DNA of 64,000 nt, taken from the NCBI GenBank assembly GCA_023382715.1, contig JAHDWP010000009.1:1-64000 (forward strand), written 5' to 3'. The notes under the pieces were generated by a model. That model was not told where the DNA came from and searched no databases. It saw only the letters and a program-made list of their open reading frames with translations. This DNA comes from Anaerolineae bacterium (lineage in GTDB: Bacteria > Chloroflexota > Anaerolineae > Aggregatilineales > Aggregatilineaceae). This document shows positions 1-64,000 of the stretch, piece after piece (within the stretch, counting starts at the first letter, position 1; each line of letters begins with the position of its first letter). Made by a program: the position numbers and the translations under genes.

Positions 1-118
1 ACACATCCCCCTTAACCATGCGATAATTGTGTCCAGCTTTATGGGTCCACTACAGTCTTTTCCTTTCACAACCTCTACTATACTCTCTTCTGGTTGTGTC
101 CAGAAATTCGACCGCACC

Positions 119-206
119 ACACAGGATTTCCCCTCGCCCCGGTGAGGGAGAGGGGGAGCAAAGCGCAGGACACAGGATTTCCCCTCGCCCCGGTGAGGGA
201 GAGGGG
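119..206. repeat. Tandem pair of 37-base G/C-rich repeat units
   Basis: Two identical 37-base units start at 119 and 170, with cores reading CCCCTCGCCCCGGTGAGG followed by GAGAGGGG. They are separated by a spacer containing CAAAGCGC. The same unit-CAAAGCGC-unit arrangement recurs at 9292-9374, so this is a modular dispersed repeat and not a local duplication. Confidence 0.8.
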
Positions 207-236
207 TGCAGGGGTGAGGGGTCTTCGTACACGCTC

Positions 237-310
237 TGAGAGGGGGACTTGGACCGCCAGAAAGGACGTTTCTCCCTCCCTGACCCCGCCGGCGAAGGGG
301 CCGGGGGCCT
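237..310. repeat. Dispersed palindromic repeat, family R5, copy 1
   Basis: GAGAGGGGGACTTGG is followed about 25 bases later by CTCCCTCCCTG and then GGCGAAGGGGCCGGGGG. The same order of blocks occurs at 55931-56018 and 60249-60372, always between genes. Confidence 0.65.
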
Positions 311-382
311 CTCCGCTCTTCACCAACCACCGATCCCCTTGACCTCCGCCTGACGCCCAGCCACCGCCCGCCCCGCGCCATG

Positions 383-411
383 TTGAGACCCCGCGCATTT
401 TGGGCTACACT
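383..411 (+). promoter_or_regulatory. Candidate sigma-70-type promoter of the methyltransferase gene
   Basis: TTGAGA at 383-388 and TACACT at 406-411 are separated by exactly 17 bases, 60 bases before the chosen ATG. It was found by eye only; transcription start mapping is lacking. Confidence 0.45.
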
Positions 412-470
412 GCGGGCAGTGATTGGCAGCGCGCCTGCCCGACCCGGCGCGCCCTTGCGAGCAACGACCC

Positions 471-1262
471 ATGACCCTCAACCAAGACTTCTACGAGCCT
501 GTCGCCCGCTTCTACGACGCCGAGAACGCCGAGCTGACCGAAGACCTGGCGCTCTACAGCGCCGTGCTGGCCGAGTACGGCAGCCCGGTGCTCGATGTCG
601 GCTGTGGCACCGGGCGGGTGATGCTGCACCTGGCCGCGGAAGGCGCGCGCATCGTGGGCATAGACCGCTCTCCGGCCATGCTGGAGCGCTGCCGGCGCAA
701 GCTCGCCAGCCAACCCCACCTCAGGCGCCGCGTGAAGCTCGTCGAGGGCGACGTGCTCGACGCCACTTTGCCCGGCCCGTTCAAGCTGATCCTGATGACC
801 TACAACGGCTTCTTGCAGTTCACTGCGCAGGCCGGGCAGCTCGCCGCGCTGCGCCGCTTCAGTGCCCTGCTCGCCGATGACGGGCTGCTCGTCCTCGACC
901 TGCCCAACGCCGGCGAGGCGTTCGCCGCGCAGGATGACGGGGCGCTCGTGCTGGAGCGCACGTTCACCGAGCCGGAGAGCGGTCACCTGGTCATGCAGCA
1001 ATCGGTCAGCGCGCTCGACCGCGTCGCCCAGCAGCTTCACGTCACCTGGATTTACGACGAAATCTGCGACGATGGCACGGTGCAGCGCACGCTGGCCCCC
1101 CTCGTGCTGCGTTACATCCTACCCGGCGAGATGGACCTGATGCTGGCGGCGGCGGGCCTGCGCCGCGTGACGTATTACGGGGAATACGAACAGGAGCCGT
1201 TCGCGGACGGCTGCTCGCGCATGATCGTGCTGGCCGAGAAGGCGGAGAAGGCCGGGCCATGA
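471..1262 (+). CDS. Class I SAM-dependent methyltransferase
   Basis: Predicted 263-residue cytoplasmic methyltransferase that would transfer a methyl group from S-adenosylmethionine to an unknown small molecule. Glycine-rich motif I is VLDVGCGTG (about residues 40-48), followed by an acidic strand end in GIDRSPAML and by GDVLDATL, the usual order of the Rossmann-like fold. I chose the ATG at 471 because the fold begins right after it; the 16 codons upstream from 423 look like leader. A candidate promoter lies at 383-411. The stop overlaps the start of the next gene by four bases (ATGA), so the two are probably translationally coupled. The family is certain, the substrate unknown. Confidence 0.85.
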   Translation: MTLNQDFYEPVARFYDAENAELTEDLALYSAVLAEYGSPVLDVGCGTGRVMLHLAAEGARIVGIDRSPAMLERCRRKLASQPHLRRRVKLVEGDVLDATLPGPFKLILMTYNGFLQFTAQAGQLAALRRFSALLADDGLLVLDLPNAGEAFAAQDDGALVLERTFTEPESGHLVMQQSVSALDRVAQQLHVTWIYDEICDDGTVQRTLAPLVLRYILPGEMDLMLAAAGLRRVTYYGEYEQEPFADGCSRMIVLAEKAEKAGP

Positions 1263-2227
1263 ATGCGCAGCCCAGGCGCTCCCCGCGCGCGGCTGTCAGC
1301 GGATTATTGGTGCTGGCTGCGCTGCTGATCGCCACCCTCTTCGCCGCGTGCGGGACGGAGTCCGGCGGCGCGCCCACCGGGACGCCGCAGCCGGCGCTAC
1401 CCATTCTGGCCGCCAGCCCGACGACCGATCCGCGCCCGCCCATCGCCGAGGGAGCGGCCATTCACGATCCGGGCTACGGCGAAGCAGGGGTCAGCAATCC
1501 CACCCAGGCGAGCCTGGCCGCCGAAGGGCAACTCGCGCAGGATCCGCCGACGATCACCCCGCGCCCGACGCAGGCCGAGCTGCCCATGATGATCAGCGCC
1601 GCCGATGGGCTGGTGCTCCAGGCAACGTATTACAGCGCGTCCAGCCGCCCTGCCCCCGCTGCGCTGCTGCTCCACCAGCGGGGCCGCGACCGCACAACCT
1701 GGGATGCGCTGGCGCTGCGGTTGCAGGCTGCCGGATACGCTGTGCTGGCGGTTGATCAGCGCGGACACGGCGCGACCGGCGGGGCCGAGGACTGGGCGCT
1801 CGCCCAGCAGGACGCCCACGACGCGCTGGCCATGCTCAGCGAGCTGCCCGGCATCGCCCCCGGCCAGATCATCGTCATCGGGGCGAGCATTGGCGCGAAC
1901 CTGGGGCTGAACGCCTGCGCGGGGCTGCCCGGCTGCGCCGCCGCCGTGCTGCTCAGCCCTGGCCTGGACTACCGAGGGATCACCACCGCCGGAGCGATGG
2001 CCCAGTTGGGCGCGCGCCCACTGTTGATCGTCGCCAGCGAGGGCGATGGCAACAACCCCGCCGACAGCATCACCCTGGACAGCATGGCGGCTGGCGATCA
2101 TCAGGTGATCATTCTGCCGGACGCCGGGCACGGCACCGCCATGCTGCTGAAAGCGCCCGACCTGGCCGAGCGCATTGTCGCCTGGCTGGTGGCGCGCGTC
2201 CCGCCGCCGGGCCAGCCGCTGCCCTGA
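1259..2227 (+). CDS. Lipoprotein alpha/beta hydrolase (dienelactone-hydrolase-like)
   Basis: 322 residues. A basic N-terminus and hydrophobic helix end in the lipobox LFAAC, with the lipidated Cys at residue 31, so the protein should be anchored outside the cell membrane. A Thr/Pro-rich linker (about 32-105) leads to an alpha/beta hydrolase domain. The nucleophile elbow is GASIG (Ser at about 210), the oxyanion strand LLLHQRGR, the acid probably in SEGDGNNPAD, and the His in DAGHG. Family members cleave esters or related bonds; the substrate cannot be read from sequence. The start overlaps the methyltransferase stop by four bases. Confidence 0.82.
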   Translation: MNAQPRRSPRAAVSGLLVLAALLIATLFAACGTESGGAPTGTPQPALPILAASPTTDPRPPIAEGAAIHDPGYGEAGVSNPTQASLAAEGQLAQDPPTITPRPTQAELPMMISAADGLVLQATYYSASSRPAPAALLLHQRGRDRTTWDALALRLQAAGYAVLAVDQRGHGATGGAEDWALAQQDAHDALAMLSELPGIAPGQIIVIGASIGANLGLNACAGLPGCAAAVLLSPGLDYRGITTAGAMAQLGARPLLIVASEGDGNNPADSITLDSMAAGDHQVIILPDAGHGTAMLLKAPDLAERIVAWLVARVPPPGQPLP

Positions 2228-2285
2228 GCGCTACCGGCTGCCGGAACTCTGAGGTATGATCTTGCCCGTGTTGAACTGTTGAGGT

Positions 2286-3635
2286 ATGGAACTGGTGCGG
2301 GTTGTGAGGCAGCATAGCCGGTTGCGGGTCATCTCCGGTGCAGTGCTCGTTGCGCTCTTCCTGGTCTGCGCTCTGCCCTGGGGTGCGGCGCCGCGCGCCC
2401 GCGCGCAGGGTGACCTGGCCGGGCAGGTCGTGGCGCTGGTCAACAGCCTGCGCGCCAGCCTGGGCCTGAGCGCCTGGACGGTTGATCCCATCCTGATGGC
2501 CGTCGCCCAGAATCATGTCAACTGGATGGTTGCCACCGGCCAGTACGGTCACACTGGCGAAGGTGGCTCCACGCCCCAGGATCGCGCCCTGGCCGCCGGT
2601 TACGCGGGCAGCGTCGCCGAGAACTGGGTCGCCGGCCCCGGCATGACTCCGGCGGGCGCAGTGGATTGGTGGCGCAACAGCGGCATTCACTACGCGACGC
2701 TCACCTCGACGGCGCAGCATGTCGGCGTGGGCGTGGTGCGGGGCAGTCGCGGCACGGTCTACGTGCTGGTGGCCGGGCGACCGTCGCCGCCGCGCCGCCC
2801 CGTTGCCGCGGGCGAAGCAGCCCCCGAAGAAGAGGAAGACGAGGATTGGCCCGTCGTCGTGCCGATCACCCGCGCCGCGCCGGGCGAGAACGGGCGCGTC
2901 GTCCACGTGGTACAGCAGGGCCAGACCGCCTGGGCTATCGCTGCCGTGTACCAGGTGGACCTCGACGAGATGCTGCGCATCAACAACCTGGTGCGCCCGG
3001 TGGTGCTCAAGCCGGGCGATGAAGTGATCGTCCGGCTGGGCGAAGGCGAGTCCCCACCGCCGACCCCGGCCCCGCCCACCGAGTACACCATCCAGCAGGG
3101 CCAGACGATCTGGGAAGTCGCCGTGACGCACGGCCTGACCGTTGATCAACTGCTCGGTTTCAACGGCCTGACGCGCGAGGATGTGATCCTGCCAGGGACC
3201 GTGCTGCGTCTCGTCCCCTCGGAGCCAGGCGCGGAGTCGCCGCCGCAGGAAGAATCGGCCAGCGTCACCGCCACCGAAGAGCCATCCCCCGCGCCGCCCA
3301 CTGCCGCGCCCACTGACGCACCCCCCACTGATGCGCCCCCTGCGGCGACGCTGACAGTCACCCCCCTGCCCAGCCCGACGCTGCGGCTGATGCCGACGAT
3401 CACGCCTGCCTATTCGCCCACGCCCGCAGCGCAGCCGCCGAGCGGAACGCCCGTCGCGCTGGCGGAGATCCCCCTTGCTACGCGGGCGCCAGCCAGCGCT
3501 CAGCCTGCGGCGAGCGCATCGGGCGGCAATGGCAAGGATGAGATGCTCATGGTCAGCCTGGGCGTGCTGGGAGCGGTGTGGGTGATGGTCGGGGGAATTG
3601 GGCTGCTGGGCTACGTGACCAAGAGGCGGCGCTAG
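2286..3635 (+). CDS. CAP-domain protein with two LysM repeats and C-terminal membrane anchor
   Basis: 449 residues. Order of parts: signal or anchor helix (about 15-38), CAP/SCP domain (about 42-165, with AQNHVNWM, YGHTG and the AENW motif), acidic linker, LysM 1 (about 204-253), LysM 2 (about 266-314), a Pro/Thr/Ala-rich stalk (about 315-415), and a single C-terminal transmembrane helix followed by KRRR. LysM binds peptidoglycan and CAP domains are extracellular, so this is probably a wall-binding surface protein held by its tail. The ATG at 2286 has GAGG only one base upstream; a GTG at 2295 would have better spacing, so the exact start is uncertain. Confidence 0.85.
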   Translation: MELVRVVRQHSRLRVISGAVLVALFLVCALPWGAAPRARAQGDLAGQVVALVNSLRASLGLSAWTVDPILMAVAQNHVNWMVATGQYGHTGEGGSTPQDRALAAGYAGSVAENWVAGPGMTPAGAVDWWRNSGIHYATLTSTAQHVGVGVVRGSRGTVYVLVAGRPSPPRRPVAAGEAAPEEEEDEDWPVVVPITRAAPGENGRVVHVVQQGQTAWAIAAVYQVDLDEMLRINNLVRPVVLKPGDEVIVRLGEGESPPPTPAPPTEYTIQQGQTIWEVAVTHGLTVDQLLGFNGLTREDVILPGTVLRLVPSEPGAESPPQEESASVTATEEPSPAPPTAAPTDAPPTDAPPAATLTVTPLPSPTLRLMPTITPAYSPTPAAQPPSGTPVALAEIPLATRAPASAQPAASASGGNGKDEMLMVSLGVLGAVWVMVGGIGLLGYVTKRRR

Positions 3636-3673
3636 GCGAGCCTCAAGCGCCAGATGCGCAGTGATGAGACCAT

Positions 3674-4252
3674 CTAGCGCCCCAGGTCGGGCAGCGTGAA
3701 GACCTCGGCCAGCGCCAGGGCCAGGCCGGGGAACAGATCGCTGGCGTCCATAGACTCGCCGGCGCGGTACGTCTCGACGACCGACTGCCCCTGGCGGTAG
3801 CGGTAGAGGGCTTTCTGACGGGGCAGCGCCACCCAGACCTCGGCGGTGCCCGCCGCGAAGTAGTCCCCCACCTTCTGCACCACGTCCTCGAACTGGTCAT
3901 CGGGCGACATGACCTCGACGGCCAGCGTCGGCGCGCCGGGGTAGGGGCGCTCAAAATCCCAGTCAGCGGGAATGTCGGCTGTGCGGATATAGGAAGCGTC
4001 GGGCACGCGGGCGATCCGGACGCTGTCATCCTTCTCAGAGAGCACGTAGAGCAGGCTGTCGGTGAAGACAAGCCCGGACTTGTGCTCTGCCATATAGGCA
4101 TCGAGTGCCCAGGCGATCCGCTTGGCGATCCAGTTGTGCAATCCTCCGACAGGCGTCATTGTGACAATCTCCCCTCCCACCACCTCCACGCGCGCGTCGG
4201 AGCCGAGCCGCAGCAGATCGTCAACGGTCAGGGGGCGCGTGATCACAGCCAT
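3674..4252 (-). CDS. Uma2 family (DUF820) restriction-endonuclease-like protein
   Basis: 192 residues, full length for Uma2. The PD-(D/E)XK type core is visible as VPDASY (Asp about 85) and LAVEVMSPDD (Glu about 113), with VGDYFAAGTAEVWV following as in the family. Uma2 proteins occur in many copies in Cyanobacteria and Chloroflexota; their role is not established. The ATG at 4252 has AAGGAG about nine bases upstream. A TATAAT-like element (4285-4290) lies inside the end of the neighbouring DUF433 gene, so it may have its own promoter. Confidence 0.88.
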   Translation of the reverse strand: MAVITRPLTVDDLLRLGSDARVEVVGGEIVTMTPVGGLHNWIAKRIAWALDAYMAEHKSGLVFTDSLLYVLSEKDDSVRIARVPDASYIRTADIPADWDFERPYPGAPTLAVEVMSPDDQFEDVVQKVGDYFAAGTAEVWVALPRQKALYRYRQGQSVVETYRAGESMDASDLFPGLALALAEVFTLPDLGR

Positions 4253-4284
4253 CGCCGGGACTCCTTCACTCTCATCCTGCTTTG

Positions 4285-4290
4285 ATTATA
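4285..4290 (-). promoter_or_regulatory. Candidate -10 element for the Uma2 gene
   Basis: Reads TATAAT on the - strand, 33 bases upstream of the Uma2 start and overlapping the DUF433 stop codon. No convincing -35 hexamer is present. Confidence 0.3.
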
Positions 4291-4597
4291 GTGCGTCCAG
4301 GGCGAACGCAGCGCTCTGGCTTCCAACGCGCTTCTCCTTGTACTCCTCCGCCTTAGTGATCTGCTCGCGGATGTCGGCGTCTATCTCCGCTTTGTGCTCG
4401 TAGTAGTACGCCAGGGCAGCGCGAATCTGCGCCAGAGGCAGCCCAAACCACGCCGCGATTTCGCCAGGGGAGTCGGTATGAAAGAGCATCACCATCGCCA
4501 CATCCGATACGCGCACGCCCGTTCCGGCAATGCAGAGCCGCCCGCCGCGCACGTCTGGGTCAGACGCAATGAGGTTGATGCTGTGGATGGTCGCCAT
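4286..4597 (-). CDS. DUF433 domain protein (antitoxin-like)
   Basis: 103 residues. The DUF433 signature is present: SDPDVRGGRLCIAGTGVRVSDV, split here as SDPDVRGGRLCIAG and TGVRVSDV, then FGLPLAQIRAALAYYYEHK. The family has a short winged-helix-like fold and members are sometimes paired with PIN-like DUF5615 toxins; no such partner is next to this gene. Start is the ATG at 4597 with GGAG eight bases upstream; a GTG at 4606 is in frame but less likely. The Uma2 gene follows after 33 bases on the same strand. Confidence 0.82.
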   Translation of the reverse strand: MATIHSINLIASDPDVRGGRLCIAGTGVRVSDVAMVMLFHTDSPGEIAAWFGLPLAQIRAALAYYYEHKAEIDADIREQITKAEEYKEKRVGSQSAAFALDAL

Positions 4598-4718
4598 GAG
4601 AGTCACTCCCGCTCACTGTGTGCTCACAGTATACCGCACATTCGCCGTCCCAAACGCGCGGGGCGGCTCGCCGCACGCGCTGAGCCGCCCCGCAGAATCG
4701 CCTTCTGGCGCGCGCCGC

Positions 4719-7388
4719 CTACGCCCGCAGCTTCGCCCCAAGCTGGCGCTCGACCGCCTTGACGATCCGCGCGTGAATCTTGGCCACTTCCGCGTCATTG
4801 AGCGTGCGATCCGGCGCGCGATAGGTCAGCGCGTAGGCCAGCGACTTCTGGCCCGCCGGGATAGAGCTGCCCCGATAGACATCGAACAGGCGCGCCTCTT
4901 CCAGCAGATCGCCGCCAGCGCGCATGATCACCTCGTGGACTTCGCTGGCCGGCGTCGCCTCGTCCAGCACAATCGCCAGGTCCTGGTAGATGGCCGGCTG
5001 CGCCGGCACCGGGCGAATCTGGCGGATCTGCTCCACGTCAGCCAGCAGCGCAGCCAGGTCTAGCTCGGCGGCGAGCACGGGCCGCGCCAGGTCCAGCCCC
5101 AGGCCGAACGCCTGGCGCACCAGCGGGTGCACTTCGCCGAGCACGCCTACCTCGCGCCCGTTGATGCGCAGCAGGGCGACGCGCCCCGGATGGAACGTGC
5201 TGTGCTCGACCGGGGTGAAGGTCACCGCGCCGGCGACGCGCAGATCGCGCAGCACTGCCTCGATGACGCCCTTCAGATCGTAGAAGTCCAGCAGGCCGCT
5301 GGGAACATCGCCGCCCCACTGCGGAACTCCGCGCGGCCCGGTGAGGACGATCCCCAGGCGGCCCGGCTCGTCGGGCAGAGGCTCGTCGGGGCGTGGCAGG
5401 TAGACCGACCCGATCTCGAACAGAAGCTGCCGGTCGGTGTGGCGCGCGTTCGCCGCGACCGTATCCAGCAGGCTGGCCAGCAGGGTATGGCGCATTGCCA
5501 CCTTGTCGGCGGCGATGGGGTTGGCCAGCGTCACGTAGGGCACGTCCGGCCAGCTTGACGCCGCGCCCGGTGGGATGAGCAGCGCCTCGCGCCCCGGCGT
5601 GGTCAGGCGGTAGGTGACGATCTCGCGCAGCCCGGCCTTGACCAGCGCATCGCGCAGCGCCTCCTCGCGCTCCAGGGCAGCATTGGCGCGCTGAGCGGGC
5701 AGCTCGTCGGCGATCAGCGCATCGGGGACGCGGTCGTAGCCGTAGACACGGGCGATCTCCTCGATCAGGTCGGCCCGCCCGGTCAGCCCGGTCCCAATGT
5801 CCAGCCGGTGATCGGGCACCACGACGTGCAGCACGTCCCCGCGCTCCGTCACCTCGAACTCCAGCGCGCGCAGAATGCGCACGATCTCGCCCTGAGAGAT
5901 GGCGAAACCGAGAAGGCGCGTCACCTCCGGCACGGGCAGGTCTACGGTGACGACCTCGGCGGGCAGCGGGTACTCGTCAATGATGCCCGCGGCGATGGTG
6001 CCGCCCGCCATCTGGCGCATCAGCTCGATGCAGCGGCGCAGACCGTGCTCGGCTATCGCCGGGTGCACGCCGCGGCTGAAGCGCAGCCCGGCTTCGCTGC
6101 TCATCTTCTGGCTCTGCATGGTGCGGCGGACGTTGATGAGGTTCCAGTTCGCCGCCTCCAGCAGCACGTTGGTCGTCGCCGAGCGCGGAGCGCTGGCCTT
6201 GCCCGGAACGATCTCGCCGTCTTCCGGCGGCTCCAGGCCGGTCGCGTCGAGCGGCGCGCCGCCCATAGTCAGCGGGTCCCAGATTTCGCTCTCCAGCCCG
6301 CCCATGACGCCGCCGATGCTCAGCGAGCCGGCTGTGTCGGCGACCAGGATGTTGAACTCGTCCAGCGCATGGTCGGCGCCGTCCAGCGTGACCAGGTGCT
6401 CGCCCGGCTCTGGCAGGCGGGTGATGATCACCGGCGCGGTGTCCCCGGCGCGCTGCCGGAGCGTGTCCCAGTCGAAGGCGTGCAGCGGCTGGCCCAGCTC
6501 GAGCATGACGTAGTTGGTGGCATCCACAATGTTGTTGATCGGGCGCATCCCCGCCAGGCGCAGCCGGCGCTGCATCCACTGGGGCGACTCCCTGATCTGT
6601 ACGTCGCGGATCAGGGCCAGGGTGAAGCGCGGGTTCAGCTCCGGCTCGCGAATGTCAATGGACACCTGCCCGGCGATGGGTGACCCCTCGGCGACCACTT
6701 CCAGCGCCGGGAAGCGCAGCGGCGCGCCCGTCAGCGCGGCGACTTCGCGGGCCACGCCGACGATGCTGTAGGCGCGGGCGATGTTGGGCAGCATGTCAAT
6801 GTCCAGCACCGCGTCGCCGAGCACGTCCTGCAGCGGCGTGCCGGGCGCGAAATGGCCGAACTCCTCCCAGCCGAGCAGCAGAATGCCCTCGTGCGAGTCC
6901 GACAGGCCCAGCTCCTTCTCCGAACAGACCATGCTGCGGTTGGGGATGCCGCGCAGCTCGCGCTCCTTGAGGATCATGCGGCTGCCGTCGTCTTTGTGCC
7001 CGTCAATGACCTCCGCGCCTTCGTGGGCGAAGGGCGAGAGCAGCGGCGGGTCGAGCGGCCCCTGATCCTTGTAGGGGAACAGGTTGGGCGCGCCGGTGAC
7101 GCACTGCTCCAGTTCCGCCCCACCATAATCCACCAGGGCCAGCACCAGCCGGTCGGCGTTGGGGTGAGCGCGCACTTCGCGAATGGCGCCGAGCACGATC
7201 TTCGCGCGATCCCACACCAGGTGATCGGACGGCGGCAGATGGCTGCCCGGCGGCGGATCGCCCTGCGGAACGCCGATGTACTCGATGCTCCCCACCTCCA
7301 GCCCGGCCAGAGTCAGGCGCTCGGCCAGTTGCTCGACGGAGAGGGTGATGTCCACGTAGTCCTTGAGCCACGAAAGCGGTACTTTCAT
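4719..7388 (-). CDS. pheT: Phenylalanyl-tRNA synthetase beta subunit
   Basis: 889 residues. PheT pairs with PheS as an alpha2beta2 enzyme that attaches phenylalanine to tRNA-Phe. Visible parts in order: N-terminal MKVPLSWLKDYVD, tRNA-binding EMAP-like domain (VRAHPNADRLVLALV), B3/B4 editing region, B5 domain, the catalytic-like core, and a C-terminal FDX-ACB anticodon-binding domain (YQDLAIVLDE to the end). It is longer than the usual 790-810 residues, with acidic or Pro-rich insertions near residues 385-400. It is separated from pheS by two genes, although the two subunits are usually adjacent. A 253-base repeat-containing gap precedes it. Confidence 0.96.
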   Translation of the reverse strand: MKVPLSWLKDYVDITLSVEQLAERLTLAGLEVGSIEYIGVPQGDPPPGSHLPPSDHLVWDRAKIVLGAIREVRAHPNADRLVLALVDYGGAELEQCVTGAPNLFPYKDQGPLDPPLLSPFAHEGAEVIDGHKDDGSRMILKERELRGIPNRSMVCSEKELGLSDSHEGILLLGWEEFGHFAPGTPLQDVLGDAVLDIDMLPNIARAYSIVGVAREVAALTGAPLRFPALEVVAEGSPIAGQVSIDIREPELNPRFTLALIRDVQIRESPQWMQRRLRLAGMRPINNIVDATNYVMLELGQPLHAFDWDTLRQRAGDTAPVIITRLPEPGEHLVTLDGADHALDEFNILVADTAGSLSIGGVMGGLESEIWDPLTMGGAPLDATGLEPPEDGEIVPGKASAPRSATTNVLLEAANWNLINVRRTMQSQKMSSEAGLRFSRGVHPAIAEHGLRRCIELMRQMAGGTIAAGIIDEYPLPAEVVTVDLPVPEVTRLLGFAISQGEIVRILRALEFEVTERGDVLHVVVPDHRLDIGTGLTGRADLIEEIARVYGYDRVPDALIADELPAQRANAALEREEALRDALVKAGLREIVTYRLTTPGREALLIPPGAASSWPDVPYVTLANPIAADKVAMRHTLLASLLDTVAANARHTDRQLLFEIGSVYLPRPDEPLPDEPGRLGIVLTGPRGVPQWGGDVPSGLLDFYDLKGVIEAVLRDLRVAGAVTFTPVEHSTFHPGRVALLRINGREVGVLGEVHPLVRQAFGLGLDLARPVLAAELDLAALLADVEQIRQIRPVPAQPAIYQDLAIVLDEATPASEVHEVIMRAGGDLLEEARLFDVYRGSSIPAGQKSLAYALTYRAPDRTLNDAEVAKIHARIVKAVERQLGAKLRA

Positions 7389-7542
7389 GTGCGCGTGCGT
7401 CTCCTTGGTGAGCGAACAGCTTTCAGCGGTCAGGCATTAGCCGCCAGCAACAGTCCCACTCTGTTTGAGTTTTTGTCCCCATCTCGGTCTCTTCCTCAGG
7501 GACGGACAGCAGCCTGGGAAGCGCGAAGACAGCGGTTGATTG

Positions 7543-7637
7543 ACCTCACCCCCAGCCTCGCTGCGCTCGGCTTGCCCCCTCTCCATTCGAATGGAGAGGG
7601 GGCGGCGAGGCGCGTTAGCGCCGAGCGGGGGTGAGGT
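7543..7637. repeat. Dispersed palindromic repeat, family R2, copy 1
   Basis: ACCTCACCCCCAGCCTCG begins a long imperfect hairpin centred on CTCCATTCGAATGGAG and ending in GAGCGGGGGTGAGGT. Similar copies lie at 36555-36654 and 40490-40580, with a partial one at 17879-17921. It sits between map and pheT. Confidence 0.8.
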
Positions 7638-7641
7638 GTGA

Positions 7642-8385
7642 CTACACCGCCGTCGCCAGGATCGGCTCGCCGGTGGTGACGACGACAGTATGCTCGTACT
7701 GCGCTGTCAGGCTGCGGTCTGCGGTGCGCAGCGTCCAGCCGTCGCGGTCGGTGACGATGCGCCCGCTCCCCGCGCTGAAGAACGGCTCGATAGTGAAGAC
7801 CATCCCCTCGTGCATGATCGTGCGATCCTGGCGGTGGTAGAAGTTGAGCACGCTCGGCTTCTCGTGCAGGCTGCGTCCAACGCCGTGCCCCGGCAGTTCG
7901 CGGATAATCGAATAGCCGCCTTTGCGCGCGATGCGCTCAACGACCTTGCCGATCGCGTTCAGCGGACGCCCGGCGCGCACCACGCCAAGCGCCTCGTCCA
8001 GCGCGCGCTGCGTGAAGCGGCACAGCCGCTCGGTCTCCGGGCGGGCGGGCGGGACGATCATCGTCGCCGCCGTGTCCGCCCAGTAGCCCTCCAGCTCCGC
8101 CGACACGTCCACGTTGACCAGGTCGCCCGGCTGGATGACGCGCTCGCCGGGGATGCCGTGCGCCGCCTCGTCGTTGAGGCTGATGCAGGTGAAACCGGGG
8201 AACTTGTAGGCCAGGATCGGCGCCGAGCGCGCCCCGTGCCGCTGCAAGAACTCCGCGCCGATGGCGTCAAGCTGGGCGGTGGTCAGGCCCGGCTCGACGC
8301 GAGCCAGCATGTGCCCCAGCGCTTCACCGCAGATGCGCCCGATGCGCAGCAGCTTGCGCAGATCGTCGTCGTTCTCAATGGTCAT
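7642..8385 (-). CDS. map: Type I methionine aminopeptidase
   Basis: 247 residues, normal length. Removes the N-terminal Met from new proteins in the cytoplasm. The pita-bread metal site is complete: VDVSAELEGYWADTAAT gives both Asp ligands, GHGVGRSLHE the His, TIEPFFS one Glu, and QYEHTVVVT the second Glu. It lies 23 bases downstream of the CoxM-like gene on the same strand, between pheS and pheT, so it may be co-transcribed with them. Confidence 0.95.
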   Translation of the reverse strand: MTIENDDDLRKLLRIGRICGEALGHMLARVEPGLTTAQLDAIGAEFLQRHGARSAPILAYKFPGFTCISLNDEAAHGIPGERVIQPGDLVNVDVSAELEGYWADTAATMIVPPARPETERLCRFTQRALDEALGVVRAGRPLNAIGKVVERIARKGGYSIIRELPGHGVGRSLHEKPSVLNFYHRQDRTIMHEGMVFTIEPFFSAGSGRIVTDRDGWTLRTADRSLTAQYEHTVVVTTGEPILATAV

Positions 8386-8408
8386 GATCGATTCCTTGCT
8401 GCGGCCAG

Positions 8409-9230
8409 CTACTTCACCGCTTCCGCCACTCCCGCCAGCACCCGGCGAGTCAGGACGCGCGCCATCTCCGCCCGGTATTCGCGGCTGCCCCAGTGATCGT
8501 CGGGCGGGTCGAGGGCCAGCGCGTCGAGCGCCGCGTCCAGGTCACCGGTCTGGTCGAAGCGGCGCGCCGCCTCTGGCTGAGCGACCGGCCAGGGCGCGAC
8601 TCCGCACAGCGCCAGCCCTGTATGCCGCGCCGTGCCATCCGCCCAGGCAGCGGCTATCGCGCCGACGATGGGCGCGTCGGCGGGCGTGCGCGACACCTTC
8701 TGCAAGGCGACCGTCGCTTGCGCCGGGCCGCGCGGCACGCTGACGTGCCTCACCAGGGTGCGCCAGGCCGCGTCGCCGGACGCCAGCCATTCTGCGACAG
8801 AGAGCGGCGCGCCGGCCCCGGCGACGGCGATCTGCGCGTCGAGCGCCAGCAGCAGGGTCAGCGTCAGCGATTGCGGATCGCGCTCCAGCAGCAGGTCGCC
8901 CAGGGTGAAGGTGTTGCGCAGCGTTTCCGGCAGATCTTCGGCGAGCGCCCGCGCCAGTCCGCCCAGCAGTGGGTGCGCTTCGCCCCGCTCCGCGCACGCC
9001 TGGCGGACGCGCTCCAGGGTCATCATGCTGCCCAGGCGCAGGGCGTCGCCGTGCTCAGCAGCGCGATCCAGTCCCAGGCGGCTCAGATCAATGGCCGCCT
9101 CGACAGCGGGGTGCGGGTGACGTCCCAGCGCCGCCCCGCCATAGAGCGGGAAGTGACCTCGCTGAGTTAGCAGGGCCAGAGCTTCGGCTTCCGTCGCCGG
9201 TTTGTAGATGTTTTTCAGGTTTAAGAGCAT
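8409..9230 (-). CDS. CoxM-like FAD-binding protein (molybdopterin dehydrogenase subunit family), orphan
   Basis: 273 residues matching the medium flavoprotein subunit of xanthine/CO dehydrogenases: N-terminal NLKNIYKPATEAEAL, a segment LYGGAALGRHP in place of the usual AGGTDL loop, and TLGDLLLERDP in place of the TIGGN loop. Both FAD-contact loops therefore diverge from consensus. A CO_deh_flav_C-like region follows. No CoxS (iron-sulfur) or CoxL (molybdopterin) gene is nearby, so it may work with a distant partner or have another role. AGGAG lies upstream of the ATG at 9230. Confidence 0.72.
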   Translation of the reverse strand: MLLNLKNIYKPATEAEALALLTQRGHFPLYGGAALGRHPHPAVEAAIDLSRLGLDRAAEHGDALRLGSMMTLERVRQACAERGEAHPLLGGLARALAEDLPETLRNTFTLGDLLLERDPQSLTLTLLLALDAQIAVAGAGAPLSVAEWLASGDAAWRTLVRHVSVPRGPAQATVALQKVSRTPADAPIVGAIAAAWADGTARHTGLALCGVAPWPVAQPEAARRFDQTGDLDAALDALALDPPDDHWGSREYRAEMARVLTRRVLAGVAEAVK

Positions 9231-9291
9231 GGGTTGATCTCCTACATTCAGATCAGCAGGCGCACAGCCGCCCCTGCATTCTGCTCACAAG

Positions 9292-9374
9292 ATTCCCCTC
9301 ATCCCCCGGCCCCTTCTCCCTCCTGGGGGAGAAGGGGGGCAAAGCGCGAGATTTCCCCTCGCCCCGCTGGGGTT
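9292..9374. repeat. Dispersed repeat, same modular family as 119-206
   Basis: Two units, TTCCCCTCATCCCCCGGCC and TTTCCCCTCGCCCCGC, flank a CAAAGCGC spacer, as in the first repeat of the window. It lies in the gap between pheS and the CoxM-like gene. Confidence 0.6.
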
Positions 9375-9479
9375 ATATACGCCTGAATAGGGCGAGCAGC
9401 AATGAGCCTATCCCGCACATACGTGAGATCACTGCGCTCCACACTCTTCCAGACGATCTATGCCGCCAGAGACAGTCCG

Positions 9480-10514
9480 CTAGAACTGCTCCAGGAAGCG
9501 CAGGTCGTTCTGCCAGAAGTAGCGGATGTCCTGGATGCCGTGCACGTTCATCGTCATGCGCTCCGGCCCCATGCCGAAGGCGAAGCCGCTCCACTCGCGC
9601 GGGTCGTAGCCGCCATTCTGCAGCACGACCGGGTGCACCATCCCGCAGCCGGCGATCTCGATCCAGCCGGTGTATTTGCACACCGGGCAGCCATCGCCGC
9701 CGCACAGGATGCATTCGATGTCCACTTCCAAGCTCGGCTCGGTGAACGGGAAGTACGAGCCGCGAAAACGCACCCGCTTGTCCGGGCCGAACATGCGCCG
9801 GGCGAACTCGGTGATGGTGCCTTTCAGGTCGGTCAGGCGGATGTTGCGCCCGGTGGCCAGCCCCTCGACCTGGTTGAACTGAATCTCGCTGCGCGCCGAG
9901 ATCTGCTCGTAGCGGTAGCACATGCCCGGCAGGATGACGCGGATGGGCTGGGTGCCATTCTCGCCGTAGGTATGCATGGCCCGAATCTGGCCGGGGCTGG
10001 TGTGCGTGCGCAGGATCACGCCCGGCGTGGTGGTATGGAAGGTGTCCCACATGTCGCGCGCGGGGTGATGCGGCGGGATGTTGAGCAGCGTGAAGTTGGT
10101 GTCGTCGTCCTCCACGTCGCGGCTGCGGAACACCTGAAAGCCCATCTCCGCCCAGATGGCGTAAATCTGGCGCAGCGTCTGGGTGGTGGGGTGCAGTCCG
10201 CCGACCGGCACGCGCCGGCCCGGCAGCGTCACATCGAGCGGGGCCTCCTCCAGCGAGCGAGACAGCTCGGCCTGGCGCACGGCTGTGGCACGCTCAGTAT
10301 AGGCAGCGCTCAGCGCGTCGCGCAGGGCGTTGGCCCGCTGGCCGAACGCGGCGCGCTGCTCCTGGGGCAGGGTGCCGGTCGCGCGCAGCAGCAGCGTGAT
10401 CTCGCCCTTTTTGCCCAGGTAGCGGCGCTGCCACTCGGCCAGCGCCTCGCCATCAGTCAGGCCGTCCAGCCTGGCCAGCGCCTGGCTGTAGATCGCGTCC
10501 AGTTGCTCTAGCAT
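9480..10514 (-). CDS. pheS: Phenylalanyl-tRNA synthetase alpha subunit
   Basis: 344 residues, the class II catalytic subunit. N-terminal coiled coil (about 1-90), then GGLHPTTQT, motif 2 region with VEDDDTNF and PHHPARDMWDTF, and motif 3 FGMGPERMTM. A Cys-rich insert (ILCGGDGCPVCKYTG) in the catalytic domain looks like a small zinc knuckle, as in a subset of bacterial PheS. The start at 10514 is the usual MLEQLD beginning. It is preceded by a full T-box leader (10580-10900), so expression should rise when uncharged tRNA-Phe accumulates. Confidence 0.96.
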   Translation of the reverse strand: MLEQLDAIYSQALARLDGLTDGEALAEWQRRYLGKKGEITLLLRATGTLPQEQRAAFGQRANALRDALSAAYTERATAVRQAELSRSLEEAPLDVTLPGRRVPVGGLHPTTQTLRQIYAIWAEMGFQVFRSRDVEDDDTNFTLLNIPPHHPARDMWDTFHTTTPGVILRTHTSPGQIRAMHTYGENGTQPIRVILPGMCYRYEQISARSEIQFNQVEGLATGRNIRLTDLKGTITEFARRMFGPDKRVRFRGSYFPFTEPSLEVDIECILCGGDGCPVCKYTGWIEIAGCGMVHPVVLQNGGYDPREWSGFAFGMGPERMTMNVHGIQDIRYFWQNDLRFLEQF

Positions 10515-10579
10515 ATACGTCCCCTCGTCGGATGGCGGCGCACACGACCGCCTATTGTCTCACAAGCGTGCCCACAAAC

Positions 10580-10620
10580 AAAAAATCCCGTCGCCGATCC
10601 TCACCGGATCAGGGACGAGA
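10580..10620 (-). terminator. Intrinsic terminator of the pheS T-box leader
   Basis: On the - strand a 15-base-pair stem with one mismatch (TCTCGTCCCTGATCC paired to GGATCGGCGACGGGA, loop GGTGA) is followed by TTTTTTG. It lies directly after the T-box antiterminator sequence, the standard position for T-box attenuation. Confidence 0.88.
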
Positions 10621-10900
10621 CCAGGCTCGCGGTACCACCCTGCTTAGCCGGGGCGCAGGCGCACCCCAACTCACTCTGTGCTCTACGGCGCGCTCCCGCG
10701 CGCGATAGGCTGCCCCGTTAACGCTGGGCTTGCGGAGCGGACTACCGGGCTGCGCAGGGGCAGCCGTTCACCCGTCGGCTCAGGAGCGAACTTCGGCGCG
10801 GGCGCGCTCATCCCGGCTTGCAGTCACGGGCCGGAACTCCCTGGGGGCGGCTGGCGCGCGTACTTTTCTCCGTCACAGCCTGTGTGTATGGCGTTTGATG
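10580..10900 (-). promoter_or_regulatory. tRNA-Phe T-box riboswitch upstream of pheS
   Basis: The conserved T-box AGGGTGGTACCGCG lies at 10641-10628. Further upstream, on the RNA, GGAG followed by AAAAGTA and the opposing CCGAAGTTCGCTCC form the lower stem I and specifier loop. The specifier triplet is UUC (10790-10788), a phenylalanine codon, which fits the downstream gene. AGGGAG and TGCAAGCCGG match the AG bulge and distal-loop elements of stem I. A terminator follows. Structure was assigned by eye. Confidence 0.88.
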
Positions 10901-10906
10901 CTTCAC

Positions 10907-10935
10907 ATGGTAACAAACTGGCGCGGAGATGTCAA
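10907..10935 (-). promoter_or_regulatory. Promoter of the pheS T-box transcript
   Basis: On the - strand TTGACA (10935-10930) and TACCAT (10912-10907) are separated by 17 bases. Transcription would start near 10900, just ahead of stem I of the T-box. Confidence 0.6.
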
Positions 10936-11103
10936 TCCTGGCGCGCATGGGTGCTCCCTCAAGCGTGGCGAAGCTGCTCTGCCGCGCCCTGGCCACGTCC
11001 CCCTTGTGAAAACCCACCATCAGCCGTCCGCGCCCCTGGGAAGTCTCCCAAAGCATACGCCTCTCCTCTGCGCTTCGGCGGCGGTGTTCGCCCTTACGGA
11101 CGC

Positions 11104-11133
11104 TTGCTGGTGGCAAGGGTTGTCGGTTACACT
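11104..11133 (+). promoter_or_regulatory. Candidate promoter of the lactate permease gene
   Basis: TTGCTG at 11104-11109 and TACACT at 11128-11133, spacing 18 bases, about 50 bases before the ATG at 11182. Confidence 0.35.
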
Positions 11134-11181
11134 GCGTCCGTTTGCTGCGCTGGACTGCTCCCCGTTGCCGGTGGATGGCGG

Positions 11182-12738
11182 ATGGACTATACGCTGCTCG
11201 ATTGGCTGCTCTCCCTGGCGCCGATGCTGGCGGTGCTGGGCCTGATGATCGCGCGCGGCTGGAATAGCAGCCGGGCCGGGGCCGTTGGCTGGCTGCTGAC
11301 CCTGGCAGTGGCCGGGCTGCGCTTCGGCGCGGGCGCTGAGGTGCTCGGGTACGCGCAGCTCAAGGCGCTGCTCCTGACGGTAGACGTGTCGCTCATCGTC
11401 TGGGCGGCGCTGCTGCTGTACTACATCGTGGATCGGGCGGGCGCGCTGCGCGTGATCACCGACGCGCTGGGTCGCCTGACCGCCGACCGCATGACCCAGG
11501 TGTTGCTGCTGGGCTGGGTTTTCGCGTCCTTCCTGCAGGGCGTGGGCGGCTTCGGCGTGCCGGTGGCCATCGTCGCGCCGCTGCTGGTCGGCATGGGCGT
11601 GCCACAGGTGTGCGCGGTGATCATCCCGGCTATCGGGCATGGCTGGGTGGTAACGTTCGGCTCGTTGGGGGCGTCGTTTGTGATGCTGATCAACGCCAGC
11701 GGCCTGCCCGGCGAGCAGCTTGCCCCGCCAGCGGCGATCATGCTCGGCCTGCTCGCCTATGCCAGCGGGCTGATGGGCGCTCATGCCCTCGATGGCTGGC
11801 GCGGCGTGTGGCGCGCGATCCCTTATGTGCTGGTCACCGGGGCGACGATGGGCCTGGCCCAGTACGCGCTGGTCAGCAACGGCCTGTGGACGATCGGCGC
11901 GATTGGCGCAGGCCTGGCGGGGCTGGCTGTATCCGTCGCCTGGGTGCGCCTGCGCGCCCGCAGCCCGCAGGCACCCATGCCCGCCGCGCGCGCCGCGAAC
12001 CGTCCGCTGCCGTCGGTGCGCCTGGCGCTGGTCGGCTATGCCGTGCTGATCGCGCTCACGCTGATTCTGCGCGTGGTCACGCCGGTCAAGGACTTCCTGG
12101 GACAGTGGGCGGTGGCCATAGATATCCCGGCCACGACGACTGGGCGCGACTGGTATGTGCCCGCCGAGGACGGCGCGGGATTCGGCATCCCTGGACATCC
12201 CGGCCTGATCATCGCCTACAGCGGGCTGATCGCCTACGCGCTTTACCGGCGGCGTGGGCTGTACCGGCCAGGGACCGCCCGCGACGTTGTGGGGGAGTCG
12301 GGGAGCCGGGCGCTCAAGTCGGCGGTGGGCGTGTTCATGATGGTGGCCATCGCCGCGACGATGGAGCGCGCGGGCATGGTGGACGTGGTGGCGCGCGGGC
12401 TGAGCGACGCCATGCCCGGCGACCTGTATGCGTTCGTCGCGCCGCTCATCGGGGCGATTGGGGCCTTCGTCACGGGCAGCAACGTCAACAGCAACGCCGT
12501 CTTCGGCGGCCTGCAGCGCGAGGCCGCCACACTGTTCGGCCTGTCCGTCACCACAATTCTGGCCGCACAGACCGCCGCCGCCGCCGTGATCAGCGTCATG
12601 TCTCCGGCCAAGGTGGCGGTGGGGTGCAGCACGGTGGGAGCCAGCGAAGGCCAGGTGATACGCGCGCTGCTCGGCTATGGCGCGGTGATCGTGCTGCTCG
12701 TCGGCGCGCTGACCTGGCTGGGGCTGAACGTGCTTTAG
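11182..12738 (+). CDS. L-lactate permease family transporter
   Basis: 518 residues, slightly shorter than the usual 550 or so of LctP/LldP. The protein is a chain of hydrophobic helices (about 12) beginning at MDYTLLDWLLSLAPML. Family landmarks are FLQGVGGFGVP, IPAIGHGWVVTFGSLG, GSNVNSNAVFGGLQ and SPAKVAVGCSTVG. It should take up lactate or glycolate with protons. I reject the much longer upstream extension of the same frame because it runs antisense through the pheS T-box. No lactate dehydrogenase gene is adjacent, so the physiological substrate is inferred from family only. Confidence 0.87.
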   Translation: MDYTLLDWLLSLAPMLAVLGLMIARGWNSSRAGAVGWLLTLAVAGLRFGAGAEVLGYAQLKALLLTVDVSLIVWAALLLYYIVDRAGALRVITDALGRLTADRMTQVLLLGWVFASFLQGVGGFGVPVAIVAPLLVGMGVPQVCAVIIPAIGHGWVVTFGSLGASFVMLINASGLPGEQLAPPAAIMLGLLAYASGLMGAHALDGWRGVWRAIPYVLVTGATMGLAQYALVSNGLWTIGAIGAGLAGLAVSVAWVRLRARSPQAPMPAARAANRPLPSVRLALVGYAVLIALTLILRVVTPVKDFLGQWAVAIDIPATTTGRDWYVPAEDGAGFGIPGHPGLIIAYSGLIAYALYRRRGLYRPGTARDVVGESGSRALKSAVGVFMMVAIAATMERAGMVDVVARGLSDAMPGDLYAFVAPLIGAIGAFVTGSNVNSNAVFGGLQREAATLFGLSVTTILAAQTAAAAVISVMSPAKVAVGCSTVGASEGQVIRALLGYGAVIVLLVGALTWLGLNVL

Positions 12739-12754
12739 CGCGTCAGGGCGGGCG

Positions 12755-13666
12755 TCAGCGCGCGATCAGGTAGCCGAGCAGCAGCACGACGACCCAGAAA
12801 GCGGCGATGGCTCCCCACGAGCTGAAGATCGCGTGCCGCGCCTGGCGGTGCACTGGCCCCAGCAGGCCGTCGAGATGCCCCGTCGCCAGGTAGCGATAGA
12901 GGGCAGCCGCCTCGCGGTCCAGGGTGTGATAGTGAGCAGGAAGCCAGTGATAGGCCTGCGTGCGCGCCATGCGGTAGGAGATGCCCAGATCGCCGGAGTA
13001 GCGCCGGATGATGATGATGTGCTCAGCGCGGCGCGGGTCGAACAGCGGAAAGTGTCGCCGCCTTCGCCCGCGCACCTCTTCGGAAGTGGCCTCGTCCAGT
13101 TCGAACTCGGCCTGAGCCAGGAAGGCGGGCAGGCGGGTCTGCAACTCGTCCGCGGTGAGGATGATCGGCAGCGTGTAATTGATGCGCAGCCGGTCTTCGC
13201 GCCAGCAGCGCTCAGCCGGCATGTGCAGCGGCAACAGATCGCGCTTGGCGACAGGCGGCGGATGCTCGACGGTCAGCGGGCGCGTCGGCGCGCCCGCCGT
13301 AATCAGGCGGCTCGCCAGCTCTTCGAAGGCCAGCAGGAACTGCCCCTCGAAGTTGACCGCCGGATACCCGGTCAGCTCTGACGGGATCGCGCATTCATCG
13401 CGCAGCACCAGCACGATCTCCGCCTCACCCTGTAGCGCAGGCGTCCAGTGCGGAGATGCGTCCGGCGCAGTGCTGGCCGTAGAGAGCACGATCAGCACGT
13501 GCGACGCCGCGGCCAGCGCGCTCGCATCGTCCGCTGGCATCTTTTCGCTGCGGCGGCCAGGATCGGGTACGGGCCAGATCACGATGCCGCGCTGCTCCAA
13601 CTGCACGGCCAGGTGCCGGGCGAAAGCGTGGTCGGACGGCGCGTAACAAATCAGGATATGTGGCAT
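12755..13666 (-). CDS. TIR-like domain protein with C-terminal membrane anchor
   Basis: 303 residues. Residues about 1-130 resemble a bacterial TIR/TIR_2 domain: HILICYAPSDHAFARHLAV, QLEQRGIVIW, SHVLIVLS and EIVLVLRDE follow the alternating strand-helix order. The Glu expected after the Trp in the W-x-x-E-L region is not present (HWTPAL), so NAD-cleaving activity is doubtful. A middle domain of unknown fold (about 150-260) follows, then one transmembrane helix at the C-terminus ending YLIAR. It probably sits at the membrane with its TIR-like domain in the cytoplasm. Convergent with the lactate permease gene, 17 bases apart. Function unknown. Confidence 0.65.
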   Translation of the reverse strand: MPHILICYAPSDHAFARHLAVQLEQRGIVIWPVPDPGRRSEKMPADDASALAAASHVLIVLSTASTAPDASPHWTPALQGEAEIVLVLRDECAIPSELTGYPAVNFEGQFLLAFEELASRLITAGAPTRPLTVEHPPPVAKRDLLPLHMPAERCWREDRLRINYTLPIILTADELQTRLPAFLAQAEFELDEATSEEVRGRRRRHFPLFDPRRAEHIIIIRRYSGDLGISYRMARTQAYHWLPAHYHTLDREAAALYRYLATGHLDGLLGPVHRQARHAIFSSWGAIAAFWVVVLLLGYLIAR

Positions 13667-13723
13667 ACCGACTCGCCTGATCGGATGTGCGACGTGCCGG
13701 CTCAGGGCTTCAATCGCGCCCTT

Positions 13724-13753
13724 ATTCTACCGCCGCTCGCGCAGATTGAACAA
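13724..13753 (-). promoter_or_regulatory. Candidate promoter of the TIR-like gene
   Basis: On the - strand TTGTTC (13753-13748) and TAGAAT (13729-13724) with 18 bases between, about 60 bases upstream of the start codon. Confidence 0.4.
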
Positions 13754-14022
13754 CGCGCGCAAGCGGGAGGTGCGTGCCAGGGTGGTCAGCGCCGCGCGGG
13801 GGTGAGGTAAGCCGGGGCGCAGCAGGGCAGCGCCCCTACCGCCCGACAGATTTTGCACGCGCGCAAGCGGGGGGGCCACGAACGGCCTGTCGCCGGGGGA
13901 AGCTCTGAGGCCGTTTGCGAGGTATCTTTACCCCCCTCTCCGGCCCTTCTCACAAGCGGGAGAAAGGATCGCTTTCGCCCGGCAGCAGGCGCCGCCGCCC
14001 CCCCGTGCGCGCACCATCGCGT

Positions 14023-14051
14023 TTGCCAACCGGCACTGCGGTGAGTAGGCT
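14023..14051 (+). promoter_or_regulatory. Candidate promoter of dprA
   Basis: TTGCCA at 14023-14028 and TAGGCT at 14046-14051 with a 17-base spacer, 30 bases before the ATG. Confidence 0.35.
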
Positions 14052-14080
14052 ATGCACATGTCCACGTTAGGGAGCCGGGT

Positions 14081-14956
14081 ATGTGCACCAACAACGCTAC
14101 GCTGGCCCAATGGGTCGCCCTCAGTCTGATCCCTCATCTGGGCAGCCAGACCATCGCCCGGCTGCTCGACCGCTTCGGCTCGCTGGACGCCGTGCTGAGC
14201 GCGAGCGCGGCGGAACTGAAGACCGTCCCCGGCATCGGCCCCAAGCTGGCCGTGGCCATCCGCGCCGCCGACGTGTCAGCCGTGCAGGCGGCGCTGGCGA
14301 GCTGGCTCGCAGAGGGCATCGCGGTGCTACAGCGCGATCAGCCGGGCTATCCCATCGCGCTGCGCGGGCTGCCGGACGCGCCGGTGGTGCTGTTCCAGCG
14401 CGGGGCGCTGGCGCCGGAAGACGCCCGCGCCATCGCCATCGTCGGCACGCGCCGCCCCAGTCTCCAGGCGCGGCAGACGGCACACGCGCTGACAGCGCAT
14501 TTCGCGGCGCGCGGCTGGACGGTGGTCAGCGGGCTGGCGGCGGGCATTGATACGCTCGCCCACAAGGCGGCGCTGGCCTGCGGCGGACGGACGTTAGCTG
14601 TGCTCGGCAGCGGCGCGCGCGTCGTCTACCCGCCCGCCAACGCGCCGCTGGTCGCGCGTGTGTTGGCGCGCGGCGCGCTGCTGTCGGAGTCTCACCCGGA
14701 CGCCAACCCGTCGGCCTCGGCGTTGGTGGCGCGCAACCGGATCATCAGCGGGCTGAGCCGCGCGGTGATCGTGGTCGAGGCCGGGCCGGACAGTGGCAGC
14801 CTGCACGCGGCGCGTTTCGCGCGCGCGCAGGGCCGCCTGGTCTGCGCGGTGCGCTGTGCGGCGCTCGGCAATGTCCAGCTTCTGGCAGAAGGGGCGTTCG
14901 GCATTGGCGCTGAGGGGGACGGACGGGAGGAGCTAGAGGCGCTGCTCAATGAGTGA
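14081..14956 (+). CDS. dprA: DNA-processing protein DprA (Smf)
   Basis: 291 residues. DprA binds incoming single-stranded DNA and loads RecA during natural transformation. An N-terminal helix-hairpin-helix region (VPGIGPKLAVAIR) precedes the extended Rossmann fold with VGTRRPS, SGLAAGIDTLAHKAAL, VLGSG, PANAPLVARV, SESHPDANP and ARNRIISGLSRAVIVVEAG. The C-terminal winged helix of longer DprA proteins is missing, which is common in shorter homologues. AGGGAGC lies just upstream of the ATG. No other competence gene is next to it. Confidence 0.92.
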   Translation: MCTNNATLAQWVALSLIPHLGSQTIARLLDRFGSLDAVLSASAAELKTVPGIGPKLAVAIRAADVSAVQAALASWLAEGIAVLQRDQPGYPIALRGLPDAPVVLFQRGALAPEDARAIAIVGTRRPSLQARQTAHALTAHFAARGWTVVSGLAAGIDTLAHKAALACGGRTLAVLGSGARVVYPPANAPLVARVLARGALLSESHPDANPSASALVARNRIISGLSRAVIVVEAGPDSGSLHAARFARAQGRLVCAVRCAALGNVQLLAEGAFGIGAEGDGREELEALLNE

Positions 14957-15292
14957 AACATGAATGATTAATTAAGGTTTAGAATAGGTTTGATTAAGGT
15001 TTATGAATAATTTGTGAAAATGCCTCTCATTTTGCTCTCCGACGGCCCCTGATGCCTGGTCTACGCTTGCGTGAAATGCTATACTAAGGTACCGTAGTAC
15101 CAACAGTCGTTGGGCATGCGACTTGTGATCAACTTTTATTACCAGCTCCATCCAGGCCGCGAACACGCACACTGCCGCTTATAGATTTGGGCCGTGCCGC
15201 GACCGGATACCGCGCGTAGGCGGAATAGGGCGTGCCCAACCCATTCTTTACAGAAGCATCCAGCGGGGGCAGACCATTAGGGAGGGACCTGG
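14957..15292. other. AT-rich leader region upstream of an unknown gene
   Basis: This gap is distinctly AT-rich compared with its surroundings. It contains TTAAGGTTTA twice (14972-14981 and 14994-15003), a TATACT -10-like element (15080-15085), and a perfect inverted repeat GGTAC-CGTA-GTACC (15088-15101) lying about where transcription would start. About 190 bases of leader then precede the next start codon. I see no coding frame of note. Confidence 0.55.
15088..15101. promoter_or_regulatory. Inverted repeat next to a -10 element (possible operator)
   Basis: GGTAC CGTA GTACC begins two bases after TATACT. Its position over the expected transcription start would suit a repressor site for the gene at 15293. 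No cognate regulator is identified. Confidence 0.3.
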
Positions 15293-15988
15293 ATGACTCA
15301 CGACGATCACCGTTCACGGGGACGACTTGCGCCGCCGCGTCCTGACAATCATTGGGGTGCGGGCGTTCCCCGGGGGCGCCAAACTCCTCCACGACGCACC
15401 GATCCTCCCGCCGAGTACTGGGATTCGCCGCCTCAGCAAGAGGAGCCTTACATCGCTCCAGAGGCGCATGAATCGTACCCTTATGGAGGCGACGAGAGGT
15501 ATCCACAGCGCCCGACCGCCCCGCTCTACCCCGATGAGCGCCGGGCCGCCACACGCGTTTATCCGGCCAGCGAGCAGGTCGCCGACGACTTGCGCGCCAG
15601 CGACTATGGGTACGCGCCGGTCAACATCGCGCCAGTCAATGCCGGCTATTATGTGGACCCGCCCTTCGTCAGCCCTCCCCCAACCGGCTACGACCCGGAG
15701 CCGGAATCCAACATGCTGACCATGCAGGAACGCTACATCCTGCTGATGCGCACCATCGAGCTTCACAACGACGATTGGCGCCCGGCGAGCATCCGCTCCA
15801 ACGAGGCAAAAGAGCGCCTGGAGGCCTACCTGATCCCGCGCAACAAGCGGATGGAGCTAAAAGAGGCCATTCATCGCAACCGGTTCATGGTCATCACCAT
15901 TGACCGGCTGGGCAACACGACGATCAAAGAGCCAAAGCGCGAGGGGCCGCTGCGCCGCCTGCTGCGCTGGCTGTTTGGCGGCGACTGA
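15293..15988 (+). CDS. Protein of unknown function, Pro-rich with a basic C-terminal tail
   Basis: 231 residues; I do not recognise the family. Residues 1-135 are rich in Pro, Arg, Tyr and acidic residues and look disordered. Residues about 138-215 look folded, mostly helical (LTMQERYILLMRTIELHNDD, then a segment KERLEAYLIPRNKRMELKEA, then RFMVITIDR). The tail RRLLRWLFGGD could form a short amphipathic membrane-binding helix. AGGGAGG stands at good distance before the ATG. A long AT-rich leader precedes it and a perfect 18-base-pair hairpin follows, so it is probably transcribed alone. Confidence 0.7.
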   Translation: MTHDDHRSRGRLAPPRPDNHWGAGVPRGRQTPPRRTDPPAEYWDSPPQQEEPYIAPEAHESYPYGGDERYPQRPTAPLYPDERRAATRVYPASEQVADDLRASDYGYAPVNIAPVNAGYYVDPPFVSPPPTGYDPEPESNMLTMQERYILLMRTIELHNDDWRPASIRSNEAKERLEAYLIPRNKRMELKEAIHRNRFMVITIDRLGNTTIKEPKREGPLRRLLRWLFGGD

Positions 15989-16001
15989 GCGCCCCCGATC
16001 G

Positions 16002-16039
16002 CAACAGCAAACCCCGCCGTTCGGCGGGGTTTGCTGTTG
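16002..16039. terminator. Perfect 18-base-pair hairpin between convergent genes
   Basis: CAACAGCAAACCCCGCCG and its exact complement meet with no spacer bases other than a two-base turn. It lies between the unknown + gene and the - strand carboxypeptidase gene, where a bidirectional terminator is expected. There is no T-run after the stem on either strand, so termination is inferred from shape and place. Confidence 0.6.
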
Positions 16040-16120
16040 TCAGGGGCATTGGTGGTTAGTTATTGGTGGTTGGCGGTTGGTAGAACGCACTCAGCCCTCA
16101 CCAAAAACCAATCACCCTCT

Positions 16121-17626
16121 CTACAGCCCGTAGATGTCCGTGTACTTCTCCTTGAGATAGCGCAGGAACGGCCCCACCTGGATCGGCTCGCCGGTCACGC
16201 GCTGCGTCAGCTCGGCGGGCCAGTATTTGCGCCCGTGCTGGTGAATGTTCTTGCGCAGCCAGCCCAGCAGCGAGCCAAATTCGCCGCGCGCGATGTCGTC
16301 CGGGATGGACGGCACGTCTTGCAGCGCTTTGTCCCAGTACTGCACCGACAGGAAGTTGCCCAGCGAATAGGTCGGGAAGTAACCGATCAGCCCCGAAGAC
16401 CAGTGCACGTCCTGAAGCACGCCGTGCTTGCCATCGTCTGGCGGGGTGATGCCCAGGTACGCCTCCATCTTGGCATTCCAGGCATCGCGCAGCTCGCGCA
16501 CGGGGAGCCTTCCTTCGAGCAGGTCTTTCTCCAGCTCGAAGCGCAGCATGATGTGCAGGTTGTAGGTCACTTCGTCGGCCTCGACGCGGATCAGCGAGCG
16601 CGTCACGGCATTGATCGCCTTGTAGAACGCGGCCAGGCTGACGCCCGCCAGTTGCTCCGGGAATAGCTTCTGCAGGTCGCCATAGAAGACGCCCCAGAAA
16701 GTCCGGCTCCGCCCGACCACGTTCTCCCACAGGCGCGACTGGCTCTCGTGCACGCCCAGCGAAGTGCCCCTGGCCAGGGAAGTCCCTTCCAGCAGCGGGC
16801 TGACGCCCTGCTCGTACATGGCGTGCCCCGCTTCGTGGATCGAGCCGAACAGCGCCGAGGGCATCCAGTCTTCGAGGTAGCGCGTCGTGATGCGCACGTC
16901 GCCAATCGAAAACTCGGTGGTGAAGGGATGGACAGACTTGTCCTGGCGACCGCGCGCCATATCGTAGCCGAGGCGCTCGATCACCTTCAGGCCGAACTCC
17001 GCCTGCCCGGCAACGTCGTATTTCCTGCGTATGGGCGCGTCGTCAACAGCGTCGAAGTTGGCGAACACCTGGGCGACGAAGGGCACCAACTCGGCGCGCA
17101 GCTCGTCGAACAGGCGCTCCACATCGGCGGTCTTCATGTGCGGCTCGTACTGGTCCAGCAGGGCATCGTACATGCGCTCCTGGTAGCCGAGCGCCTCAGC
17201 CTCCTGGCGCTTGAGGTCGAGGATGCGCTCCAGCATGGGCACGAATGCCGCAAAATTAGCTTCGGCGCGCGCCCTGGCCCACACTTCGTGCGCCTGCGAC
17301 GTGACGCGGGCCAGTTCGGCGACGAGTGCGGTCGGCACGCGCGTGGCCAGCTCGTAATCGTGCTTGACGACGCGCACCAGCGCCGCCTCATCGCTGTCGT
17401 AGCTCAGGCCGTCCAGGTGAGCAGCAGCGGCTTCAATCAGCCGCCCGGTCTCCTCAGCCGTGAATTTCTCGTGGGCCAGGCGGCTGAGCGTGGCCAACTG
17501 CTCGGCGCGGGCTGGCGCGCCGCCCGGCGGCATGTTCACCTGCTGATCCCAGCCCAGCACTGCGGCGGCGTGGCCGAGATGCACCACGTCGGCCAGGTGC
17601 GTCTTGAGTTGCTCGATCGTCTCCAT
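16121..17626 (-). CDS. M32 family metallocarboxypeptidase
   Basis: 501 residues, the normal length of M32 (Taq carboxypeptidase-like) enzymes, which remove C-terminal residues from peptides in the cytoplasm. The zinc motif HEAGH is at about 264-268, with MYEQG after it, and the family motifs GVHESQSRLWEN and TYNLHIMLRFELE are present. The start is METIEQLK at 17626; the frame continues upstream for 99 codons, but that part has no homologue features and crosses a dispersed repeat. No operon partners. Confidence 0.93.
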   Translation of the reverse strand: METIEQLKTHLADVVHLGHAAAVLGWDQQVNMPPGGAPARAEQLATLSRLAHEKFTAEETGRLIEAAAAHLDGLSYDSDEAALVRVVKHDYELATRVPTALVAELARVTSQAHEVWARARAEANFAAFVPMLERILDLKRQEAEALGYQERMYDALLDQYEPHMKTADVERLFDELRAELVPFVAQVFANFDAVDDAPIRRKYDVAGQAEFGLKVIERLGYDMARGRQDKSVHPFTTEFSIGDVRITTRYLEDWMPSALFGSIHEAGHAMYEQGVSPLLEGTSLARGTSLGVHESQSRLWENVVGRSRTFWGVFYGDLQKLFPEQLAGVSLAAFYKAINAVTRSLIRVEADEVTYNLHIMLRFELEKDLLEGRLPVRELRDAWNAKMEAYLGITPPDDGKHGVLQDVHWSSGLIGYFPTYSLGNFLSVQYWDKALQDVPSIPDDIARGEFGSLLGWLRKNIHQHGRKYWPAELTQRVTGEPIQVGPFLRYLKEKYTDIYGL

Positions 17627-17833
17627 AGGGTATGTGCTCTCGCTTTCCTTGCTCCTGTCACGCAGGCGGCGCCGGCTGACCGTCAGCCAGCGGGCGAAGC
17701 TCAGTTCGTCGCAGCAGAGACTAGCGAACAATTGGTCAGAGGGCAAACGACGAAACAGCGGGAGGTAAGACACCGGCACCCGCGCTCCAGGGCCAGACTT
17801 CCGCGCAACGCCCCCCGCCGCCGAATGGGTGCG

Positions 17834-17922
17834 TGCAAAACCTGTCAGGCAGGGGCGCTGCTCTGCTGCGCCCTGGCTGACCTCACCCCCGCTCGGCGCT
17901 GGCGCGGCTGGGAGTGAGGTCA
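17834..17922. repeat. Dispersed repeat: R3 palindrome joined to partial R2
   Basis: AGGGGCGCTGCTCTGCTGCG followed by CCCTGGCTGACCTCACCCCC and ending GGGAGTGAGGT. The same junction of R3 and R2 occurs at 36528-36654 and, inverted, at 40490-40612. Confidence 0.7.
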
Positions 17923-18097
17923 ATGCTCTGCGCCTGGCGCGTCGCTGTCAACCTTTGCACGCCCCCGCCGAATTGCCCTCTGGCCCCGGCTGCGCGATAC
18001 TGATAACCAGCAACCGGTTACTACGGCTAACAACCCACAGCCGATCACTGATGACTGATGACCGACCGCTGACGACTGTCACTCCGAGCGAGGTGAG
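17923..18097. other. Leader of the beta-helix gene with degenerate short repeats
   Basis: Contains a run of TGATGAC-like words (18045-18075) such as CACTGATGACTGATGACC. Similar simple sequence appears near 32505-32605. A good ribosome binding site, GAGGTGAG, ends the region. Confidence 0.45.
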
Positions 18098-19477
18098 ATG
18101 ATGCGCCGGTTCCGCAAGCTGCGCCGCTTCGTGATCGAGGAGAACCGTCTGATCGCGCCGTTCAACGAGCCGGCGCGCGATCTGAGCATCCTGAACAAGC
18201 CGCTCAAGATTCACCACGCCGACGTGCTCGACGCGCTGGGCGGCCCGGCCAGCGTCGAGCCGCCCCTGGCCTCGATTCACGACCTGGCCCGGCTCGCCGA
18301 GCGCGGCGACGAGCTGATCGTCTACCGCGACAACCTGTATTTCGACGAGGAGTTCTTCGGCGTATTCTACAATCAGGCGCGCGCCAGCGGCGTGCCCTGC
18401 CGGGCGGCGCTGGCCGCCAACGACGCCGCCTGGCTGAAGTATGCCGTTCCCCTGTCGCGGCTCAGGCCGGTGGGCGACCGCGCGCCGCTCTATTACCCGC
18501 TCGATCTGTGGTACTTCCCCGATGGCTATGCCGAGCCGCACAAATGGCAGCCCATCCCCATCGCCAGCGATTGCAAGGAGATCGGCTACTACAACGTGCC
18601 GGACTCGATGGCCAATCTGCGCCCAGCCGCCACCGAAGGAGAGATCGCGCGCGATCTCGACCTGACGCACCTGCTCACCGAGCGCACCTGCCTGTCCATT
18701 GATAGCTGGGTGCACCTCTACTTCGCCAACGTCATCCTGGGCGTATTCTCGCGCGGCAAGCGTTTCGAGAAGCGCGTCACCGAGCACAATCTGCTGGCGC
18801 TGCGGATGCTCTGGCGGGCCATCGTCGAGCAGAAGCAGGTGCTCACCTCTTCCGAGGTGGTGCAGGTGGGCGAAGGCACGACGATTGACCCGTCGGCGGT
18901 CATCCTCGGCCCGACGACCATCGGGCGCAACTGTGCCATCGGGCCGGGCGTGGTCCTGGACAACTCGATCATCGGCGACAACGTGAACATCGCCCAGGGC
19001 TGCCAGATCATGCTCAGCGTGGTGGGCAGTCACTGCTTCCTGCCTTTTCGGGCGGCGCTGTTCATGTCCACGATCATGGAATACTCGATCATCGCCCAGA
19101 ACACGTGCATCCAGATGGGCGTCATCGGGCGCAACAGCTTCGTGGGCGCGGGCACGACCTTCACCGACTTCAACCTGCTGCCGGTGCCGCTGCGCGCGCT
19201 GAACGCCTACGATCAGCTCGAAGACACCGGCCAGCCCGTGTTGGGAAGCTGCGTGGGGCACAACGCACGCCTGGGATCGGGGTTAGTGGTCATGCCCGCC
19301 CGCGTGGTCGAATCGGACGTGGTGCTGTTCGCCTCGCCAGAGCGCCGGGTGATCAACCGTAACGTCAGCTATGAGGAGAGCGATCACCACAAGGTGCGCG
19401 CTTCCATCGCCAAGCAGCACCGGCGGCGCTATCCGCGCGTGGCCGAATCTGAAGAAGCGTTCCTGGAGCCGTGGTAA
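18098..19477 (+). CDS. Left-handed beta-helix (hexapeptide repeat) transferase-like protein
   Basis: 459 residues. The N-terminal about 250 residues are not recognised and include a helical part with DELIVYRDNLYFDEEFF. From about 255 to 440 hexapeptide repeats follow the [LIV]-G-x4 pattern (VGEGTTIDPSAVILGPTTIG, then VIGRNSFVGAGTTF), the left-handed beta-helix of acyltransferases and sugar nucleotidyltransferases. Sugar-nucleotide motifs (GGxGTR) are absent from the N-terminus, so a GlmU-type pyrophosphorylase is unlikely. The next gene starts 15 bases after the stop and encodes an acyl-ACP reductase homologue, suggesting acyl or alkyl chains as substrate. That link is an inference. Confidence 0.7.
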   Translation: MMRRFRKLRRFVIEENRLIAPFNEPARDLSILNKPLKIHHADVLDALGGPASVEPPLASIHDLARLAERGDELIVYRDNLYFDEEFFGVFYNQARASGVPCRAALAANDAAWLKYAVPLSRLRPVGDRAPLYYPLDLWYFPDGYAEPHKWQPIPIASDCKEIGYYNVPDSMANLRPAATEGEIARDLDLTHLLTERTCLSIDSWVHLYFANVILGVFSRGKRFEKRVTEHNLLALRMLWRAIVEQKQVLTSSEVVQVGEGTTIDPSAVILGPTTIGRNCAIGPGVVLDNSIIGDNVNIAQGCQIMLSVVGSHCFLPFRAALFMSTIMEYSIIAQNTCIQMGVIGRNSFVGAGTTFTDFNLLPVPLRALNAYDQLEDTGQPVLGSCVGHNARLGSGLVVMPARVVESDVVLFASPERRVINRNVSYEESDHHKVRASIAKQHRRRYPRVAESEEAFLEPW

Positions 19478-19492
19478 CAGCCATCCGAACCT

Positions 19493-20575
19493 ATGAGCGA
19501 CGCTGACACTTTCGCCTTCATCATCCATCCCATTGATCCCAAGTCCGATGTCGCTCGCAAGTACCCGCTGCTGGGCAAGCTGCTGAGCGAAGGGCAGATC
19601 AACTTCTTTTCGCGCTTCTTCCCCCCGGTCTACATCTCCGAGATCAGCGGCGTGCACTCGGCGGCGACGGGCAGAGAGGTGCGCGGCTGGTTCATCGCCT
19701 GCCCGTTCACGCCCAAGACCATGCTCAGCCTGCCGGTGGAAACGGTCTACCGCAAGATCGTCGCCTGCGGGCACATGGCCGAGCGGTTGGGCGCGCGCAT
19801 CCTGGGGCTGGGCGCGTACACGTCCGTGGTGGGCGACGCCGGCGAGACGATCGCCCGGCGGCTGAACATCCCCGTCACCACCGGCGACGCCTACACGGTC
19901 AGCATGGCCGTGGCTGCGGTGCGCGAGGCAGCGCGCCGGATGGGGCTGCGCATGGACGAGTCTACGGCGGCGGTCGTGGGGGCCACCGGCGCGATCGGGC
20001 AGGTGTGCGCGCAAATCCTGGCCCGCGAAGTGGCCGAGCTGATCCTGATCGGGCGGCACGCAGAGACGCTGGCCGACGTGCACGCGCAATGCAGCGGCCA
20101 GCGGGCGCGCGTGCGCAGCGGGACCGACCTGAACGCGATCAGCGAGGCGAGCCTGGTGCTGAGCGTGACCAGCGCCACCACCGCCGTGATCGAGCCGGAG
20201 CATCTCAGGTCGGGCGCGGTGGTGTGCGACGTAGCCCGCCCGCGCGACGTGGCGCGGCGCGTGGCAGAGCTGCGCGACGATGTGCTGGTCATTGACGGCG
20301 GGATGGTCGAGGTGCCGGGGCCGGTGGACTTTGGCTTCGATTTCGGCTTCCCGCCCGGCAAAGCCTACGCCTGCATGGCCGAGACGATGGCCCTGGCCCT
20401 GGAAGGGCGCTACGAAGACTACAGCGTGGGCAAGCAGATCACGCTGGCCCAGGTGGAAGAGATCGGCGCGATCGCAGCGCGGCACGGCTTCCGGCTGAGC
20501 GGTTTTCGCAGCTTCGAGCGTGTCGTCACCGACGCGCAGATCGCCGCCGTGCGCGAGCGGGCGCGGCGGGCGTAG
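19493..20575 (+). CDS. Homologue of cyanobacterial long-chain acyl-ACP reductase
   Basis: 360 residues. It follows the cyanobacterial acyl-ACP reductase (AAR) pattern throughout: TTGDAYTVSMAV, the nucleotide-binding VVGATGAIGQVCAQ (glycines at 163-169), IDGGMVEVPG, then KAYACMAETMALALEGRYED and SVGKQITLAQVEEIGAIAARHGF. The Cys in YACMAE, residue 294, corresponds to the acylated active-site Cys of AAR. AAR reduces fatty acyl-ACP or acyl-CoA to fatty aldehyde with NADPH. Automated pipelines may call it shikimate dehydrogenase-like. No aldehyde-deformylating oxygenase is adjacent; its partner here is the beta-helix gene just upstream. Family recognition is by memory of motifs, not by alignment. 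Confidence 0.8.
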   Translation: MSDADTFAFIIHPIDPKSDVARKYPLLGKLLSEGQINFFSRFFPPVYISEISGVHSAATGREVRGWFIACPFTPKTMLSLPVETVYRKIVACGHMAERLGARILGLGAYTSVVGDAGETIARRLNIPVTTGDAYTVSMAVAAVREAARRMGLRMDESTAAVVGATGAIGQVCAQILAREVAELILIGRHAETLADVHAQCSGQRARVRSGTDLNAISEASLVLSVTSATTAVIEPEHLRSGAVVCDVARPRDVARRVAELRDDVLVIDGGMVEVPGPVDFGFDFGFPPGKAYACMAETMALALEGRYEDYSVGKQITLAQVEEIGAIAARHGFRLSGFRSFERVVTDAQIAAVRERARRA

Positions 20576-20891
20576 CGGGGGTGGGCGCTCGAACGGCGGA
20601 CTTCCGCCAGCCTGCCCCCCATCCCCGGCCCTTCCCCCCGATCTCGCTGCGCCGGGCGGGAGCGAGATCAGAAATCGTGTGAAAATTGTGTGAAACCAGC
20701 CTGGCCGGCTTGCTCCTTGCGGGACAGGCTGCGGCGCTGAAGCTGTCCTATCGGCGTTCTCATGGTATAGTGGGGCTGCCAGCGAGTCAGCATAGCGCGC
20801 GCCAGACTCCCGCGTGGGGGGGTGCGTGCCGGCAGCGCGCGGCGTTTTCGCTTGCCAGATGCGGCCCCACCTATGGGAAGGATGCACAGGG
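20576..20891. other. Intergenic region with repeat fragment and candidate promoter
   Basis: Holds a fragment of a dispersed repeat (CCCCATCCCCGGCCCTTCCC near 20616), a direct repeat of GTGTGAAA (near 20680-20695), and a TATAGT element with an upstream TG (20766-20771) that could be an extended -10 promoter for the signalling operon. Confidence 0.45.
20763..20771 (+). promoter_or_regulatory. Candidate extended -10 promoter of the response regulator-kinase operon
   Basis: TGGTATAGT matches the TGnTATAAT extended -10 form, about 120 bases upstream of the start codon. No clear -35. Confidence 0.35.
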
Positions 20892-21800
20892 ATGGGCAAG
20901 GGCAGAATCCTGGTTGTGGAAGACGACTTCGACATCTCGAACATGCTGCGGATTTACTTCAGCGGGCAGGGCTACGAGGTCCAGGTCGCCCCGCGCGGCG
21001 GCGATGTGTTGCAACTCACGCGCAAGCAGCTCCCCCAGCTAATTGTGCTGGACATCATGCTGCCCGACATGAACGGCTATGATGTCTGCCGCCAGCTTCG
21101 CTCGACGGCGCGCACCAGCCACATTCCGATCATCTTCCTGACGCAGAAGGACGAGCGCAGCGACAAGATCGCCGGCCTGGAACTGGGGGCCGACGACTAC
21201 ATCACCAAGCCGTTCGACATCGAAGAGCTGAAGCTGCGCGTCAAGAACCAGATCGAGCGCGCCGCGCGCGACCACTACACCGACCCCAACAGCGGCCTGC
21301 CCAGCAGCGGCCTGATCGAAGAGAAGCTGCGCGAGGTCATGCGCGAAGACAAGACCTGGGCCTATCTGGACGTTCGGCTGCAAGACTACGAGGCGTTCAA
21401 GGATGTCTACGGCTTCGTGGCCGCCAACGACGTGCTGCGCTTCATGGCGCTGCTGGTGGGCGAAGTGCTCGACGAGCTGGGCACGCCGGAAGATTTCGCC
21501 GGGCACGCCGGCAGCGACAATTTCGCGATTATCACCTATTCCGACAAAGCCGAGACCATGCTCAGGCGGCTGACCGAGCGTTTCGCCGAAGAAGTCCAGA
21601 CTCATTACTCCTTCATTGACCGCGAGCGCGGTTTCATGATGAAAGACAACGACAAGGTGCCTTTGATGTCCCTGGCTATCGGCTGGGTCAGCAATGCGAC
21701 GCGGCAGTTCGCCGACATCCGCGAGATCACCGAGATGGCTGCCGAGAGCCGCCGGCACGGGGGCGCCGGCGCGCAGACAACGATCACCACCGAATGGTAG
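20892..21800 (+). CDS. Response regulator with degenerate GGDEF-like output domain
   Basis: 302 residues. Receiver domain about 5-122: acidic pocket EDD at 10-12, phospho-acceptor Asp 54 in LDIMLPD, Lys in ITKPF. From about 135 to 300 the length and order match a GGDEF domain (LPSSGLIEEKL, then YGFVAANDVLRFMALLV), but the signature is AGSDNF (206-211) in place of GG[DE]EF. Diguanylate cyclase activity is therefore unlikely; it may bind nucleotide or partner proteins. I chose the ATG at 20892 (MGKGRILVVEDD) because the receiver fold starts there and GGAAGG is upstream. The giant sensor kinase gene follows 64 bases later. Confidence 0.85.
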   Translation: MGKGRILVVEDDFDISNMLRIYFSGQGYEVQVAPRGGDVLQLTRKQLPQLIVLDIMLPDMNGYDVCRQLRSTARTSHIPIIFLTQKDERSDKIAGLELGADDYITKPFDIEELKLRVKNQIERAARDHYTDPNSGLPSSGLIEEKLREVMREDKTWAYLDVRLQDYEAFKDVYGFVAANDVLRFMALLVGEVLDELGTPEDFAGHAGSDNFAIITYSDKAETMLRRLTERFAEEVQTHYSFIDRERGFMMKDNDKVPLMSLAIGWVSNATRQFADIREITEMAAESRRHGGAGAQTTITTEW

Positions 21801-21864
21801 CGCGCCGCGCGCCCCTCGCTCTCGACCGCGCTACGGCACCCTGAGAGTGCGCGAGCGATGACCG

Positions 21865-24800
21865 ATGCTTGAATTCTCTCTCATCCTCATCGGCCTGATC
21901 TTCTTCGCCTGGCTGTTCGTGCTGGTGCGCCAGGCGCAGCGCGGCCTGGACGTCGGTCATGAGGCTCTGGCGCGGCCCGTCGTGCCGATGAGTCTGCTGT
22001 CCAGCGACGACGCAGTGATTGTGGCCGAGGGGCGCGGGCACGTCGTCTTCGCCAACGAGTCAGCGCGCCGCTGGCTCGGGCTGGACAGCGAAACGCCCAC
22101 CCTGACCGTCATGGCCCGCCAGGTGCGCCCTGCCGAAACATTCTACGATCTGCTCGCCCAGCCCGGACGAGCCGCGCTGCGCATCGGCCCGCGCCAGGTC
22201 GAGGCTGTCTCCCATCTCATCCCCACCCCCGACGGCGAGCGCATGGTGCTGCTGCTGCGCGAGCGAAGCGGCGACGCGCCCGCCGCCCCGGTCGAGTTCG
22301 ACCCGCTGCGCGCCCTGTCCATTGCCGAAGACATCAGCCGGGCGGCAGCGACCAGCACCGACCTCCCGGCGCTGGCAGAAGCGATCCTGGCCAGCCTGGA
22401 GTCGGTCATCGCCTTCGACACAGCGGAGATCACCCTGGCCGACGCAGAGGGTGACCGGCTGCGCCCGGTGGGCGGCGCGCGCCGCGCCGAGACGGGCGGC
22501 CTGGCTCCCCTCGACAGCGCAGCGCGCGAGGCAGCCTACGCGCCAGGCGAGGGCTACACGGGCTGGATCGCCATGTACCGCCAGCCGCTGCTCATTGAAG
22601 ACGTGAGCGCGCGCAACGACGTGCAGCCCCAGGCGGAGGCCGCTGCCTTCCAGAGCTATGTCGGCGTGCCGCTGCTGGCCGGGGATCGCTGTATCGGCAC
22701 GCTGGAGCTGTCGCACCATGCGCGCGGGGCGTTCGGACGGCGCGAGCTGGCGCTGCTGGAAGCGGTCGCCGGGCAGGTGGCGGCGGCGCTGCAGATGGCC
22801 CGTTTCGCCCAGGCGCAGACCGAGCGCCTGGACGAGCTAGCCGGCGTGCGCCAGGTCGCCGAGACGTTCGGCTGGCTGGGCGACACGCCGACCCTGCTCG
22901 CCCAGCTTACCGAGCGCGTGGCCGCCCTGGTGCAGGCCGAGATCTGCGGCGTGCTGCTCTACGACGAGGAGCAGCAGATTCTCTCCGCCCAGACGCCTTT
23001 CCATGGCGTGCCGGACGTGCGCATCGCCGGGCACCGCGCTGCTCTCGCTGACGGGGAAGAGCTGGCCCGTGTCTGGCGCGAAGGCACCGCCTGGCTGACC
23101 AACGAGCCGGGCGAAGACCTGTTGCGCGCGCTGGGTCTCAGCCAGATTATCACGGCCATCACCATACACAGCCTGGCCCTGATCCCGCTGGCGGCCGGCG
23201 CGCGGCGGGTGGGCCTGCTGCTGGTCGCCAACGCGCGCGAAGAAGCCCGTTTTGGCGAAAGCGACCTGCGCCAGTTGGTCGCGCTGTCCGCGCCAGTGGC
23301 GGCCCTGCTGGACAACGCGCGCCTGTACGCGCAGGCTCAGCGCCGCGCGCACGCCCTGGGCGGCTTGCAGCAGATCGCCCAGGCCAGCGGCGCGCTGCGC
23401 AACCCCGCCGAGCTATACGCCCAGATGACGGCGCGCATCGCCGCCCAGCTTGACGCAGAGCTGTGCGGCATCCTGCTCTATGACAGCGAGGAACAGGTGC
23501 TGGTCAGCCAGCGGCCTTTCTTCGGCATGGACGACGAGGAGCGCGTGCGCTTCTACCAGGTGCCCTCGCCGCCGGAGAGTCCGGTCGCGCGGCTGTGGCA
23601 GGAACAGGACACCTGGCTGTGCAACGATTTGCAGGGCGACCCGGCAGCAGCGGAAACGGCGCTGGGCGCGCTGGCCGCCGAGATGGGGATGCGCCAGACG
23701 GTCGTGGCCGCCCTGGTGTCCGGCGGGGGACGGCTGGGCATGATCCAGGTAGCCAACCGGCGTGATGGGCGCGGCTTCAGCCAGGACGACGCGCACCTGC
23801 TGGCCGTCTTCGCCGGGCAGGCGGCCATGCTCATTGACAACGCCCGCCTGTACGGTGAGATGCAGCGCCGCACGCACGAAGCCGAGGGGCTGCGGGCCAT
23901 CGCCGCCATGACCACGCACGGCATCCCCACCCAGGAGACCGTCGAGGAGGTGCTCATCGCCGTCGCCAACGTCGCGCAGTCCGGCTACGTGGCGCTGGCG
24001 CTGGTCGAGGAGAGCAGCGGGGCGCTGGTGCTCGACCCGCAGTATGTGTGGGGGGCCGCGCTCAGCGCGCCTTTCCGCATTGACGCCTACGCGCCCGGTT
24101 TTGAGCAGAGCGTGCTCGTCTCGCGGCGGCCCTTGCTCAGCCATAACCTGCCGGCGGACGGGCGCGTGCTGCCCCAGTACCGCCCGCTGGTCGAGCGCTT
24201 CGCCCTGCGCGACTGGGTGCAGGTGCCTCTCACCATCCAGGATCGCTGCATCGGCGAGCTTACCGTCGCCAACCGCGCTGTCGGCGTGCCCTATGACGAA
24301 GGCGATGTAGACCTGCTGGCGGCAATCGCCACCCAGGTCGCGGCGATGGTAGACCGGATGCGCCTGGGCACGACCAGCGACCAGGATTTGCACGCCCGCG
24401 TGCAGGAACTGAACGCCCTGGGCCGCGTCACCCACGAGCTGAGCAGCACGCTGGACCTGGATCGTATCCTCGACGCCATCCGCCAGGAGGCCCTGCGCTC
24501 GACGGATGCCAGCGCCGCGAGCATCGTCCTGCTGGCCGACCGTGACGAATGGGAGCGCCCGGACAGGCCGGTGATCCAGCGGCGCTTTGGCGAGGGGCGC
24601 GTGCTGCGCGACCTGGCCCCGATCGAGCGGGCGGCGATCCTCAGCGGTGAAATGGTGACCGTAGACGATTATCAGGGCAGCGCGCTCCAGGCGCGCCCGG
24701 CCAGCGCGCGCTCGGCCCTGGCCGTGCCCATCACCTTTGGCGACCAGGTGATCGGCCTGATCCACCTTCACAGCGACCGACCGGAGGTCTTCAGCCAGAG

Positions 24801-27800
24801 CGTGGCCGGTTTCGCCGTCGTGCTGACCGACCAGGCCACCGTCGCCATCACCAATGCGCGCCGCTACCAGGAGCAGATCGAGGCCAACCGCGCGCTGCGC
24901 GTGCGCGCCGAGCGCATGGGCCGCATCTTCGAGTTGGGCGAAATGTTCCGCGCCGGGGCCAGCCTGCAGGAGCTGCTCGAAGAGGTGGCGCACAGCATTC
25001 AGGAGACGGTGGGCTTCAACGCCGTGCTGATCAGCGTCGTGGACGAAGGGGGCAGCGTGCTGCGCCGCACGGCTCAGGCCGGGCTGCCGCTGGCCGCCTT
25101 TGAGGAACTGCGCCAGACCACACCCCCGCTCGAACAGGCCCACAGCCTGATGCAGGAGAGCTACCGCATCAGCAACAGCTACTTCCTGCCCGCCGAGGGT
25201 GCCGGGCAGCTCACCGCCGGGCTGTCCACCTATTCCGTGCTGCAAGAGCGCATGGGCAGCGGCCCGCGCGCCTGGCACCCGGACGACCTGCTGCTCATCC
25301 CGCTCAGCGGGTCGGGCGGGCAGTTGCTGGGGCTGATCAGCGTGGACGAGCCGCAGTCGGGCCGCCGGCCCACCTTCGCCACCGTCGAGGCGCTGGAGAT
25401 CTTCGCCGGGCAGGCCGCCTTCAGCATCGAGAACTACCGCCTGGTCGAGCGCCTGCAGCACGAGGCGGAGGCCACCCGCCGCGAGCGCGACCGCCTGGCC
25501 CAGCTTCACCGCGTCGCCAGCAAGATTCAGGCGGCCAAGGACGTTCCGACCCGCCTGCAAGTGGTCGCTGAGGGCATTCACGAGGCGGGCTGGGGCCACG
25601 TGGTGATCACGCTGCGCGACGAGCGCCTGGAGCCGACCGCGCTGATCCAGGTGGGCTATGCGCCCGGCGAAGTGGCCCGCTTGCAGAACGAGATCATCCC
25701 CGGCGCGGTGTGGCGGCGCTGGATCAACGACCTGCGCTTCTACGATCTGAAGCTGGGCGCGGGCTACTACCTGCGCTACGACCATCCCTGGGTGCGCGCC
25801 AACGTGCTGAAGGAGCGCGCCGACGCCGCGCACCCCGTCCCCGCCGACCACTGGCACCCGCTCGATATGCTCTATCTGCCGCTCATCGGCCACGACCAGC
25901 AGCGTATTATCGGCATCATCGCTATGGACAGCCCGGCGGATGGGCGCGCCCCGACCGAAGCCTCGCTGCTGCCCTTTGAGCTGTTCGCGTCGCAGGCGGC
26001 GGCGGCCATCGAGACGACGCGCCTCACCCAGGAGACGGCCAGCGCCGCCGAGCAGGAGCAGCGCCTCAACGAGGTGATGGAGGCGGTCTCGGCTTCCATC
26101 CGCCCGGAGCAGGTGGTCGCGGCTGTGGCGCGCGGCCTGGGGCGGCTGGTGCCCTTCACGCGCATGAGCGTCGCCGTCTACGACGAGACGGCCCGGCACT
26201 TCGAGGTCTACCAGGCCGATGTCCTCAGCGGCCCCGCGGTTGACGTGGCGCGCGACGTGCCGCGCGACGCTGCCGGCACAGCGACCTGGGAAGCGTTCCG
26301 GCTGGCGACCGCCCACTTCTACCAGCTTGAGCGCGACGAGGCGGCCCGCACGCAGCACACCGACCTGGGCGCGTGGTACGAAAGCGGCGAGCGCAGCACG
26401 CTGCTCGTCCCGATGATCTCCGGCGTGCAGGCCATTGGCGTGCTCCATCTGGGCACAGAGCTTGAGAACGCCTTCGGCTTCGAGGAGAACCGCGACCTCA
26501 TCCAGCGCCTGGCCAACCTGTCGGCGGTGTCGCTGGAGAACGTGCGCCTGTTCGCCAGGGCGCAGGAGCGCGCTACCGCGCTGGACGCGCAGGCGCAGCG
26601 CATGGCCCTGCTCAACCGTGTGGCCCTGGCGCTGGCCCAGACGCTCGACCTGGAAAACATTTTCGAGATCGCCCTGCGCGAGACAGCGATCTCGCTCGGC
26701 ATCGGCGAAGGCGCGGCGCTGCACATGGACGCGGAGCGCGGCCAGGGCGTGGTTATTGTCGAATACCCGCGCGGCGATGCCCCGCCCGAACAGGTCATTG
26801 ACCTGGCCAGCGATGCGGCGCTGCGCCGCGTGCAGGAGGAGCTGATCCCGCTGGTCGTCGAACGGGCAAACGGCGGCGATCTGTACGAAGCGGCGCAGCA
26901 GTGGATGCGCCGCCAGGACGTGCAGCGCTCGCTGCTGGTGCCGCTGGTCGCCGGCGGGCAGGTGATCGGCGTGCTGCGCCTGGACGCGCTGCTGGCAGGG
27001 CGCGTCTTCACCGACGAGCAGATCGAGCTGGCCCAGACCATCGCCAGCCAGGCGGCTATTGCCGTGCAGAACGCGGCCTTGTTCGAGCAGACGGTGCTGC
27101 GCACGCGCGAACTGGAGACGCTCTTCGAGTCGGCGCAGGCGACGGCGGTCACGCTCGATCTCAACGAAGTGGCTCGCCGCGTGACGATGCAGATGCTCGG
27201 CGCGCTGGACGCGGACACCTGCGCGGTCTATTTGTGGGACGACGTGAGCGATACGCTGACTGTGCACGGCGAGATCAGCGCCCGGCCTGCCGGTGGGCCG
27301 GGTGAGCAGCCCGGCGATGTGTACAGCCTGGCTCCTTATCCCCTGCGCGCCAGAGCGCTGCGCGAGCGCGAGCTTGTGGTTATCCGCGCCAACCAGGAAG
27401 ACCTGCCGCCCGGCGAGCGCGACCTGATGGCCCGCCATGCGGCGGCGACGCGGATGCTCATCCCCCTGGTGGTCAACGACATCGCCATCGGCCTGGTCGA
27501 AGTCGAGCAGCTTGATCCGATGCGCCGCTTCCCCACTGGCGCGCTGCGCCTGGCCCAGGCATTGGCCAGCCAGGCGGCCATCTCCATCGAGAACGCGCGC
27601 CTGCAAACCGAGACGCGGCGCACGGTCGAAGAGTTGTACGTGATCACCGAAATATCGAGCGGGCTGTCGGCGGCGGATACGCTGCAAGACCTGCTGACGG
27701 TGATTGACGCGCTGCTGCCCAGCCTGACCGACGCCGAGCACTTGTACGTGGCGCTGTACGACAGCGCCAGCGAGCAGATCAGCTTCCCGCTGGCCACCCT

Positions 27801-29871
27801 GGTGACTGAGGACCGTCCGCTGGACGAGCCGCCGCGCCCGCTGGGCAACGACGAGTTCTCGACGATCATCCGGCGCAGAGCGCCGCTGCTGCTGGCCGGC
27901 GAGACCGCCGAGAGCGCGCGACACAGCCTGGGAATCGAGACGATGATGCCCGACGCACGCTGCTTCCTGGGCGTGCCACTGCTGGTCGGCGACGAAGTGA
28001 TCGGCGTGCTGGCCGTGCGCGATGACCGCGATCCGCTGACGTTCACGCTCAGCGACGGGCGCACCCTGACCACCATCGGCGCGCAGTTGAGCATCGCCGT
28101 GCAGAGCACCCGCCTCTTCCAGCAAACGCTGGAGCTGGCCGAGGAGCTGGAGCAGCGCGTCCGCGAGCGCACCGCCGAGCTGGAACAGGAGCGCCAGCAG
28201 CTTGCCACGCTGTACGGCATCACCACCGAGCTGGCCACCAGCCTGGACATGGAGCGCCTGCTCCACCGCGCGCTGGAGATGGTCGCTCGCGCGGTGGGCG
28301 CGGTGCAGGGCGCGATTCTGCAGATCAACGCGGAAACCGAGCGGCTGGTCGTCCGCGCGCGCTTCGGCGAGCCGGGCGAGCAGGCGGTCCCCGAAGGCGC
28401 AGAGCCGCCCTCGCTGGCGCTGGGCCAGGGCCTGACCGGCTGGGCCGTGCGCCATCGCAAAGCGGTCGTGGTGGACGACGCGCAGAGCGACTCGCGCTGG
28501 CTGCAACTAAGCACGGGCGGCGCGGAGCCGCGCGCGGCGCTGGTCGCCCTGATTGAGACCAACGAGGATATTCTGGGCGCGATCGCGCTCTACAGCGACC
28601 GGCCCGCCGTCTTCGGCCAGGAGCACCTGCGACTGGTGACGGCGGCAGCGCACCAGGTCGCCAACGCCATGAACAACGCCGAGTTGTACGGGCTGATCCG
28701 CGACCAGGCCGACCGGCTGGGCGCGCTGCTGCGCCAGGAACAGGTCGAGGCGACCAAGAGCGCGGCCATCCTGGACTCGGTGGCGGACGGCGTGATGGTC
28801 GCCGACGAGCACGGCGAGATCATCGTCTTCAACCAGACGGCGTCGCGCATCCTGGGACTGCCGGTCGAGGTCGTGCTGGGCCGCTCGACGGCAGACGTGG
28901 CCGGGCTGTATGGGACCGGGCGCGCGCGCTGGGCCAGCGCCGTGCAGCGCTGGCAGCGCGATCCGGCGAGTTACGAGCCGGGCGAGTACCTGGAAGAGCG
29001 CCTGGAACTGGAAGACAAGCGCGTGATCAGCGTGCGCGTGTCGCCGGTCGTCCTGGGCGACCAGTTCCTGGGCACGGTGTCCGTCTTCCGCGACATCACG
29101 CGCGAGGTCGAAGTAGACCGGCTCAAGAGCGAGTTCGTGGCGACGGTCTCGCACGAGCTGCGCACGCCCATGACTTCGATCAAGGGCTACGCCGACCTGT
29201 TGCTGCTGGGCGCTGCCGGCGACATGGCCCCTCAGCAGCGCGGCTTCCTGGAGACGATCAAGCACAATGCCGACCGCCTGACCAAGCTGGTCAATGACCT
29301 GCTTGACATCTCGCGCATTGACCAGGGGCGCGTCGAGATGCGCTTCGGCCCGGTGGACGTGCCCGGCGTGGTCGAGCGGACGGCGGCGCACCTGCGTGGT
29401 CGCTGCAAAGATGAGGGGCGGACCATGCAGGTTGTCGCGGACGTGCCCGCCGACCCGTCGTTGACTGTGTGGGGCGACTACGACAAGGTGGCCCAGATTC
29501 TGACCAACCTGGCCGACAACGCCTTCAACTACACGCCAGAGGGCGGCACCATCACCCTGGCCGCCCGCCGCGACAGACCAGACGACCCGGTGATTCTCTC
29601 CGTGACGGATACCGGCATCGGCATCCCGCCGGAGATCGCCGGGCGCGTCTTCGAGCGATTCTTTCGCGGCGAAGACACGCACGAATTAGTGCTCGATACC
29701 CCTGGCACCGGGCTGGGGCTGTCTATCGTGCGCGAGCTGGTGGAGTTTCATCAGGGCCGCATCTGGTTCGACAGCCAGGCCGGACAGGGGACGACGTTCT
29801 ATGTGATGCTGCCCGCGCACGCGCCAGACAGCGAGGCGCTGGACAGGGCGGCGCAGGCTAGTGGAGAGTGA
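21865..29871 (+). CDS. Giant sensor histidine kinase with about twelve GAF domains
   Basis: 2668 residues, the largest gene in the window. Layout: one N-terminal membrane helix (about 4-24); a PAS-like segment (about 45-130); twelve consecutive GAF-type units, roughly 152-315, 322-490, 498-672, 675-835, 845-1005, 1015-1195, 1205-1390, 1395-1565, 1575-1745, 1750-1915, 1920-2090 and 2113-2275; a coiled coil near 2085-2112; a PAS domain (about 2296-2410); HisKA with the phospho-acceptor His 2430 in SHELRTPM; and HATPase with NLADNAFNYTPEGG, DTGIGIP, FERFFRG and GTGLGLSIV. The kinase core looks intact. GAF domains sense small ligands or chromophores; I see no obvious bilin Cys motif. Response regulator genes flank it on both sides. 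Confidence 0.93.
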   Translation: MLEFSLILIGLIFFAWLFVLVRQAQRGLDVGHEALARPVVPMSLLSSDDAVIVAEGRGHVVFANESARRWLGLDSETPTLTVMARQVRPAETFYDLLAQPGRAALRIGPRQVEAVSHLIPTPDGERMVLLLRERSGDAPAAPVEFDPLRALSIAEDISRAAATSTDLPALAEAILASLESVIAFDTAEITLADAEGDRLRPVGGARRAETGGLAPLDSAAREAAYAPGEGYTGWIAMYRQPLLIEDVSARNDVQPQAEAAAFQSYVGVPLLAGDRCIGTLELSHHARGAFGRRELALLEAVAGQVAAALQMARFAQAQTERLDELAGVRQVAETFGWLGDTPTLLAQLTERVAALVQAEICGVLLYDEEQQILSAQTPFHGVPDVRIAGHRAALADGEELARVWREGTAWLTNEPGEDLLRALGLSQIITAITIHSLALIPLAAGARRVGLLLVANAREEARFGESDLRQLVALSAPVAALLDNARLYAQAQRRAHALGGLQQIAQASGALRNPAELYAQMTARIAAQLDAELCGILLYDSEEQVLVSQRPFFGMDDEERVRFYQVPSPPESPVARLWQEQDTWLCNDLQGDPAAAETALGALAAEMGMRQTVVAALVSGGGRLGMIQVANRRDGRGFSQDDAHLLAVFAGQAAMLIDNARLYGEMQRRTHEAEGLRAIAAMTTHGIPTQETVEEVLIAVANVAQSGYVALALVEESSGALVLDPQYVWGAALSAPFRIDAYAPGFEQSVLVSRRPLLSHNLPADGRVLPQYRPLVERFALRDWVQVPLTIQDRCIGELTVANRAVGVPYDEGDVDLLAAIATQVAAMVDRMRLGTTSDQDLHARVQELNALGRVTHELSSTLDLDRILDAIRQEALRSTDASAASIVLLADRDEWERPDRPVIQRRFGEGRVLRDLAPIERAAILSGEMVTVDDYQGSALQARPASARSALAVPITFGDQVIGLIHLHSDRPEVFSQSVAGFAVVLTDQATVAITNARRYQEQIEANRALRVRAERMGRIFELGEMFRAGASLQELLEEVAHSIQETVGFNAVLISVVDEGGSVLRRTAQAGLPLAAFEELRQTTPPLEQAHSLMQESYRISNSYFLPAEGAGQLTAGLSTYSVLQERMGSGPRAWHPDDLLLIPLSGSGGQLLGLISVDEPQSGRRPTFATVEALEIFAGQAAFSIENYRLVERLQHEAEATRRERDRLAQLHRVASKIQAAKDVPTRLQVVAEGIHEAGWGHVVITLRDERLEPTALIQVGYAPGEVARLQNEIIPGAVWRRWINDLRFYDLKLGAGYYLRYDHPWVRANVLKERADAAHPVPADHWHPLDMLYLPLIGHDQQRIIGIIAMDSPADGRAPTEASLLPFELFASQAAAAIETTRLTQETASAAEQEQRLNEVMEAVSASIRPEQVVAAVARGLGRLVPFTRMSVAVYDETARHFEVYQADVLSGPAVDVARDVPRDAAGTATWEAFRLATAHFYQLERDEAARTQHTDLGAWYESGERSTLLVPMISGVQAIGVLHLGTELENAFGFEENRDLIQRLANLSAVSLENVRLFARAQERATALDAQAQRMALLNRVALALAQTLDLENIFEIALRETAISLGIGEGAALHMDAERGQGVVIVEYPRGDAPPEQVIDLASDAALRRVQEELIPLVVERANGGDLYEAAQQWMRRQDVQRSLLVPLVAGGQVIGVLRLDALLAGRVFTDEQIELAQTIASQAAIAVQNAALFEQTVLRTRELETLFESAQATAVTLDLNEVARRVTMQMLGALDADTCAVYLWDDVSDTLTVHGEISARPAGGPGEQPGDVYSLAPYPLRARALRERELVVIRANQEDLPPGERDLMARHAAATRMLIPLVVNDIAIGLVEVEQLDPMRRFPTGALRLAQALASQAAISIENARLQTETRRTVEELYVITEISSGLSAADTLQDLLTVIDALLPSLTDAEHLYVALYDSASEQISFPLATLVTEDRPLDEPPRPLGNDEFSTIIRRRAPLLLAGETAESARHSLGIETMMPDARCFLGVPLLVGDEVIGVLAVRDDRDPLTFTLSDGRTLTTIGAQLSIAVQSTRLFQQTLELAEELEQRVRERTAELEQERQQLATLYGITTELATSLDMERLLHRALEMVARAVGAVQGAILQINAETERLVVRARFGEPGEQAVPEGAEPPSLALGQGLTGWAVRHRKAVVVDDAQSDSRWLQLSTGGAEPRAALVALIETNEDILGAIALYSDRPAVFGQEHLRLVTAAAHQVANAMNNAELYGLIRDQADRLGALLRQEQVEATKSAAILDSVADGVMVADEHGEIIVFNQTASRILGLPVEVVLGRSTADVAGLYGTGRARWASAVQRWQRDPASYEPGEYLEERLELEDKRVISVRVSPVVLGDQFLGTVSVFRDITREVEVDRLKSEFVATVSHELRTPMTSIKGYADLLLLGAAGDMAPQQRGFLETIKHNADRLTKLVNDLLDISRIDQGRVEMRFGPVDVPGVVERTAAHLRGRCKDEGRTMQVVADVPADPSLTVWGDYDKVAQILTNLADNAFNYTPEGGTITLAARRDRPDDPVILSVTDTGIGIPPEIAGRVFERFFRGEDTHELVLDTPGTGLGLSIVRELVEFHQGRIWFDSQAGQGTTFYVMLPAHAPDSEALDRAAQASGE

Positions 29872-29882
29872 TGGTTGTGCCG

Positions 29883-30272
29883 ATGGCTCGCATACTGATT
29901 GCCGAGGACGAACGCGACATCCGCGACTTAATCGAGTTCACGCTGAAGTTCGGCGGCCATGAAGTGATCACGGCGCGCAACGGGGCCGAGGCGGTCGAGC
30001 TGGTTCCCCAAAACAAGCCCGATCTCATCCTGCTCGATGTGCGGATGCCGCGTATGACCGGCTATGAGGCGTGCCGTGCGATCAAGGCCCTCGACGGGCT
30101 GCAGGACACCCCCATTGTCTTCCTTTCGGCCAAAGGGCAGCAGAACGAGATGGAGTCCGGCATGGAGGCGGGGGCCTACGACTACATCCTCAAGCCATTC
30201 GCGCCGGATCATCTGAACGAGCGAGTCAATGCGATCCTGGCGAAATCGAAGAAACCACCAGAACAAAGCTGA
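29883..30272 (+). CDS. Single-domain response regulator (CheY-like)
   Basis: 129 residues from MARILIAEDE. Acidic pair at 9-10, phospho-acceptor Asp 52 in LLDVRMPRM, Ser in FLSAKG, and the conserved Lys in YILKPFAPDH. There is no output domain. In-frame starts GTG 29868 and ATG 29871 also exist and overlap the kinase stop; I prefer 29883 because family members begin there. It most likely takes phosphate from the kinase encoded just upstream. Confidence 0.9.
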   Translation: MARILIAEDERDIRDLIEFTLKFGGHEVITARNGAEAVELVPQNKPDLILLDVRMPRMTGYEACRAIKALDGLQDTPIVFLSAKGQQNEMESGMEAGAYDYILKPFAPDHLNERVNAILAKSKKPPEQS

Positions 30273-30296
30273 GTCTGGTCGTCCGCGAGACACGGC

Positions 30297-31328
30297 ATGA
30301 GCGCAATCACCGTCGAAGGCGAGCTGGTACATTATGAGGTGTTGGGGCGTGGCCGCCCGGTCATCCTGTTGCATGGCTGGCTTGGCTCGTGGCGCTATTG
30401 GGTGCCGGCCATGCAGCACCTCAGCATGAAGTACCGCGTCTACGCGCTCGACCTGTGGGGCTTTGGCGACTCCGCGCGCAACCCGGCGCGCTATCATTTT
30501 GCGGCGCAGGCGAGCCTGGTGACCGAGTTCATGGCTCAGCTTGGCATCGTGAAGGCGGCGCTGGTCGGGCACGACCTGGGCGCGGCGATTGCGGCGCACC
30601 TGGCGGTGAAGCATGCCGACCGCGTGCCGCGCCTGCTGACGGTCTGCCCGCCGCTGTTCGAGCTGGTAGAGCATCCCGCTTCACCGGTGCCTGCCGCGCC
30701 CCTGCTCGCCCGCCAGCCGCCGTCACCCCCTGGCGATGGCGGGGCGAGTTTGCAGGCGGCGCTGGAACAGACAGCGCGCGCCATCGGCGAAGCGCGGCTG
30801 GCCGCCGCCCCGGGCAAACCCTCGCTGAGCGGTGCGGTTCCAGCCTCGCCCGCGAGTGGCTCGTCCGCCGGAGACTCCGCCGCCAGGCGGCCCGCGCCGC
30901 GCCCCAACCCGCTCAAGGCGCACCTGGCCACGCACGACCGGCTGGAGCTGCTCAAGCAGTCTGTCGAGGCCGGGCCGGATCAGGACAAGCTGCGTGTTGA
31001 GATCGAGAAAACCGACCCGCTGGCCTTCACCGCCAGCCTGGACGCCTTCGACACGGTGGATACGCTGCGCGATCTGCGCACGCTGACCGCGCCCACCGTG
31101 CTGGTTTACGGCGACAAGGACTCGCTGTTGCCGGCCCCGGCGAAGAAGAAGCTCGCCGCGCTGACCGGCGGGCGCAGCACGTTCGGCGTGATGTCGCTGG
31201 CCGGGACGCGGCACTTCCCCATGCTGGAGGACAGCGCCGCCTTCTCGCGGCTGCTGATGGCATTCCTCGAAGCGCCGGACGTGACTAAAATCGCGCTGAA
31301 AGACCAGTGGGTGCGCCGCGTGCGCTGA
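30297..31328 (+). CDS. Alpha/beta hydrolase with Asp nucleophile and low-complexity cap
   Basis: 343 residues. Core fold: VILLHGWLGSWRYW, YALDLWGFGDSA, nucleophile elbow VGHDLGAA with Asp 93, and C-terminal VLVYGDKDSLLP plus TRHFPMLED giving acid and His. An Asp nucleophile is typical of haloalkane dehalogenases and epoxide hydrolases, while lipases and esterases have Ser. Between about 128 and 206 the usual cap is replaced by a Pro/Ala/Ser-rich low-complexity stretch. Starts 24 bases after the response regulator gene, so it may be part of that operon. Substrate unknown. Confidence 0.82.
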   Translation: MSAITVEGELVHYEVLGRGRPVILLHGWLGSWRYWVPAMQHLSMKYRVYALDLWGFGDSARNPARYHFAAQASLVTEFMAQLGIVKAALVGHDLGAAIAAHLAVKHADRVPRLLTVCPPLFELVEHPASPVPAAPLLARQPPSPPGDGGASLQAALEQTARAIGEARLAAAPGKPSLSGAVPASPASGSSAGDSAARRPAPRPNPLKAHLATHDRLELLKQSVEAGPDQDKLRVEIEKTDPLAFTASLDAFDTVDTLRDLRTLTAPTVLVYGDKDSLLPAPAKKKLAALTGGRSTFGVMSLAGTRHFPMLEDSAAFSRLLMAFLEAPDVTKIALKDQWVRRVR

Positions 31329-31389
31329 TCCGCTCAGGACGCCCCGTTTTCGCCCGGCGCTGGCGCACTTGAGGGAGTGAGATAGTCTG

Positions 31390-31472
31390 CCCTTCCCCCA
31401 CGAGGGGGAAGAGAGAAAAGCGCCCCCGCTAAGCCCGCCCCTCCTTGCGGGGGAAGGGTTTGGGGCGGGGGG
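31390..31472. repeat. Dispersed repeat, family R1, copy 1
   Basis: CCCTTCCCCCACGAGGGGGA, then AAAGCGC, then CTAAGC and CCTCCTTGCGGGGGAAGGG and a G-rich end. The same blocks in the same order form the copies at 37949-38032 (inside ccmH) and 40903-40967. Confidence 0.8.
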
Positions 31473-31510
31473 CAGTGAGCAATTACCGGCGCCCTTCCGC
31501 CGATGCACAA

Positions 31511-31690
31511 CTAGGATGAGCGCCGCCGCTCCTCGGCGATCTCCGCTTCCAGCCGCCTGATCTCCTCTTGCTGGCGGCGCAGGACGCGAAAACGCACAGC
31601 CATCGAGGCGATCATCAGCGCCAGGATGAGGGCCATCGCCGCGTAACCCAGCACCATGTACTCTGTGTACTTGCCAAAATCGAAATCCAT
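31511..31690 (-). CDS. ccmD: CcmD-like small membrane protein
   Basis: 59 residues, easily missed because of its size. MDFDFGKYTEYMVLGYAAM leads into one transmembrane helix, then a basic, Glu/Arg-rich cytoplasmic tail (RRQQEEIRRLEAEIAEE). This size, topology and its place directly downstream of ccmC are those of CcmD, which stabilises the CcmABC complex and release of haem-loaded CcmE. Assigned from position and topology; sequence conservation of CcmD is always weak. Confidence 0.75.
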   Translation of the reverse strand: MDFDFGKYTEYMVLGYAAMALILALMIASMAVRFRVLRRQQEEIRRLEAEIAEERRRSS

Positions 31691-31752
31691 CGTCTCAATC
31701 CTCCCCGCCTGTCACCCGGCCCGGATATTCCGCCATCCGCCCGTCTTTCGGG

Positions 31753-32469
31753 TCACAGCTCGGACAGCACTTCGAGCTTGCGGCGCATGACGTGCTGGAT
31801 CAGGTTTTCCAGGCGGATGCGGTGCCAGACCAGCACCACCGTGATCACGGCGAAAGTGAACAGGTTGAAAAACAGTGTGTCGCGGATGCGCCCGGCCACC
31901 TCGAAGCTGCCCGTCGGGTCGGCCTGAGTGGGGCCGGCCACCACCGGGTGAATGGTGTCGGGGCGCACGCGGATGATGATGATCGTGAACAGGACGCTGG
32001 CGAAGGCGATGATGCCGTACACCGCCGCGAAGCGCTGCCGCCGTTCCGGGTCTTCGATGCCGGAGCGCAGCATCAGGTAGGCGGCGTAGGCCAGCCACAT
32101 GATGGCCACGCTGGTCAGGCGCGGGTCCCATGTCCACCACGTGTTCCAGATGGGGCGCGCCCAGGTCATGCCGGTGACGATGGTGATCGCCGCCATGCCC
32201 AGCCCCACCTCGACATTGGCCAGCCCGAAAGTATCCCAGCGCGGGTTGCGCGTGCGCAGGTAGGCGATCCCGGCGACGACCGCTGCCCCGAAAGCGATGA
32301 ACGACCCCAGGAACGATCCCAGGTGCACGTAGAAGATGCGCTGCGCGGCGCCCTGCTGGCGTTCCGGCCCCACCCAGAACAGGGCCAGGTAGAGGCCGAT
32401 GACGAACAGCACAACGGCGGCGATGGTCAGCCCGCGCAGCAGGCGGGTGCGTGAGTCTGAATAGGTCAT
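31753..32469 (-). CDS. ccmC: Haem exporter/haem handling protein CcmC
   Basis: 238 residues with six hydrophobic helices. The tryptophan-rich haem-handling motif is WARPIWNTWWTWDPRLT, and the candidate external haem-ligand histidines are in FYVHLGSF and RPDTIHPVV. CcmC presents haem to CcmE in System I cytochrome c maturation. It is separated from ccmB by 141 bases holding short direct repeats, and ccmD follows after 62 bases. Confidence 0.93.
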   Translation of the reverse strand: MTYSDSRTRLLRGLTIAAVVLFVIGLYLALFWVGPERQQGAAQRIFYVHLGSFLGSFIAFGAAVVAGIAYLRTRNPRWDTFGLANVEVGLGMAAITIVTGMTWARPIWNTWWTWDPRLTSVAIMWLAYAAYLMLRSGIEDPERRQRFAAVYGIIAFASVLFTIIIIRVRPDTIHPVVAGPTQADPTGSFEVAGRIRDTLFFNLFTFAVITVVLVWHRIRLENLIQHVMRRKLEVLSEL

Positions 32470-32505
32470 ACGATGCTATGCTCCTCGGCGAATAACGGGC
32501 AGCTC

Positions 32506-32549
32506 TCAGCTTTCAGCGGTCAGCGAACTGCGGTCAGCTTTCAGCGGTC
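32506..32549. repeat. Short direct repeat TCAGCTTTCAGCGGTC
   Basis: The 16-base word occurs at 32506-32521 and 32534-32549, and nearly the same word lies at 7417-7433 before pheT. Degenerate TGATCGCT words follow up to 32605. It lies in the gap between ccmB and ccmC. Confidence 0.7.
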
Positions 32550-32610
32550 GGCGAGCTGTGGAAGGTGGCTGGCTCGCGCTGATAGCTGATCGCTAATGGC
32601 TGATCGCTGC

Positions 32611-33381
32611 TCATTCCTCTACCACGTAATCGAACAGGCCGTAGCCCGCCGCCAGGAAGATCGCGTCGGCCACGACCAGCAGTTGTATCCAGGGGAACCA
32701 GTCATCGCGCGGCAGCCCTTCCAGGATGGCGACGCTGGCCCGCACGGCGCTGATCAGCACCGGCAGCACGACCGGCATCAGGATGATCGGCAGCATGGCT
32801 TCGCGGGCGCGGGCGTGCACGCTCATGCTGGAGAGCAGCGTCCCCGCCGTCGTGAAGCCGACGGTGCCCAGCACCATCACGACGATCAGCAGCGGCTTGA
32901 GCAGTGTCACGTTGAACAGGACGGTCAGCAGCGCCAGCAGCACCAGGGCGATGACCAGCACGAAGAGCAGGTTGCCGATCATCTTGCCGAAGAACAGCGC
33001 GCTGCGATCAATGGGCGTCAGCAACAGCGCGTCCAGGCTGCCGCGATCCTTCTCGGCGGCCAGGCTGCGGCCCAGGCCGATCAGCCCGGCGAAGACAATC
33101 GTCACCCACAGCACGCCGGCGACGGTCGTCTGGCGCGCCTCTTTGTCCAGCTCCAGGGCCAGGCTGAAGACCATCACCGTCATGAAGGTGAACAGCACCA
33201 TGCTGTTGATCAGCTCGCGGCTGCGCATCTCGGCGCGCAGGTCTTTCCAGGCCACCGCGCCCACTGCCCGCCAGAACGGGGTCAGCGGGCGGTGCCTGCG
33301 CCCGGCGCGGCGGGCGGGACGGGCGATGGCGCCTTCTGCTGCGCTGACGGCGTGCGTCGTCGGTTCGGGATTGGCGCTCAT
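32611..33381 (-). CDS. ccmB: Haem exporter membrane subunit CcmB
   Basis: 256 residues. A basic cytoplasmic N-terminus is followed by six hydrophobic helices. Family landmarks are WKDLRAEMRSRELINSM and RSLAAEKDRGSLDALLL, then FGKMIGNLLFV. It forms the membrane part of the CcmAB ABC transporter, which drives release of holo-CcmE from CcmC. The start overlaps the ccmA stop by four bases. The region 1-35 is longer and more basic than in proteobacterial CcmB. Confidence 0.92.
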   Translation of the reverse strand: MSANPEPTTHAVSAAEGAIARPARRAGRRHRPLTPFWRAVGAVAWKDLRAEMRSRELINSMVLFTFMTVMVFSLALELDKEARQTTVAGVLWVTIVFAGLIGLGRSLAAEKDRGSLDALLLTPIDRSALFFGKMIGNLLFVLVIALVLLALLTVLFNVTLLKPLLIVVMVLGTVGFTTAGTLLSSMSVHARAREAMLPIILMPVVLPVLISAVRASVAILEGLPRDDWFPWIQLLVVADAIFLAAGYGLFDYVVEE

Positions 33382-34112
33382 CGGGTCGTCGCCGCTCCTG
33401 TCGTGTCGGCATAAAGTGCGGGCAGCGCGTCCGGGTTCACGTCCCGGCAGGGCGCGTCGAAGGCGATCTTACCCCGGCTGAGGATGGCGATGCGGTCGGC
33501 CAGCGCGTGCCCGCGCCGCAGATCGTGAGTGGTCATGATCACGGTGCGCCCGCCGATGGCTACTTCGCGCAGCAGCTCGTCGAGCAGGGCCGCCGCGTCC
33601 TGATCCAGCCCGGTGTACGGCTCGTCGAGCAGCAGCACCGCCGGATCGTGCAGGATGGCGCGGGCAATCGCCAGGCGCTGCTGCATCCCCCTGCTGTACG
33701 TCGCCACCACGTCGCGGGCGCGGCGAGCCAGCCCCACGCGGCGCAGCACCGTGTCCACGCGCTCGCGGCGCGCCTCACGCGGCAGATTGTACATCCGCGC
33801 GAAGAAGAGCAGGTTCTCCTCGGCGGTCAGCGTATCGTAGAGCAGCGGCAGATGGCTGACCACGCCAAGCTGCGCCCGCACGAATTCTGCTTCGTCGGGC
33901 AGCTCCCAGCCGCCGATGCGCACCGTGCCGCTCGTCGGGCGGGCCAGCGCCCCCAGGATGCGCAGCAACGTCGTCTTGCCGGAGCCGTTCGGCCCCAGCA
34001 ATGTCAGAAACTCCCCGCGCGGCACGTCCAGGTCCAGCCCGCGCAGCACGGGGTTGAGGCCAAACGTCTTGGTCAGCGCGCGGACTTCGATCGTCCGTTC
34101 GGCAGCGGACAT
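33378..34112 (-). CDS. ccmA: Haem exporter ATP-binding subunit CcmA
   Basis: 244 residues. Walker A is GPNGSGKTT (about 40-48), the signature YSRGMQQRLAIARA, Walker B VLLLDEPYTGLDQD, and the switch His lies in MTTHD. It hydrolyses ATP for the CcmABCD complex. It starts three bases after the stop of the haem-lipoprotein gene and overlaps ccmB by four bases, so translation is coupled. Confidence 0.93.
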   Translation of the reverse strand: MSAAERTIEVRALTKTFGLNPVLRGLDLDVPRGEFLTLLGPNGSGKTTLLRILGALARPTSGTVRIGGWELPDEAEFVRAQLGVVSHLPLLYDTLTAEENLLFFARMYNLPREARRERVDTVLRRVGLARRARDVVATYSRGMQQRLAIARAILHDPAVLLLDEPYTGLDQDAAALLDELLREVAIGGRTVIMTTHDLRRGHALADRIAILSRGKIAFDAPCRDVNPDALPALYADTTGAATTR

Positions 34113-34115
34113 GCG

Positions 34116-35975
34116 CTACTTGTCCTCGCCCATCAACGGCAGCAGCCGCTGCATCAGCAGGGCGCGGCGCTCCCGGTACACGTCGCCGTCCAGGTCGCCC
34201 GACTCGAAGGCATCATCGAGGGCGGCGACCGCAGCCAGCAGCGCGCTCTTGTCCGCGTCGGCTGGCGGTGCCTGCCACCCGTCGGCATCGGCCTGGAGCG
34301 CGGGCAGCACGCCGGCCAGGGTGCGGCGCTGGCGCAGCCACAACAGGCCCGCCGCGCCAATGATCAGCACGCCCGCCACAGCCAGGAGCAGCGGCACGGC
34401 ATTCGTGTCGCTGCCGCCGGACGCGGGCGAGGTGGCCATCACGCTGGCGGTGCGCGTCGGGCGGCCCACCAGCTCGAAGACCAGGCGCTCGTCGGCGGCC
34501 AGCGACTTGGTCAGCGGGTGTTCTTTGACCAGCGAGAAGTCCTTGTCCGGGTCTATCTTCTCGTCGGGGGCCAGCTCGGTCACGCGGACGCCGCCCGCCG
34601 AGACGCGATAGCGCCATGCGCCCGCCTCGTCAATCTGCTCGCTGCTCAGCGTGACGGTGTCGTTGGGCAGCAGCACTGCCCCGTCCACGACCGGGTAGCC
34701 GAAAGCCTGGTCAATCACCGCGCCGTCTTCGTAGGGCAGGTAGTAGGCCACGGTGACGGTGTGTACCTGGCCAGGGCGCAGCGGCCACGTGTCGCGCACT
34801 ACGGGCACCCCGTCCACCACTTCCACGGTATAGCGCTGGCTGTCTTCAGCCTGCATGGGCTGGATGCCGAAAGCCGCTGGGGGCAGATCAATCTCCACCG
34901 ACACGTACCAGTTATTCGGCCCGGCGGTCTCGTCCAGCGTCACAATGCGGTCGCCGGTGTTGGCCAGCTCCAGGCGCAGCCACACTTCCAGGCCAAACTG
35001 CTCAATCGGCGCGTAGTTGATCAGCATTTGCGCCCAGGTGATGGCGATGGTCGAGGTGTCGGTCGTGCGCTCGTAGACGGTGATGTCCTGGGTGACCGTC
35101 TCCTCGTCGCCGTTGATCGCCGGAACCTGCGCGCCCTGGGCGACGCCGTCGTAGGTCACCTGCACCAGGTAGATGTTGCCCACCGCGCGGGCGACGTCCT
35201 CAAAGGTGAACGCGCCGCCTTCGGCGGACTCGCTCTCATAGATGCCGGCCAGGTTGCCGTGCACGTCCAGCGCATAAAGCTGCATGGGCAGCCCCGCCGG
35301 AATCACCTCGCCGCCCGCGGTGCCCTGCACCAGTCGGCCCTGGACGGTCAGCGTGGCCTCCTGCTCCAGCGTAGGGAGCGCCTCGGCGGTGGCTTCGCCG
35401 GTCTCCGCCTCTGCCGCCGCGCCCATCATGTTCGCCGGGTCGAACTCCAGGATGAAGGTGATCAGCCCGTCAATTTCTTCAGCGGTCAGCGTCTCGCCGT
35501 AATTCTTGGGCATGACGTCCTGATAGCCCTCGACGACGAACGCGCCCGGCTCGACGATGGACTGCCGTATGTAGTCCTGCGCGGACAGGCCGGCGACGAC
35601 TGTCGGGGCGCGATCGCGCATGGCGGTCAGCGATGGCCCCACGCCCTCTGCCGCGCCGTGACACGCGGCGCACTCGCGCATGTACACCTGAAAGCCCAGG
35701 TCGTAGTCGGCAGCAGGCACGTCAGCGCCGCCCGAAGCGTCTTCCGGCTCCGCCGCTTCTGGCGAGCCAGTCGCCAGGGCGGTGGCTTCGTCGGGCGTGG
35801 GCGGGGTGGTGGGCGAGGGTGTATTCGTCGGCGGCCGGGTAGGCTGCGCAGCAATTTCCTGCTCGCGGATGATCTTTGGCTCGCCCGACGTGTTAATGCC
35901 GCAGGCGCTCAGCAACACCAGCAGAGCGGCGGCGAGAATGATCCAGCGGAGATGGATAACGACACGATAGCTCAT
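34116..35975 (-). CDS. Lipoprotein with one c-type haem domain and a large C-terminal region
   Basis: 619 residues from MSYRVV. The lipobox LLSAC places the lipidated Cys at 25. A Thr/Pro-rich linker leads to a monohaem cytochrome c domain with CAACH (102-106) and the likely Met ligand in DVMPKNYG (155). After a linker, residues about 195-560 form beta-rich domains including a carboxypeptidase-regulatory-like segment (GNLAGIYESESAEGGAFTFE). A transmembrane helix near 535-555 (VPLLLAVAGVLIIGAAGLLW) and a charged cytoplasmic tail end the protein. Upstream ATG at 35999 is possible but the signal peptide fits better at 35975. It sits inside the ccm operon, so it may be a haem client, an electron donor or an accessory factor. 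Confidence 0.82.
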   Translation of the reverse strand: MSYRVVIHLRWIILAAALLVLLSACGINTSGEPKIIREQEIAAQPTRPPTNTPSPTTPPTPDEATALATGSPEAAEPEDASGGADVPAADYDLGFQVYMRECAACHGAAEGVGPSLTAMRDRAPTVVAGLSAQDYIRQSIVEPGAFVVEGYQDVMPKNYGETLTAEEIDGLITFILEFDPANMMGAAAEAETGEATAEALPTLEQEATLTVQGRLVQGTAGGEVIPAGLPMQLYALDVHGNLAGIYESESAEGGAFTFEDVARAVGNIYLVQVTYDGVAQGAQVPAINGDEETVTQDITVYERTTDTSTIAITWAQMLINYAPIEQFGLEVWLRLELANTGDRIVTLDETAGPNNWYVSVEIDLPPAAFGIQPMQAEDSQRYTVEVVDGVPVVRDTWPLRPGQVHTVTVAYYLPYEDGAVIDQAFGYPVVDGAVLLPNDTVTLSSEQIDEAGAWRYRVSAGGVRVTELAPDEKIDPDKDFSLVKEHPLTKSLAADERLVFELVGRPTRTASVMATSPASGGSDTNAVPLLLAVAGVLIIGAAGLLWLRQRRTLAGVLPALQADADGWQAPPADADKSALLAAVAALDDAFESGDLDGDVYRERRALLMQRLLPLMGEDK

Positions 35976-36029
35976 AGCAGTTCCTGAATTCCATTGCACG
36001 CAACAAGCGAAGATTTTGGCCGGATTCGT

Positions 36030-36422
36030 TCACCCTGCACGTTTGGCCTTGGCCTGGCGCGCCTTGCGCGTCGCCGCGACTGCGGCCTCAACGCGCGCTT
36101 GCTGGCTGGAGGCTTCCGCTTCCAGCTCGTCAATGCGCATGAGGATGGCGACCGCCAGGCGGATCAGATGGATGCGCTGAGCGGCGTAGGCTGTGTCGGT
36201 CAGCTTGTCCATGTCATAGTCGAAGTCGAGGTCGCGGATGGCGCGCAGCACGCGGCCCTTCTCGGCGTACAATGTTTCCAGGGCTTGCCGCTGGCGCGCG
36301 GGCAGCGCGCGCCCTTCTATACCACTGGACGGCGTCTCTTCGCGTTCCAGCAGCGGCAGCAGCACAAAGAGGCCCAGCGTTCCGGTGAGCAGGACGGCCA
36401 GGATGGTAGCTTCTAGGGACAT
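36030..36422 (-). CDS. CcmI-like cytochrome c biogenesis protein
   Basis: 130 residues: one N-terminal transmembrane helix (TILAVLLTGTLGLFVLLPLL), then a charged helical region, with LYAEKGRVLRAIRDLDFDYD resembling the first segment of CcmI (CycH), and a Lys/Ala-rich tail. The TPR part of full CcmI proteins is missing. CcmI carries apocytochrome to the CcmF/CcmH haem lyase. The call depends on operon position as much as on sequence. Confidence 0.6.
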   Translation of the reverse strand: MSLEATILAVLLTGTLGLFVLLPLLEREETPSSGIEGRALPARQRQALETLYAEKGRVLRAIRDLDFDYDMDKLTDTAYAAQRIHLIRLAVAILMRIDELEAEASSQQARVEAAVAATRKARQAKAKRAG

Positions 36423-36527
36423 GCGTCACAACTTTGCTGTAGGGGACGCCGCGCGGCGCCCCGCCCGAACCAACCGGTGCATCTCAGGCTGTTGGGCTGG
36501 CGAACTCCCCAACCGCTGATCTCTGTA

Positions 36528-36654
36528 GAGGCGCTGCTCTGCTGCGCCCCGGTTGACCTCACCCCCAGCCTCGCTGCGCTCCGGCCTGCCCCTTCTCTGT
36601 GAACGGAGAGGGGGCGGCGAGGCCCGCGTCAGTGGGCCGAGCGGGGGTGAGGTC
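36528..36654. repeat. Dispersed repeat: R3 palindrome joined to R2 (copy 2)
   Basis: GAGGCGCTGCTCTGCTGCGC then GACCTCACCCCCAGCCTCG through to GAGCGGGGGTGAGGTC. It fills most of the 321-base gap between the CcmI-like gene and ccmG inside the ccm operon; nothing else is seen in that gap. Confidence 0.8.
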
Positions 36655-36743
36655 CCTGGGGGCGTATAGCAATACGCCCCCACGAGATCATGCCGCCAAC
36701 AGGATTATCCTGAATGCACCCCTTACTCCCCGCGCTCGCCAGA

Positions 36744-37385
36744 TCAGCTTTCCAGCGCGCGCTCAATCGCGTTGCGCAGATCGCGCTCGTTCGGCACCGA
36801 GAGCAGGTGTCGGACGATCTCGCCCTGCGTGTTGATCACGAACGTTTCCGGGATGCCGGTGATGCGATAAGCCTTTTCCATGCGCCCGCCCTGATCCGGC
36901 GCATTCGGATAGGTGACCTGGTACTCGACTAGGTAGTCGAGCGCTTCCTTGAGCGGGTCTTCGGTGTTGATGCCCAGGAAGATCACGCCCTGGTCGCGGT
37001 AGTCATTCCACACCCGCTCCAGCATGGGCGCTTCCTTCTGGCAGGGCACGCAGTAGCTGGCCCAGAAATTGACCACGACGGCCTTGCCGTGCAAGCCAGC
37101 CAGCGAGACGCTCTCGCCGCTCATGGCCATCTGGTCGAACTCATACATCGTCACGGCGAAGCTGGGCGCAGGGCCTTCGGTCGGCGTGGCCCGGCCACGC
37201 TGCCAGAGCGCGTAGCCGATCACGATCAGCAGAGCCACAGTGACCAGGCCGGCCACGACGGTGAACATCGAGAAACGCTGCTTGACTTGCTGTGGCCGGG
37301 CCTCTTTGCCTTCGCCGGCGATCTGCGCCAGCCAGTCTGGCAGGTCCGTTGGTTCCAGCGGCTGAGGTATCTGGTTGTCGGTCAT
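36744..37385 (-). CDS. ccmG: Thiol-disulfide oxidoreductase CcmG/TlpA family
   Basis: 213 residues. A cytoplasmic N-terminus (1-38), one membrane helix (about 40-62), then an extracytoplasmic thioredoxin fold with the redox motif WASYCVPCQKE (Cys 112 and 115) and the cis-Pro in TGIPETFVI. It should keep the CXXCH cysteines of apocytochromes reduced, possibly with CcmH. The start overlaps the ccmH stop by four bases. Confidence 0.9.
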   Translation of the reverse strand: MTDNQIPQPLEPTDLPDWLAQIAGEGKEARPQQVKQRFSMFTVVAGLVTVALLIVIGYALWQRGRATPTEGPAPSFAVTMYEFDQMAMSGESVSLAGLHGKAVVVNFWASYCVPCQKEAPMLERVWNDYRDQGVIFLGINTEDPLKEALDYLVEYQVTYPNAPDQGGRMEKAYRITGIPETFVINTQGEIVRHLLSVPNERDLRNAIERALES

Positions 37386-38068
37386 GGATCAAGCCCCTCC
37401 AATTCGCGCTGCAATCGTTCGAGCAGCGCCGGATCGAGGTCGTCGGGCACAGGGCGGCCTTGCAGCCGCTCGCCCGACCGGCGCACTACCTGGCCGGCCC
37501 TCTGTCCGCGCCGCCGCAGGTTACGCACTTGCACGCCACCCACGATGGCGATCAGCGCTACGATGACGATGGGCACACCAAAAGCGATGGCGCGGTCCGT
37601 CTTGTTGCGCGGGAGCGAGGCGACATCGGCGCCGTAGCGCTCGACGAAGTAGTCTATGATCTCGTCCTGCGTGCGCCCCTCGCCGAGCTGCCGCGCGATC
37701 TCCTGACGCCACTGGCGGCAGGCGATGCTCTCGCACTCGTCCAGCGGGATGCCCTCGCACACATCGCAGTACATCTTGCGGGCGATGGCGTTCACGTCGT
37801 CGAGCGTCACGCCCGGCGGCAGCTCGAAGTCGCTGCCCTGGGCTGCCGCGCCCCCGGCGGAAAAGCCTCCCACCAGGGCCAGGGCCAGCAGCGCCAGCAG
37901 GGCGATCCAGGGGCGGAGCGTGCGTCCGCCTTCGCTCCCTATCCCTGGCCCTTCCCCCACGAGGCGGGAAGGGAGAAAGGCGCGCAGGCTAAGCCCCTCC
38001 CTCCTTGTGGGGGAGGGGTTTGGGGTGTGGGGAACCAATGTGTCAAAAGGCCGTTCACGGTGTGTCAT
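37382..38068 (-). CDS. ccmH: Cytochrome c biogenesis protein CcmH with repeat-encoded N-terminus
   Basis: 228 residues from the ATG two bases after the ccmF stop. The CcmH domain follows a membrane segment (about 53-70): VNAIARKMYCDVCEGIPLD holds the redox pair Cys 101 and 104 in a C-x-x-C motif, with CRQWRQEIARQLGEG and IIDYFVERYGADV as in the family, then a second membrane helix and a cytoplasmic tail. Residues 14-48 (beginning HTPNPSPTRREG) are encoded by a copy of dispersed repeat R1 that lies in frame between the start codon and the signal helix. A GTG at codon 37 is a possible alternative start but is still inside the repeat. Confidence 0.88.
   Translation of the reverse strand: MTHRERPFDTLVPHTPNPSPTRREGLSLRAFLPSRLVGEGPGIGSEGGRTLRPWIALLALLALALVGGFSAGGAAAQGSDFELPPGVTLDDVNAIARKMYCDVCEGIPLDECESIACRQWRQEIARQLGEGRTQDEIIDYFVERYGADVASLPRNKTDRAIAFGVPIVIVALIAIVGGVQVRNLRRRGQRAGQVVRRSGERLQGRPVPDDLDPALLERLQRELEGLDP
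37949..38032. repeat. Dispersed repeat R1 inside the ccmH coding region
   Basis: CCCTTCCCCCACGAGGCGGG, then AAAGGCGCG, CTAAGCCCCTCCCTCCTTG and GTGGGGGAGGGGTTTGGGG. It is the same element as at 31390 and 40903, which are between genes. Here it is read through as part of CcmH without a stop codon. Confidence 0.85.
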
Positions 38069-38070
38069 GG

Positions 38071-40179
38071 TCAGTCCCCTCCCGCGCTGACGCTGCGCGC
38101 GCCCGCCGGGGCGGTCATCCGTTGCATTGCGCGCTCCGGCTGGCGCGATGGCCACAACGCCACCAGCGTGCCCAGAATGAGCACCACGCCACCCAGCCAG
38201 ACGAAGCTGATCAGCGGGTTGTAGTAGACGCGGAAGGTGACACGATTGCCTTCCCAGTGCTCGATGCGGGCGTAGAAGTCGGCGGCCAGCGTGCTATGGG
38301 TGCCGGGGATGCTCATATTGGTGGTGGGCGAGAGCCGGCCGGTCATCGGGTCGCGCGTGAAGAACACGTCGCGGCGGGGCCGGATGTGCCCCACGATCTT
38401 GCCGTCCTTGAACACCGTGGCGCGGGCGATGATCATCGTCCGCCCGTCTTCGGCCTGCGCTTCATAAAGCCCGTTGTACTGAAGCTCATAGCTGTGCAGC
38501 GCCAGGCGTTCGCCCACGTCCAGCGTCTGCGTCGTCACGTCCTGAAAGGCCGTGCTGCCGATCACGCCGATGCCCAGCACGACCATGCCCAGGTGAATGA
38601 AGTAACCGCCATAGCGCCGCCGGTCGCGGGCGATGAGCGTGGAAAAAGCGCGCCAGTAGTTCTCGCCGCGCCCGTGTCGCGCCCACACACCCTTCCAGAT
38701 TTCGGTCAGCGTGGCGAGGCCGGCAAAGGTGACCAGCCCGTAGCCGCCCACCGCCCACAGGTCATCGGTGCCGGTAGCGAAGAGCACCCCCATCAGGGTC
38801 ACCGCCAGCGCCAGCGGCACGATCAGCGCGCGCCCCAGGCGCTGCGCCGTCGTGCGACGCCACGCCGCCAGCGGCGCCACGCCCATCAACAGGTAGATGC
38901 CCACCAGGAACCAGCGCGTCACCGGCGGATAGTAGTCCGGCCCCAGGTTGATCACCGTGCTGCGCAAGCCCAAGTCCGCCAGGATGGTCGTGATCGCCTC
39001 GGCCCACGATCCCCACAGCACGACGATGGTCAGCCCCAGAAACAGCCAGTTGTTGAGCAGGAACATGCTCTCGCGGCTGAACAGCGAGTCGATCTCGTCG
39101 GAGCCACGCAGGTCGCCGTGCTGTTGCCGCCAGGCGAGCAGGCCCACGCTGCTGACCATCGCCAGGCCGAGGAAGGCGAACATCGGGCGGCCAATCTCGG
39201 ATTCGGCGAAAGCGTGCACGCTGCTGACCACGCCGCTGCGCGTGGCAAAGGTGCCGAGCACCACCAGCAGGAACGTCAGGATGATGAGCAGCATATTCCA
39301 GAACTTGAGCATCCCGCGCTTTTCCTGCACGACGGCGCTGTGCAGGAAGGCGGTGCCAGTCAGCCAGGGGAGCAGAGCGGCGTTTTCCACCGGGTCCCAG
39401 CCCCAGTAACCGCCCCAGCCGAGCACGTCATAGGCCCAGCGCCCGCCCAGCAGCAGCCCCAGGCTGAGGAACAGCCAGGCGATCAGCGCCCAACGCCGCG
39501 TGGCGTGCAGCCAGCCAGAGCCAAGCTGCCCGGTCACCAGGGCGGCGAAGGCGAAGGCAAAGGGGATGACGAAACCCACGAAACCCAGGTAGAGCAGGGG
39601 GGGATGAATGACCATCCCCAGGTGGCGCAGCACCGGGTTCAGCCCTTGCCCGTCCGCCGCATGGTAGAGGCCCGTGCTGCCAGCCGGCTCGAACAATGAC
39701 GGTTTGACCGCACCATCGGGCATGGCCCAGTAGCGCTCGAAGGGATTCTCAATGAAGTTGTTGAGAATGAGGAAGAAACCGAGCGTAGCCATCGTCACCA
39801 CAATGACGTAGGGCATCAGGCGACGCTCGGACTGCCAGTTGAGCAGCAGCGCGGCGAAGGCGAAGCCGCTCATCAGCCACGACCAGAACAACAGCGATCC
39901 CGCCTGGCTGCCCCACAGCCCGGTGACCAGGTAGAAGCCCGGCGTGTCGTGGCTCGATGTCTGCCAGACGTAGGCGATGCTGAACTCGTGGTTGAGCATC
40001 GCGTAGATCAACAGCAGATTCGCCGCCGACAGCAGCGGAAAAGTCATCAGCGCAGCGTTGCGGGCGCTGACCACCCAGCGGTCGCGGCGCAGATGCGCCC
40101 CGGCCAGGGCCGCGACCAGTGCATAGACCGCGGCCAGAAACGCCAATCCAGTGGTAATGATGCCGATTTCAGCGATCAT
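38071..40179 (-). CDS. ccmF: Cytochrome c haem lyase subunit CcmF
   Basis: 702 residues with about 14 hydrophobic helices. The WWD-type haem motif is GGYWGWDPVENAALLPWL (about 252-270). Other family blocks are FYLVTGLWGSQAGSLLFW, LLYLGFVGF and, near the C-terminus, the extracytoplasmic loop and FVWLGGVVLILGTL. It joins haem from CcmE to apocytochrome c. Start chosen at MIAEIGI (40179), the family N-terminus; the frame upstream has no support. It is the first gene of the ccm operon. ccmE, usually found just upstream, is not there. Confidence 0.94.
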   Translation of the reverse strand: MIAEIGIITTGLAFLAAVYALVAALAGAHLRRDRWVVSARNAALMTFPLLSAANLLLIYAMLNHEFSIAYVWQTSSHDTPGFYLVTGLWGSQAGSLLFWSWLMSGFAFAALLLNWQSERRLMPYVIVVTMATLGFFLILNNFIENPFERYWAMPDGAVKPSLFEPAGSTGLYHAADGQGLNPVLRHLGMVIHPPLLYLGFVGFVIPFAFAFAALVTGQLGSGWLHATRRWALIAWLFLSLGLLLGGRWAYDVLGWGGYWGWDPVENAALLPWLTGTAFLHSAVVQEKRGMLKFWNMLLIILTFLLVVLGTFATRSGVVSSVHAFAESEIGRPMFAFLGLAMVSSVGLLAWRQQHGDLRGSDEIDSLFSRESMFLLNNWLFLGLTIVVLWGSWAEAITTILADLGLRSTVINLGPDYYPPVTRWFLVGIYLLMGVAPLAAWRRTTAQRLGRALIVPLALAVTLMGVLFATGTDDLWAVGGYGLVTFAGLATLTEIWKGVWARHGRGENYWRAFSTLIARDRRRYGGYFIHLGMVVLGIGVIGSTAFQDVTTQTLDVGERLALHSYELQYNGLYEAQAEDGRTMIIARATVFKDGKIVGHIRPRRDVFFTRDPMTGRLSPTTNMSIPGTHSTLAADFYARIEHWEGNRVTFRVYYNPLISFVWLGGVVLILGTLVALWPSRQPERAMQRMTAPAGARSVSAGGD

Positions 40180-40489
40180 GGCGTTCCACTCCCAATTCCT
40201 GATACCAACCACACAGTAAATCCAAGCGACACTCTCTCCCCAACACAGTGCCGTGCCGGCACCTGCCTGGCCCAATACAGACGCGCAGGCAGCAGGCGCC
40301 CCTGAGCCACTGCCGCAGGCTCCCCCCTCTGGGAACCAGTCCGCACAGTCTGCCGCGCTCGCTGCCTGGATCGCACACTTGACCGATGTCTGCAAAAACC
40401 AGCATATAATACGCCATAAGCTGCCCGACCCGCCACATTTTGGCGCAAGAAAATGCGCGCAAAGGTGATCAGCAACTCGCCGGACGCAA

Positions 40490-40612
40490 GACCCCCAGCC
40501 CCGCTCCGCTCGGCTGACCCCTCTTCACTCGAATGGAGAGGGAGCGGCGAGGCGCGTCAACGTCGAGCGGGGATGAGGTCAGCCAGGGCGCAGCAGAACA
40601 GCGCCCCGCCCT
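40490..40612. repeat. Dispersed repeat: R2 (copy 3) joined to R3
   Basis: ACCCCCAGCCCCGCTCCGC, hairpin centre CACTCGAATGGAGAG, GAGCGGGGATGAGGTC, then the R3 palindrome CAGGGCGCAGCAGAACAGC. The two families are in the opposite order to 36528-36654, i.e. an inverted composite. Confidence 0.75.
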
Positions 40613-40902
40613 GACAGGTCTTGCGCGCACTCGCGCAAGAGCGATCATATCTGGCCGGCAGCCGTAGTCATCATAACACATTCTTGGTGTGGTGTATTTG
40701 ATTATAGTCAAATTGGCGGAGATTTCCTCAACTGCGGCGCAGGCGGGTGCGCCCCAAGGGGGTCAGCGACTCGCCGGGCGCGGGGCCTTGGCCTCATCCC
40801 CAGCCCTGCCCTGGCCGCCTGGCAGGTCTTGCGCGCATCCGCGCGGATGCGCGCACGGCAGACTGCGAAAGTCTGGCGCAGCGCCCGGCCCCCCATCCCC
40901 GG

Positions 40903-40967
40903 CCCTTCCCACAGGGGGGAGGGAGAAGAGCGCAGACCCTAAGCCTCTCTCTCCTTGTGGGGGAGGA
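40903..40967. repeat. Dispersed repeat, family R1, copy 3
   Basis: CCCTTCCCACAGGGGGGAGG, AAGAGCGCAGACCCTAAGCC and CTCTCTCCTTGTGGGGGAGG keep the R1 block order. Confidence 0.75.
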
Positions 40968-41077
40968 ATAGCACACAACGACTGGCGAACTTCCGCCAAC
41001 GCGCACCAGCGGCACAGCAAGCCACCAGGCTTCCGAAGTTTGGCAATCTTCGGGAGTCTCTCTCAGCGCCCCTCGCG

Positions 41078-41728
41078 CTACAGATCGCGCAGCATGTCCA
41101 GCGAGAAATCGTGCAACGAGCTTAGCACCAGGCTCGCCTGGCTCAGCACGTCATCGCTGGCCGGGTGATCGCGCGCAGGCACGGCGATCACTTTGACGCC
41201 CGCCGCCACGCCGGACAGGATGCCGTTGGTCGAATCCTCGATCACCGCTGTGCGTTCCACCGGGACGCCCATCCGCGCGGTGATGGCCAGGTAGATATCC
41301 GGGGCGGGCTTGCCGCGCGGCATGTCGTCGGTGGAGAGCATCGGGTCGAAGATGCCGTCCCAGCCCGCGCTCTCAAGCGCCGCGTGGATCAGGCGATAGG
41401 GCGAGCCAGAGGCCAGCCCCAGCGGGTAGCGCCCGCGCAGCAGAGTGAGAATCTCATTGGCGCCGGGCATCAGCGGCACCTCGCGGCGATAGAGGGCAAC
41501 CAGTTCGTCCAGCACGCGCTCGATGATCTCTTCAGTGGGCGTGCCGTCGTCCAGCTTGGTCTGAATCTGCCTGGCCCATGCCTGGGTGCTGCTACCCATC
41601 ACTTCCCGCTGGTCCGCATCAGTCCAGCGCAGGCGCTCGGCTCCGAAGGCGGCGATGCGCGCCTGCTGCCACAACGGCTCCGAATCCACGAGCAGCCCGT
41701 CCATGTCAAATACAACAGCTTCGATCAT
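41078..41728 (-). CDS. HAD-superfamily phosphatase (beta-phosphoglucomutase-like)
   Basis: 216 residues. Motif I VVFDMDGLLVDSEP gives the nucleophile Asp and the acid/base Asp; motif II is ASGSP, motif III the Lys in GKPAPDIYL, motif IV EDSTNG. A four-helix cap lies between motifs I and II, as in subclass IA enzymes such as 2-deoxyglucose-6-phosphatase and beta-phosphoglucomutase. Start is the ATG at 41728. It lies 24 bases after pyrF and is the last gene of the pyr operon, so a nucleotide or sugar phosphate substrate is possible. Confidence 0.85.
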   Translation of the reverse strand: MIEAVVFDMDGLLVDSEPLWQQARIAAFGAERLRWTDADQREVMGSSTQAWARQIQTKLDDGTPTEEIIERVLDELVALYRREVPLMPGANEILTLLRGRYPLGLASGSPYRLIHAALESAGWDGIFDPMLSTDDMPRGKPAPDIYLAITARMGVPVERTAVIEDSTNGILSGVAAGVKVIAVPARDHPASDDVLSQASLVLSSLHDFSLDMLRDL

Positions 41729-41752
41729 CAATCCCGTCCTGACAGATGTTGG

Positions 41753-42553
41753 CTAACGGTAGCTGTTCATGATGTCGCGCAGGGCGCGCGCCGCCGCCGC
41801 CGGATCGTCGGCGAAGATGACGGCGCGCGAGGCGTTGACGATCATGCCGCGCCCCTGGCTGTTCATGCCGGCGAGCATAGCCTGCTCGATGTCCCCGCCC
41901 TGCGTGCCGATACCGGGCACGAGCAGGGTCATCTCGCCCGCCAGCGCGCGGATGCGGCGCAGCTCGTCGGGGTATGTCGCGCCGGCGACCAGCATACAGT
42001 TGCCGCGCGCGTTCCACTGCCGCGTGACGTGCTCGGCCACGATCCACCACAGCGGCTGGCCGTTCACGGCCAGGTCCTGAAACTCGCCGGCGCCGGGGTT
42101 GGACGTGCGGCAGAGCAGGATGCAGGCTTTGTCTTCGCGGGCCAGGAAGGGGGCCAGCGCCTCGCCGCCCAGGTAGGGGTTGAGCGTCACGGCGTCGAAG
42201 CCCAGATGATCGAAGATGGCCGTCACATAACCGCGATTGGTCGAGCCGATGTCGGCGCGCTTGGCGTCGCAGATGGTCAGGATGTCCGGGTGGCGCTCGC
42301 GCAGGTAGGCCTGCGTCGCTTCCAGGGCGCGCAGGCCTTCGAGACCGCGCGCTTCATAGAAGGCGATGTTCGGCTTGTAGGCGCTGACGTAGGTATGGGT
42401 CTGCTCGATGATCCAGCGATTGAAGGCGAACTGGGGCAGTTCCTCGCCCTTGAAGCGCCCCGGCAGGCGGTCGTAGTCGCTATCCAGCCCCACGCACAGC
42501 AGCGAGTCCACGCGCCCGGCGCGGCGGTCGTATTTCTCAATCACGCTGTTCAT
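41753..42553 (-). CDS. pyrF: Orotidine 5'-phosphate decarboxylase, type 2
   Basis: 266 residues. Last step of UMP synthesis: removes CO2 from orotidine monophosphate. The catalytic block is CDAKRADIGSTNRGY (Asp-Lys-x-x-Asp), with VGLDSDYDRLP at the N-terminus and LVPGIGTQGGD for phosphate binding. The length and pattern are those of the long type 2 form. ATGA overlap with pyrE. Confidence 0.95.
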   Translation of the reverse strand: MNSVIEKYDRRAGRVDSLLCVGLDSDYDRLPGRFKGEELPQFAFNRWIIEQTHTYVSAYKPNIAFYEARGLEGLRALEATQAYLRERHPDILTICDAKRADIGSTNRGYVTAIFDHLGFDAVTLNPYLGGEALAPFLAREDKACILLCRTSNPGAGEFQDLAVNGQPLWWIVAEHVTRQWNARGNCMLVAGATYPDELRRIRALAGEMTLLVPGIGTQGGDIEQAMLAGMNSQGRGMIVNASRAVIFADDPAAAARALRDIMNSYR

Positions 42554-43221
42554 CGCGCTTCTCCTCCCGATTCACCGTGCGCCCCGGCCCAGCCGTGCGG
42601 ATCGCGCAGCCACGCTTCGAGGATGGCCCGCTCGCCCGCCCCAAATAAGCCCCGGCGCGACGCCTCCAGGACGATGGTCCCAAACGGGGCCAGCGGGTGC
42701 AGACGCACCCCTGCCTGCTCGAAAGCGCGCCCCGCTTCAGGGAAACCGTAGGTAGTGATACACAGGCAGTGCTCGACGGTCGCCCCGGCCTCGCGCAACG
42801 CTTCGACTCCGGCCAGGCTGCTGCTGCCGGTGGTCACCAGGTCTTCAATCAGCAGCACACGCCTGCCGCTCACCTCACCGCCCTCAATGCGGCTGCGCGT
42901 GCCGTGCTCTTTGGCCTGCTTGCGCACGAAGACCGACGGCATTTCCAGCGTGTAGGCCAGGGCCGCGCTGTGCGGAATGCCCGCCGCCTCGATGCCGGCG
43001 ATGGTGTCGAAGGCCAGCGCGTCCTCGACAATCGCCCGGCGGAAGCCCTCGATCACCACCCGCCACTGGGCGGGCCAGAAGGGCAGCCGCCGGTTGTCCA
43101 CGTAGACCGGCGAGACGATGCCCGACTTGAAGGTGATCGGCGCACGCGGGGTGAAGACCACCGCCTGACAATCCAGCAGCGCACGGGCGACCTCGGCCCC
43201 CAGCGCGTTCGTGAGACTCAT
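42550..43221 (-). CDS. pyrE: Orotate phosphoribosyltransferase
   Basis: 223 residues. Joins orotate to PRPP to give OMP. The PRPP-binding motif is VLLIEDLVTTGSSSLAG, and the hood region contains FVRKQAKEHGT with the catalytic Lys. Overlaps pyrD by four bases and pyrF by four bases, so the three are translationally coupled. Confidence 0.95.
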   Translation of the reverse strand: MSLTNALGAEVARALLDCQAVVFTPRAPITFKSGIVSPVYVDNRRLPFWPAQWRVVIEGFRRAIVEDALAFDTIAGIEAAGIPHSAALAYTLEMPSVFVRKQAKEHGTRSRIEGGEVSGRRVLLIEDLVTTGSSSLAGVEALREAGATVEHCLCITTYGFPEAGRAFEQAGVRLHPLAPFGTIVLEASRRGLFGAGERAILEAWLRDPHGWAGAHGESGGEAR

Positions 43222-44375
43222 CGTTCCCCCTCATCAGCAAGCAGCGCACTCGCCAGCGGACCCCGGTAGACGAGCGCCGTCCAATACTGCATGGCCGTGA
43301 TGCCCAGCCCGGCGAAGGCGCGCAGCGTGGCGCCGTCCTGCACGCCGCCGCAGCCGATCACGTCCACCGGGTAGCTGTGCGCGGCGCGCTCGGCCATCAG
43401 CAGCGCGGCCACCTCGACAGCGCGGGCATGCAGCCGCCCACCGCCGACGCCCGCCAGCACCGCCGGATCGTCTGGCGTGGGCAGGGGCAGCGTGTTCGTC
43501 GCCACGACCGCGGCCACGCCCGTCTCGGCGAAGACGCGCAGCAGGGCGCGATATTGCTCGTCGCCCAGGTCCGGCCCCACTTTAACCCACAGCGGGGGGA
43601 TTCGTCCAGTGGGCGAGGATGCGTTCCGCTCGCGCAGCAGGGCCAGCGCCGCCGCGCACAGGGCGCGCGCCTCGTCCGCCGTCTGGTGACCGCGCGGGTC
43701 GTCCTCGGTATTGGGGCAGCTCAGGTTGAGCGTGAACCAGGTGGGGAAGACGCCCGCCGCCACAAACGCCCCCAGCGACTCCAGAACCTCGTCCGTTTGC
43801 TGGGCGAGGTCGGTCACGCCGGGGCTGACGGCGATGTTGATCCCATACTGGCGCGGCAGCAGCGCGCGCCGCGCGCCCAGAAAGGCCGCTGCCGCCCGCG
43901 CGCCGGGGTTGCGCAGGCCGATGCGGTTCTGGGTGGAGCAGGTCACCACGTCACGCCAGGTGACGGTGCCGGGGTTGCCGGGGCGCGGCCAGCGTGTGAA
44001 CGAGCCGAATTCGACCAGCCCCACCAGCGGCGGCAGGCAGCGCCAGCCGGGGATGATGTTCCGCCCGGCAGCGACCGCGGCCAGCGCCTCTTCCTCAGAG
44101 GCGAAGCCGTCCCCCTTGACCAGCCCGGCAGCCAGGATCAGCGGAGATTCCAGCGTCGTCCCGCCCACGTTGACCGCGACTGGCGGCTGGATCACCCCGC
44201 GCAGCGCGCCCAGCAGCGGCAGCAGCCACGTCTGCCCGTCGGCGCGACGCAGCCAGGCGTGCATCTGCTGGTGCGCCTGTTGAGCGGACATGCGGAAGAT
44301 CAGCGGGCGGGCCAGGTGGCGGTAACCCGCGTCATACAGGCGCAGCAGCGCCGTGCGCGCTCCTTTGCGGATCAT
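43218..44375 (-). CDS. pyrD: Dihydroorotate dehydrogenase, class 2-like
   Basis: 385 residues from MIRKGARTALL. Oxidises dihydroorotate to orotate using FMN. The N-terminal amphipathic helices (about 1-58) and the barrel pattern (KVGPDLGDEQ, AAVVATNTLPL, IGCGGVQDG) are those of membrane-bound, quinone-linked class 2 enzymes. However, the catalytic loop reads NLSCPNTEDD with Cys 220, the base found in class 1 enzymes, where class 2 normally has Ser (NxSSPNT). Start fixed by the four-base overlap with the pyrC stop. Electron acceptor therefore remains open; no pyrK is in the operon. Confidence 0.9.
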   Translation of the reverse strand: MIRKGARTALLRLYDAGYRHLARPLIFRMSAQQAHQQMHAWLRRADGQTWLLPLLGALRGVIQPPVAVNVGGTTLESPLILAAGLVKGDGFASEEEALAAVAAGRNIIPGWRCLPPLVGLVEFGSFTRWPRPGNPGTVTWRDVVTCSTQNRIGLRNPGARAAAAFLGARRALLPRQYGINIAVSPGVTDLAQQTDEVLESLGAFVAAGVFPTWFTLNLSCPNTEDDPRGHQTADEARALCAAALALLRERNASSPTGRIPPLWVKVGPDLGDEQYRALLRVFAETGVAAVVATNTLPLPTPDDPAVLAGVGGGRLHARAVEVAALLMAERAAHSYPVDVIGCGGVQDGATLRAFAGLGITAMQYWTALVYRGPLASALLADEGER

Positions 44376-45472
44376 GATCTCTCCCCAAACAAGCCCCGCC
44401 CGGAGCCGGGGGCGGCCAGCACGCGCTCGCCGTCGAAGACGGTCTGCCCGCGCACGACCACGCGGCGCACCTGTCCCATGACGCGCATTCCCTCGAACGG
44501 CGACCAGCCGCAGGCCGTGTGCAGGCGCTCGCAGGCGATGACATACGATGCGTTGAGGTCTACGACGGTGTACGTCTCCGGCGGCGGCAGCACGCCGAAG
44601 ATGCGCTGTGCGTTGGTCGCCAGCAGCGCGATCAGCCGCTCGGCAGTCAGCCGCCCGGCGCGCAGCGCCGTGACCAGCAGCGGCAGAGTTGTCTCCAGGC
44701 CGGGCACGCCGAACGGCGGCGGATCGCCGTCCTTCTCGGCCAGCGTGTGCGGCGCGTGGTCGGACTCGATCACGTCCACCGTGCCATCGGTGACCGCATC
44801 CCACAAGGCAGCGCGATCGGCCTCAGTCTTCAATTCCGGCTTCATGCGCCCCAGCGCGCCCAGCGTCTGCACGTCGCGCTCGGTCAGGTAAAGGTGATGC
44901 GGCGTGACGCCGATGCTCACCGGCAACCCGTCCGCTTTGGCGGCGCGCAGCAGGGCGATCTCCTCGGCGGTGCTGATGTGGCAGAAATGGGTGTGCCTGC
45001 CGGTGAGGCGCACCAGGGCCAGGATGTCGGCCACCGTCTCCCCTTCGGCGTGCACGGCGATGACCTTGCCCGCCGGCCAGGCGCGGAAGTGCGCCGCGCG
45101 CGCCGCCTGATCGTCCAGCAGCAGGGTGCCGGTCGTGGCGTTGTTGTAGATTTTCAGCCCGCACACGCGCCCGGCGACGGCGGGATAGATCGCGGTGTTA
45201 TCGGCCTGGCTGGCCCCGAAATACACGCCCCAGTCGCAGCGCGCGCCCGCGCCGATGGCCTCCAGCTTGCGCGCCAGAGCCGGCTGGTCAATGGTGGGGG
45301 GCGGCGTGTTGGGCATATCCAGCACAGCCCAGTAGCCCCCGGCCAGCGCCGCCGCCGTCTCGCTGGCGAACGTGCCCTTGTGCACCCAGTCGAGATCGCG
45401 CAGGTGCACGTGCGGATCGATCATGCCGGGGATGATCAGCGGTGAAGTCCTGCCGCGTTCGCCTAAACCCAT
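44372..45472 (-). CDS. pyrC: Dihydroorotase
   Basis: 366 residues, shorter than the usual 420-430 because the N-terminal beta-sandwich strands are mostly missing; the protein begins close to the metal motif. Metal site: DPHVHLRD (His 21, His 23), the likely carboxylated Lys 107 in GLKIYNNATTG, a His in HTHFCHIS, and the Asp in SDHAPHT. It cyclises carbamoyl aspartate. It overlaps pyrB by ten bases. The overlap leaves no room for a longer N-terminus unless it starts well inside pyrB. Confidence 0.9.
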   Translation of the reverse strand: MGLGERGRTSPLIIPGMIDPHVHLRDLDWVHKGTFASETAAALAGGYWAVLDMPNTPPPTIDQPALARKLEAIGAGARCDWGVYFGASQADNTAIYPAVAGRVCGLKIYNNATTGTLLLDDQAARAAHFRAWPAGKVIAVHAEGETVADILALVRLTGRHTHFCHISTAEEIALLRAAKADGLPVSIGVTPHHLYLTERDVQTLGALGRMKPELKTEADRAALWDAVTDGTVDVIESDHAPHTLAEKDGDPPPFGVPGLETTLPLLVTALRAGRLTAERLIALLATNAQRIFGVLPPPETYTVVDLNASYVIACERLHTACGWSPFEGMRVMGQVRRVVVRGQTVFDGERVLAAPGSGRGLFGERS

Positions 45473-46533
45473 AAGCCTCCCAACACTTTCGCCAGCAACG
45501 CCATGCGCACGAACATACCGTTCTCCATCTGCCGGAAGTATACCGCGCGTTTGTCGGCATCGAGCGCATCGTGATCGTCGGGCGTGCCCATCTCGTTCTT
45601 GCGCGGCAGCGGATGCATGAGGATGACATCTGACTTGGCGCGGGCCAGCACCGCCGGCGTCATGATGAAGCGGTCTTTGATGGCCTCGTACTCGGCGCGA
45701 TCGGCGAAGCGCTCTTCCTGCACGCGCGTCCAGTAGATCACGTCCGTCTCGGCCAGCACATCGTCAATATGGTCCGTGCGGCGGACGCGGATGCCCTTCG
45801 ACTCGACGAAGCGCACGATCTCCTCAGGCATGGGCAGCGACTCCGGCCCGACCAGATTGAGCGTGGTGTCCTGCGCCTCGTAGCGGGCGATCAGCTTGGC
45901 CAGCGAGTGGACGGTGCGCCCGTGCTTCAGGTCGCCAACCAGGGAGATATTCAGCCCGTCGAGCGCGTGTTTGGCGTCGAAGATGGTGAAGCTGTCGAGC
46001 AGCGCCTGAGAAGGGTGCTCGCCGATGCCGTCGCCGCCGCTGATGATCACCGGGCGGCGCGAAATCTGCTCGGCCAGGCGATCCAGGTAGTAAGCGGCCT
46101 CGTAGGACGAGCCAACATCCGGGTGGCGCAGGACGATCACGTCGGCGTAGCAGCCCACCGCGCGCACCGTGTCGGCCAGGTTCTCGCCCTTGTAGATGGA
46201 CGAGAAGCGCACCCCGTTGCTGGCGGCGACCACTTCGCCACCCAGCCGGCGCATGGCCGCCTGGAAAGACAGGTCGGTGCGCGTGCTGGCCTCGTAGAAC
46301 AGCGTGGCCATCATCTTGCCCGCCGTCAGCGCCAGCAGCCCGCGATCCTGCTGCTTGATGCGGCGGCGGATCGAGGCCGCCGCGTCGAAGAGGATTTGCA
46401 GGTCGTGGCGGTCGAACTGATCTACGGAGATGATGTGCTTTTCTGCGAAGTTGCCGTCAATCTTGGGCGGGCTATAGAGCGTCAGGAAGCGACGCGACGG
46501 GCGTAGATCGTTGGTGATAAAGTCGTCTGACAT
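45463..46533 (-). CDS. pyrB: Aspartate carbamoyltransferase catalytic subunit
   Basis: 356 residues from MSDDFITN, longer than the usual 305-320. Carbamoyl phosphate loop is YEASTRTDLSF; aspartate side motifs are GDGIGEHPSQALLD, LVGDLKHGRTVHSL and MHPLPRKNEM. It catalyses the first committed step of pyrimidine synthesis. No pyrI regulatory subunit and no carAB are nearby. GGAGG stands before the ATG, and the intrinsic terminator at 46554-46580 lies only about 20 bases upstream of the start. Confidence 0.94.
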   Translation of the reverse strand: MSDDFITNDLRPSRRFLTLYSPPKIDGNFAEKHIISVDQFDRHDLQILFDAAASIRRRIKQQDRGLLALTAGKMMATLFYEASTRTDLSFQAAMRRLGGEVVAASNGVRFSSIYKGENLADTVRAVGCYADVIVLRHPDVGSSYEAAYYLDRLAEQISRRPVIISGGDGIGEHPSQALLDSFTIFDAKHALDGLNISLVGDLKHGRTVHSLAKLIARYEAQDTTLNLVGPESLPMPEEIVRFVESKGIRVRRTDHIDDVLAETDVIYWTRVQEERFADRAEYEAIKDRFIMTPAVLARAKSDVILMHPLPRKNEMGTPDDHDALDADKRAVYFRQMENGMFVRMALLAKVLGGLWV

Positions 46534-46553
46534 CGTGGCCTCCGCAGCACGCA

Positions 46554-46580
46554 CAAAAAAAGACCACCGAACGGTGGTCT
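46554..46580 (-). terminator. Intrinsic terminator just upstream of pyrB (attenuator)
   Basis: On the - strand AGACCACCG TT CGGTGGTCT is followed by a run of seven T, a nine-base-pair stem of textbook form. Only about 20 bases separate it from the pyrB start, too few for a promoter, so pyr transcripts must pass through it. Confidence 0.85.
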
Positions 46581-46685
46581 TAATGGTCACAAACGACGGG
46601 TACGGCCAGTGAAGAGTCGCCGCCCGCGCCCGACAGGCGCGGTACAGGCAGCAGGCAAAAAGCCTTCATTCCCGGCAGCATCTCC

Positions 46686-46697
46686 GTCCTCACAGAA
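46686..46697 (-). promoter_or_regulatory. Candidate PyrR-binding hairpin loop in the pyr leader
   Basis: The RNA reads UUCUGUGAGGAC. The loop UGUGA closed by UUC/GGA fits the NGNGA loop of known PyrR sites (consensus ARUCCNGNGAGGYU), with deviations at two or three stem positions. Its place between the promoter and the terminator is right for PyrR attenuation. Seen by eye only; pyrR is not in the window. Confidence 0.4.
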
Positions 46698-46763
46698 CAG
46701 GCGGCTCGCTTCCTGCGGCAGAGGCGCGCAGCGCCCGCCAGCCCGGTCGCCAAGCCCGGCAGA

Positions 46764-46792
46764 TTTTTACCAGGAATGGGCAGTGGCGTCAA
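46764..46792 (-). promoter_or_regulatory. Candidate promoter of the pyr operon
   Basis: On the - strand TTGACG (46792-46787) and TAAAAA (46769-46764) with a 17-base spacer. This gives a leader of about 225 bases that includes the candidate PyrR loop and the terminator. Confidence 0.45.
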
Positions 46793-46893
46793 GGGCAAAA
46801 TGACCGCTGGCGCACATGAGCGAGGTTCCGCCGACCGCCGTGCGCTGCCGCCCTTCATCCCGATCCCGTTGGCGAGCGAAGCGCGCGCCGGTT

Positions 46894-46930
46894 TCGCAGG
46901 GGCGCTGCTCCGCTATGATCCCGCAGGGGC
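46894..46930. repeat. R3-type GC palindrome
   Basis: GCAGGGGCGCTGCTCCGC and a following GCAGGGGCG belong to the R3 family seen at 13814, 17851, 36528, 40584, 54859 and 57024. The rest of 46793-46994 shows no gene. Confidence 0.5.
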
Positions 46931-46994
46931 GTATTGCGCCAGCAACCCCCCTCGTGAGGGAGAAGTCAGGGGTCAATCAGGCTCAGTCGCGCGC

Positions 46995-48491
46995 TCATCC
47001 TCGCTCTGAGGCCATCGGAATGTGCGCGACGAATTCCGCCCACTCCCGGTGACGCCGGGACAGCACCGCGTAGCGCTCAGCCAGCGCCGGGTCTGGCGCC
47101 ACTTCGTGCGTGGCGAAGGGCAGGCGGCGCAGAAAAGCCGCGACCGTGTCAGCCTCGCCCGCCGCCACAGCCCCCAGAGTCACCGCACCTATCGCCGACA
47201 CATCGGAGAAGTCGCGGAACAAGGCCGTCGCTTCGAAGGCGCTGGCGAAAATGCGCCGCATGATCTGGCTCTTGGACACGCCCCCCGTGATGAGCACCTG
47301 GCGCTGCGGGGTTGCGCTACCGCTCAGAAGAGCGTCCGCGCAGCGCTTCACGCCAAAGACGACGCCTTCCATGACCGCCGCCGTCAGCAAGGCCCGATCC
47401 GTTGAGCTTGACATGAACAGGAACGTGCCGAGCGAATCGTCGCGGATGTCCGGCGTGCCGGTGCCCTGAAGATACGGGATGAACAGCGGCCCATCCGCCG
47501 TGCCCAGCCGGTCGCTGGCCAACTCGTCCAGATCGCCATAGGTCAGGTGCCCGCCGAGCAGAGAACGCCACCACTCCAATGACAGCCCGGCGCTCGGCAG
47601 CGCGCCCATCGCAAATGTCTTCCCGTCAATGCCCAGCTCGAACAGGTAGCGGACGCCGCGTTCAGGGACATAGGGGGCCGGTTGCTCCTGGATCAGGATG
47701 ACCTGCGCTGCCGTGCCCGCATTGATCAGCAGTGTGTCGGGAGACTCAAGCCCGCTGCCGATCACGGCGCAGGCCACGTCGCCCGCCCCCACCGCCACTG
47801 GCGTGCCTGCCCGCAGTCCCAGGTCCGCAGCGGCCTGCTCGGTGAGAAAACCGGTGAGAGTCGTGGACTCCTGGGGTTGAGGCAGCAGGCTCTCCGCGAT
47901 GTTCAGCCGCGCCAGCAGGTCGGCGTCCCACTGCCTGGCTCCGAAATCCCAGAGCAGGCTGCCAGACGCATCTGAGAAATCGGTAGCCATCTCGCCGGTC
48001 ATCCTCAGGCGCAGATAGTCTTTGGAGAACAGCACGTGGCGCGTGGCGGCATAGGCTTCCGGGTAGTTATCCCTCAGCCACAGCAGCTTGGGCGCGCTGG
48101 GGGCGGCGATCGAGGGATTCCACAGGGTGACGCCTTCCAGAGAGCCGATTGCCTTCGCCTGTGGCAGCGCGCGCGTGTCCGCCCACACCAGGCAGTGATA
48201 CGCCGGAGAGCCATCAGCCCTGAGCGGCACAATGGAGTGCATGTGCCCAGAAAGGCCGATGCTGCGCACAGCCGCGGGTGAAAGTTGAAGGCGCTCGATG
48301 AGCTGGCGGGTGAGCCTGCTCAGGAGTGGCCACCACTGGAGCGGGTCCTGTTCAAGAGCGCCCGGCCCGCTCTTGATATTGTGGATGGGTGCCTGGACGG
48401 ACCCCAGCACCGACGTCCGCTCCAAGTCCACTGCCAGGACTTTTAGCTGCTGAGTTCCCAGATCGATCCCGATGGCCAGGGGAGCCGACAT
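46995..48491 (-). CDS. FGGY-family carbohydrate kinase (xylulokinase-like)
   Basis: 498 residues from MSAPLAIGIDLG. FGGY kinases phosphorylate sugars with ATP. The first ATP site is GIDLGTQQLKVLAVD, substrate site SIGLSGHMHS and LVWADTR, and the second domain has LINAGTAAQV and LITGGVSKSQ. The pattern is closest to xylulokinase. It is the last gene of the sugar-uptake operon, 115 bases after the second permease. The exact sugar cannot be read from sequence. I chose the inner ATG; the ten upstream codons have no support. Confidence 0.88.
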   Translation of the reverse strand: MSAPLAIGIDLGTQQLKVLAVDLERTSVLGSVQAPIHNIKSGPGALEQDPLQWWPLLSRLTRQLIERLQLSPAAVRSIGLSGHMHSIVPLRADGSPAYHCLVWADTRALPQAKAIGSLEGVTLWNPSIAAPSAPKLLWLRDNYPEAYAATRHVLFSKDYLRLRMTGEMATDFSDASGSLLWDFGARQWDADLLARLNIAESLLPQPQESTTLTGFLTEQAAADLGLRAGTPVAVGAGDVACAVIGSGLESPDTLLINAGTAAQVILIQEQPAPYVPERGVRYLFELGIDGKTFAMGALPSAGLSLEWWRSLLGGHLTYGDLDELASDRLGTADGPLFIPYLQGTGTPDIRDDSLGTFLFMSSSTDRALLTAAVMEGVVFGVKRCADALLSGSATPQRQVLITGGVSKSQIMRRIFASAFEATALFRDFSDVSAIGAVTLGAVAAGEADTVAAFLRRLPFATHEVAPDPALAERYAVLSRRHREWAEFVAHIPMASERG

Positions 48492-48606
48492 GCCCGCGCC
48501 TCCTTCTTTGGGTGCTGCCATACCACGATACCAGCCGGACAGGGCGGCTTGTCAAGGCGCGGCTATGCCTGATCGGGAGAAACGTCTGCCGGAGCCAGGC
48601 CCCGCC

Positions 48607-49434
48607 CTACTGGATGGCGCCCGCCGTCAAGCCTTCGACGAAATTGCGACCAACCAGGCCGAACAGCACCAGGACAGGCAAGGCGGTAACGGTCGCGCCC
48701 GCGAGCAGCAATCCCCAATCCACCTGGTATTGGCCGATAATGCCTGCCAGGCCCACCGGCACAGTCCGGTTGGCGTCGCTGATAATGAGGATAGACGCAA
48801 AGATGTACTCAGTCCAGGAGGTGATGAAGGCGAAGATGGCGATGCTTGCTACGCCCGGTGCGGCGAGCGGCAGCATGATGCGGACGATGATCCCCAGCCG
48901 GCTTGCCCCATCCAGCGCGGCGGCCTCCTCAAGCTCCTGGGGGATGGTTCTGAAGAACGCCTGCAGCATCCAGACGGCAAATGGGGCGGCCAGGGTGACG
49001 TCCACGATGACCAGCGCCACGAGCCTGTCCACCAGGCCCAGCGTGCTCATCATGTCGTAGAGCGGGACGAGCAGCAGAACGCCCGGAAAAGCGTAGGTGA
49101 TGAGAATGACCCGAAAGAGCAGGTTACGGCCCGGAAAGCGCAACCGGTACAACCCATAGGCGGCCAATGTGGACAGGAACACCGTGATCACCATGGTTCC
49201 AAAGGCCACCACCAGGCTGTTTTGCAGATAGGTCGGAAAGTTCGAATGACCGAGCAGCTTGTCATAGTGCTCGAGGGTGAACGACTGGGGGAACAGCGTA
49301 GGCTTTCGAGCGATGATCTCCTGGGGCGCTTTGACAGAAGCCGAGAAAATCCAGTAGAACGGCGCGATGACCACGGTCATCAGGATGAGGACAGCGAACC
49401 CCAGGGGCACGGCATGGCGAAGCCGGTGGGCCAT
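48607..49434 (-). CDS. Sugar ABC transporter permease, MalG type
   Basis: 275 residues, six membrane helices. The EAA loop that contacts the ATPase reads EEAAALDGASRLGIIVRIML followed by PLAAPG. N-terminal helix FAVLILMTVVIAPFYWIF and the last segment GRNFVEGLTAGAIQ are typical of CUT1 permeases. It starts three bases after the partner permease stop. Confidence 0.92.
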   Translation of the reverse strand: MAHRLRHAVPLGFAVLILMTVVIAPFYWIFSASVKAPQEIIARKPTLFPQSFTLEHYDKLLGHSNFPTYLQNSLVVAFGTMVITVFLSTLAAYGLYRLRFPGRNLLFRVILITYAFPGVLLLVPLYDMMSTLGLVDRLVALVIVDVTLAAPFAVWMLQAFFRTIPQELEEAAALDGASRLGIIVRIMLPLAAPGVASIAIFAFITSWTEYIFASILIISDANRTVPVGLAGIIGQYQVDWGLLLAGATVTALPVLVLFGLVGRNFVEGLTAGAIQ

Positions 49435-49437
49435 CTC

Positions 49438-50370
49438 TTACTCCTCATCCGTATCAGAGGGCGGGGACAGAAAGCGAAGGAACAGCGCCGCAAAGATCAG
49501 CAGAATCACCCCCGTAGTGACCGACATGGCCGCGGCCTGGCTGAGACGGTAGCGCTTGAACGCTGTTTCATAGATCAGGACGGGCAAAGTGGTCGTGGCC
49601 CCGGACGGGCCTCCGCCGGTGAGCAGCCAGATCACATCGAAGACGTTAAACGACATCAGGGTGCCGATCAGCCCCATGACGAACAGCACGGGGCGCAGGC
49701 TGGGCAGCGTGATGTGAAAGAACTTGCGCACGGTGGTCGCCCCGTCCACCGAGGCCGCCTCGTAAAGCTCCTGTGGGATGCGTTGCAGCGCCGCCAGGAA
49801 GATCACGGCGTTGAACGGAAACCAGCGCCACGAGTTGATCAGGATGACCGAGGCGAATGCGGTGTCGCCCGTCGAGAAAAAGCCGATGGGCTTGCTGCTG
49901 ATGCCCAGGTTGACCAGCGCGTAATTGACGATGCCCGACGCGCTCAACAACCAGCGCCAGATGATCACCACCACCACAGTGGGCACGATCCAGGAGAGGA
50001 TAATCCAGATGCGAGCGAGCCGGTTGCCGACAAAACGCTGTTTGAGGGTGAGGGCTGCCGCAAAGGCCAGGACCGTCTGCACGACCGCGTTGCCCACCAC
50101 CCAGATCGCGCTGCGCTGCAGAGCCTCTCCGAAGCGCGGCGATTCCAGGATGCGGCTGTAGTTCTCAAGCCCCACATACTCCCCGGTCGAGCCGATTATC
50201 TTGATGTTCTGAAGGCTGAGGGCCACAGACGCGACGAGCGGGTAAAGAATGGTCGCTGCCAGCCACAACATGAGCGGCATGACAAAGGCATACCCGATGA
50301 GCGTGGCGCTTGACACTCTGGGCCAGCGAACCACCCGTCTCCTCACGTTGGCCACGGTCGGCGAGGGCAT
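49438..50370 (-). CDS. Sugar ABC transporter permease, MalF type
   Basis: 310 residues, six or seven membrane helices. EAA loop is YEAASVDGATTVRKFFHITL, then PSLRP. It pairs with the MalG-type permease encoded next. It is separated from the binding-protein gene by a strong hairpin, which probably lowers its expression relative to the binding protein. Confidence 0.92.
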   Translation of the reverse strand: MPSPTVANVRRRVVRWPRVSSATLIGYAFVMPLMLWLAATILYPLVASVALSLQNIKIIGSTGEYVGLENYSRILESPRFGEALQRSAIWVVGNAVVQTVLAFAAALTLKQRFVGNRLARIWIILSWIVPTVVVVIIWRWLLSASGIVNYALVNLGISSKPIGFFSTGDTAFASVILINSWRWFPFNAVIFLAALQRIPQELYEAASVDGATTVRKFFHITLPSLRPVLFVMGLIGTLMSFNVFDVIWLLTGGGPSGATTTLPVLIYETAFKRYRLSQAAAMSVTTGVILLIFAALFLRFLSPPSDTDEE

Positions 50371-50394
50371 AACTCACATCCCATGAGGCATAAT

Positions 50395-50416
50395 GGGGGA
50401 GCGTGTCCGCTCCCCC
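50395..50416 (-). promoter_or_regulatory. Intercistronic hairpin between binding protein and permease genes
   Basis: GGGGGAGCG and CGCTCCCCC pair with a four-base loop, nine GC-rich pairs. No T-run follows on the - strand, so partial termination or protection of the upstream mRNA end is more likely than full termination. Such elements commonly raise binding protein over permease levels. Confidence 0.6.
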
Positions 50417-50439
50417 GTCAGCAACGAAGGATCCGTTTA

Positions 50440-51735
50440 CTACTCGATGGCCTCTTCCATCAGCGCCTGACCTTCTTCGACGGCGTCCGCAGGCGACATG
50501 CCATCAATGACCACCATCTGCAGGGTCTGGGCGAGCAGATTCTGGGCAGAGATGGTGGCGATGCTGGGGAAGGTGTTGCCACCGGTGAAGCCGAACAGAC
50601 GGCCACTGGTCGAGTTATCGAGCATGACCTCGACCTGGCTCTTGTACTTGACGACCAGCGGATCGTTCCAGTAGCTCTCCGCCGTGCTGCCGTCCTCAGT
50701 CACCGGCAGGTACAGGCCAGGCTCCGCGTTCAGGAAGCGGCCATAGTTCTCCGGCTCCAGCAGGAAGCTGATGAACTTCTTGGCGGCTGCTTGCTTGGCC
50801 GGGTCGTCGGTCAGGATCATCACCGCGTTCACATAGGAGATCGTGCCAGGGGTCTCGACGCCCTCCTTGTAGGGGATCGGTGCAACGCCCAGGTCTTCGG
50901 GATCGCCCTCGGCCTGCGTGTCGTAGGTGGTGATGACCGTGAACTGCAGGATCATCGCGCAAGTGCGGTTGGCAAAGCAGGCTTCGGCTTCGCCCCAGGT
51001 CCAGCCAGGGCTGTCGGGGGGTGAGAAGCGATAGAGCTGGCTGTACATGTCGAAGGCCTCGACGGTCTGCGGGTTATTGAAGCGCAGCGTGCCATCGGGG
51101 TTATAGATTTCGTCCGCGCCGCCGTTGATCATCAGATCGTAGACGGTCTGATCGGTGTAGAGCTGCTTGTTGGCGGGGACGCCGATGCCGTACTGTCCCT
51201 CTTTGGTGAGCGTTTCAACTGCCGCCAGCCACTCGTCCCAGGTGGCGGGAACTTCGACGCCGGCCTCTTCGAATACGCTCTTGCGATACCAGAGCGAGTG
51301 GGCCATGTTCCACAGGGGCACAGCCCAGGTGTGATCGTCATAGGTGTACTGCGCGACAGCCGCCGGATAGAACTTGTGCTGTGCGTCCAGCTCGGCCACG
51401 AAGTCTTCAACGGGCTGTACTGCGCCCAGGTCGCGCAGGATCGGCGTGAAGTCGGGGATGGCAAACAGCAGCTCCGGGGCATTGCCAGCGGCGATTGCTG
51501 CGGGCGCTTTGGTGTAGATCTCGCCCCAGTTCTGCGCTTCCTGCTTCACCTCGATGTCAGGGTTGGCGGCGTTGAATTCGTCAATGAGGGTCTGGAAGCG
51601 CTCCACACGGTAGGGGGGTTGCTCCATATGCCAGAACGTGATCGAGACTTTCTCCTGCGCGGTAGCCGGCATGTGGGGCAAGATCAGGAGGGCAATGACG
51701 AGCAAAACGATACTTTTTGCGAGATTGTTTCTCAT
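50440..51735 (-). CDS. Extracellular sugar-binding protein (family 1)
   Basis: 431 residues. A Sec signal peptide ends near ATAQ-EK (about residue 27). There is no lipobox Cys, which is unusual if the organism has a single membrane. The mature protein starts with VSITFWHMEQPPYR and has the family pattern NPDIEVKQEAQNWGEIYTK and the segment WAVPLWNMAHSLWYRKSVFE. It should deliver a sugar or oligosaccharide to the adjacent permeases. Position after the SIS gene and before the permeases fits one operon. Confidence 0.9.
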   Translation of the reverse strand: MRNNLAKSIVLLVIALLILPHMPATAQEKVSITFWHMEQPPYRVERFQTLIDEFNAANPDIEVKQEAQNWGEIYTKAPAAIAAGNAPELLFAIPDFTPILRDLGAVQPVEDFVAELDAQHKFYPAAVAQYTYDDHTWAVPLWNMAHSLWYRKSVFEEAGVEVPATWDEWLAAVETLTKEGQYGIGVPANKQLYTDQTVYDLMINGGADEIYNPDGTLRFNNPQTVEAFDMYSQLYRFSPPDSPGWTWGEAEACFANRTCAMILQFTVITTYDTQAEGDPEDLGVAPIPYKEGVETPGTISYVNAVMILTDDPAKQAAAKKFISFLLEPENYGRFLNAEPGLYLPVTEDGSTAESYWNDPLVVKYKSQVEVMLDNSTSGRLFGFTGGNTFPSIATISAQNLLAQTLQMVVIDGMSPADAVEEGQALMEEAIE

Positions 51736-51812
51736 GACTTGTCTCCTTCACTGAACTCCTCGGTACGGAATAGAGCGTGCGCTGGACGAGATGCCCAGCC
51801 AATCCCCTGGCG

Positions 51813-52556
51813 CTACAGATGCGGATTGCGACTGCGGTACTTCGCGATCAGGGCCGCGTTATGGGCGGCGGCCCCCGGCATATTCGCGCTGACATACACG
51901 GGCGGCACCACACCGCTGGCCACCATACGGCATATTGCCTCGACCAGAATAGCGTTCAAAATGAACACGCCGGCGATGGTGGAGAGCGGCCCCACGCGCA
52001 GGCCTTGACCGTCCACCTCGATCAGCGCGTCGCCGGGCGGCCCCTGGTTGTCCAGCACAATGTCGGCGATGTCTCCCAGCTTCTTGCCCGTCGAGCCGAG
52101 GGGAGCCTGCGCCGCGTAGTCTGCGGCGATCACCGCGATGACCGTCATGCCCAGCTCTTTGGCCGCGATGGCCGTCTCGACGGGCACATTGTTGACTCCG
52201 CTGTTCGAAAAGATGATCAGCAGATCCCGCTCGGTGGGGCCATAGCGAGCCAGCACTGCCGGCCCCAGCCCGCTCGTGCGCTCAAGCCGCGTGCTCAGCA
52301 CAGCCCCCTCGTGAAGCATCAGGCTGGAGTTGAGTATCGGGCAGACCGCAGCGATTCCCCCAGCCCGGTAGTGGCCCTCTTCGCACAGCATATGCGAGTG
52401 TCCGGTGCCGAAGAGATACACAATCCCATCGGCTTCAACGGTGCGCACCACAGCCTGCGCCGCCCGGTCAATAGCTTCGACTTGGCTCTCCGCAATCGCA
52501 TCAAGGCTCCGGCGCACTGCGCCCATGTACGACTGCGCACCTGAGATTGAGGACAT
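51813..52556 (-). CDS. SIS-domain phosphosugar-binding protein (UPF0309-like)
   Basis: 247 residues. The single SIS fold shows YLFGTGHSHMLCEEGHYR and LLIIFSNSGVNNVPVETA, the two loops that hold the sugar phosphate. The overall pattern is that of the UPF0309 group, whose members are uncharacterised isomerase-like or sensor proteins found beside sugar ABC transporters. It may isomerise the phosphosugar made by the kinase of this operon or bind it as a signal. It lies 29 bases after the GntR gene. Confidence 0.85.
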   Translation of the reverse strand: MSSISGAQSYMGAVRRSLDAIAESQVEAIDRAAQAVVRTVEADGIVYLFGTGHSHMLCEEGHYRAGGIAAVCPILNSSLMLHEGAVLSTRLERTSGLGPAVLARYGPTERDLLIIFSNSGVNNVPVETAIAAKELGMTVIAVIAADYAAQAPLGSTGKKLGDIADIVLDNQGPPGDALIEVDGQGLRVGPLSTIAGVFILNAILVEAICRMVASGVVPPVYVSANMPGAAAHNAALIAKYRSRNPHL

Positions 52557-52585
52557 TAGCTTTTCTCCCGCGATGACGACATGCC

Positions 52586-53332
52586 TTACAGACTCGAACC
52601 GCGCAGCGTTGCTTTGAACTGGTAGCGCGACCCGCAGTACGCCGAGCGCACATATTCAATCGGACGATCAGTATGATCAAACGTGACGCGCGTCAAGCTG
52701 AGCACTGGCTCGCTGCGCTTGATCGCCAGGGCCTCACCTTCCCTTCTGGCGGGCAAGCGCGCCTCGATAGACTGGCTCGCCCAGGCCAGGCGCAGGCCGT
52801 AGTCGGCCCGCAAGACCTGGTAGAGCGATTCGCGATTGAAATCGTGGCGGGCCAGGATGCCGGGGCACAACAGATGGCTGAGACACGACTCTTCGAGTGC
52901 TACAGGGGTCTCGTCGGCGTGGCGCGTGCGGACGAGCACGACGATCTCAGAGCCAGGGCGCAGTTGAAGGCGCTCGGCGATCTCCTGGCTGGCTGGCCGA
53001 ACCTCCGCCACGAGAACCCGGCTGCTGGGGTGCATCCCACGGCGGCGCATCTCCTCGCTGAAACCGGTCAGTTCGGCCAGCTCCTGCCTGATCTTGGGCG
53101 CAGCGGCAAACGTGCCCTTGCCCACGCGCGAGTCGGCGTAGCCTTGCTGAACCAGAAGCTGCAACGCCTGGCGCGCAGTCATCCGGCTCACAGAGTTGGT
53201 CTCCGCCAGTTCCCGCTCCGAAGGCAGGCGCGTGCCAGCGAGGTAGGTGCCTGTGTCAATCTGTTTGCGCAGGTACTCGTTCAGTTGGATATAGAGGGGG
53301 ACTTTGGAGTCAGGGTTCAGCATGTCGGCCAT
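52586..53332 (-). CDS. GntR/HutC-family transcriptional regulator
   Basis: 248 residues. N-terminal winged helix (about 5-75): YIQLNEYLRKQIDTGTYLAG, LPSERELAETNSVSRMTARQ. C-terminal UTRA ligand domain (about 95-245). HutC-group regulators sense phosphorylated sugars or related effectors and usually repress their own operon. A palindrome GGTATATACC lies 18 bases upstream of the start, downstream of a candidate promoter, which fits autorepression. Confidence 0.92.
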   Translation of the reverse strand: MADMLNPDSKVPLYIQLNEYLRKQIDTGTYLAGTRLPSERELAETNSVSRMTARQALQLLVQQGYADSRVGKGTFAAAPKIRQELAELTGFSEEMRRRGMHPSSRVLVAEVRPASQEIAERLQLRPGSEIVVLVRTRHADETPVALEESCLSHLLCPGILARHDFNRESLYQVLRADYGLRLAWASQSIEARLPARREGEALAIKRSEPVLSLTRVTFDHTDRPIEYVRSAYCGSRYQFKATLRGSSL

Positions 53333-53350
53333 AATCAGGAAGTTCTATTC

Positions 53351-53370
53351 GGTATATACCACTATTTACC
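53351..53370. promoter_or_regulatory. Candidate operator of the GntR regulator
   Basis: A perfect ten-base palindrome GGTATATACC (53351-53360) followed by a second, degenerate half site (TTTACC). It lies between the candidate -10 and the GntR start codon, a repressing position. Confidence 0.5.
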
Positions 53371-53399
53371 ATACTACACCATGTTTTCGGGCAACACAA
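53371..53399 (-). promoter_or_regulatory. Candidate promoter of the sugar operon
   Basis: On the - strand TTGTGT (53399-53394) and TAGTAT (53376-53371) with a 17-base spacer, immediately upstream of the operator-like palindrome. Confidence 0.45.
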
Positions 53400-53500
53400 G
53401 CAAGTCGGGCCAGGAATCAGGCGCCGCGTGGGGGCGAGGTCAATATCCTGCATCCAGCAAGCCGCTGGCAACCTTTGCATGTACCCGCCAGCGCGGGGAG

Positions 53501-53529
53501 TTCGCAAGCACTGCAATTCGCGCTATACT
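53501..53529 (+). promoter_or_regulatory. Candidate promoter of alr
   Basis: TTCGCA at 53501-53506 and TATACT at 53524-53529 with a 17-base spacer, 90 bases upstream of the alr ATG. Confidence 0.4.
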
Positions 53530-53618
53530 GGGCGGGCTTCCCCATCCTGCGCCAGGCGCGCGCCGGGAAACGCATGAGCCACCCGAGCTAGGCGGGCCAG
53601 CCCGCAAGACGACCGATT

Positions 53619-54752
53619 ATGAGCGACGCATCACCCCCGGCCATCACCTATATCGAAGTAGACCTGGACGCCATCGCCCACAATGTGCGCGCGCTCAAGG
53701 CGTTCATCGGGCCAGCGGTCGAGTTGTTCGCCGTCGTCAAGGCCAACGCCTACGGGCATGGCCTGGTGCCAGTCGCTCAGACGGTGCTCAGGCACGGCGT
53801 GTCGCGCCTGGCTATCGGGCGGCTGAGCGAGGGCTTGCAGCTTCGCCAGGCGGGGATCGCCGCGCCAGTGCTGGCCCTGTGCTACCTGATGCCGGACGAG
53901 CTGCGTATCGCCGTCGAGCGCGATCTGGTGCCGACCGTCGGCGAGATGGAATCGGCGCTGGTGGTGTCGGCGCTGGGCGTGGCCCGTCAGAAGCCGGTGC
54001 CGGTGCACGTCAAGATTGATACCGGTATGGGGCGCTACGGCGTGATGCCCGACCAGGCGGTGTCGTTCTTCAACCAGATCGCCACCCTGCCGGGGCTGGC
54101 CGTTGAGGGGGTTTTCACCCATTTCGCCACCGCTGACGAGCGCGACAAAACCTTCGCCCGCGAGCAGTTCCAGATTTTCCAGGATGTGCTGGCCGAGCTG
54201 AGCGCCGCCGGGCACTCAATTCCCCTGTTGCACGCCGCCAATAGCGCCGCCGCGCTCGACCTGCCGGAGACGCATCTCGGCGCGGTGCGCTCCGGCCTGG
54301 CGCTGTACGGCCTGTACCCCTCCGAAGGCGTGAGCCACGCCCTGCCGCTCAAGCCGGCGCTGACGCTCAAGAGCCATGTCGCCAGCGTGCGCCAGTTGCC
54401 CGCCGGGGCGAGCATCAGCTACGGGCGCTCGTACATCACCCCGCGCCCCATGACGGTCGCCCTGGTGCCCATCGGCTATGGCGATGGCTATCATCGCCTG
54501 CTCTCCAATCGCGGCGCGGTGCTGGTCAACGGGCAGCGCGCGCCGATTGTGGGGCGGGTGTGCATGGATCAGGTGGTGGTGGACGTGTCCGGCTGCGGGC
54601 CGGTAGCTCTCAACGACGAGGTAGTGCTCATCGGCCAGCAGGGCGACGCGCGCATCACCGTCGAAGAGATCGCCGGCTGGGCGGAGACGATCAGCTACGA
54701 GATCACCAGCGCGCTGCTGGCCCGGCTGCCGCGCTTCTTCAGAGGCGGCTAG
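53619..54752 (+). CDS. alr: Alanine racemase
   Basis: 377 residues. Makes D-alanine for peptidoglycan. The PLP Lys 41 is in AVVKANAYGHG; the second catalytic region is ISYGRSYITPRPMT, followed by VALVPIGYGDGYHR, and the C-terminal domain carries GRVCMDQVVVDV. Full length and intact. Single gene with its own likely promoter; the nearest functional partner in the window is the class A penicillin-binding protein 2.4 kb away. Confidence 0.95.
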   Translation: MSDASPPAITYIEVDLDAIAHNVRALKAFIGPAVELFAVVKANAYGHGLVPVAQTVLRHGVSRLAIGRLSEGLQLRQAGIAAPVLALCYLMPDELRIAVERDLVPTVGEMESALVVSALGVARQKPVPVHVKIDTGMGRYGVMPDQAVSFFNQIATLPGLAVEGVFTHFATADERDKTFAREQFQIFQDVLAELSAAGHSIPLLHAANSAAALDLPETHLGAVRSGLALYGLYPSEGVSHALPLKPALTLKSHVASVRQLPAGASISYGRSYITPRPMTVALVPIGYGDGYHRLLSNRGAVLVNGQRAPIVGRVCMDQVVVDVSGCGPVALNDEVVLIGQQGDARITVEEIAGWAETISYEITSALLARLPRFFRGG

Positions 54753-55013
54753 CGGGCGAAAGAGACACGCAGGGGCGCTCGGCGATGAGACTTCCGAAGC
54801 CTCTGAAGACTTCGGAAGTTTGCTGCGACAGAAGGCCCCGCCCTCTGGTCGCCTCTCGTAGGGGCGCTGCTCGGCTGCGACCCCGCGATGAGGCACTGAT
54901 GGGCGTGAGTGTACATTGAGAATAGTGTATGGCCATACGCCATCGCGGGACGCGGACGGGCAACTCCGCCGCCAAGAGGGTAGGCAACACGCCCCCGCCA
55001 CCGTAATAAAAAA
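54753..55013. other. Intergenic region with two repeat elements
   Basis: Holds a hairpin ACTTCCGAAG-CCTCTGAAGA-CTTCGGAAGT type element (54789-54821) and an R3 palindrome (54859-54886). The first is partly repeated at 41029-41057. No gene seen. Confidence 0.6.
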
Positions 55014-55032
55014 AGGACCGCTGAGCGGTCCT
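55007..55032 (-). terminator. Intrinsic terminator downstream of the single-domain response regulator gene
   Basis: On the - strand AGGACCG CTCAG CGGTCCT followed by seven T. The response regulator stop is 180 bases upstream; the space between shows no gene. On the + strand the stem could also stop transcripts from alr, though without a T-run. Confidence 0.75.
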
Positions 55033-55211
55033 ACATTTGAGCTGGACGGGTGGGGGAGAGATGCTCTAGGGTAAGCGGGATTGGGGCCAGGAGCATTTCC
55101 AACTCAAATGCACCCTCATTGTAAAGTCTGGATGTTACGCGCGCCATTACAATCAGCGCTGATCGGGCAACATCGCCGCACCGCGCGATTCTCCGGCGCG
55201 AAATTCCGCAT

Positions 55212-55571
55212 CTAGAGCACCGCTTGAATGCGTTCGAGCAGCAAATGGAGCGAGAAAGGCTTGATGATGTAGTCGTCCGCCCCGGCTTCCAGCCCGGCGG
55301 CGATGTCGGCTTGCTGGCCGCGCGCCGAGATCAGGATCACCGGTGGGGTCGCGTCGCCATAGGCCTGCTTGACCTGCCGGCAGATCTCCAATCCGCTCGC
55401 GCCAGGCAGCATGATGTCGAGCAGCAGCAGATCGGGCCTTTGCTCCAGCGCACACGCCAGGGCTTCATTGCCATCCTCGAATGGGGTGACAAGGTATCCG
55501 GCAGTCTCCAGCCGGCGCTGGATGAGGCGCAGAATCTGAGCGTCGTCCTCAGCCACCAGGATTGTGACCAT
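55212..55571 (-). CDS. Single-domain response regulator
   Basis: 119 residues, receiver domain only. Acidic pair EDD at 8-10, phospho-acceptor Asp 52 in LLLDIMLPG, Ser in LISARG, Lys in YIIKPFS. No kinase gene is next to it. A promoter-like element (55736-55746) lies 165 bases upstream. Confidence 0.9.
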   Translation of the reverse strand: MVTILVAEDDAQILRLIQRRLETAGYLVTPFEDGNEALACALEQRPDLLLLDIMLPGASGLEICRQVKQAYGDATPPVILISARGQQADIAAGLEAGADDYIIKPFSLHLLLERIQAVL

Positions 55572-55735
55572 GTTGCCCCTCGCGTTTGCCCCCTCTCAGC
55601 CCGCCCCTGGCGGCGCCAATCAGCACCGAGCGCGCAAGCGTGCTCCACGCCTGCCTCTGCCCGCTGCGCTCGGCTGTGAATGCTGCCACGCTCCCCCGTG
55701 CCCAAACGTGCTGCCGGCGGGCATCGCGCATGGCG

Positions 55736-55746
55736 ATTATAGTATA
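55736..55746 (-). promoter_or_regulatory. Candidate extended -10 promoter
   Basis: TATACT preceded by TGG, with TATAAT overlapping it by one base, both on the - strand. No clear -35 hexamer. Confidence 0.4.
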
Positions 55747-55930
55747 CCACTTTCGTAAAAAATCCAGGGGGCGTTTGAGCCGGGCGCGCTCGGCCAGAGG
55801 GAGAGACTCGGCGCTGCACGAGACCGCCGGGGGAACCAGGGGTTGGGAAATCGGGTTTGGAGTGCCCAGCGCGCTCCAGAGCGTGTTGACGGAAGTCAGC
55901 CAGCGGCTGTTCGATGGTTTACCTCACCCC

Positions 55931-56018
55931 TCAAGTCCCCTCTCCACACGCGGAGAGGGGACTTGAGTCTGCTCTCTCTTTCCCTGCTTGCGGGGAAAGG
56001 AGCCGGGGGATAGGGGTT
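55931..56018. repeat. Dispersed palindromic repeat, family R5, copy 2
   Basis: TCAAGTCCCCTCTCC and GGAGAGGGGACTTGAG form a perfect-arm hairpin, followed by TTTCCCTGCTTGCGGGGAAA and GGAGCCGGGGG. It lies between two - strand response regulator genes. Confidence 0.75.
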
Positions 56019-56037
56019 CAAAAGTGCACAACGCGCC

Positions 56038-56811
56038 CTAGCCGGCGGGCTTTGTGGGCGACTCTTCAGAAGGCACCTGCGAGGGTGTCGGGTCGGCCCC
56101 CTGAGCGCGCCCAGGAAGCGCAAAGCAGTAGCCCACGCCGCGCGCGGTCAGGATGTACTGAGGGCGGCGCGGGTTTGGCTCCACTTTGCGGCGCAGACGG
56201 TGCATGTGCACGCGCAGCGTGTCCTCATAGACGTTCTGCCCCGGCCACACGCGGCTGAGCAGCACGCGCGCGGGCACCGTCTGCTCGGCGCTGCGCAGCA
56301 GAATATGCAGGATGTTGGCCTCGATAGGCGTCAGGGAAAAAGTGCGCTTGCCCGCATAGAGCGCGCTCTGGCCGAAGTCCACCGCCAGCCAGTCGTCAAT
56401 GCGCGTGATACGGCTCTGCATCTCGGGCAGGCTGGGGATGCGGCTGAGGACGCGGTAAATGCGCGCGGCCAGCTCACGCATATCGAACGGCTTGCGCACG
56501 TAGTCCTCGGCATACTGTTGCAGGCCCTTGACGACAGTCTCTGTCTCCTTGTGCCCGGAGACGAAGATGATCGGCACGTCGCCCAGCGTCTTGAGCTGGC
56601 TGCTCAGCATGAAGCCGTCCACATCGGGCAGGCCGAGGTCAATCAGGGCCAGGTGCGGCAGCCCGTGCTGCCGGACGTATTGGAGGAACGTGGCGGCCCT
56701 GGCAAAGGTGATCGTCTGATAACCCTCCGCCTCCAATCCCTCGCTGATCAGCTCGGACAGGATTTCATCATCATCCACAATGGCGATGCACCATTGGTCG
56801 TAACGGTCCAC
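56038..56811 (-). CDS. OmpR/PhoB-family response regulator
   Basis: 257 residues. Receiver domain about 7-120 with DDD at 13-15, phospho-acceptor Asp 58 in LIDLGLPD, and Lys in YVRKPFDM. The DNA-binding winged helix (about 140-235) shows FSLTPIEANILHILL, LLSRVWP, and DTLRVHMHRLRRKVEP, then ILTARGVGYCF. A short disordered tail ends the protein. No kinase gene is adjacent, so it may be served by a distant or shared kinase. Confidence 0.93.
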   Translation of the reverse strand: MDRYDQWCIAIVDDDEILSELISEGLEAEGYQTITFARAATFLQYVRQHGLPHLALIDLGLPDVDGFMLSSQLKTLGDVPIIFVSGHKETETVVKGLQQYAEDYVRKPFDMRELAARIYRVLSRIPSLPEMQSRITRIDDWLAVDFGQSALYAGKRTFSLTPIEANILHILLRSAEQTVPARVLLSRVWPGQNVYEDTLRVHMHRLRRKVEPNPRRPQYILTARGVGYCFALPGRAQGADPTPSQVPSEESPTKPAG

Positions 56812-57177
56812 AAGCAGCCACCTTCAGTTCATTTCGCACGAGCGGCAGATCGCGCCTCCACTTGCCAGGCCGATCCGGGCCGTGCTAAGATAGCCCCTAC
56901 AAGCCGGGTCACCGCGTCCCCAGTGTAGCACACTCTGCCGTTTTGCCTAGCGGCGGACCGGGCGCATGCATAAGGTTGTCCGCGACACGCCTGGCCCGTA
57001 GGGGCGTAGGGCACTACGCCCTGCGGGGGCGCTGCTCCGCCGTGCCCCTGCGTAACGGGTTCTCGCGCCCCCAGGCAGGGGCAGTACAGCCGGCGTGTTA
57101 TCGTTCATTGACTTGTGAGCCATGACACGCATAACTCACACAACGCCTGACTCGCCATTGACTCGCCCCAAGAAACC
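56812..57177. other. Intergenic region upstream of the penicillin-binding protein gene
   Basis: Divergent gap. It contains R3 palindromes (57001-57050) and a candidate promoter for the + gene (TTGACT at 57108-57113, ATAACT at 57131-57136, 17-base spacer). On the - strand TAAGATAGC-like sequence complement near 56885 may serve the response regulator. No gene seen. Confidence 0.45.
57108..57136 (+). promoter_or_regulatory. Candidate promoter of the penicillin-binding protein gene
   Basis: TTGACT and ATAACT with a 17-base spacer, about 40 bases before the ATG at 57178. Confidence 0.35.
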
Positions 57178-60100
57178 ATGCCCAGCCTGCACACCGCCCG
57201 CCTCGCCCGCCAGCGCCGCCGTCGCCGCCGCGACCAGGGGCTGACGGCGCCGCGCCTGCTGCGCTGGGCCATCGTCGCGGCGCTCGTCCTGGCCGTGCTG
57301 CTGGTCGTCCTGGCCGCCGGGACTGCGGCAGCATCCATCGCCATCTACGCCCACTACGCCCGCCAGCTTCCCCCCGCCGAGCGCATCACCGCCGCCGAAG
57401 AAGAAGCCTTCCTGACCAGCGTCTTCTACGACCGGTCGGGCGGCGCGGTGCTTTACGAGGTGATAGACCCCACCGGCGGCGACCGCCGCTGGCTCGCGGT
57501 GGAGCAGATTCCGCAGTATTTCCTGGACGCGACGGTGTCCATCGAGGATGCCTCGTTCTACGCCAACCCCGGCTTCGACCTGCGCGGCATGGCGCGCGCC
57601 CTGTGGAGTAATCTGACCGGCGGGCAGTTCCAGGGCGGCAGCACGATCACCCAGCAGCTTGTGCGCAACGTGCTGCTGGACGAAACCGAGCGCCGCGCCA
57701 TCAGCTACGATCGCAAGGTGAAGGAAGTCATCCTGGCGACGGAAATCTCGCGCCTGTACAGCAAGGCGCAGATTCTCGAATGGTATGTCAACACCAACTT
57801 CTACGGCGGCTGGGCCTATGGCATTGAGGCCGCGGCCCAGCAGTATTTCAGCAAGCCCGCCCGCGACCTGACCCTGGCCGAGGCGGCGATGCTGGCCGCC
57901 ATCCCCCAGTACCCGCTGCAAAACCCGATTGACAACCCCCAGGCGGCCAAGCTGCGCCAGGAGATCGTGCTGCAAACGATGGTCGCCCAGGGCTATATCA
58001 GCCAGGAACGGGCCGATGCCGCCATCCAGGAGCCGCTCATCGTGCGGCCCTTCGCCGAACGCTATGGCATCGTGGCCCCGCACTTCTCCACCTATGCGCG
58101 CGCCGAAGCCGAAGCGATCCTCAACGACCTGGGGCTGGATGGCCCGCGCCTGGTCACGCGCGGCGGACTGCGCGTCTACACCACCCTCGACCTGGACCTG
58201 CAGCTTCAGGCGGAGTGCGTGGCCCGCGCCCAGGTGTTGCGCCTGGACGGGAACGACCCCACCGTCACGCCCAACACCAGCGCCGGGACAGCGTGCGCCG
58301 CCGCCGCTTATCTGCCGCCGCTGCCCGCCGAGATGGGCGGCGTCGAGCGCGAAGTGACCAACGCCGCCGCCGTCGTTCTACGCGCCGAGACCGGCGAAAT
58401 CCTGGCGATGGTCGGCAGCGTGGACTTCTGGGACGAGGGCATCCAGGGCAGCTACAACACGGCGCTGGCTCAGCGCCAGCCGGGATCGGCCTTCAAGCCG
58501 ATCGTCTTCACCGCTGCGTTTCTGCAAGGGGCGCTGCCCGGCTACCCCAACGGCATCACCGCCGCGACGATGACCTATGACGTGCCCATCGAGTTCGACA
58601 ACGGCGGGCAGCCCTACACGCCGGTGAACATTGACCGCCAGTATCACGGCCCGGTCAGCGTGCGCTCGGCGCTGGCCAATTCGTACAATGTGCCGCCGGT
58701 GCAGCTTGTCAACCTGATCGGCCTCGGCCCAGTGATTCGCACGGCGCACCGCCTGGGCATCAACTCGCTCAACCAGACCGCTGGCTATGGCCTGGCGCTG
58801 GCGTTGGGCAGCGGCGAAGTGTCGCTGCTCGACCTGGCCTACGCTTTCGGCGTGTTCAATAACGGCGGCACGATGGTGGGGATGCCGGCCCACAAAGACC
58901 AGAACATCCCCGGCTTTCGCACGCTCAACCCGGTGGCCGTGCTGCGCATCGAGGACGCCGATGGGCGCGTGCTGTGGCAGTACGGCGAGGAGACGCACAC
59001 CTTCCAGCGCCGCCTGATCCTGGAGCCGGCCCTGGCCTACATCATGACCGACATCCTGGCCGACAACGCGGCGCGCGCCCCGGCCTTTGGGCGCGGCGCC
59101 CCGCTGGAGCTGGCACGGCCTGCCGCCGTCAAGACCGGCACAACCAACGACAACCGCGATAGCTGGACGATCGGTTACACGCCGCAGATCGTGACCGGCG
59201 TATGGGTCGGCAACAACAACAATCACGGCATGACCGACGTGACCGGCACGACCGGCGCTGCGCCCATCTGGTACGCGATCATGGAGTACCTGCACGCGCG
59301 CGACGCCCTGCCTTCTCGCGGCTGGGAGCGCCCGCCCACCGTCGTCGAGCGCATGGTGTGCGAGATCTCCGGCCTGCTGCCGACGCGCTACTGCCCGCAG
59401 ACGCGCGAACTGTTTTACGTGGACCCGCAGCGCGGCATTGACACGCAGCCGACCCAGGTGGATACCTACTGGAACAATTACCGCGTCAATGTATGCTCTG
59501 GCCTGCTGGCCAACGCTTCTTCCCCGGCAGGTTGTACAGAGGACGTGGTCTACTTTGATTACCCGCAGGAGACGCGCGCCTGGGCGCGCGAGACGGGGCA
59601 GCGCTTCCCGCCGACCGAGTACGATCCGGTGGACACGGCCTCGCCCTCCAGCCCGGTGGCCATCGTCTCGCCGCCCTTCCTGGGGCGCGTGACCGGCACG
59701 GTCGAGGTGCGCGGCAACGTCACTGATGAAGGCTTCGCCTACTTCCGCCTGGACTACGGGGCCGGGCCGCAGCCGGACGTCTGGCTGCAGATCGGCGCGG
59801 AGCAGACGACGCCGGGGCGCGACATCGCCCTGGGCACCTGGGACACGACCGGCCTCAGCGACGGCGCGGTGTACACGCTGCGCCTGACGATGGTTCGCGC
59901 CGACAACAGCCTGGAACGGGCCTACGTCTCGGTGACGGTGGACAACCAGCCGCCGCAGGTGACCCTGGCCGAGCCGGCGCCGGGGAGCCGCTACGCGGCG
60001 AGCGCCGATCTCTACGTGCCGCTGCGGGCCGAGCCGGATGACAACGTGCAGATGGCCTACGTGGAGTTTTACAAGGACGGCGAGCTGATCGCCACCAGCG

Positions 60101-60228
60101 AGGAATGGCCGTACACCGCGCGCTGGATGCTCGGCGAGCCGGGCGAGCACACTTTCTGGGCGGTGGCCTACGACGCGGCAGACAACCGCGCCGAGTCCGA
60201 ACGGGTGACGGTGAGCGTCGCGCCGTAG
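57178..60228 (+). CDS. Class A penicillin-binding protein with C-terminal Ig-like modules
   Basis: 1016 residues. A very basic cytoplasmic N-terminus and one membrane helix (about 28-55) precede the glycosyltransferase domain, with catalytic Glu 123 in SIEDASFYANPGFD and GGSTITQQLVRN. The transpeptidase has SAFK (Ser 437, Lys 440), SYN (502-504) and KTGTT (652). A Cys-containing linker follows. Residues about 820-1016 form two Ig-like or Big-type beta-sandwich modules (VAIVSPPFLGRVTGTVEVRG; then PQVTLAEPAPGSRYAASADL). It polymerises and cross-links peptidoglycan; the extra modules may bind wall polymers. Both enzyme domains look intact. Confidence 0.95.
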   Translation: MPSLHTARLARQRRRRRRDQGLTAPRLLRWAIVAALVLAVLLVVLAAGTAAASIAIYAHYARQLPPAERITAAEEEAFLTSVFYDRSGGAVLYEVIDPTGGDRRWLAVEQIPQYFLDATVSIEDASFYANPGFDLRGMARALWSNLTGGQFQGGSTITQQLVRNVLLDETERRAISYDRKVKEVILATEISRLYSKAQILEWYVNTNFYGGWAYGIEAAAQQYFSKPARDLTLAEAAMLAAIPQYPLQNPIDNPQAAKLRQEIVLQTMVAQGYISQERADAAIQEPLIVRPFAERYGIVAPHFSTYARAEAEAILNDLGLDGPRLVTRGGLRVYTTLDLDLQLQAECVARAQVLRLDGNDPTVTPNTSAGTACAAAAYLPPLPAEMGGVEREVTNAAAVVLRAETGEILAMVGSVDFWDEGIQGSYNTALAQRQPGSAFKPIVFTAAFLQGALPGYPNGITAATMTYDVPIEFDNGGQPYTPVNIDRQYHGPVSVRSALANSYNVPPVQLVNLIGLGPVIRTAHRLGINSLNQTAGYGLALALGSGEVSLLDLAYAFGVFNNGGTMVGMPAHKDQNIPGFRTLNPVAVLRIEDADGRVLWQYGEETHTFQRRLILEPALAYIMTDILADNAARAPAFGRGAPLELARPAAVKTGTTNDNRDSWTIGYTPQIVTGVWVGNNNNHGMTDVTGTTGAAPIWYAIMEYLHARDALPSRGWERPPTVVERMVCEISGLLPTRYCPQTRELFYVDPQRGIDTQPTQVDTYWNNYRVNVCSGLLANASSPAGCTEDVVYFDYPQETRAWARETGQRFPPTEYDPVDTASPSSPVAIVSPPFLGRVTGTVEVRGNVTDEGFAYFRLDYGAGPQPDVWLQIGAEQTTPGRDIALGTWDTTGLSDGAVYTLRLTMVRADNSLERAYVSVTVDNQPPQVTLAEPAPGSRYAASADLYVPLRAEPDDNVQMAYVEFYKDGELIATSEEWPYTARWMLGEPGEHTFWAVAYDAADNRAESERVTVSVAP

Positions 60229-60248
60229 AGGGAGCCTGGCCGCCACGC

Positions 60249-60372
60249 CTCTCCCCCTCAAGTCCCCCTCTCTCTCCAGCCGAGCTAGAGAGAGGGACTT
60301 GGCTCGCCGGACGGGGCGCTTCCCCCTCCCTGGCTTGGCCGGGGGAAGGGGCCGGGGGAAGGGGCCGGGAGA
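60249..60372. repeat. Dispersed palindromic repeat, family R5, copy 3
   Basis: CTCAAGTCCCCCTCTCTCTC and GAGAGAGGGACTTGG form a hairpin, followed by TCCCCCTCCCTGGC and two GGGGGAAGGGGCCGGG units. It lies between the penicillin-binding protein and hisE genes, which converge. Confidence 0.75.
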
Positions 60373-60471
60373 TGGGGGCCTGCCGCCTGTGCCGTGCGCC
60401 CAGAAGCCCCAGGTTGGTACGCATAGGGCAGATAGCCATTCGCCCCTGCGAATCTCACCACCGTCCGGCGC

Positions 60472-60756
60472 TCACGGGCGATGGCGGCGCTCCAGCTCGG
60501 CGGCGACATCGCCGGGCGTCAGGCCGCGCTGAGCCAGCAGCACCAGGCAATGGTAGATCAGGTCGGCCAACTCGCTGATCACGCGCTCGTCGCCCTGCCC
60601 TTTGGCCGCCAGGATGACCTCGACCGCTTCCTCGCCGATCTTCTTGACGATCTCGTCTTCGCCGGCGCTGAGCAGCTGGTTGGTGTAGGAGCCGGGCCTG
60701 GGGTGGGCCTGGCGATCCGTGATCGTCGCGAACACGTGAGAGAGGATGTCACTCAC
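60472..60756 (-). CDS. hisE: Phosphoribosyl-ATP pyrophosphatase
   Basis: 94 residues. All-alpha NTP pyrophosphatase fold with the metal motif [13 protein letters not shown] and [17 protein letters not shown]. Second step of histidine synthesis. Encoded separately from hisI, which it overlaps by eight bases, so the two functions are not fused here. Confidence 0.94.
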
Positions 60757-61090
60757 CGAACGCCTCCAGGGTGCGAAAGAAACAGCTCACCGCGCCGGTG
60801 TGGCAGGCCGGGCCAGCAGGCTCCACGCGCACGAGCAGCACGTCGGCGTCGCAATCCACCCAGATGCCCGTCACGCGCTGGGTGTGGCCGCTGGTCGCGC
60901 CCTTATGCCACAGTTCGCCCCGGCTGCGGCTCCAGAAATGAGTCTCGCCCGTCTGCACCGTCCGGCGCAGGGCGTCGGCGTTCATCCAGGCGACCATCAG
61001 CACCTGCTCGCTGTGCGCGTCCTGGACGACCGCCGGGATCAGCCCATCGGGAGTCCAGCGCAGCCGGGCGATCACGGTCTCAAGGTCCAT
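60749..61090 (-). CDS. hisI: Phosphoribosyl-AMP cyclohydrolase
   Basis: 113 residues from MDLETVIAR. Third step of histidine synthesis. Metal ligands lie in [11 protein letters not shown] and [24 protein letters not shown] and [18 protein letters not shown] are family blocks. The start overlaps the end of hisF by 11 bases; the frame upstream of 61090 has no support. Confidence 0.95.
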
Positions 61091-61859
61091 CGTCGCCCGT
61101 CTCCACGATGCGCACCGGCACGCCCTGCTCACGCAGGTACGCCTTGACCTGGCGCACGCTGAGCTGCCGGTAATGGAACAGGCTGGCGGCCAGGGCCGCG
61201 TCCGCACCACCCTCGACCAGCGCCGCGCGGAAGTGCTCCAGCGCGCCCGCGCCGCCCGACGCGATGACGGGGATGCTCACCGCGTCGCTGATGGCGCGCG
61301 TCAGGGCGATCTCGTAGCCGTCCTGCGTGCCGTCGCGATCCATGCTGGTCAGCAGAATCTCGCCCGCGCCGCGCCGCTCGACTTCTGTCGCCCAGGCGAC
61401 CGCCTCAAGTCCGGTCGGCGTGCGCCCACCGCTGACGTAGACCTCGTAGAAGTCCCCGTTCCAGCGCGCGTCAATGGCGACGACCACGCACTGCGACCCG
61501 AAGCGCAGCGCGCCCTCGCTGATCACGTCGGGGGTGCGCACGGCGGCGCTGTTGATGGCGATCTTGTCGGCGCCGGCGAGCAGGGTGGCGCGCATGTCGT
61601 CCACCGTGCGCAGCCCGCCGCCCACGCAGAAGGGGATGAACACGGCGTCGGCCACGCGGCGCACGACATCGAGCATCGTCTCGCGGCCCTCGTGCGTGGC
61701 GGTGATGTCCAGGAAGACCAGCTCATCCGCGCCCTCCCGGTCGTAGATCGCCGCCTGCTCGACCGGATCGCCGGCGTCGCGCAGGTTGACGAAGTTGATG
61801 CCCTTGACCACGCGCCCGGCGTGCACATCCAGGCAGGGGATGATCCGTTTGGCGAGCAT
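61080..61859 (-). CDS. hisF: Imidazole glycerol phosphate synthase subunit HisF
   Basis: 259 residues. TIM barrel cyclase that works with HisH. Catalytic Asp 11 is in [15 protein letters not shown] and the second Asp in [11 protein letters not shown]; phosphate loops are VGGGLRT and ASGGAG. It is the first gene of a hisF-hisI-hisE set with overlapping genes; hisH and hisA are not in the window. GAGGAGC stands before the ATG. Confidence 0.96.
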
Positions 61860-62207
61860 AGGCGCTCCTCGTGCGTTGTTGACGTTCTGGCAGGCGGCCC
61901 TATTCTACCCGAACCTGTTCCAGGATCATACAGCCAGCCGGTGGCGTCGGGGTGGGCGAAACCTGCCAGAGCGGAGCGCCGCCACCCCGCGCGCGCCCTC
62001 TGCCGGGCCTCTGGCGCGATCCTCCGGGCCGGGTTACGCTGGGACCGTTCCAGCTCCCTTGTGCCGCCTCGTCCAGGCCTGGCGCGGGCCATTCGCCCGC
62101 TCGTGATGCTCGGTGGCGCAACCTGCTGGCGGCTTGTGCGTACCGGTGAATAGGTACTGATCCCGCTTGCCGCCTGCCATCGGGCGGATCGCGAAGGAAT
62201 GATGACC
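61860..62207. other. Divergent intergenic region
   Basis: 348 bases between hisF and the small membrane protein gene. A TAGAAT element on the - strand (61907-61902) may be the -10 of the his genes. I see no repeat family and no convincing gene. Confidence 0.45.
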
Positions 62208-62414
62208 ATGGACGACTCGACCCTGATTCTCGCCTTGATCCCTCTCTTCCTGATCCAGGTCGGCCTGCAAATTTACGCCCTGGTGGACATTTACCGGCGC
62301 AAGACCGTGCGCGAGCCGCTGCCCATCTGGGCCTGGGTGATCATCGTGCTGGCGGGCAGCATGTTAGGCCCCATCGCCTACTTCGCGCTGGGCCGCAGCG
62401 AGGACGTAGCATGA
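62208..62414 (+). CDS. Small membrane protein with PLD nuclease N-terminal (PLDc_N) domain
   Basis: 68 residues from MDDSTLI, with AAGGA nine bases upstream; ATGs at 62199 and 62202 are also in frame. Two transmembrane helices (LIPLFLIQVGLQIYALVD and WVIIVLAGSMLGPIAYFALG) joined by a short basic loop RRKTVRE. This is the PLDc_N unit found at the N-terminus of cardiolipin synthases, here standing alone. It overlaps the ABC ATPase gene by four bases, so it probably assists that transporter. Confidence 0.85.
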   Translation: MDDSTLILALIPLFLIQVGLQIYALVDIYRRKTVREPLPIWAWVIIVLAGSMLGPIAYFALGRSEDVA

Positions 62415-63346
62415 GCGCGATCATCATCGAGGGGCTGGCCAAGCGCTTCGGCACGCTCGCGGCGCTGGCCGGTTTCGACCTGACCGTGCCGCGCGGCGCG
62501 ATCTTCGGGTTCCTGGGGCCGAACGGGGCCGGCAAGACCACCACGCTGCGCATCATGGCCGGCCTGGCCCACGCGACGGCAGGGCGTGTCGTCATCGAAG
62601 GCGTCGAAGTGGGGCGCGGCCAGCGCCCGCCGATCGGTTATCTGCCCGATACGCCCAGCTTCTACGGCTGGATGACCGCCCGCGAATTCCTGCGTTACAT
62701 CGCCGATCTGCACGGCCTGGAACGCCCGCCCATTGACGCCATGCTGGAGCGCGTCGGCCTGGCCGACGCCGCCCGCAAGCGCATCGGCGGCTTTTCGCGC
62801 GGGATGAAGCAACGGCTCGGCCTGGCCCAGGCGTTGCTGCCACAGCCGCGCGTCCTGCTGCTCGACGAGCCGGTCTCTGCGCTCGACCCGGCGGGGCGCA
62901 AGGCGATGCTCGACATCATGAGCGAGCTGCGCGGCGAACTGACCGTCTTCTTCTCGACGCACATCCTGGGCGACGCCGAGCGCATCTGCGATGAGGTGGG
63001 CATCCTCGATCGCGGGCGGCTGGTGCTGCAAGCCCGCCGCGATGATCTACTGGCCCGCTACGCCCGCCCGATCTTCGAGATTGACGCAGCGCCGAGCGAC
63101 ACGCCACGGCTCAGTGCGCTGGCCGGGCAGCTCCGCGCGCTGCCCTGGGTGGATCGGGTTAACCTCGAAGGAGCGCGGCTGCGCCTGACCGTCAATGACG
63201 TGGACGCCGCCCGCCGCGAGGTGCTGCCCATGCTGGCCGGGCTGTCGGTCTCACGCTTCGAGATGCTCGGCGCGACGCTGGAGGACATCTTCCTGGGGCT
63301 GACCAACAGTGCAGGGGTGCCAACCGGGACGGAGGTGGCGCTGTGA
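62411..63346 (+). CDS. ABC transporter ATP-binding protein
   Basis: 311 residues. Walker A GPNGAGKTT (36-44), Q-loop in LPDTPSFYGWMT, signature GGFSRGMKQRLGLAQ, Walker B VLLLDEPVSALDP, switch His in FFSTHIL. A C-terminal extension of about 90 residues is typical of ATPases of ABC-2 exporters (CcmA/NatA/BcrA-like group). It overlaps both neighbours, so it is coupled to the small membrane protein and the permease. Confidence 0.93.
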   Translation: MSAIIIEGLAKRFGTLAALAGFDLTVPRGAIFGFLGPNGAGKTTTLRIMAGLAHATAGRVVIEGVEVGRGQRPPIGYLPDTPSFYGWMTAREFLRYIADLHGLERPPIDAMLERVGLADAARKRIGGFSRGMKQRLGLAQALLPQPRVLLLDEPVSALDPAGRKAMLDIMSELRGELTVFFSTHILGDAERICDEVGILDRGRLVLQARRDDLLARYARPIFEIDAAPSDTPRLSALAGQLRALPWVDRVNLEGARLRLTVNDVDAARREVLPMLAGLSVSRFEMLGATLEDIFLGLTNSAGVPTGTEVAL

Positions 63347-64000
63347 TGCGAATCTTCGGCGTGCAACTGCGCAAAGAACTGCGCGAGCTGTGGCGCACGC
63401 GCAAGTTGATCGTCGTGCTGGCCGTGCTGGTCGGTTTCGGGCTGATGTCGCCCATTCTGGCCAAGATCACGCCCGACCTGCTCGAACAGTTCAGCGAGGG
63501 GCAGATGGAAGGGATCGTCATCACCATCCCCGAACCGACCGAGCGTGATGCAATTGACCAGTTCCTCAAGAACATCTCCCAGTTCGGGTTGCTGCTGGCC
63601 CTGCTGATGAGCTTCGGCGTGATCGTCGGCGAGCGCGAGCGCGGGCAACTGGCGCTGGTCTTCCCTCACCCGCTGCCGCGCGAGGTCTTCGTGCTGGCCA
63701 AGTTCGCCGCGCTGGCGATTCTGTTCGTTGTGGGGATGCTGCTCAGTGCGCTGGGCGCGTATCTGTACACCGTCCTGCTCTTCGACGCGCCGTCGCTGGG
63801 GGGCTTCCTGGCGCTGACCTGGCTGATGATCGTCTGGCTACTCTGCCTGGTGGCTCTGTCGCTGCTGGCGAGCGCGCTGGGCCGCTCGATGGTGGCGGCG
63901 GGCGGCATCGCTTTTGTCCTGATCATCGCCGTGTTGCTGGCGAGCCTGTTCACGCCGCTGGCGCCGGGCCAGTTGCTGGACTGGGGGCGCGCCCTGGCCG
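63346..64000 (+). CDS. ABC-2 type transporter permease (partial, cut by window end)
   Basis: 218 codons are visible from the ATG at 63346; a GTG at 63343 is also in frame. MRIFGVQLRKELRELWRTRK is the usual cytoplasmic start, followed by a first helix LIVVLAVLVGFGLMSPIL, an extracytoplasmic part, and further helices (FGLLLALLMSFGVIVGERE, then LAILFVVGMLLSALGAYLYT, then more). The ERERGQLALVFPHPLPRE segment is typical of ABC-2 permeases. It forms an exporter with the preceding ATPase; the substrate is unknown. Confidence 0.88.
   Translation, partial: MRIFGVQLRKELRELWRTRKLIVVLAVLVGFGLMSPILAKITPDLLEQFSEGQMEGIVITIPEPTERDAIDQFLKNISQFGLLLALLMSFGVIVGERERGQLALVFPHPLPREVFVLAKFAALAILFVVGMLLSALGAYLYTVLLFDAPSLGGFLALTWLMIVWLLCLVALSLLASALGRSMVAAGGIAFVLIIAVLLASLFTPLAPGQLLDWGRALA

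Follow-up and report, generated by a model that had tools for sequence, protein, structure and literature searches.

Acyl-ACP reductases (AARs) take part in the synthesis of alkanes in cyanobacteria and are also known from pyrrole natural products. The occurrence of an AAR-like gene in a member of the Anaerolineae (contig JAHDWP010000009.1) raises the question of which reaction its product catalyzes and where the product of that reaction would go. The window, i.e., the whole stretch of DNA analyzed, comprises 64,000 nucleotides, and the features of the gene are as follows:

19493..20575 (+): gene for the AAR-like acyl-thioester reductase, assigned by profiles, PDB sequence matches, and fold
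19979..19999 (+): GATGAIG dinucleotide-binding loop, residues 163–169, which aligns with residues 162–168 of the AAR of Synechococcus elongatus (SeAAR; PMC7089970)
20372..20374 (+): codon of Cys294, the predicted acyl-accepting nucleophile, which aligns with Cys294 of SeAAR and the cysteine of PigE and is invariant in all rows of the alignment

The reading frame starts with ATG at 19493, its stop codon ends at 20575, and the product of 360 amino acids contains all the motifs named in an earlier note on this DNA (TTGDAYT, GATGAIG, YACMAE with the cysteine at residue 294, and VGKQITLAQVEEIG). The gene is present once in the source genome and has orthologs with 55–95% identity in approximately 70 of the 101 genomes of the host order (a count that leaves out genome G023, one of the 71 listed matches, with a partial match of 26.6 bits). 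In a genome scan, nearly all carriers bore names of Anaerolineae or other Chloroflexota. Among 35 aligned orthologs, neither Cys294 nor any glycine of the nucleotide loop (GxxGxxG) varies. The single copy, the orthologs, and this invariance mark the reading frame as a real gene. An antisense reading frame of 553 codons at 19283–20944 was taken for an artifact of the high GC content. The AAR-like gene of an entry titled as the cyanobacterium Pleurocapsa minor (JAHHHY010000008.1) groups with those of Anaerolineae in the tree, so the title is probably wrong.

In Pfam, all matches of the reductase are to nucleotide-binding domains of the Rossmann type, including that of shikimate/quinate dehydrogenase (PF01488; 48.3 bits vs. 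a cut-off of 24.3; residues 147–262). The best NCBIfam profile is that of PigE (NF053554; 211.6 bits over residues 7–356), whose cut-off of 850 is not reached; all 35 members of the reductase group match the N-terminal thioester-reductase domain of PigE. The curated AAR profile (TIGR04058) scores 130.5 bits, which is below its cut-off of 449.7, and none of the 251 Chloroflexota genomes contains a gene above this cut-off, which the S. elongatus control exceeds. The closest sequence matches in the PDB are PigE (4ppm), followed by AAR (6jzq, 6jzu).

The structural comparison proposed in the earlier note came out clearly in favor of an AAR-like fold. An AlphaFold model of the reductase (pLDDT 89.8) superposes with cyanobacterial AAR (6jzy) over 323 residues (Z 35.4, 2.6 Å), and Cys294 aligns with Cys294 of SeAAR. 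The next match is the reductase domain of carmabin TAD (Z 33.0), and the rows after it are unrelated dehydrogenases with Z scores of 14–15; the shikimate dehydrogenase YdiB (1npd) reaches a Z of 13.2 at 6.1 Å over 228 residues. Neither glutamyl-tRNA reductase nor shikimate dehydrogenase is a likely identity of the protein, since the part they have in common with it is the nucleotide-binding domain only. The branches leading to SeAAR and PigE in the tree are very long, and no conclusion was therefore drawn from the branching order between them and the Chloroflexota clade.

The characterized relatives of this domain, SeAAR, whose functional residues have been described (PMC7089970), PigE of prodigiosin biosynthesis (PMC8341465), and TamH of tambjamine biosynthesis (PMC9594044), all act on acyl thioesters. 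With SeAAR (TIGR04058; PDB 6JZU/6JZY), the reductase shares fold, length, Cys294, the loop GATGxIG, R189, R79, and K80. By contrast, R73, the residue that docks the aldehyde-deformylating oxygenase (ADO) in SeAAR, is replaced by proline, Y247 by arginine, R193 by threonine, and R314 by lysine, so that the positions of the NADPH-phosphate residues R189/R193/R314 are occupied by R, T, and K. With PigE and TamH, the reductase shares the cysteine, and PigE is its best match nearly over the full length both by profile and by PDB sequence; unlike PigE and TamH, the reductase has no attached or adjoining class III transaminase and is located outside any pyrrole cluster, and its nucleotide loop reads GATGAIG vs. 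GYPGSIC in PigE. The carmabin TAD reductase domain (PDB 9E4S/9E50) has the same fold over its full length, but differs in being part of a peptide synthetase and has a sequence identity of only 17–18%.

Judging from sequence and model, the gene product very probably reduces an activated fatty acid to an aldehyde; confidence in an acyl-thioester reductase chemistry is high. The reductase in all likelihood works like AAR, yet it is neither a member of the AAR family as curated nor a PigE, whose defining transaminase it lacks. The earlier description as an acyl-ACP reductase homolog thus holds for the type of enzyme, with cysteine and nucleotide loop kept, and not for membership in the AAR family proper, given the missed AAR cut-off, the absence of R73 and Y247, and the closer profile match to PigE. 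The claim that the protein follows cyanobacterial AAR motif by motif was overstated: the structure-based identity with the Synechococcus enzyme is approximately 30%, and the N-terminal domain of PigE scores higher.

As far as can be told from the genomes, the reductase plays no part in alkane synthesis. The earlier note had pointed out that no ADO gene adjoins the reductase gene; such a gene is also absent elsewhere in the source genome and from all 61 genomes searched, whereas the S. elongatus control was positive. This supports the suggestion that the reductase serves a purpose other than alkane formation, of which the ether or ester lipids named in that note are possible examples. The conserved neighborhood of the gene contains no gene for an acyl carrier protein, transaminase, acyltransferase, or alcohol dehydrogenase. 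The source genome (G000), called 98.6% complete, has no glutamyl-tRNA reductase above the cut-off.

What the neighborhood does contain is a left-handed beta-helix (LbH) protein and a sensory operon, neither of which the earlier note mentions and which tell more about the gene than the features named there. In the window, the region 18098–31328 extends from the LbH gene to the last hydrolase and includes, besides the reductase gene:

18098..19477 (+): LbH partner, a hexapeptide protein of 459 amino acids, 15 nt upstream of the reductase gene; linked in 64 of 75 loci and co-occurring across the phylum
20814..21800 (+): response regulator with a weak GGDEF match; the start is probably at 20892 by alignment
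21865..29871 (+): giant histidine kinase of 2668 amino acids with about 11 GAF stretches, PAS, HisKA, and HATPase_c (Pfam); its place is conserved across loci
29868..30272 (+): gene for a small response regulator; its first 4 nt are shared with the kinase gene
30297..31328 (+): alpha/beta hydrolase, the last gene of the cluster

The fullest gene order, which is found in many of 80 Anaerolineae loci, is DUF4388, Ras-like GTPase, alpha/beta hydrolase, V4R, LbH, AAR, response regulator, giant multi-GAF kinase, small regulator, and alpha/beta hydrolase. The gene directly upstream of the AAR-like gene encodes LbH in 64 of the 75 loci whose flank is long enough (median gap 8 nt), and the response regulator gene follows directly downstream in 53 of 77, at a median distance of 88 nt. 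The GTPase block lies upstream in 36 of 64 loci, and the cut-off used picked up V4R in 19 of 73. No V4R gene was found in the 64-kb window; the DUF4388–GTPase–hydrolase block of the source genome is located on another contig (C46). A protein of 231 amino acids without a Pfam match, encoded at 15293–15988 (+) of the window, has 53–55% identity with proteins encoded at two loci within the same genus.

The model of the LbH protein (mean pLDDT 79.5; weak over residues 166–188 and approximately 241–320) has the fold of a sugar-1-phosphate nucleotidyltransferase followed by a left-handed beta helix. It matches the archaeal GlmU-like protein ST0452 (PDB 5Z09/2GGO) over both domains (Z 27.1), but the sequence identity is approximately 16%, and all GlmU-type profiles score far below their cut-offs. 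By eye, the N terminus has a nucleotidyltransferase-like start (ILNKPL) and a degenerate GxGxR loop. Because this signature loop, unlike that of ST0452, is not recognizable, the nucleotidyltransferase site of the LbH protein may be inactive, for which GMPPA is a known precedent.

The reductase and LbH genes are co-inherited also outside their shared locus. Among the 101 genomes of the host order, 70 have both genes, six have LbH alone (G014, G023, G044, G053, G087, and G088), and 25 have neither (Fisher test, 2e-18, kinship ignored); the 25 include the listed g35 genomes, where the GTPase is missing too. In 251 genomes of Chloroflexota, the AAR-like gene and LbH each occur in 44, and both occur together in 41 (Fisher test, 7e-40, kinship ignored). 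In families f30, f40, and f66, LbH is part of a (V4R-)LbH-regulator-kinase operon without AAR, and the reductase, mostly fused, is encoded elsewhere; the pairing thus survives the loss of linkage. However, the tie is not strict: besides the six genomes of the order, G204, G316, and G250 in the phylum-wide set have LbH with its operon but no AAR, which makes the reductase look like an accessory of the LbH module rather than its core. The AAR-like genes without LbH are fusions in G244 and G284, of a sub-clade that lies beside wax ester synthase/diacylglycerol acyltransferase (WS/DGAT) in other genomes, and a transaminase fusion in G245. In eight loci well beyond Anaerolineae (L170–L174 and L177–L179), LbH forms a conserved operon with a regulator and a giant kinase, in some cases also V4R, and AAR is not linked; in L174, hydrolase, GTPase, and DUF4388 take the place of the kinase.

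Elsewhere in the phylum, the enzyme type has other neighbors and fusion partners and is therefore used with different aldehyde consumers. In seven Chloroflexota fusions (L131, L133, L134, L137, L141, L142, and L144), the AAR-like domain is preceded by a domain of approximately 300 amino acids that matches no Pfam or NCBIfam family; a split counterpart of this domain was not found in 61 relatives (search without a positive control). In most f30 genomes, the fusion is followed by an alpha/beta hydrolase. Behind a second fusion paralog, three genomes of a single genus of Chloroflexia (g135; L142, L143, and L158) have a WS/DGAT gene, and the two genes plausibly form a fatty-alcohol/wax-ester pair; in L142, the WS/DGAT gene just behind the fusion is at 2369–3739 (–). 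An unfused relative with 59% identity is flanked by a PlsC-type acyltransferase (L135), and one locus of Chloroflexota encodes a transaminase-reductase fusion like TamH (L136). The plasmid relatives that have an annotation are labeled as class III aminotransferases and are located in pig-like clusters in all three cases inspected.

On balance, the reductase probably provides the fatty aldehyde for a pathway of lipid or signal formation that is connected with the LbH/two-component module, as both genes are co-inherited even when unlinked. What comparison has established is the fold, the position of the nucleophile, the nucleotide loop, and the absence of ADO. In the proposed mechanism, acyl-ACP or acyl-CoA would hand its acyl group to Cys294, and the thioester would be reduced once by hydride transfer from NAD(P)H bound at the GATGAIG loop, releasing a fatty aldehyde. 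The aldehyde would most likely end up in a lipid, be it an alcohol, an ester, or an ether, or in a lipid-derived product, through a pathway that is presumably linked to the LbH protein and the two-component system. The lipid enzymes that adjoin relatives elsewhere in the phylum (WS/DGAT and the PlsC-type acyltransferase) speak for a lipid, but they are neighbors of distant paralogs, three of them in one genus. A tentative extension is that in a phylum-wide module of Chloroflexota, the multi-GAF two-component system, in many cases with Ras-like GTPase and V4R, and the degenerate nucleotidyltransferase/LbH protein control or use the reductase in making a hitherto undescribed lipid or signal derived from a fatty aldehyde.

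It is also possible, if rather improbable, that the signal is the aldehyde itself, or else the acylated state of the reductase, with a putative small hydrophobic ligand sensed by the linked V4R protein or the multi-GAF kinase in place of a bulk lipid. Sensor genes are constant neighbors in Anaerolineae, and V4R-LbH-regulator-kinase operons occur in Chloroflexia; however, the family represented by the window keeps AAR without V4R, and some genomes with the kinase operon lack AAR. A route as in PigE and TamH, where an unlinked class III aminotransferase would turn the aldehyde into a fatty amine used in making a secondary metabolite, agrees with the best profile and with the transaminase-reductase fusions in L136 and the pig-like clusters on plasmids; it is quite unlikely in view of the conserved neighborhood without a transaminase and a near-universal presence in the order, which looks like core metabolism rather than a secondary metabolite. 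A role in providing the fatty alcohol that WS/DGAT would build into wax esters is suggested by the fusions in the one genus of Chloroflexia and is less likely still: WS/DGAT was found in only one of the 41 genomes searched (none of 14 controls matched), which has no true AAR-like gene. Since no WS/DGAT gene was found in the source genome, this route is unlikely in the source organism. Least credible is a function as glutamyl-tRNA reductase in a genome without a HemA above the cut-off. The reductase is the best HemA match of the genome (TIGR01035; approximately 48.5–49.1 bits), but the score is far below the cut-off of 209.55 and limited to the nucleotide-binding domain (residues 129–262), and the fold over the whole length is that of AAR, whereas glutamyl-tRNA reductase aligns over 189 residues with a Z of 14.8.

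In titles and abstracts, with partial coverage of the literature, no description of the pairing of AAR, LbH, and sensory operon was found, nor any paper on the locus under acyl-ACP reductase in Chloroflexi, V4R/DUF4388 or fatty aldehyde in Anaerolineae, or wax esters in Chloroflexus. An enzyme of the AAR type is widespread in the host order without an alkane partner or a linked transaminase, and the co-inherited LbH protein and sensory operon provide it with a concrete, testable partner. Conversely, the reductase offers a first lead on what the conserved signaling operon of Chloroflexota may control. The genomes with unlinked homologs or LbH operons presumably include Chloroflexus and Roseiflexus, whose unlinked homologs would make the question testable in cultured strains.
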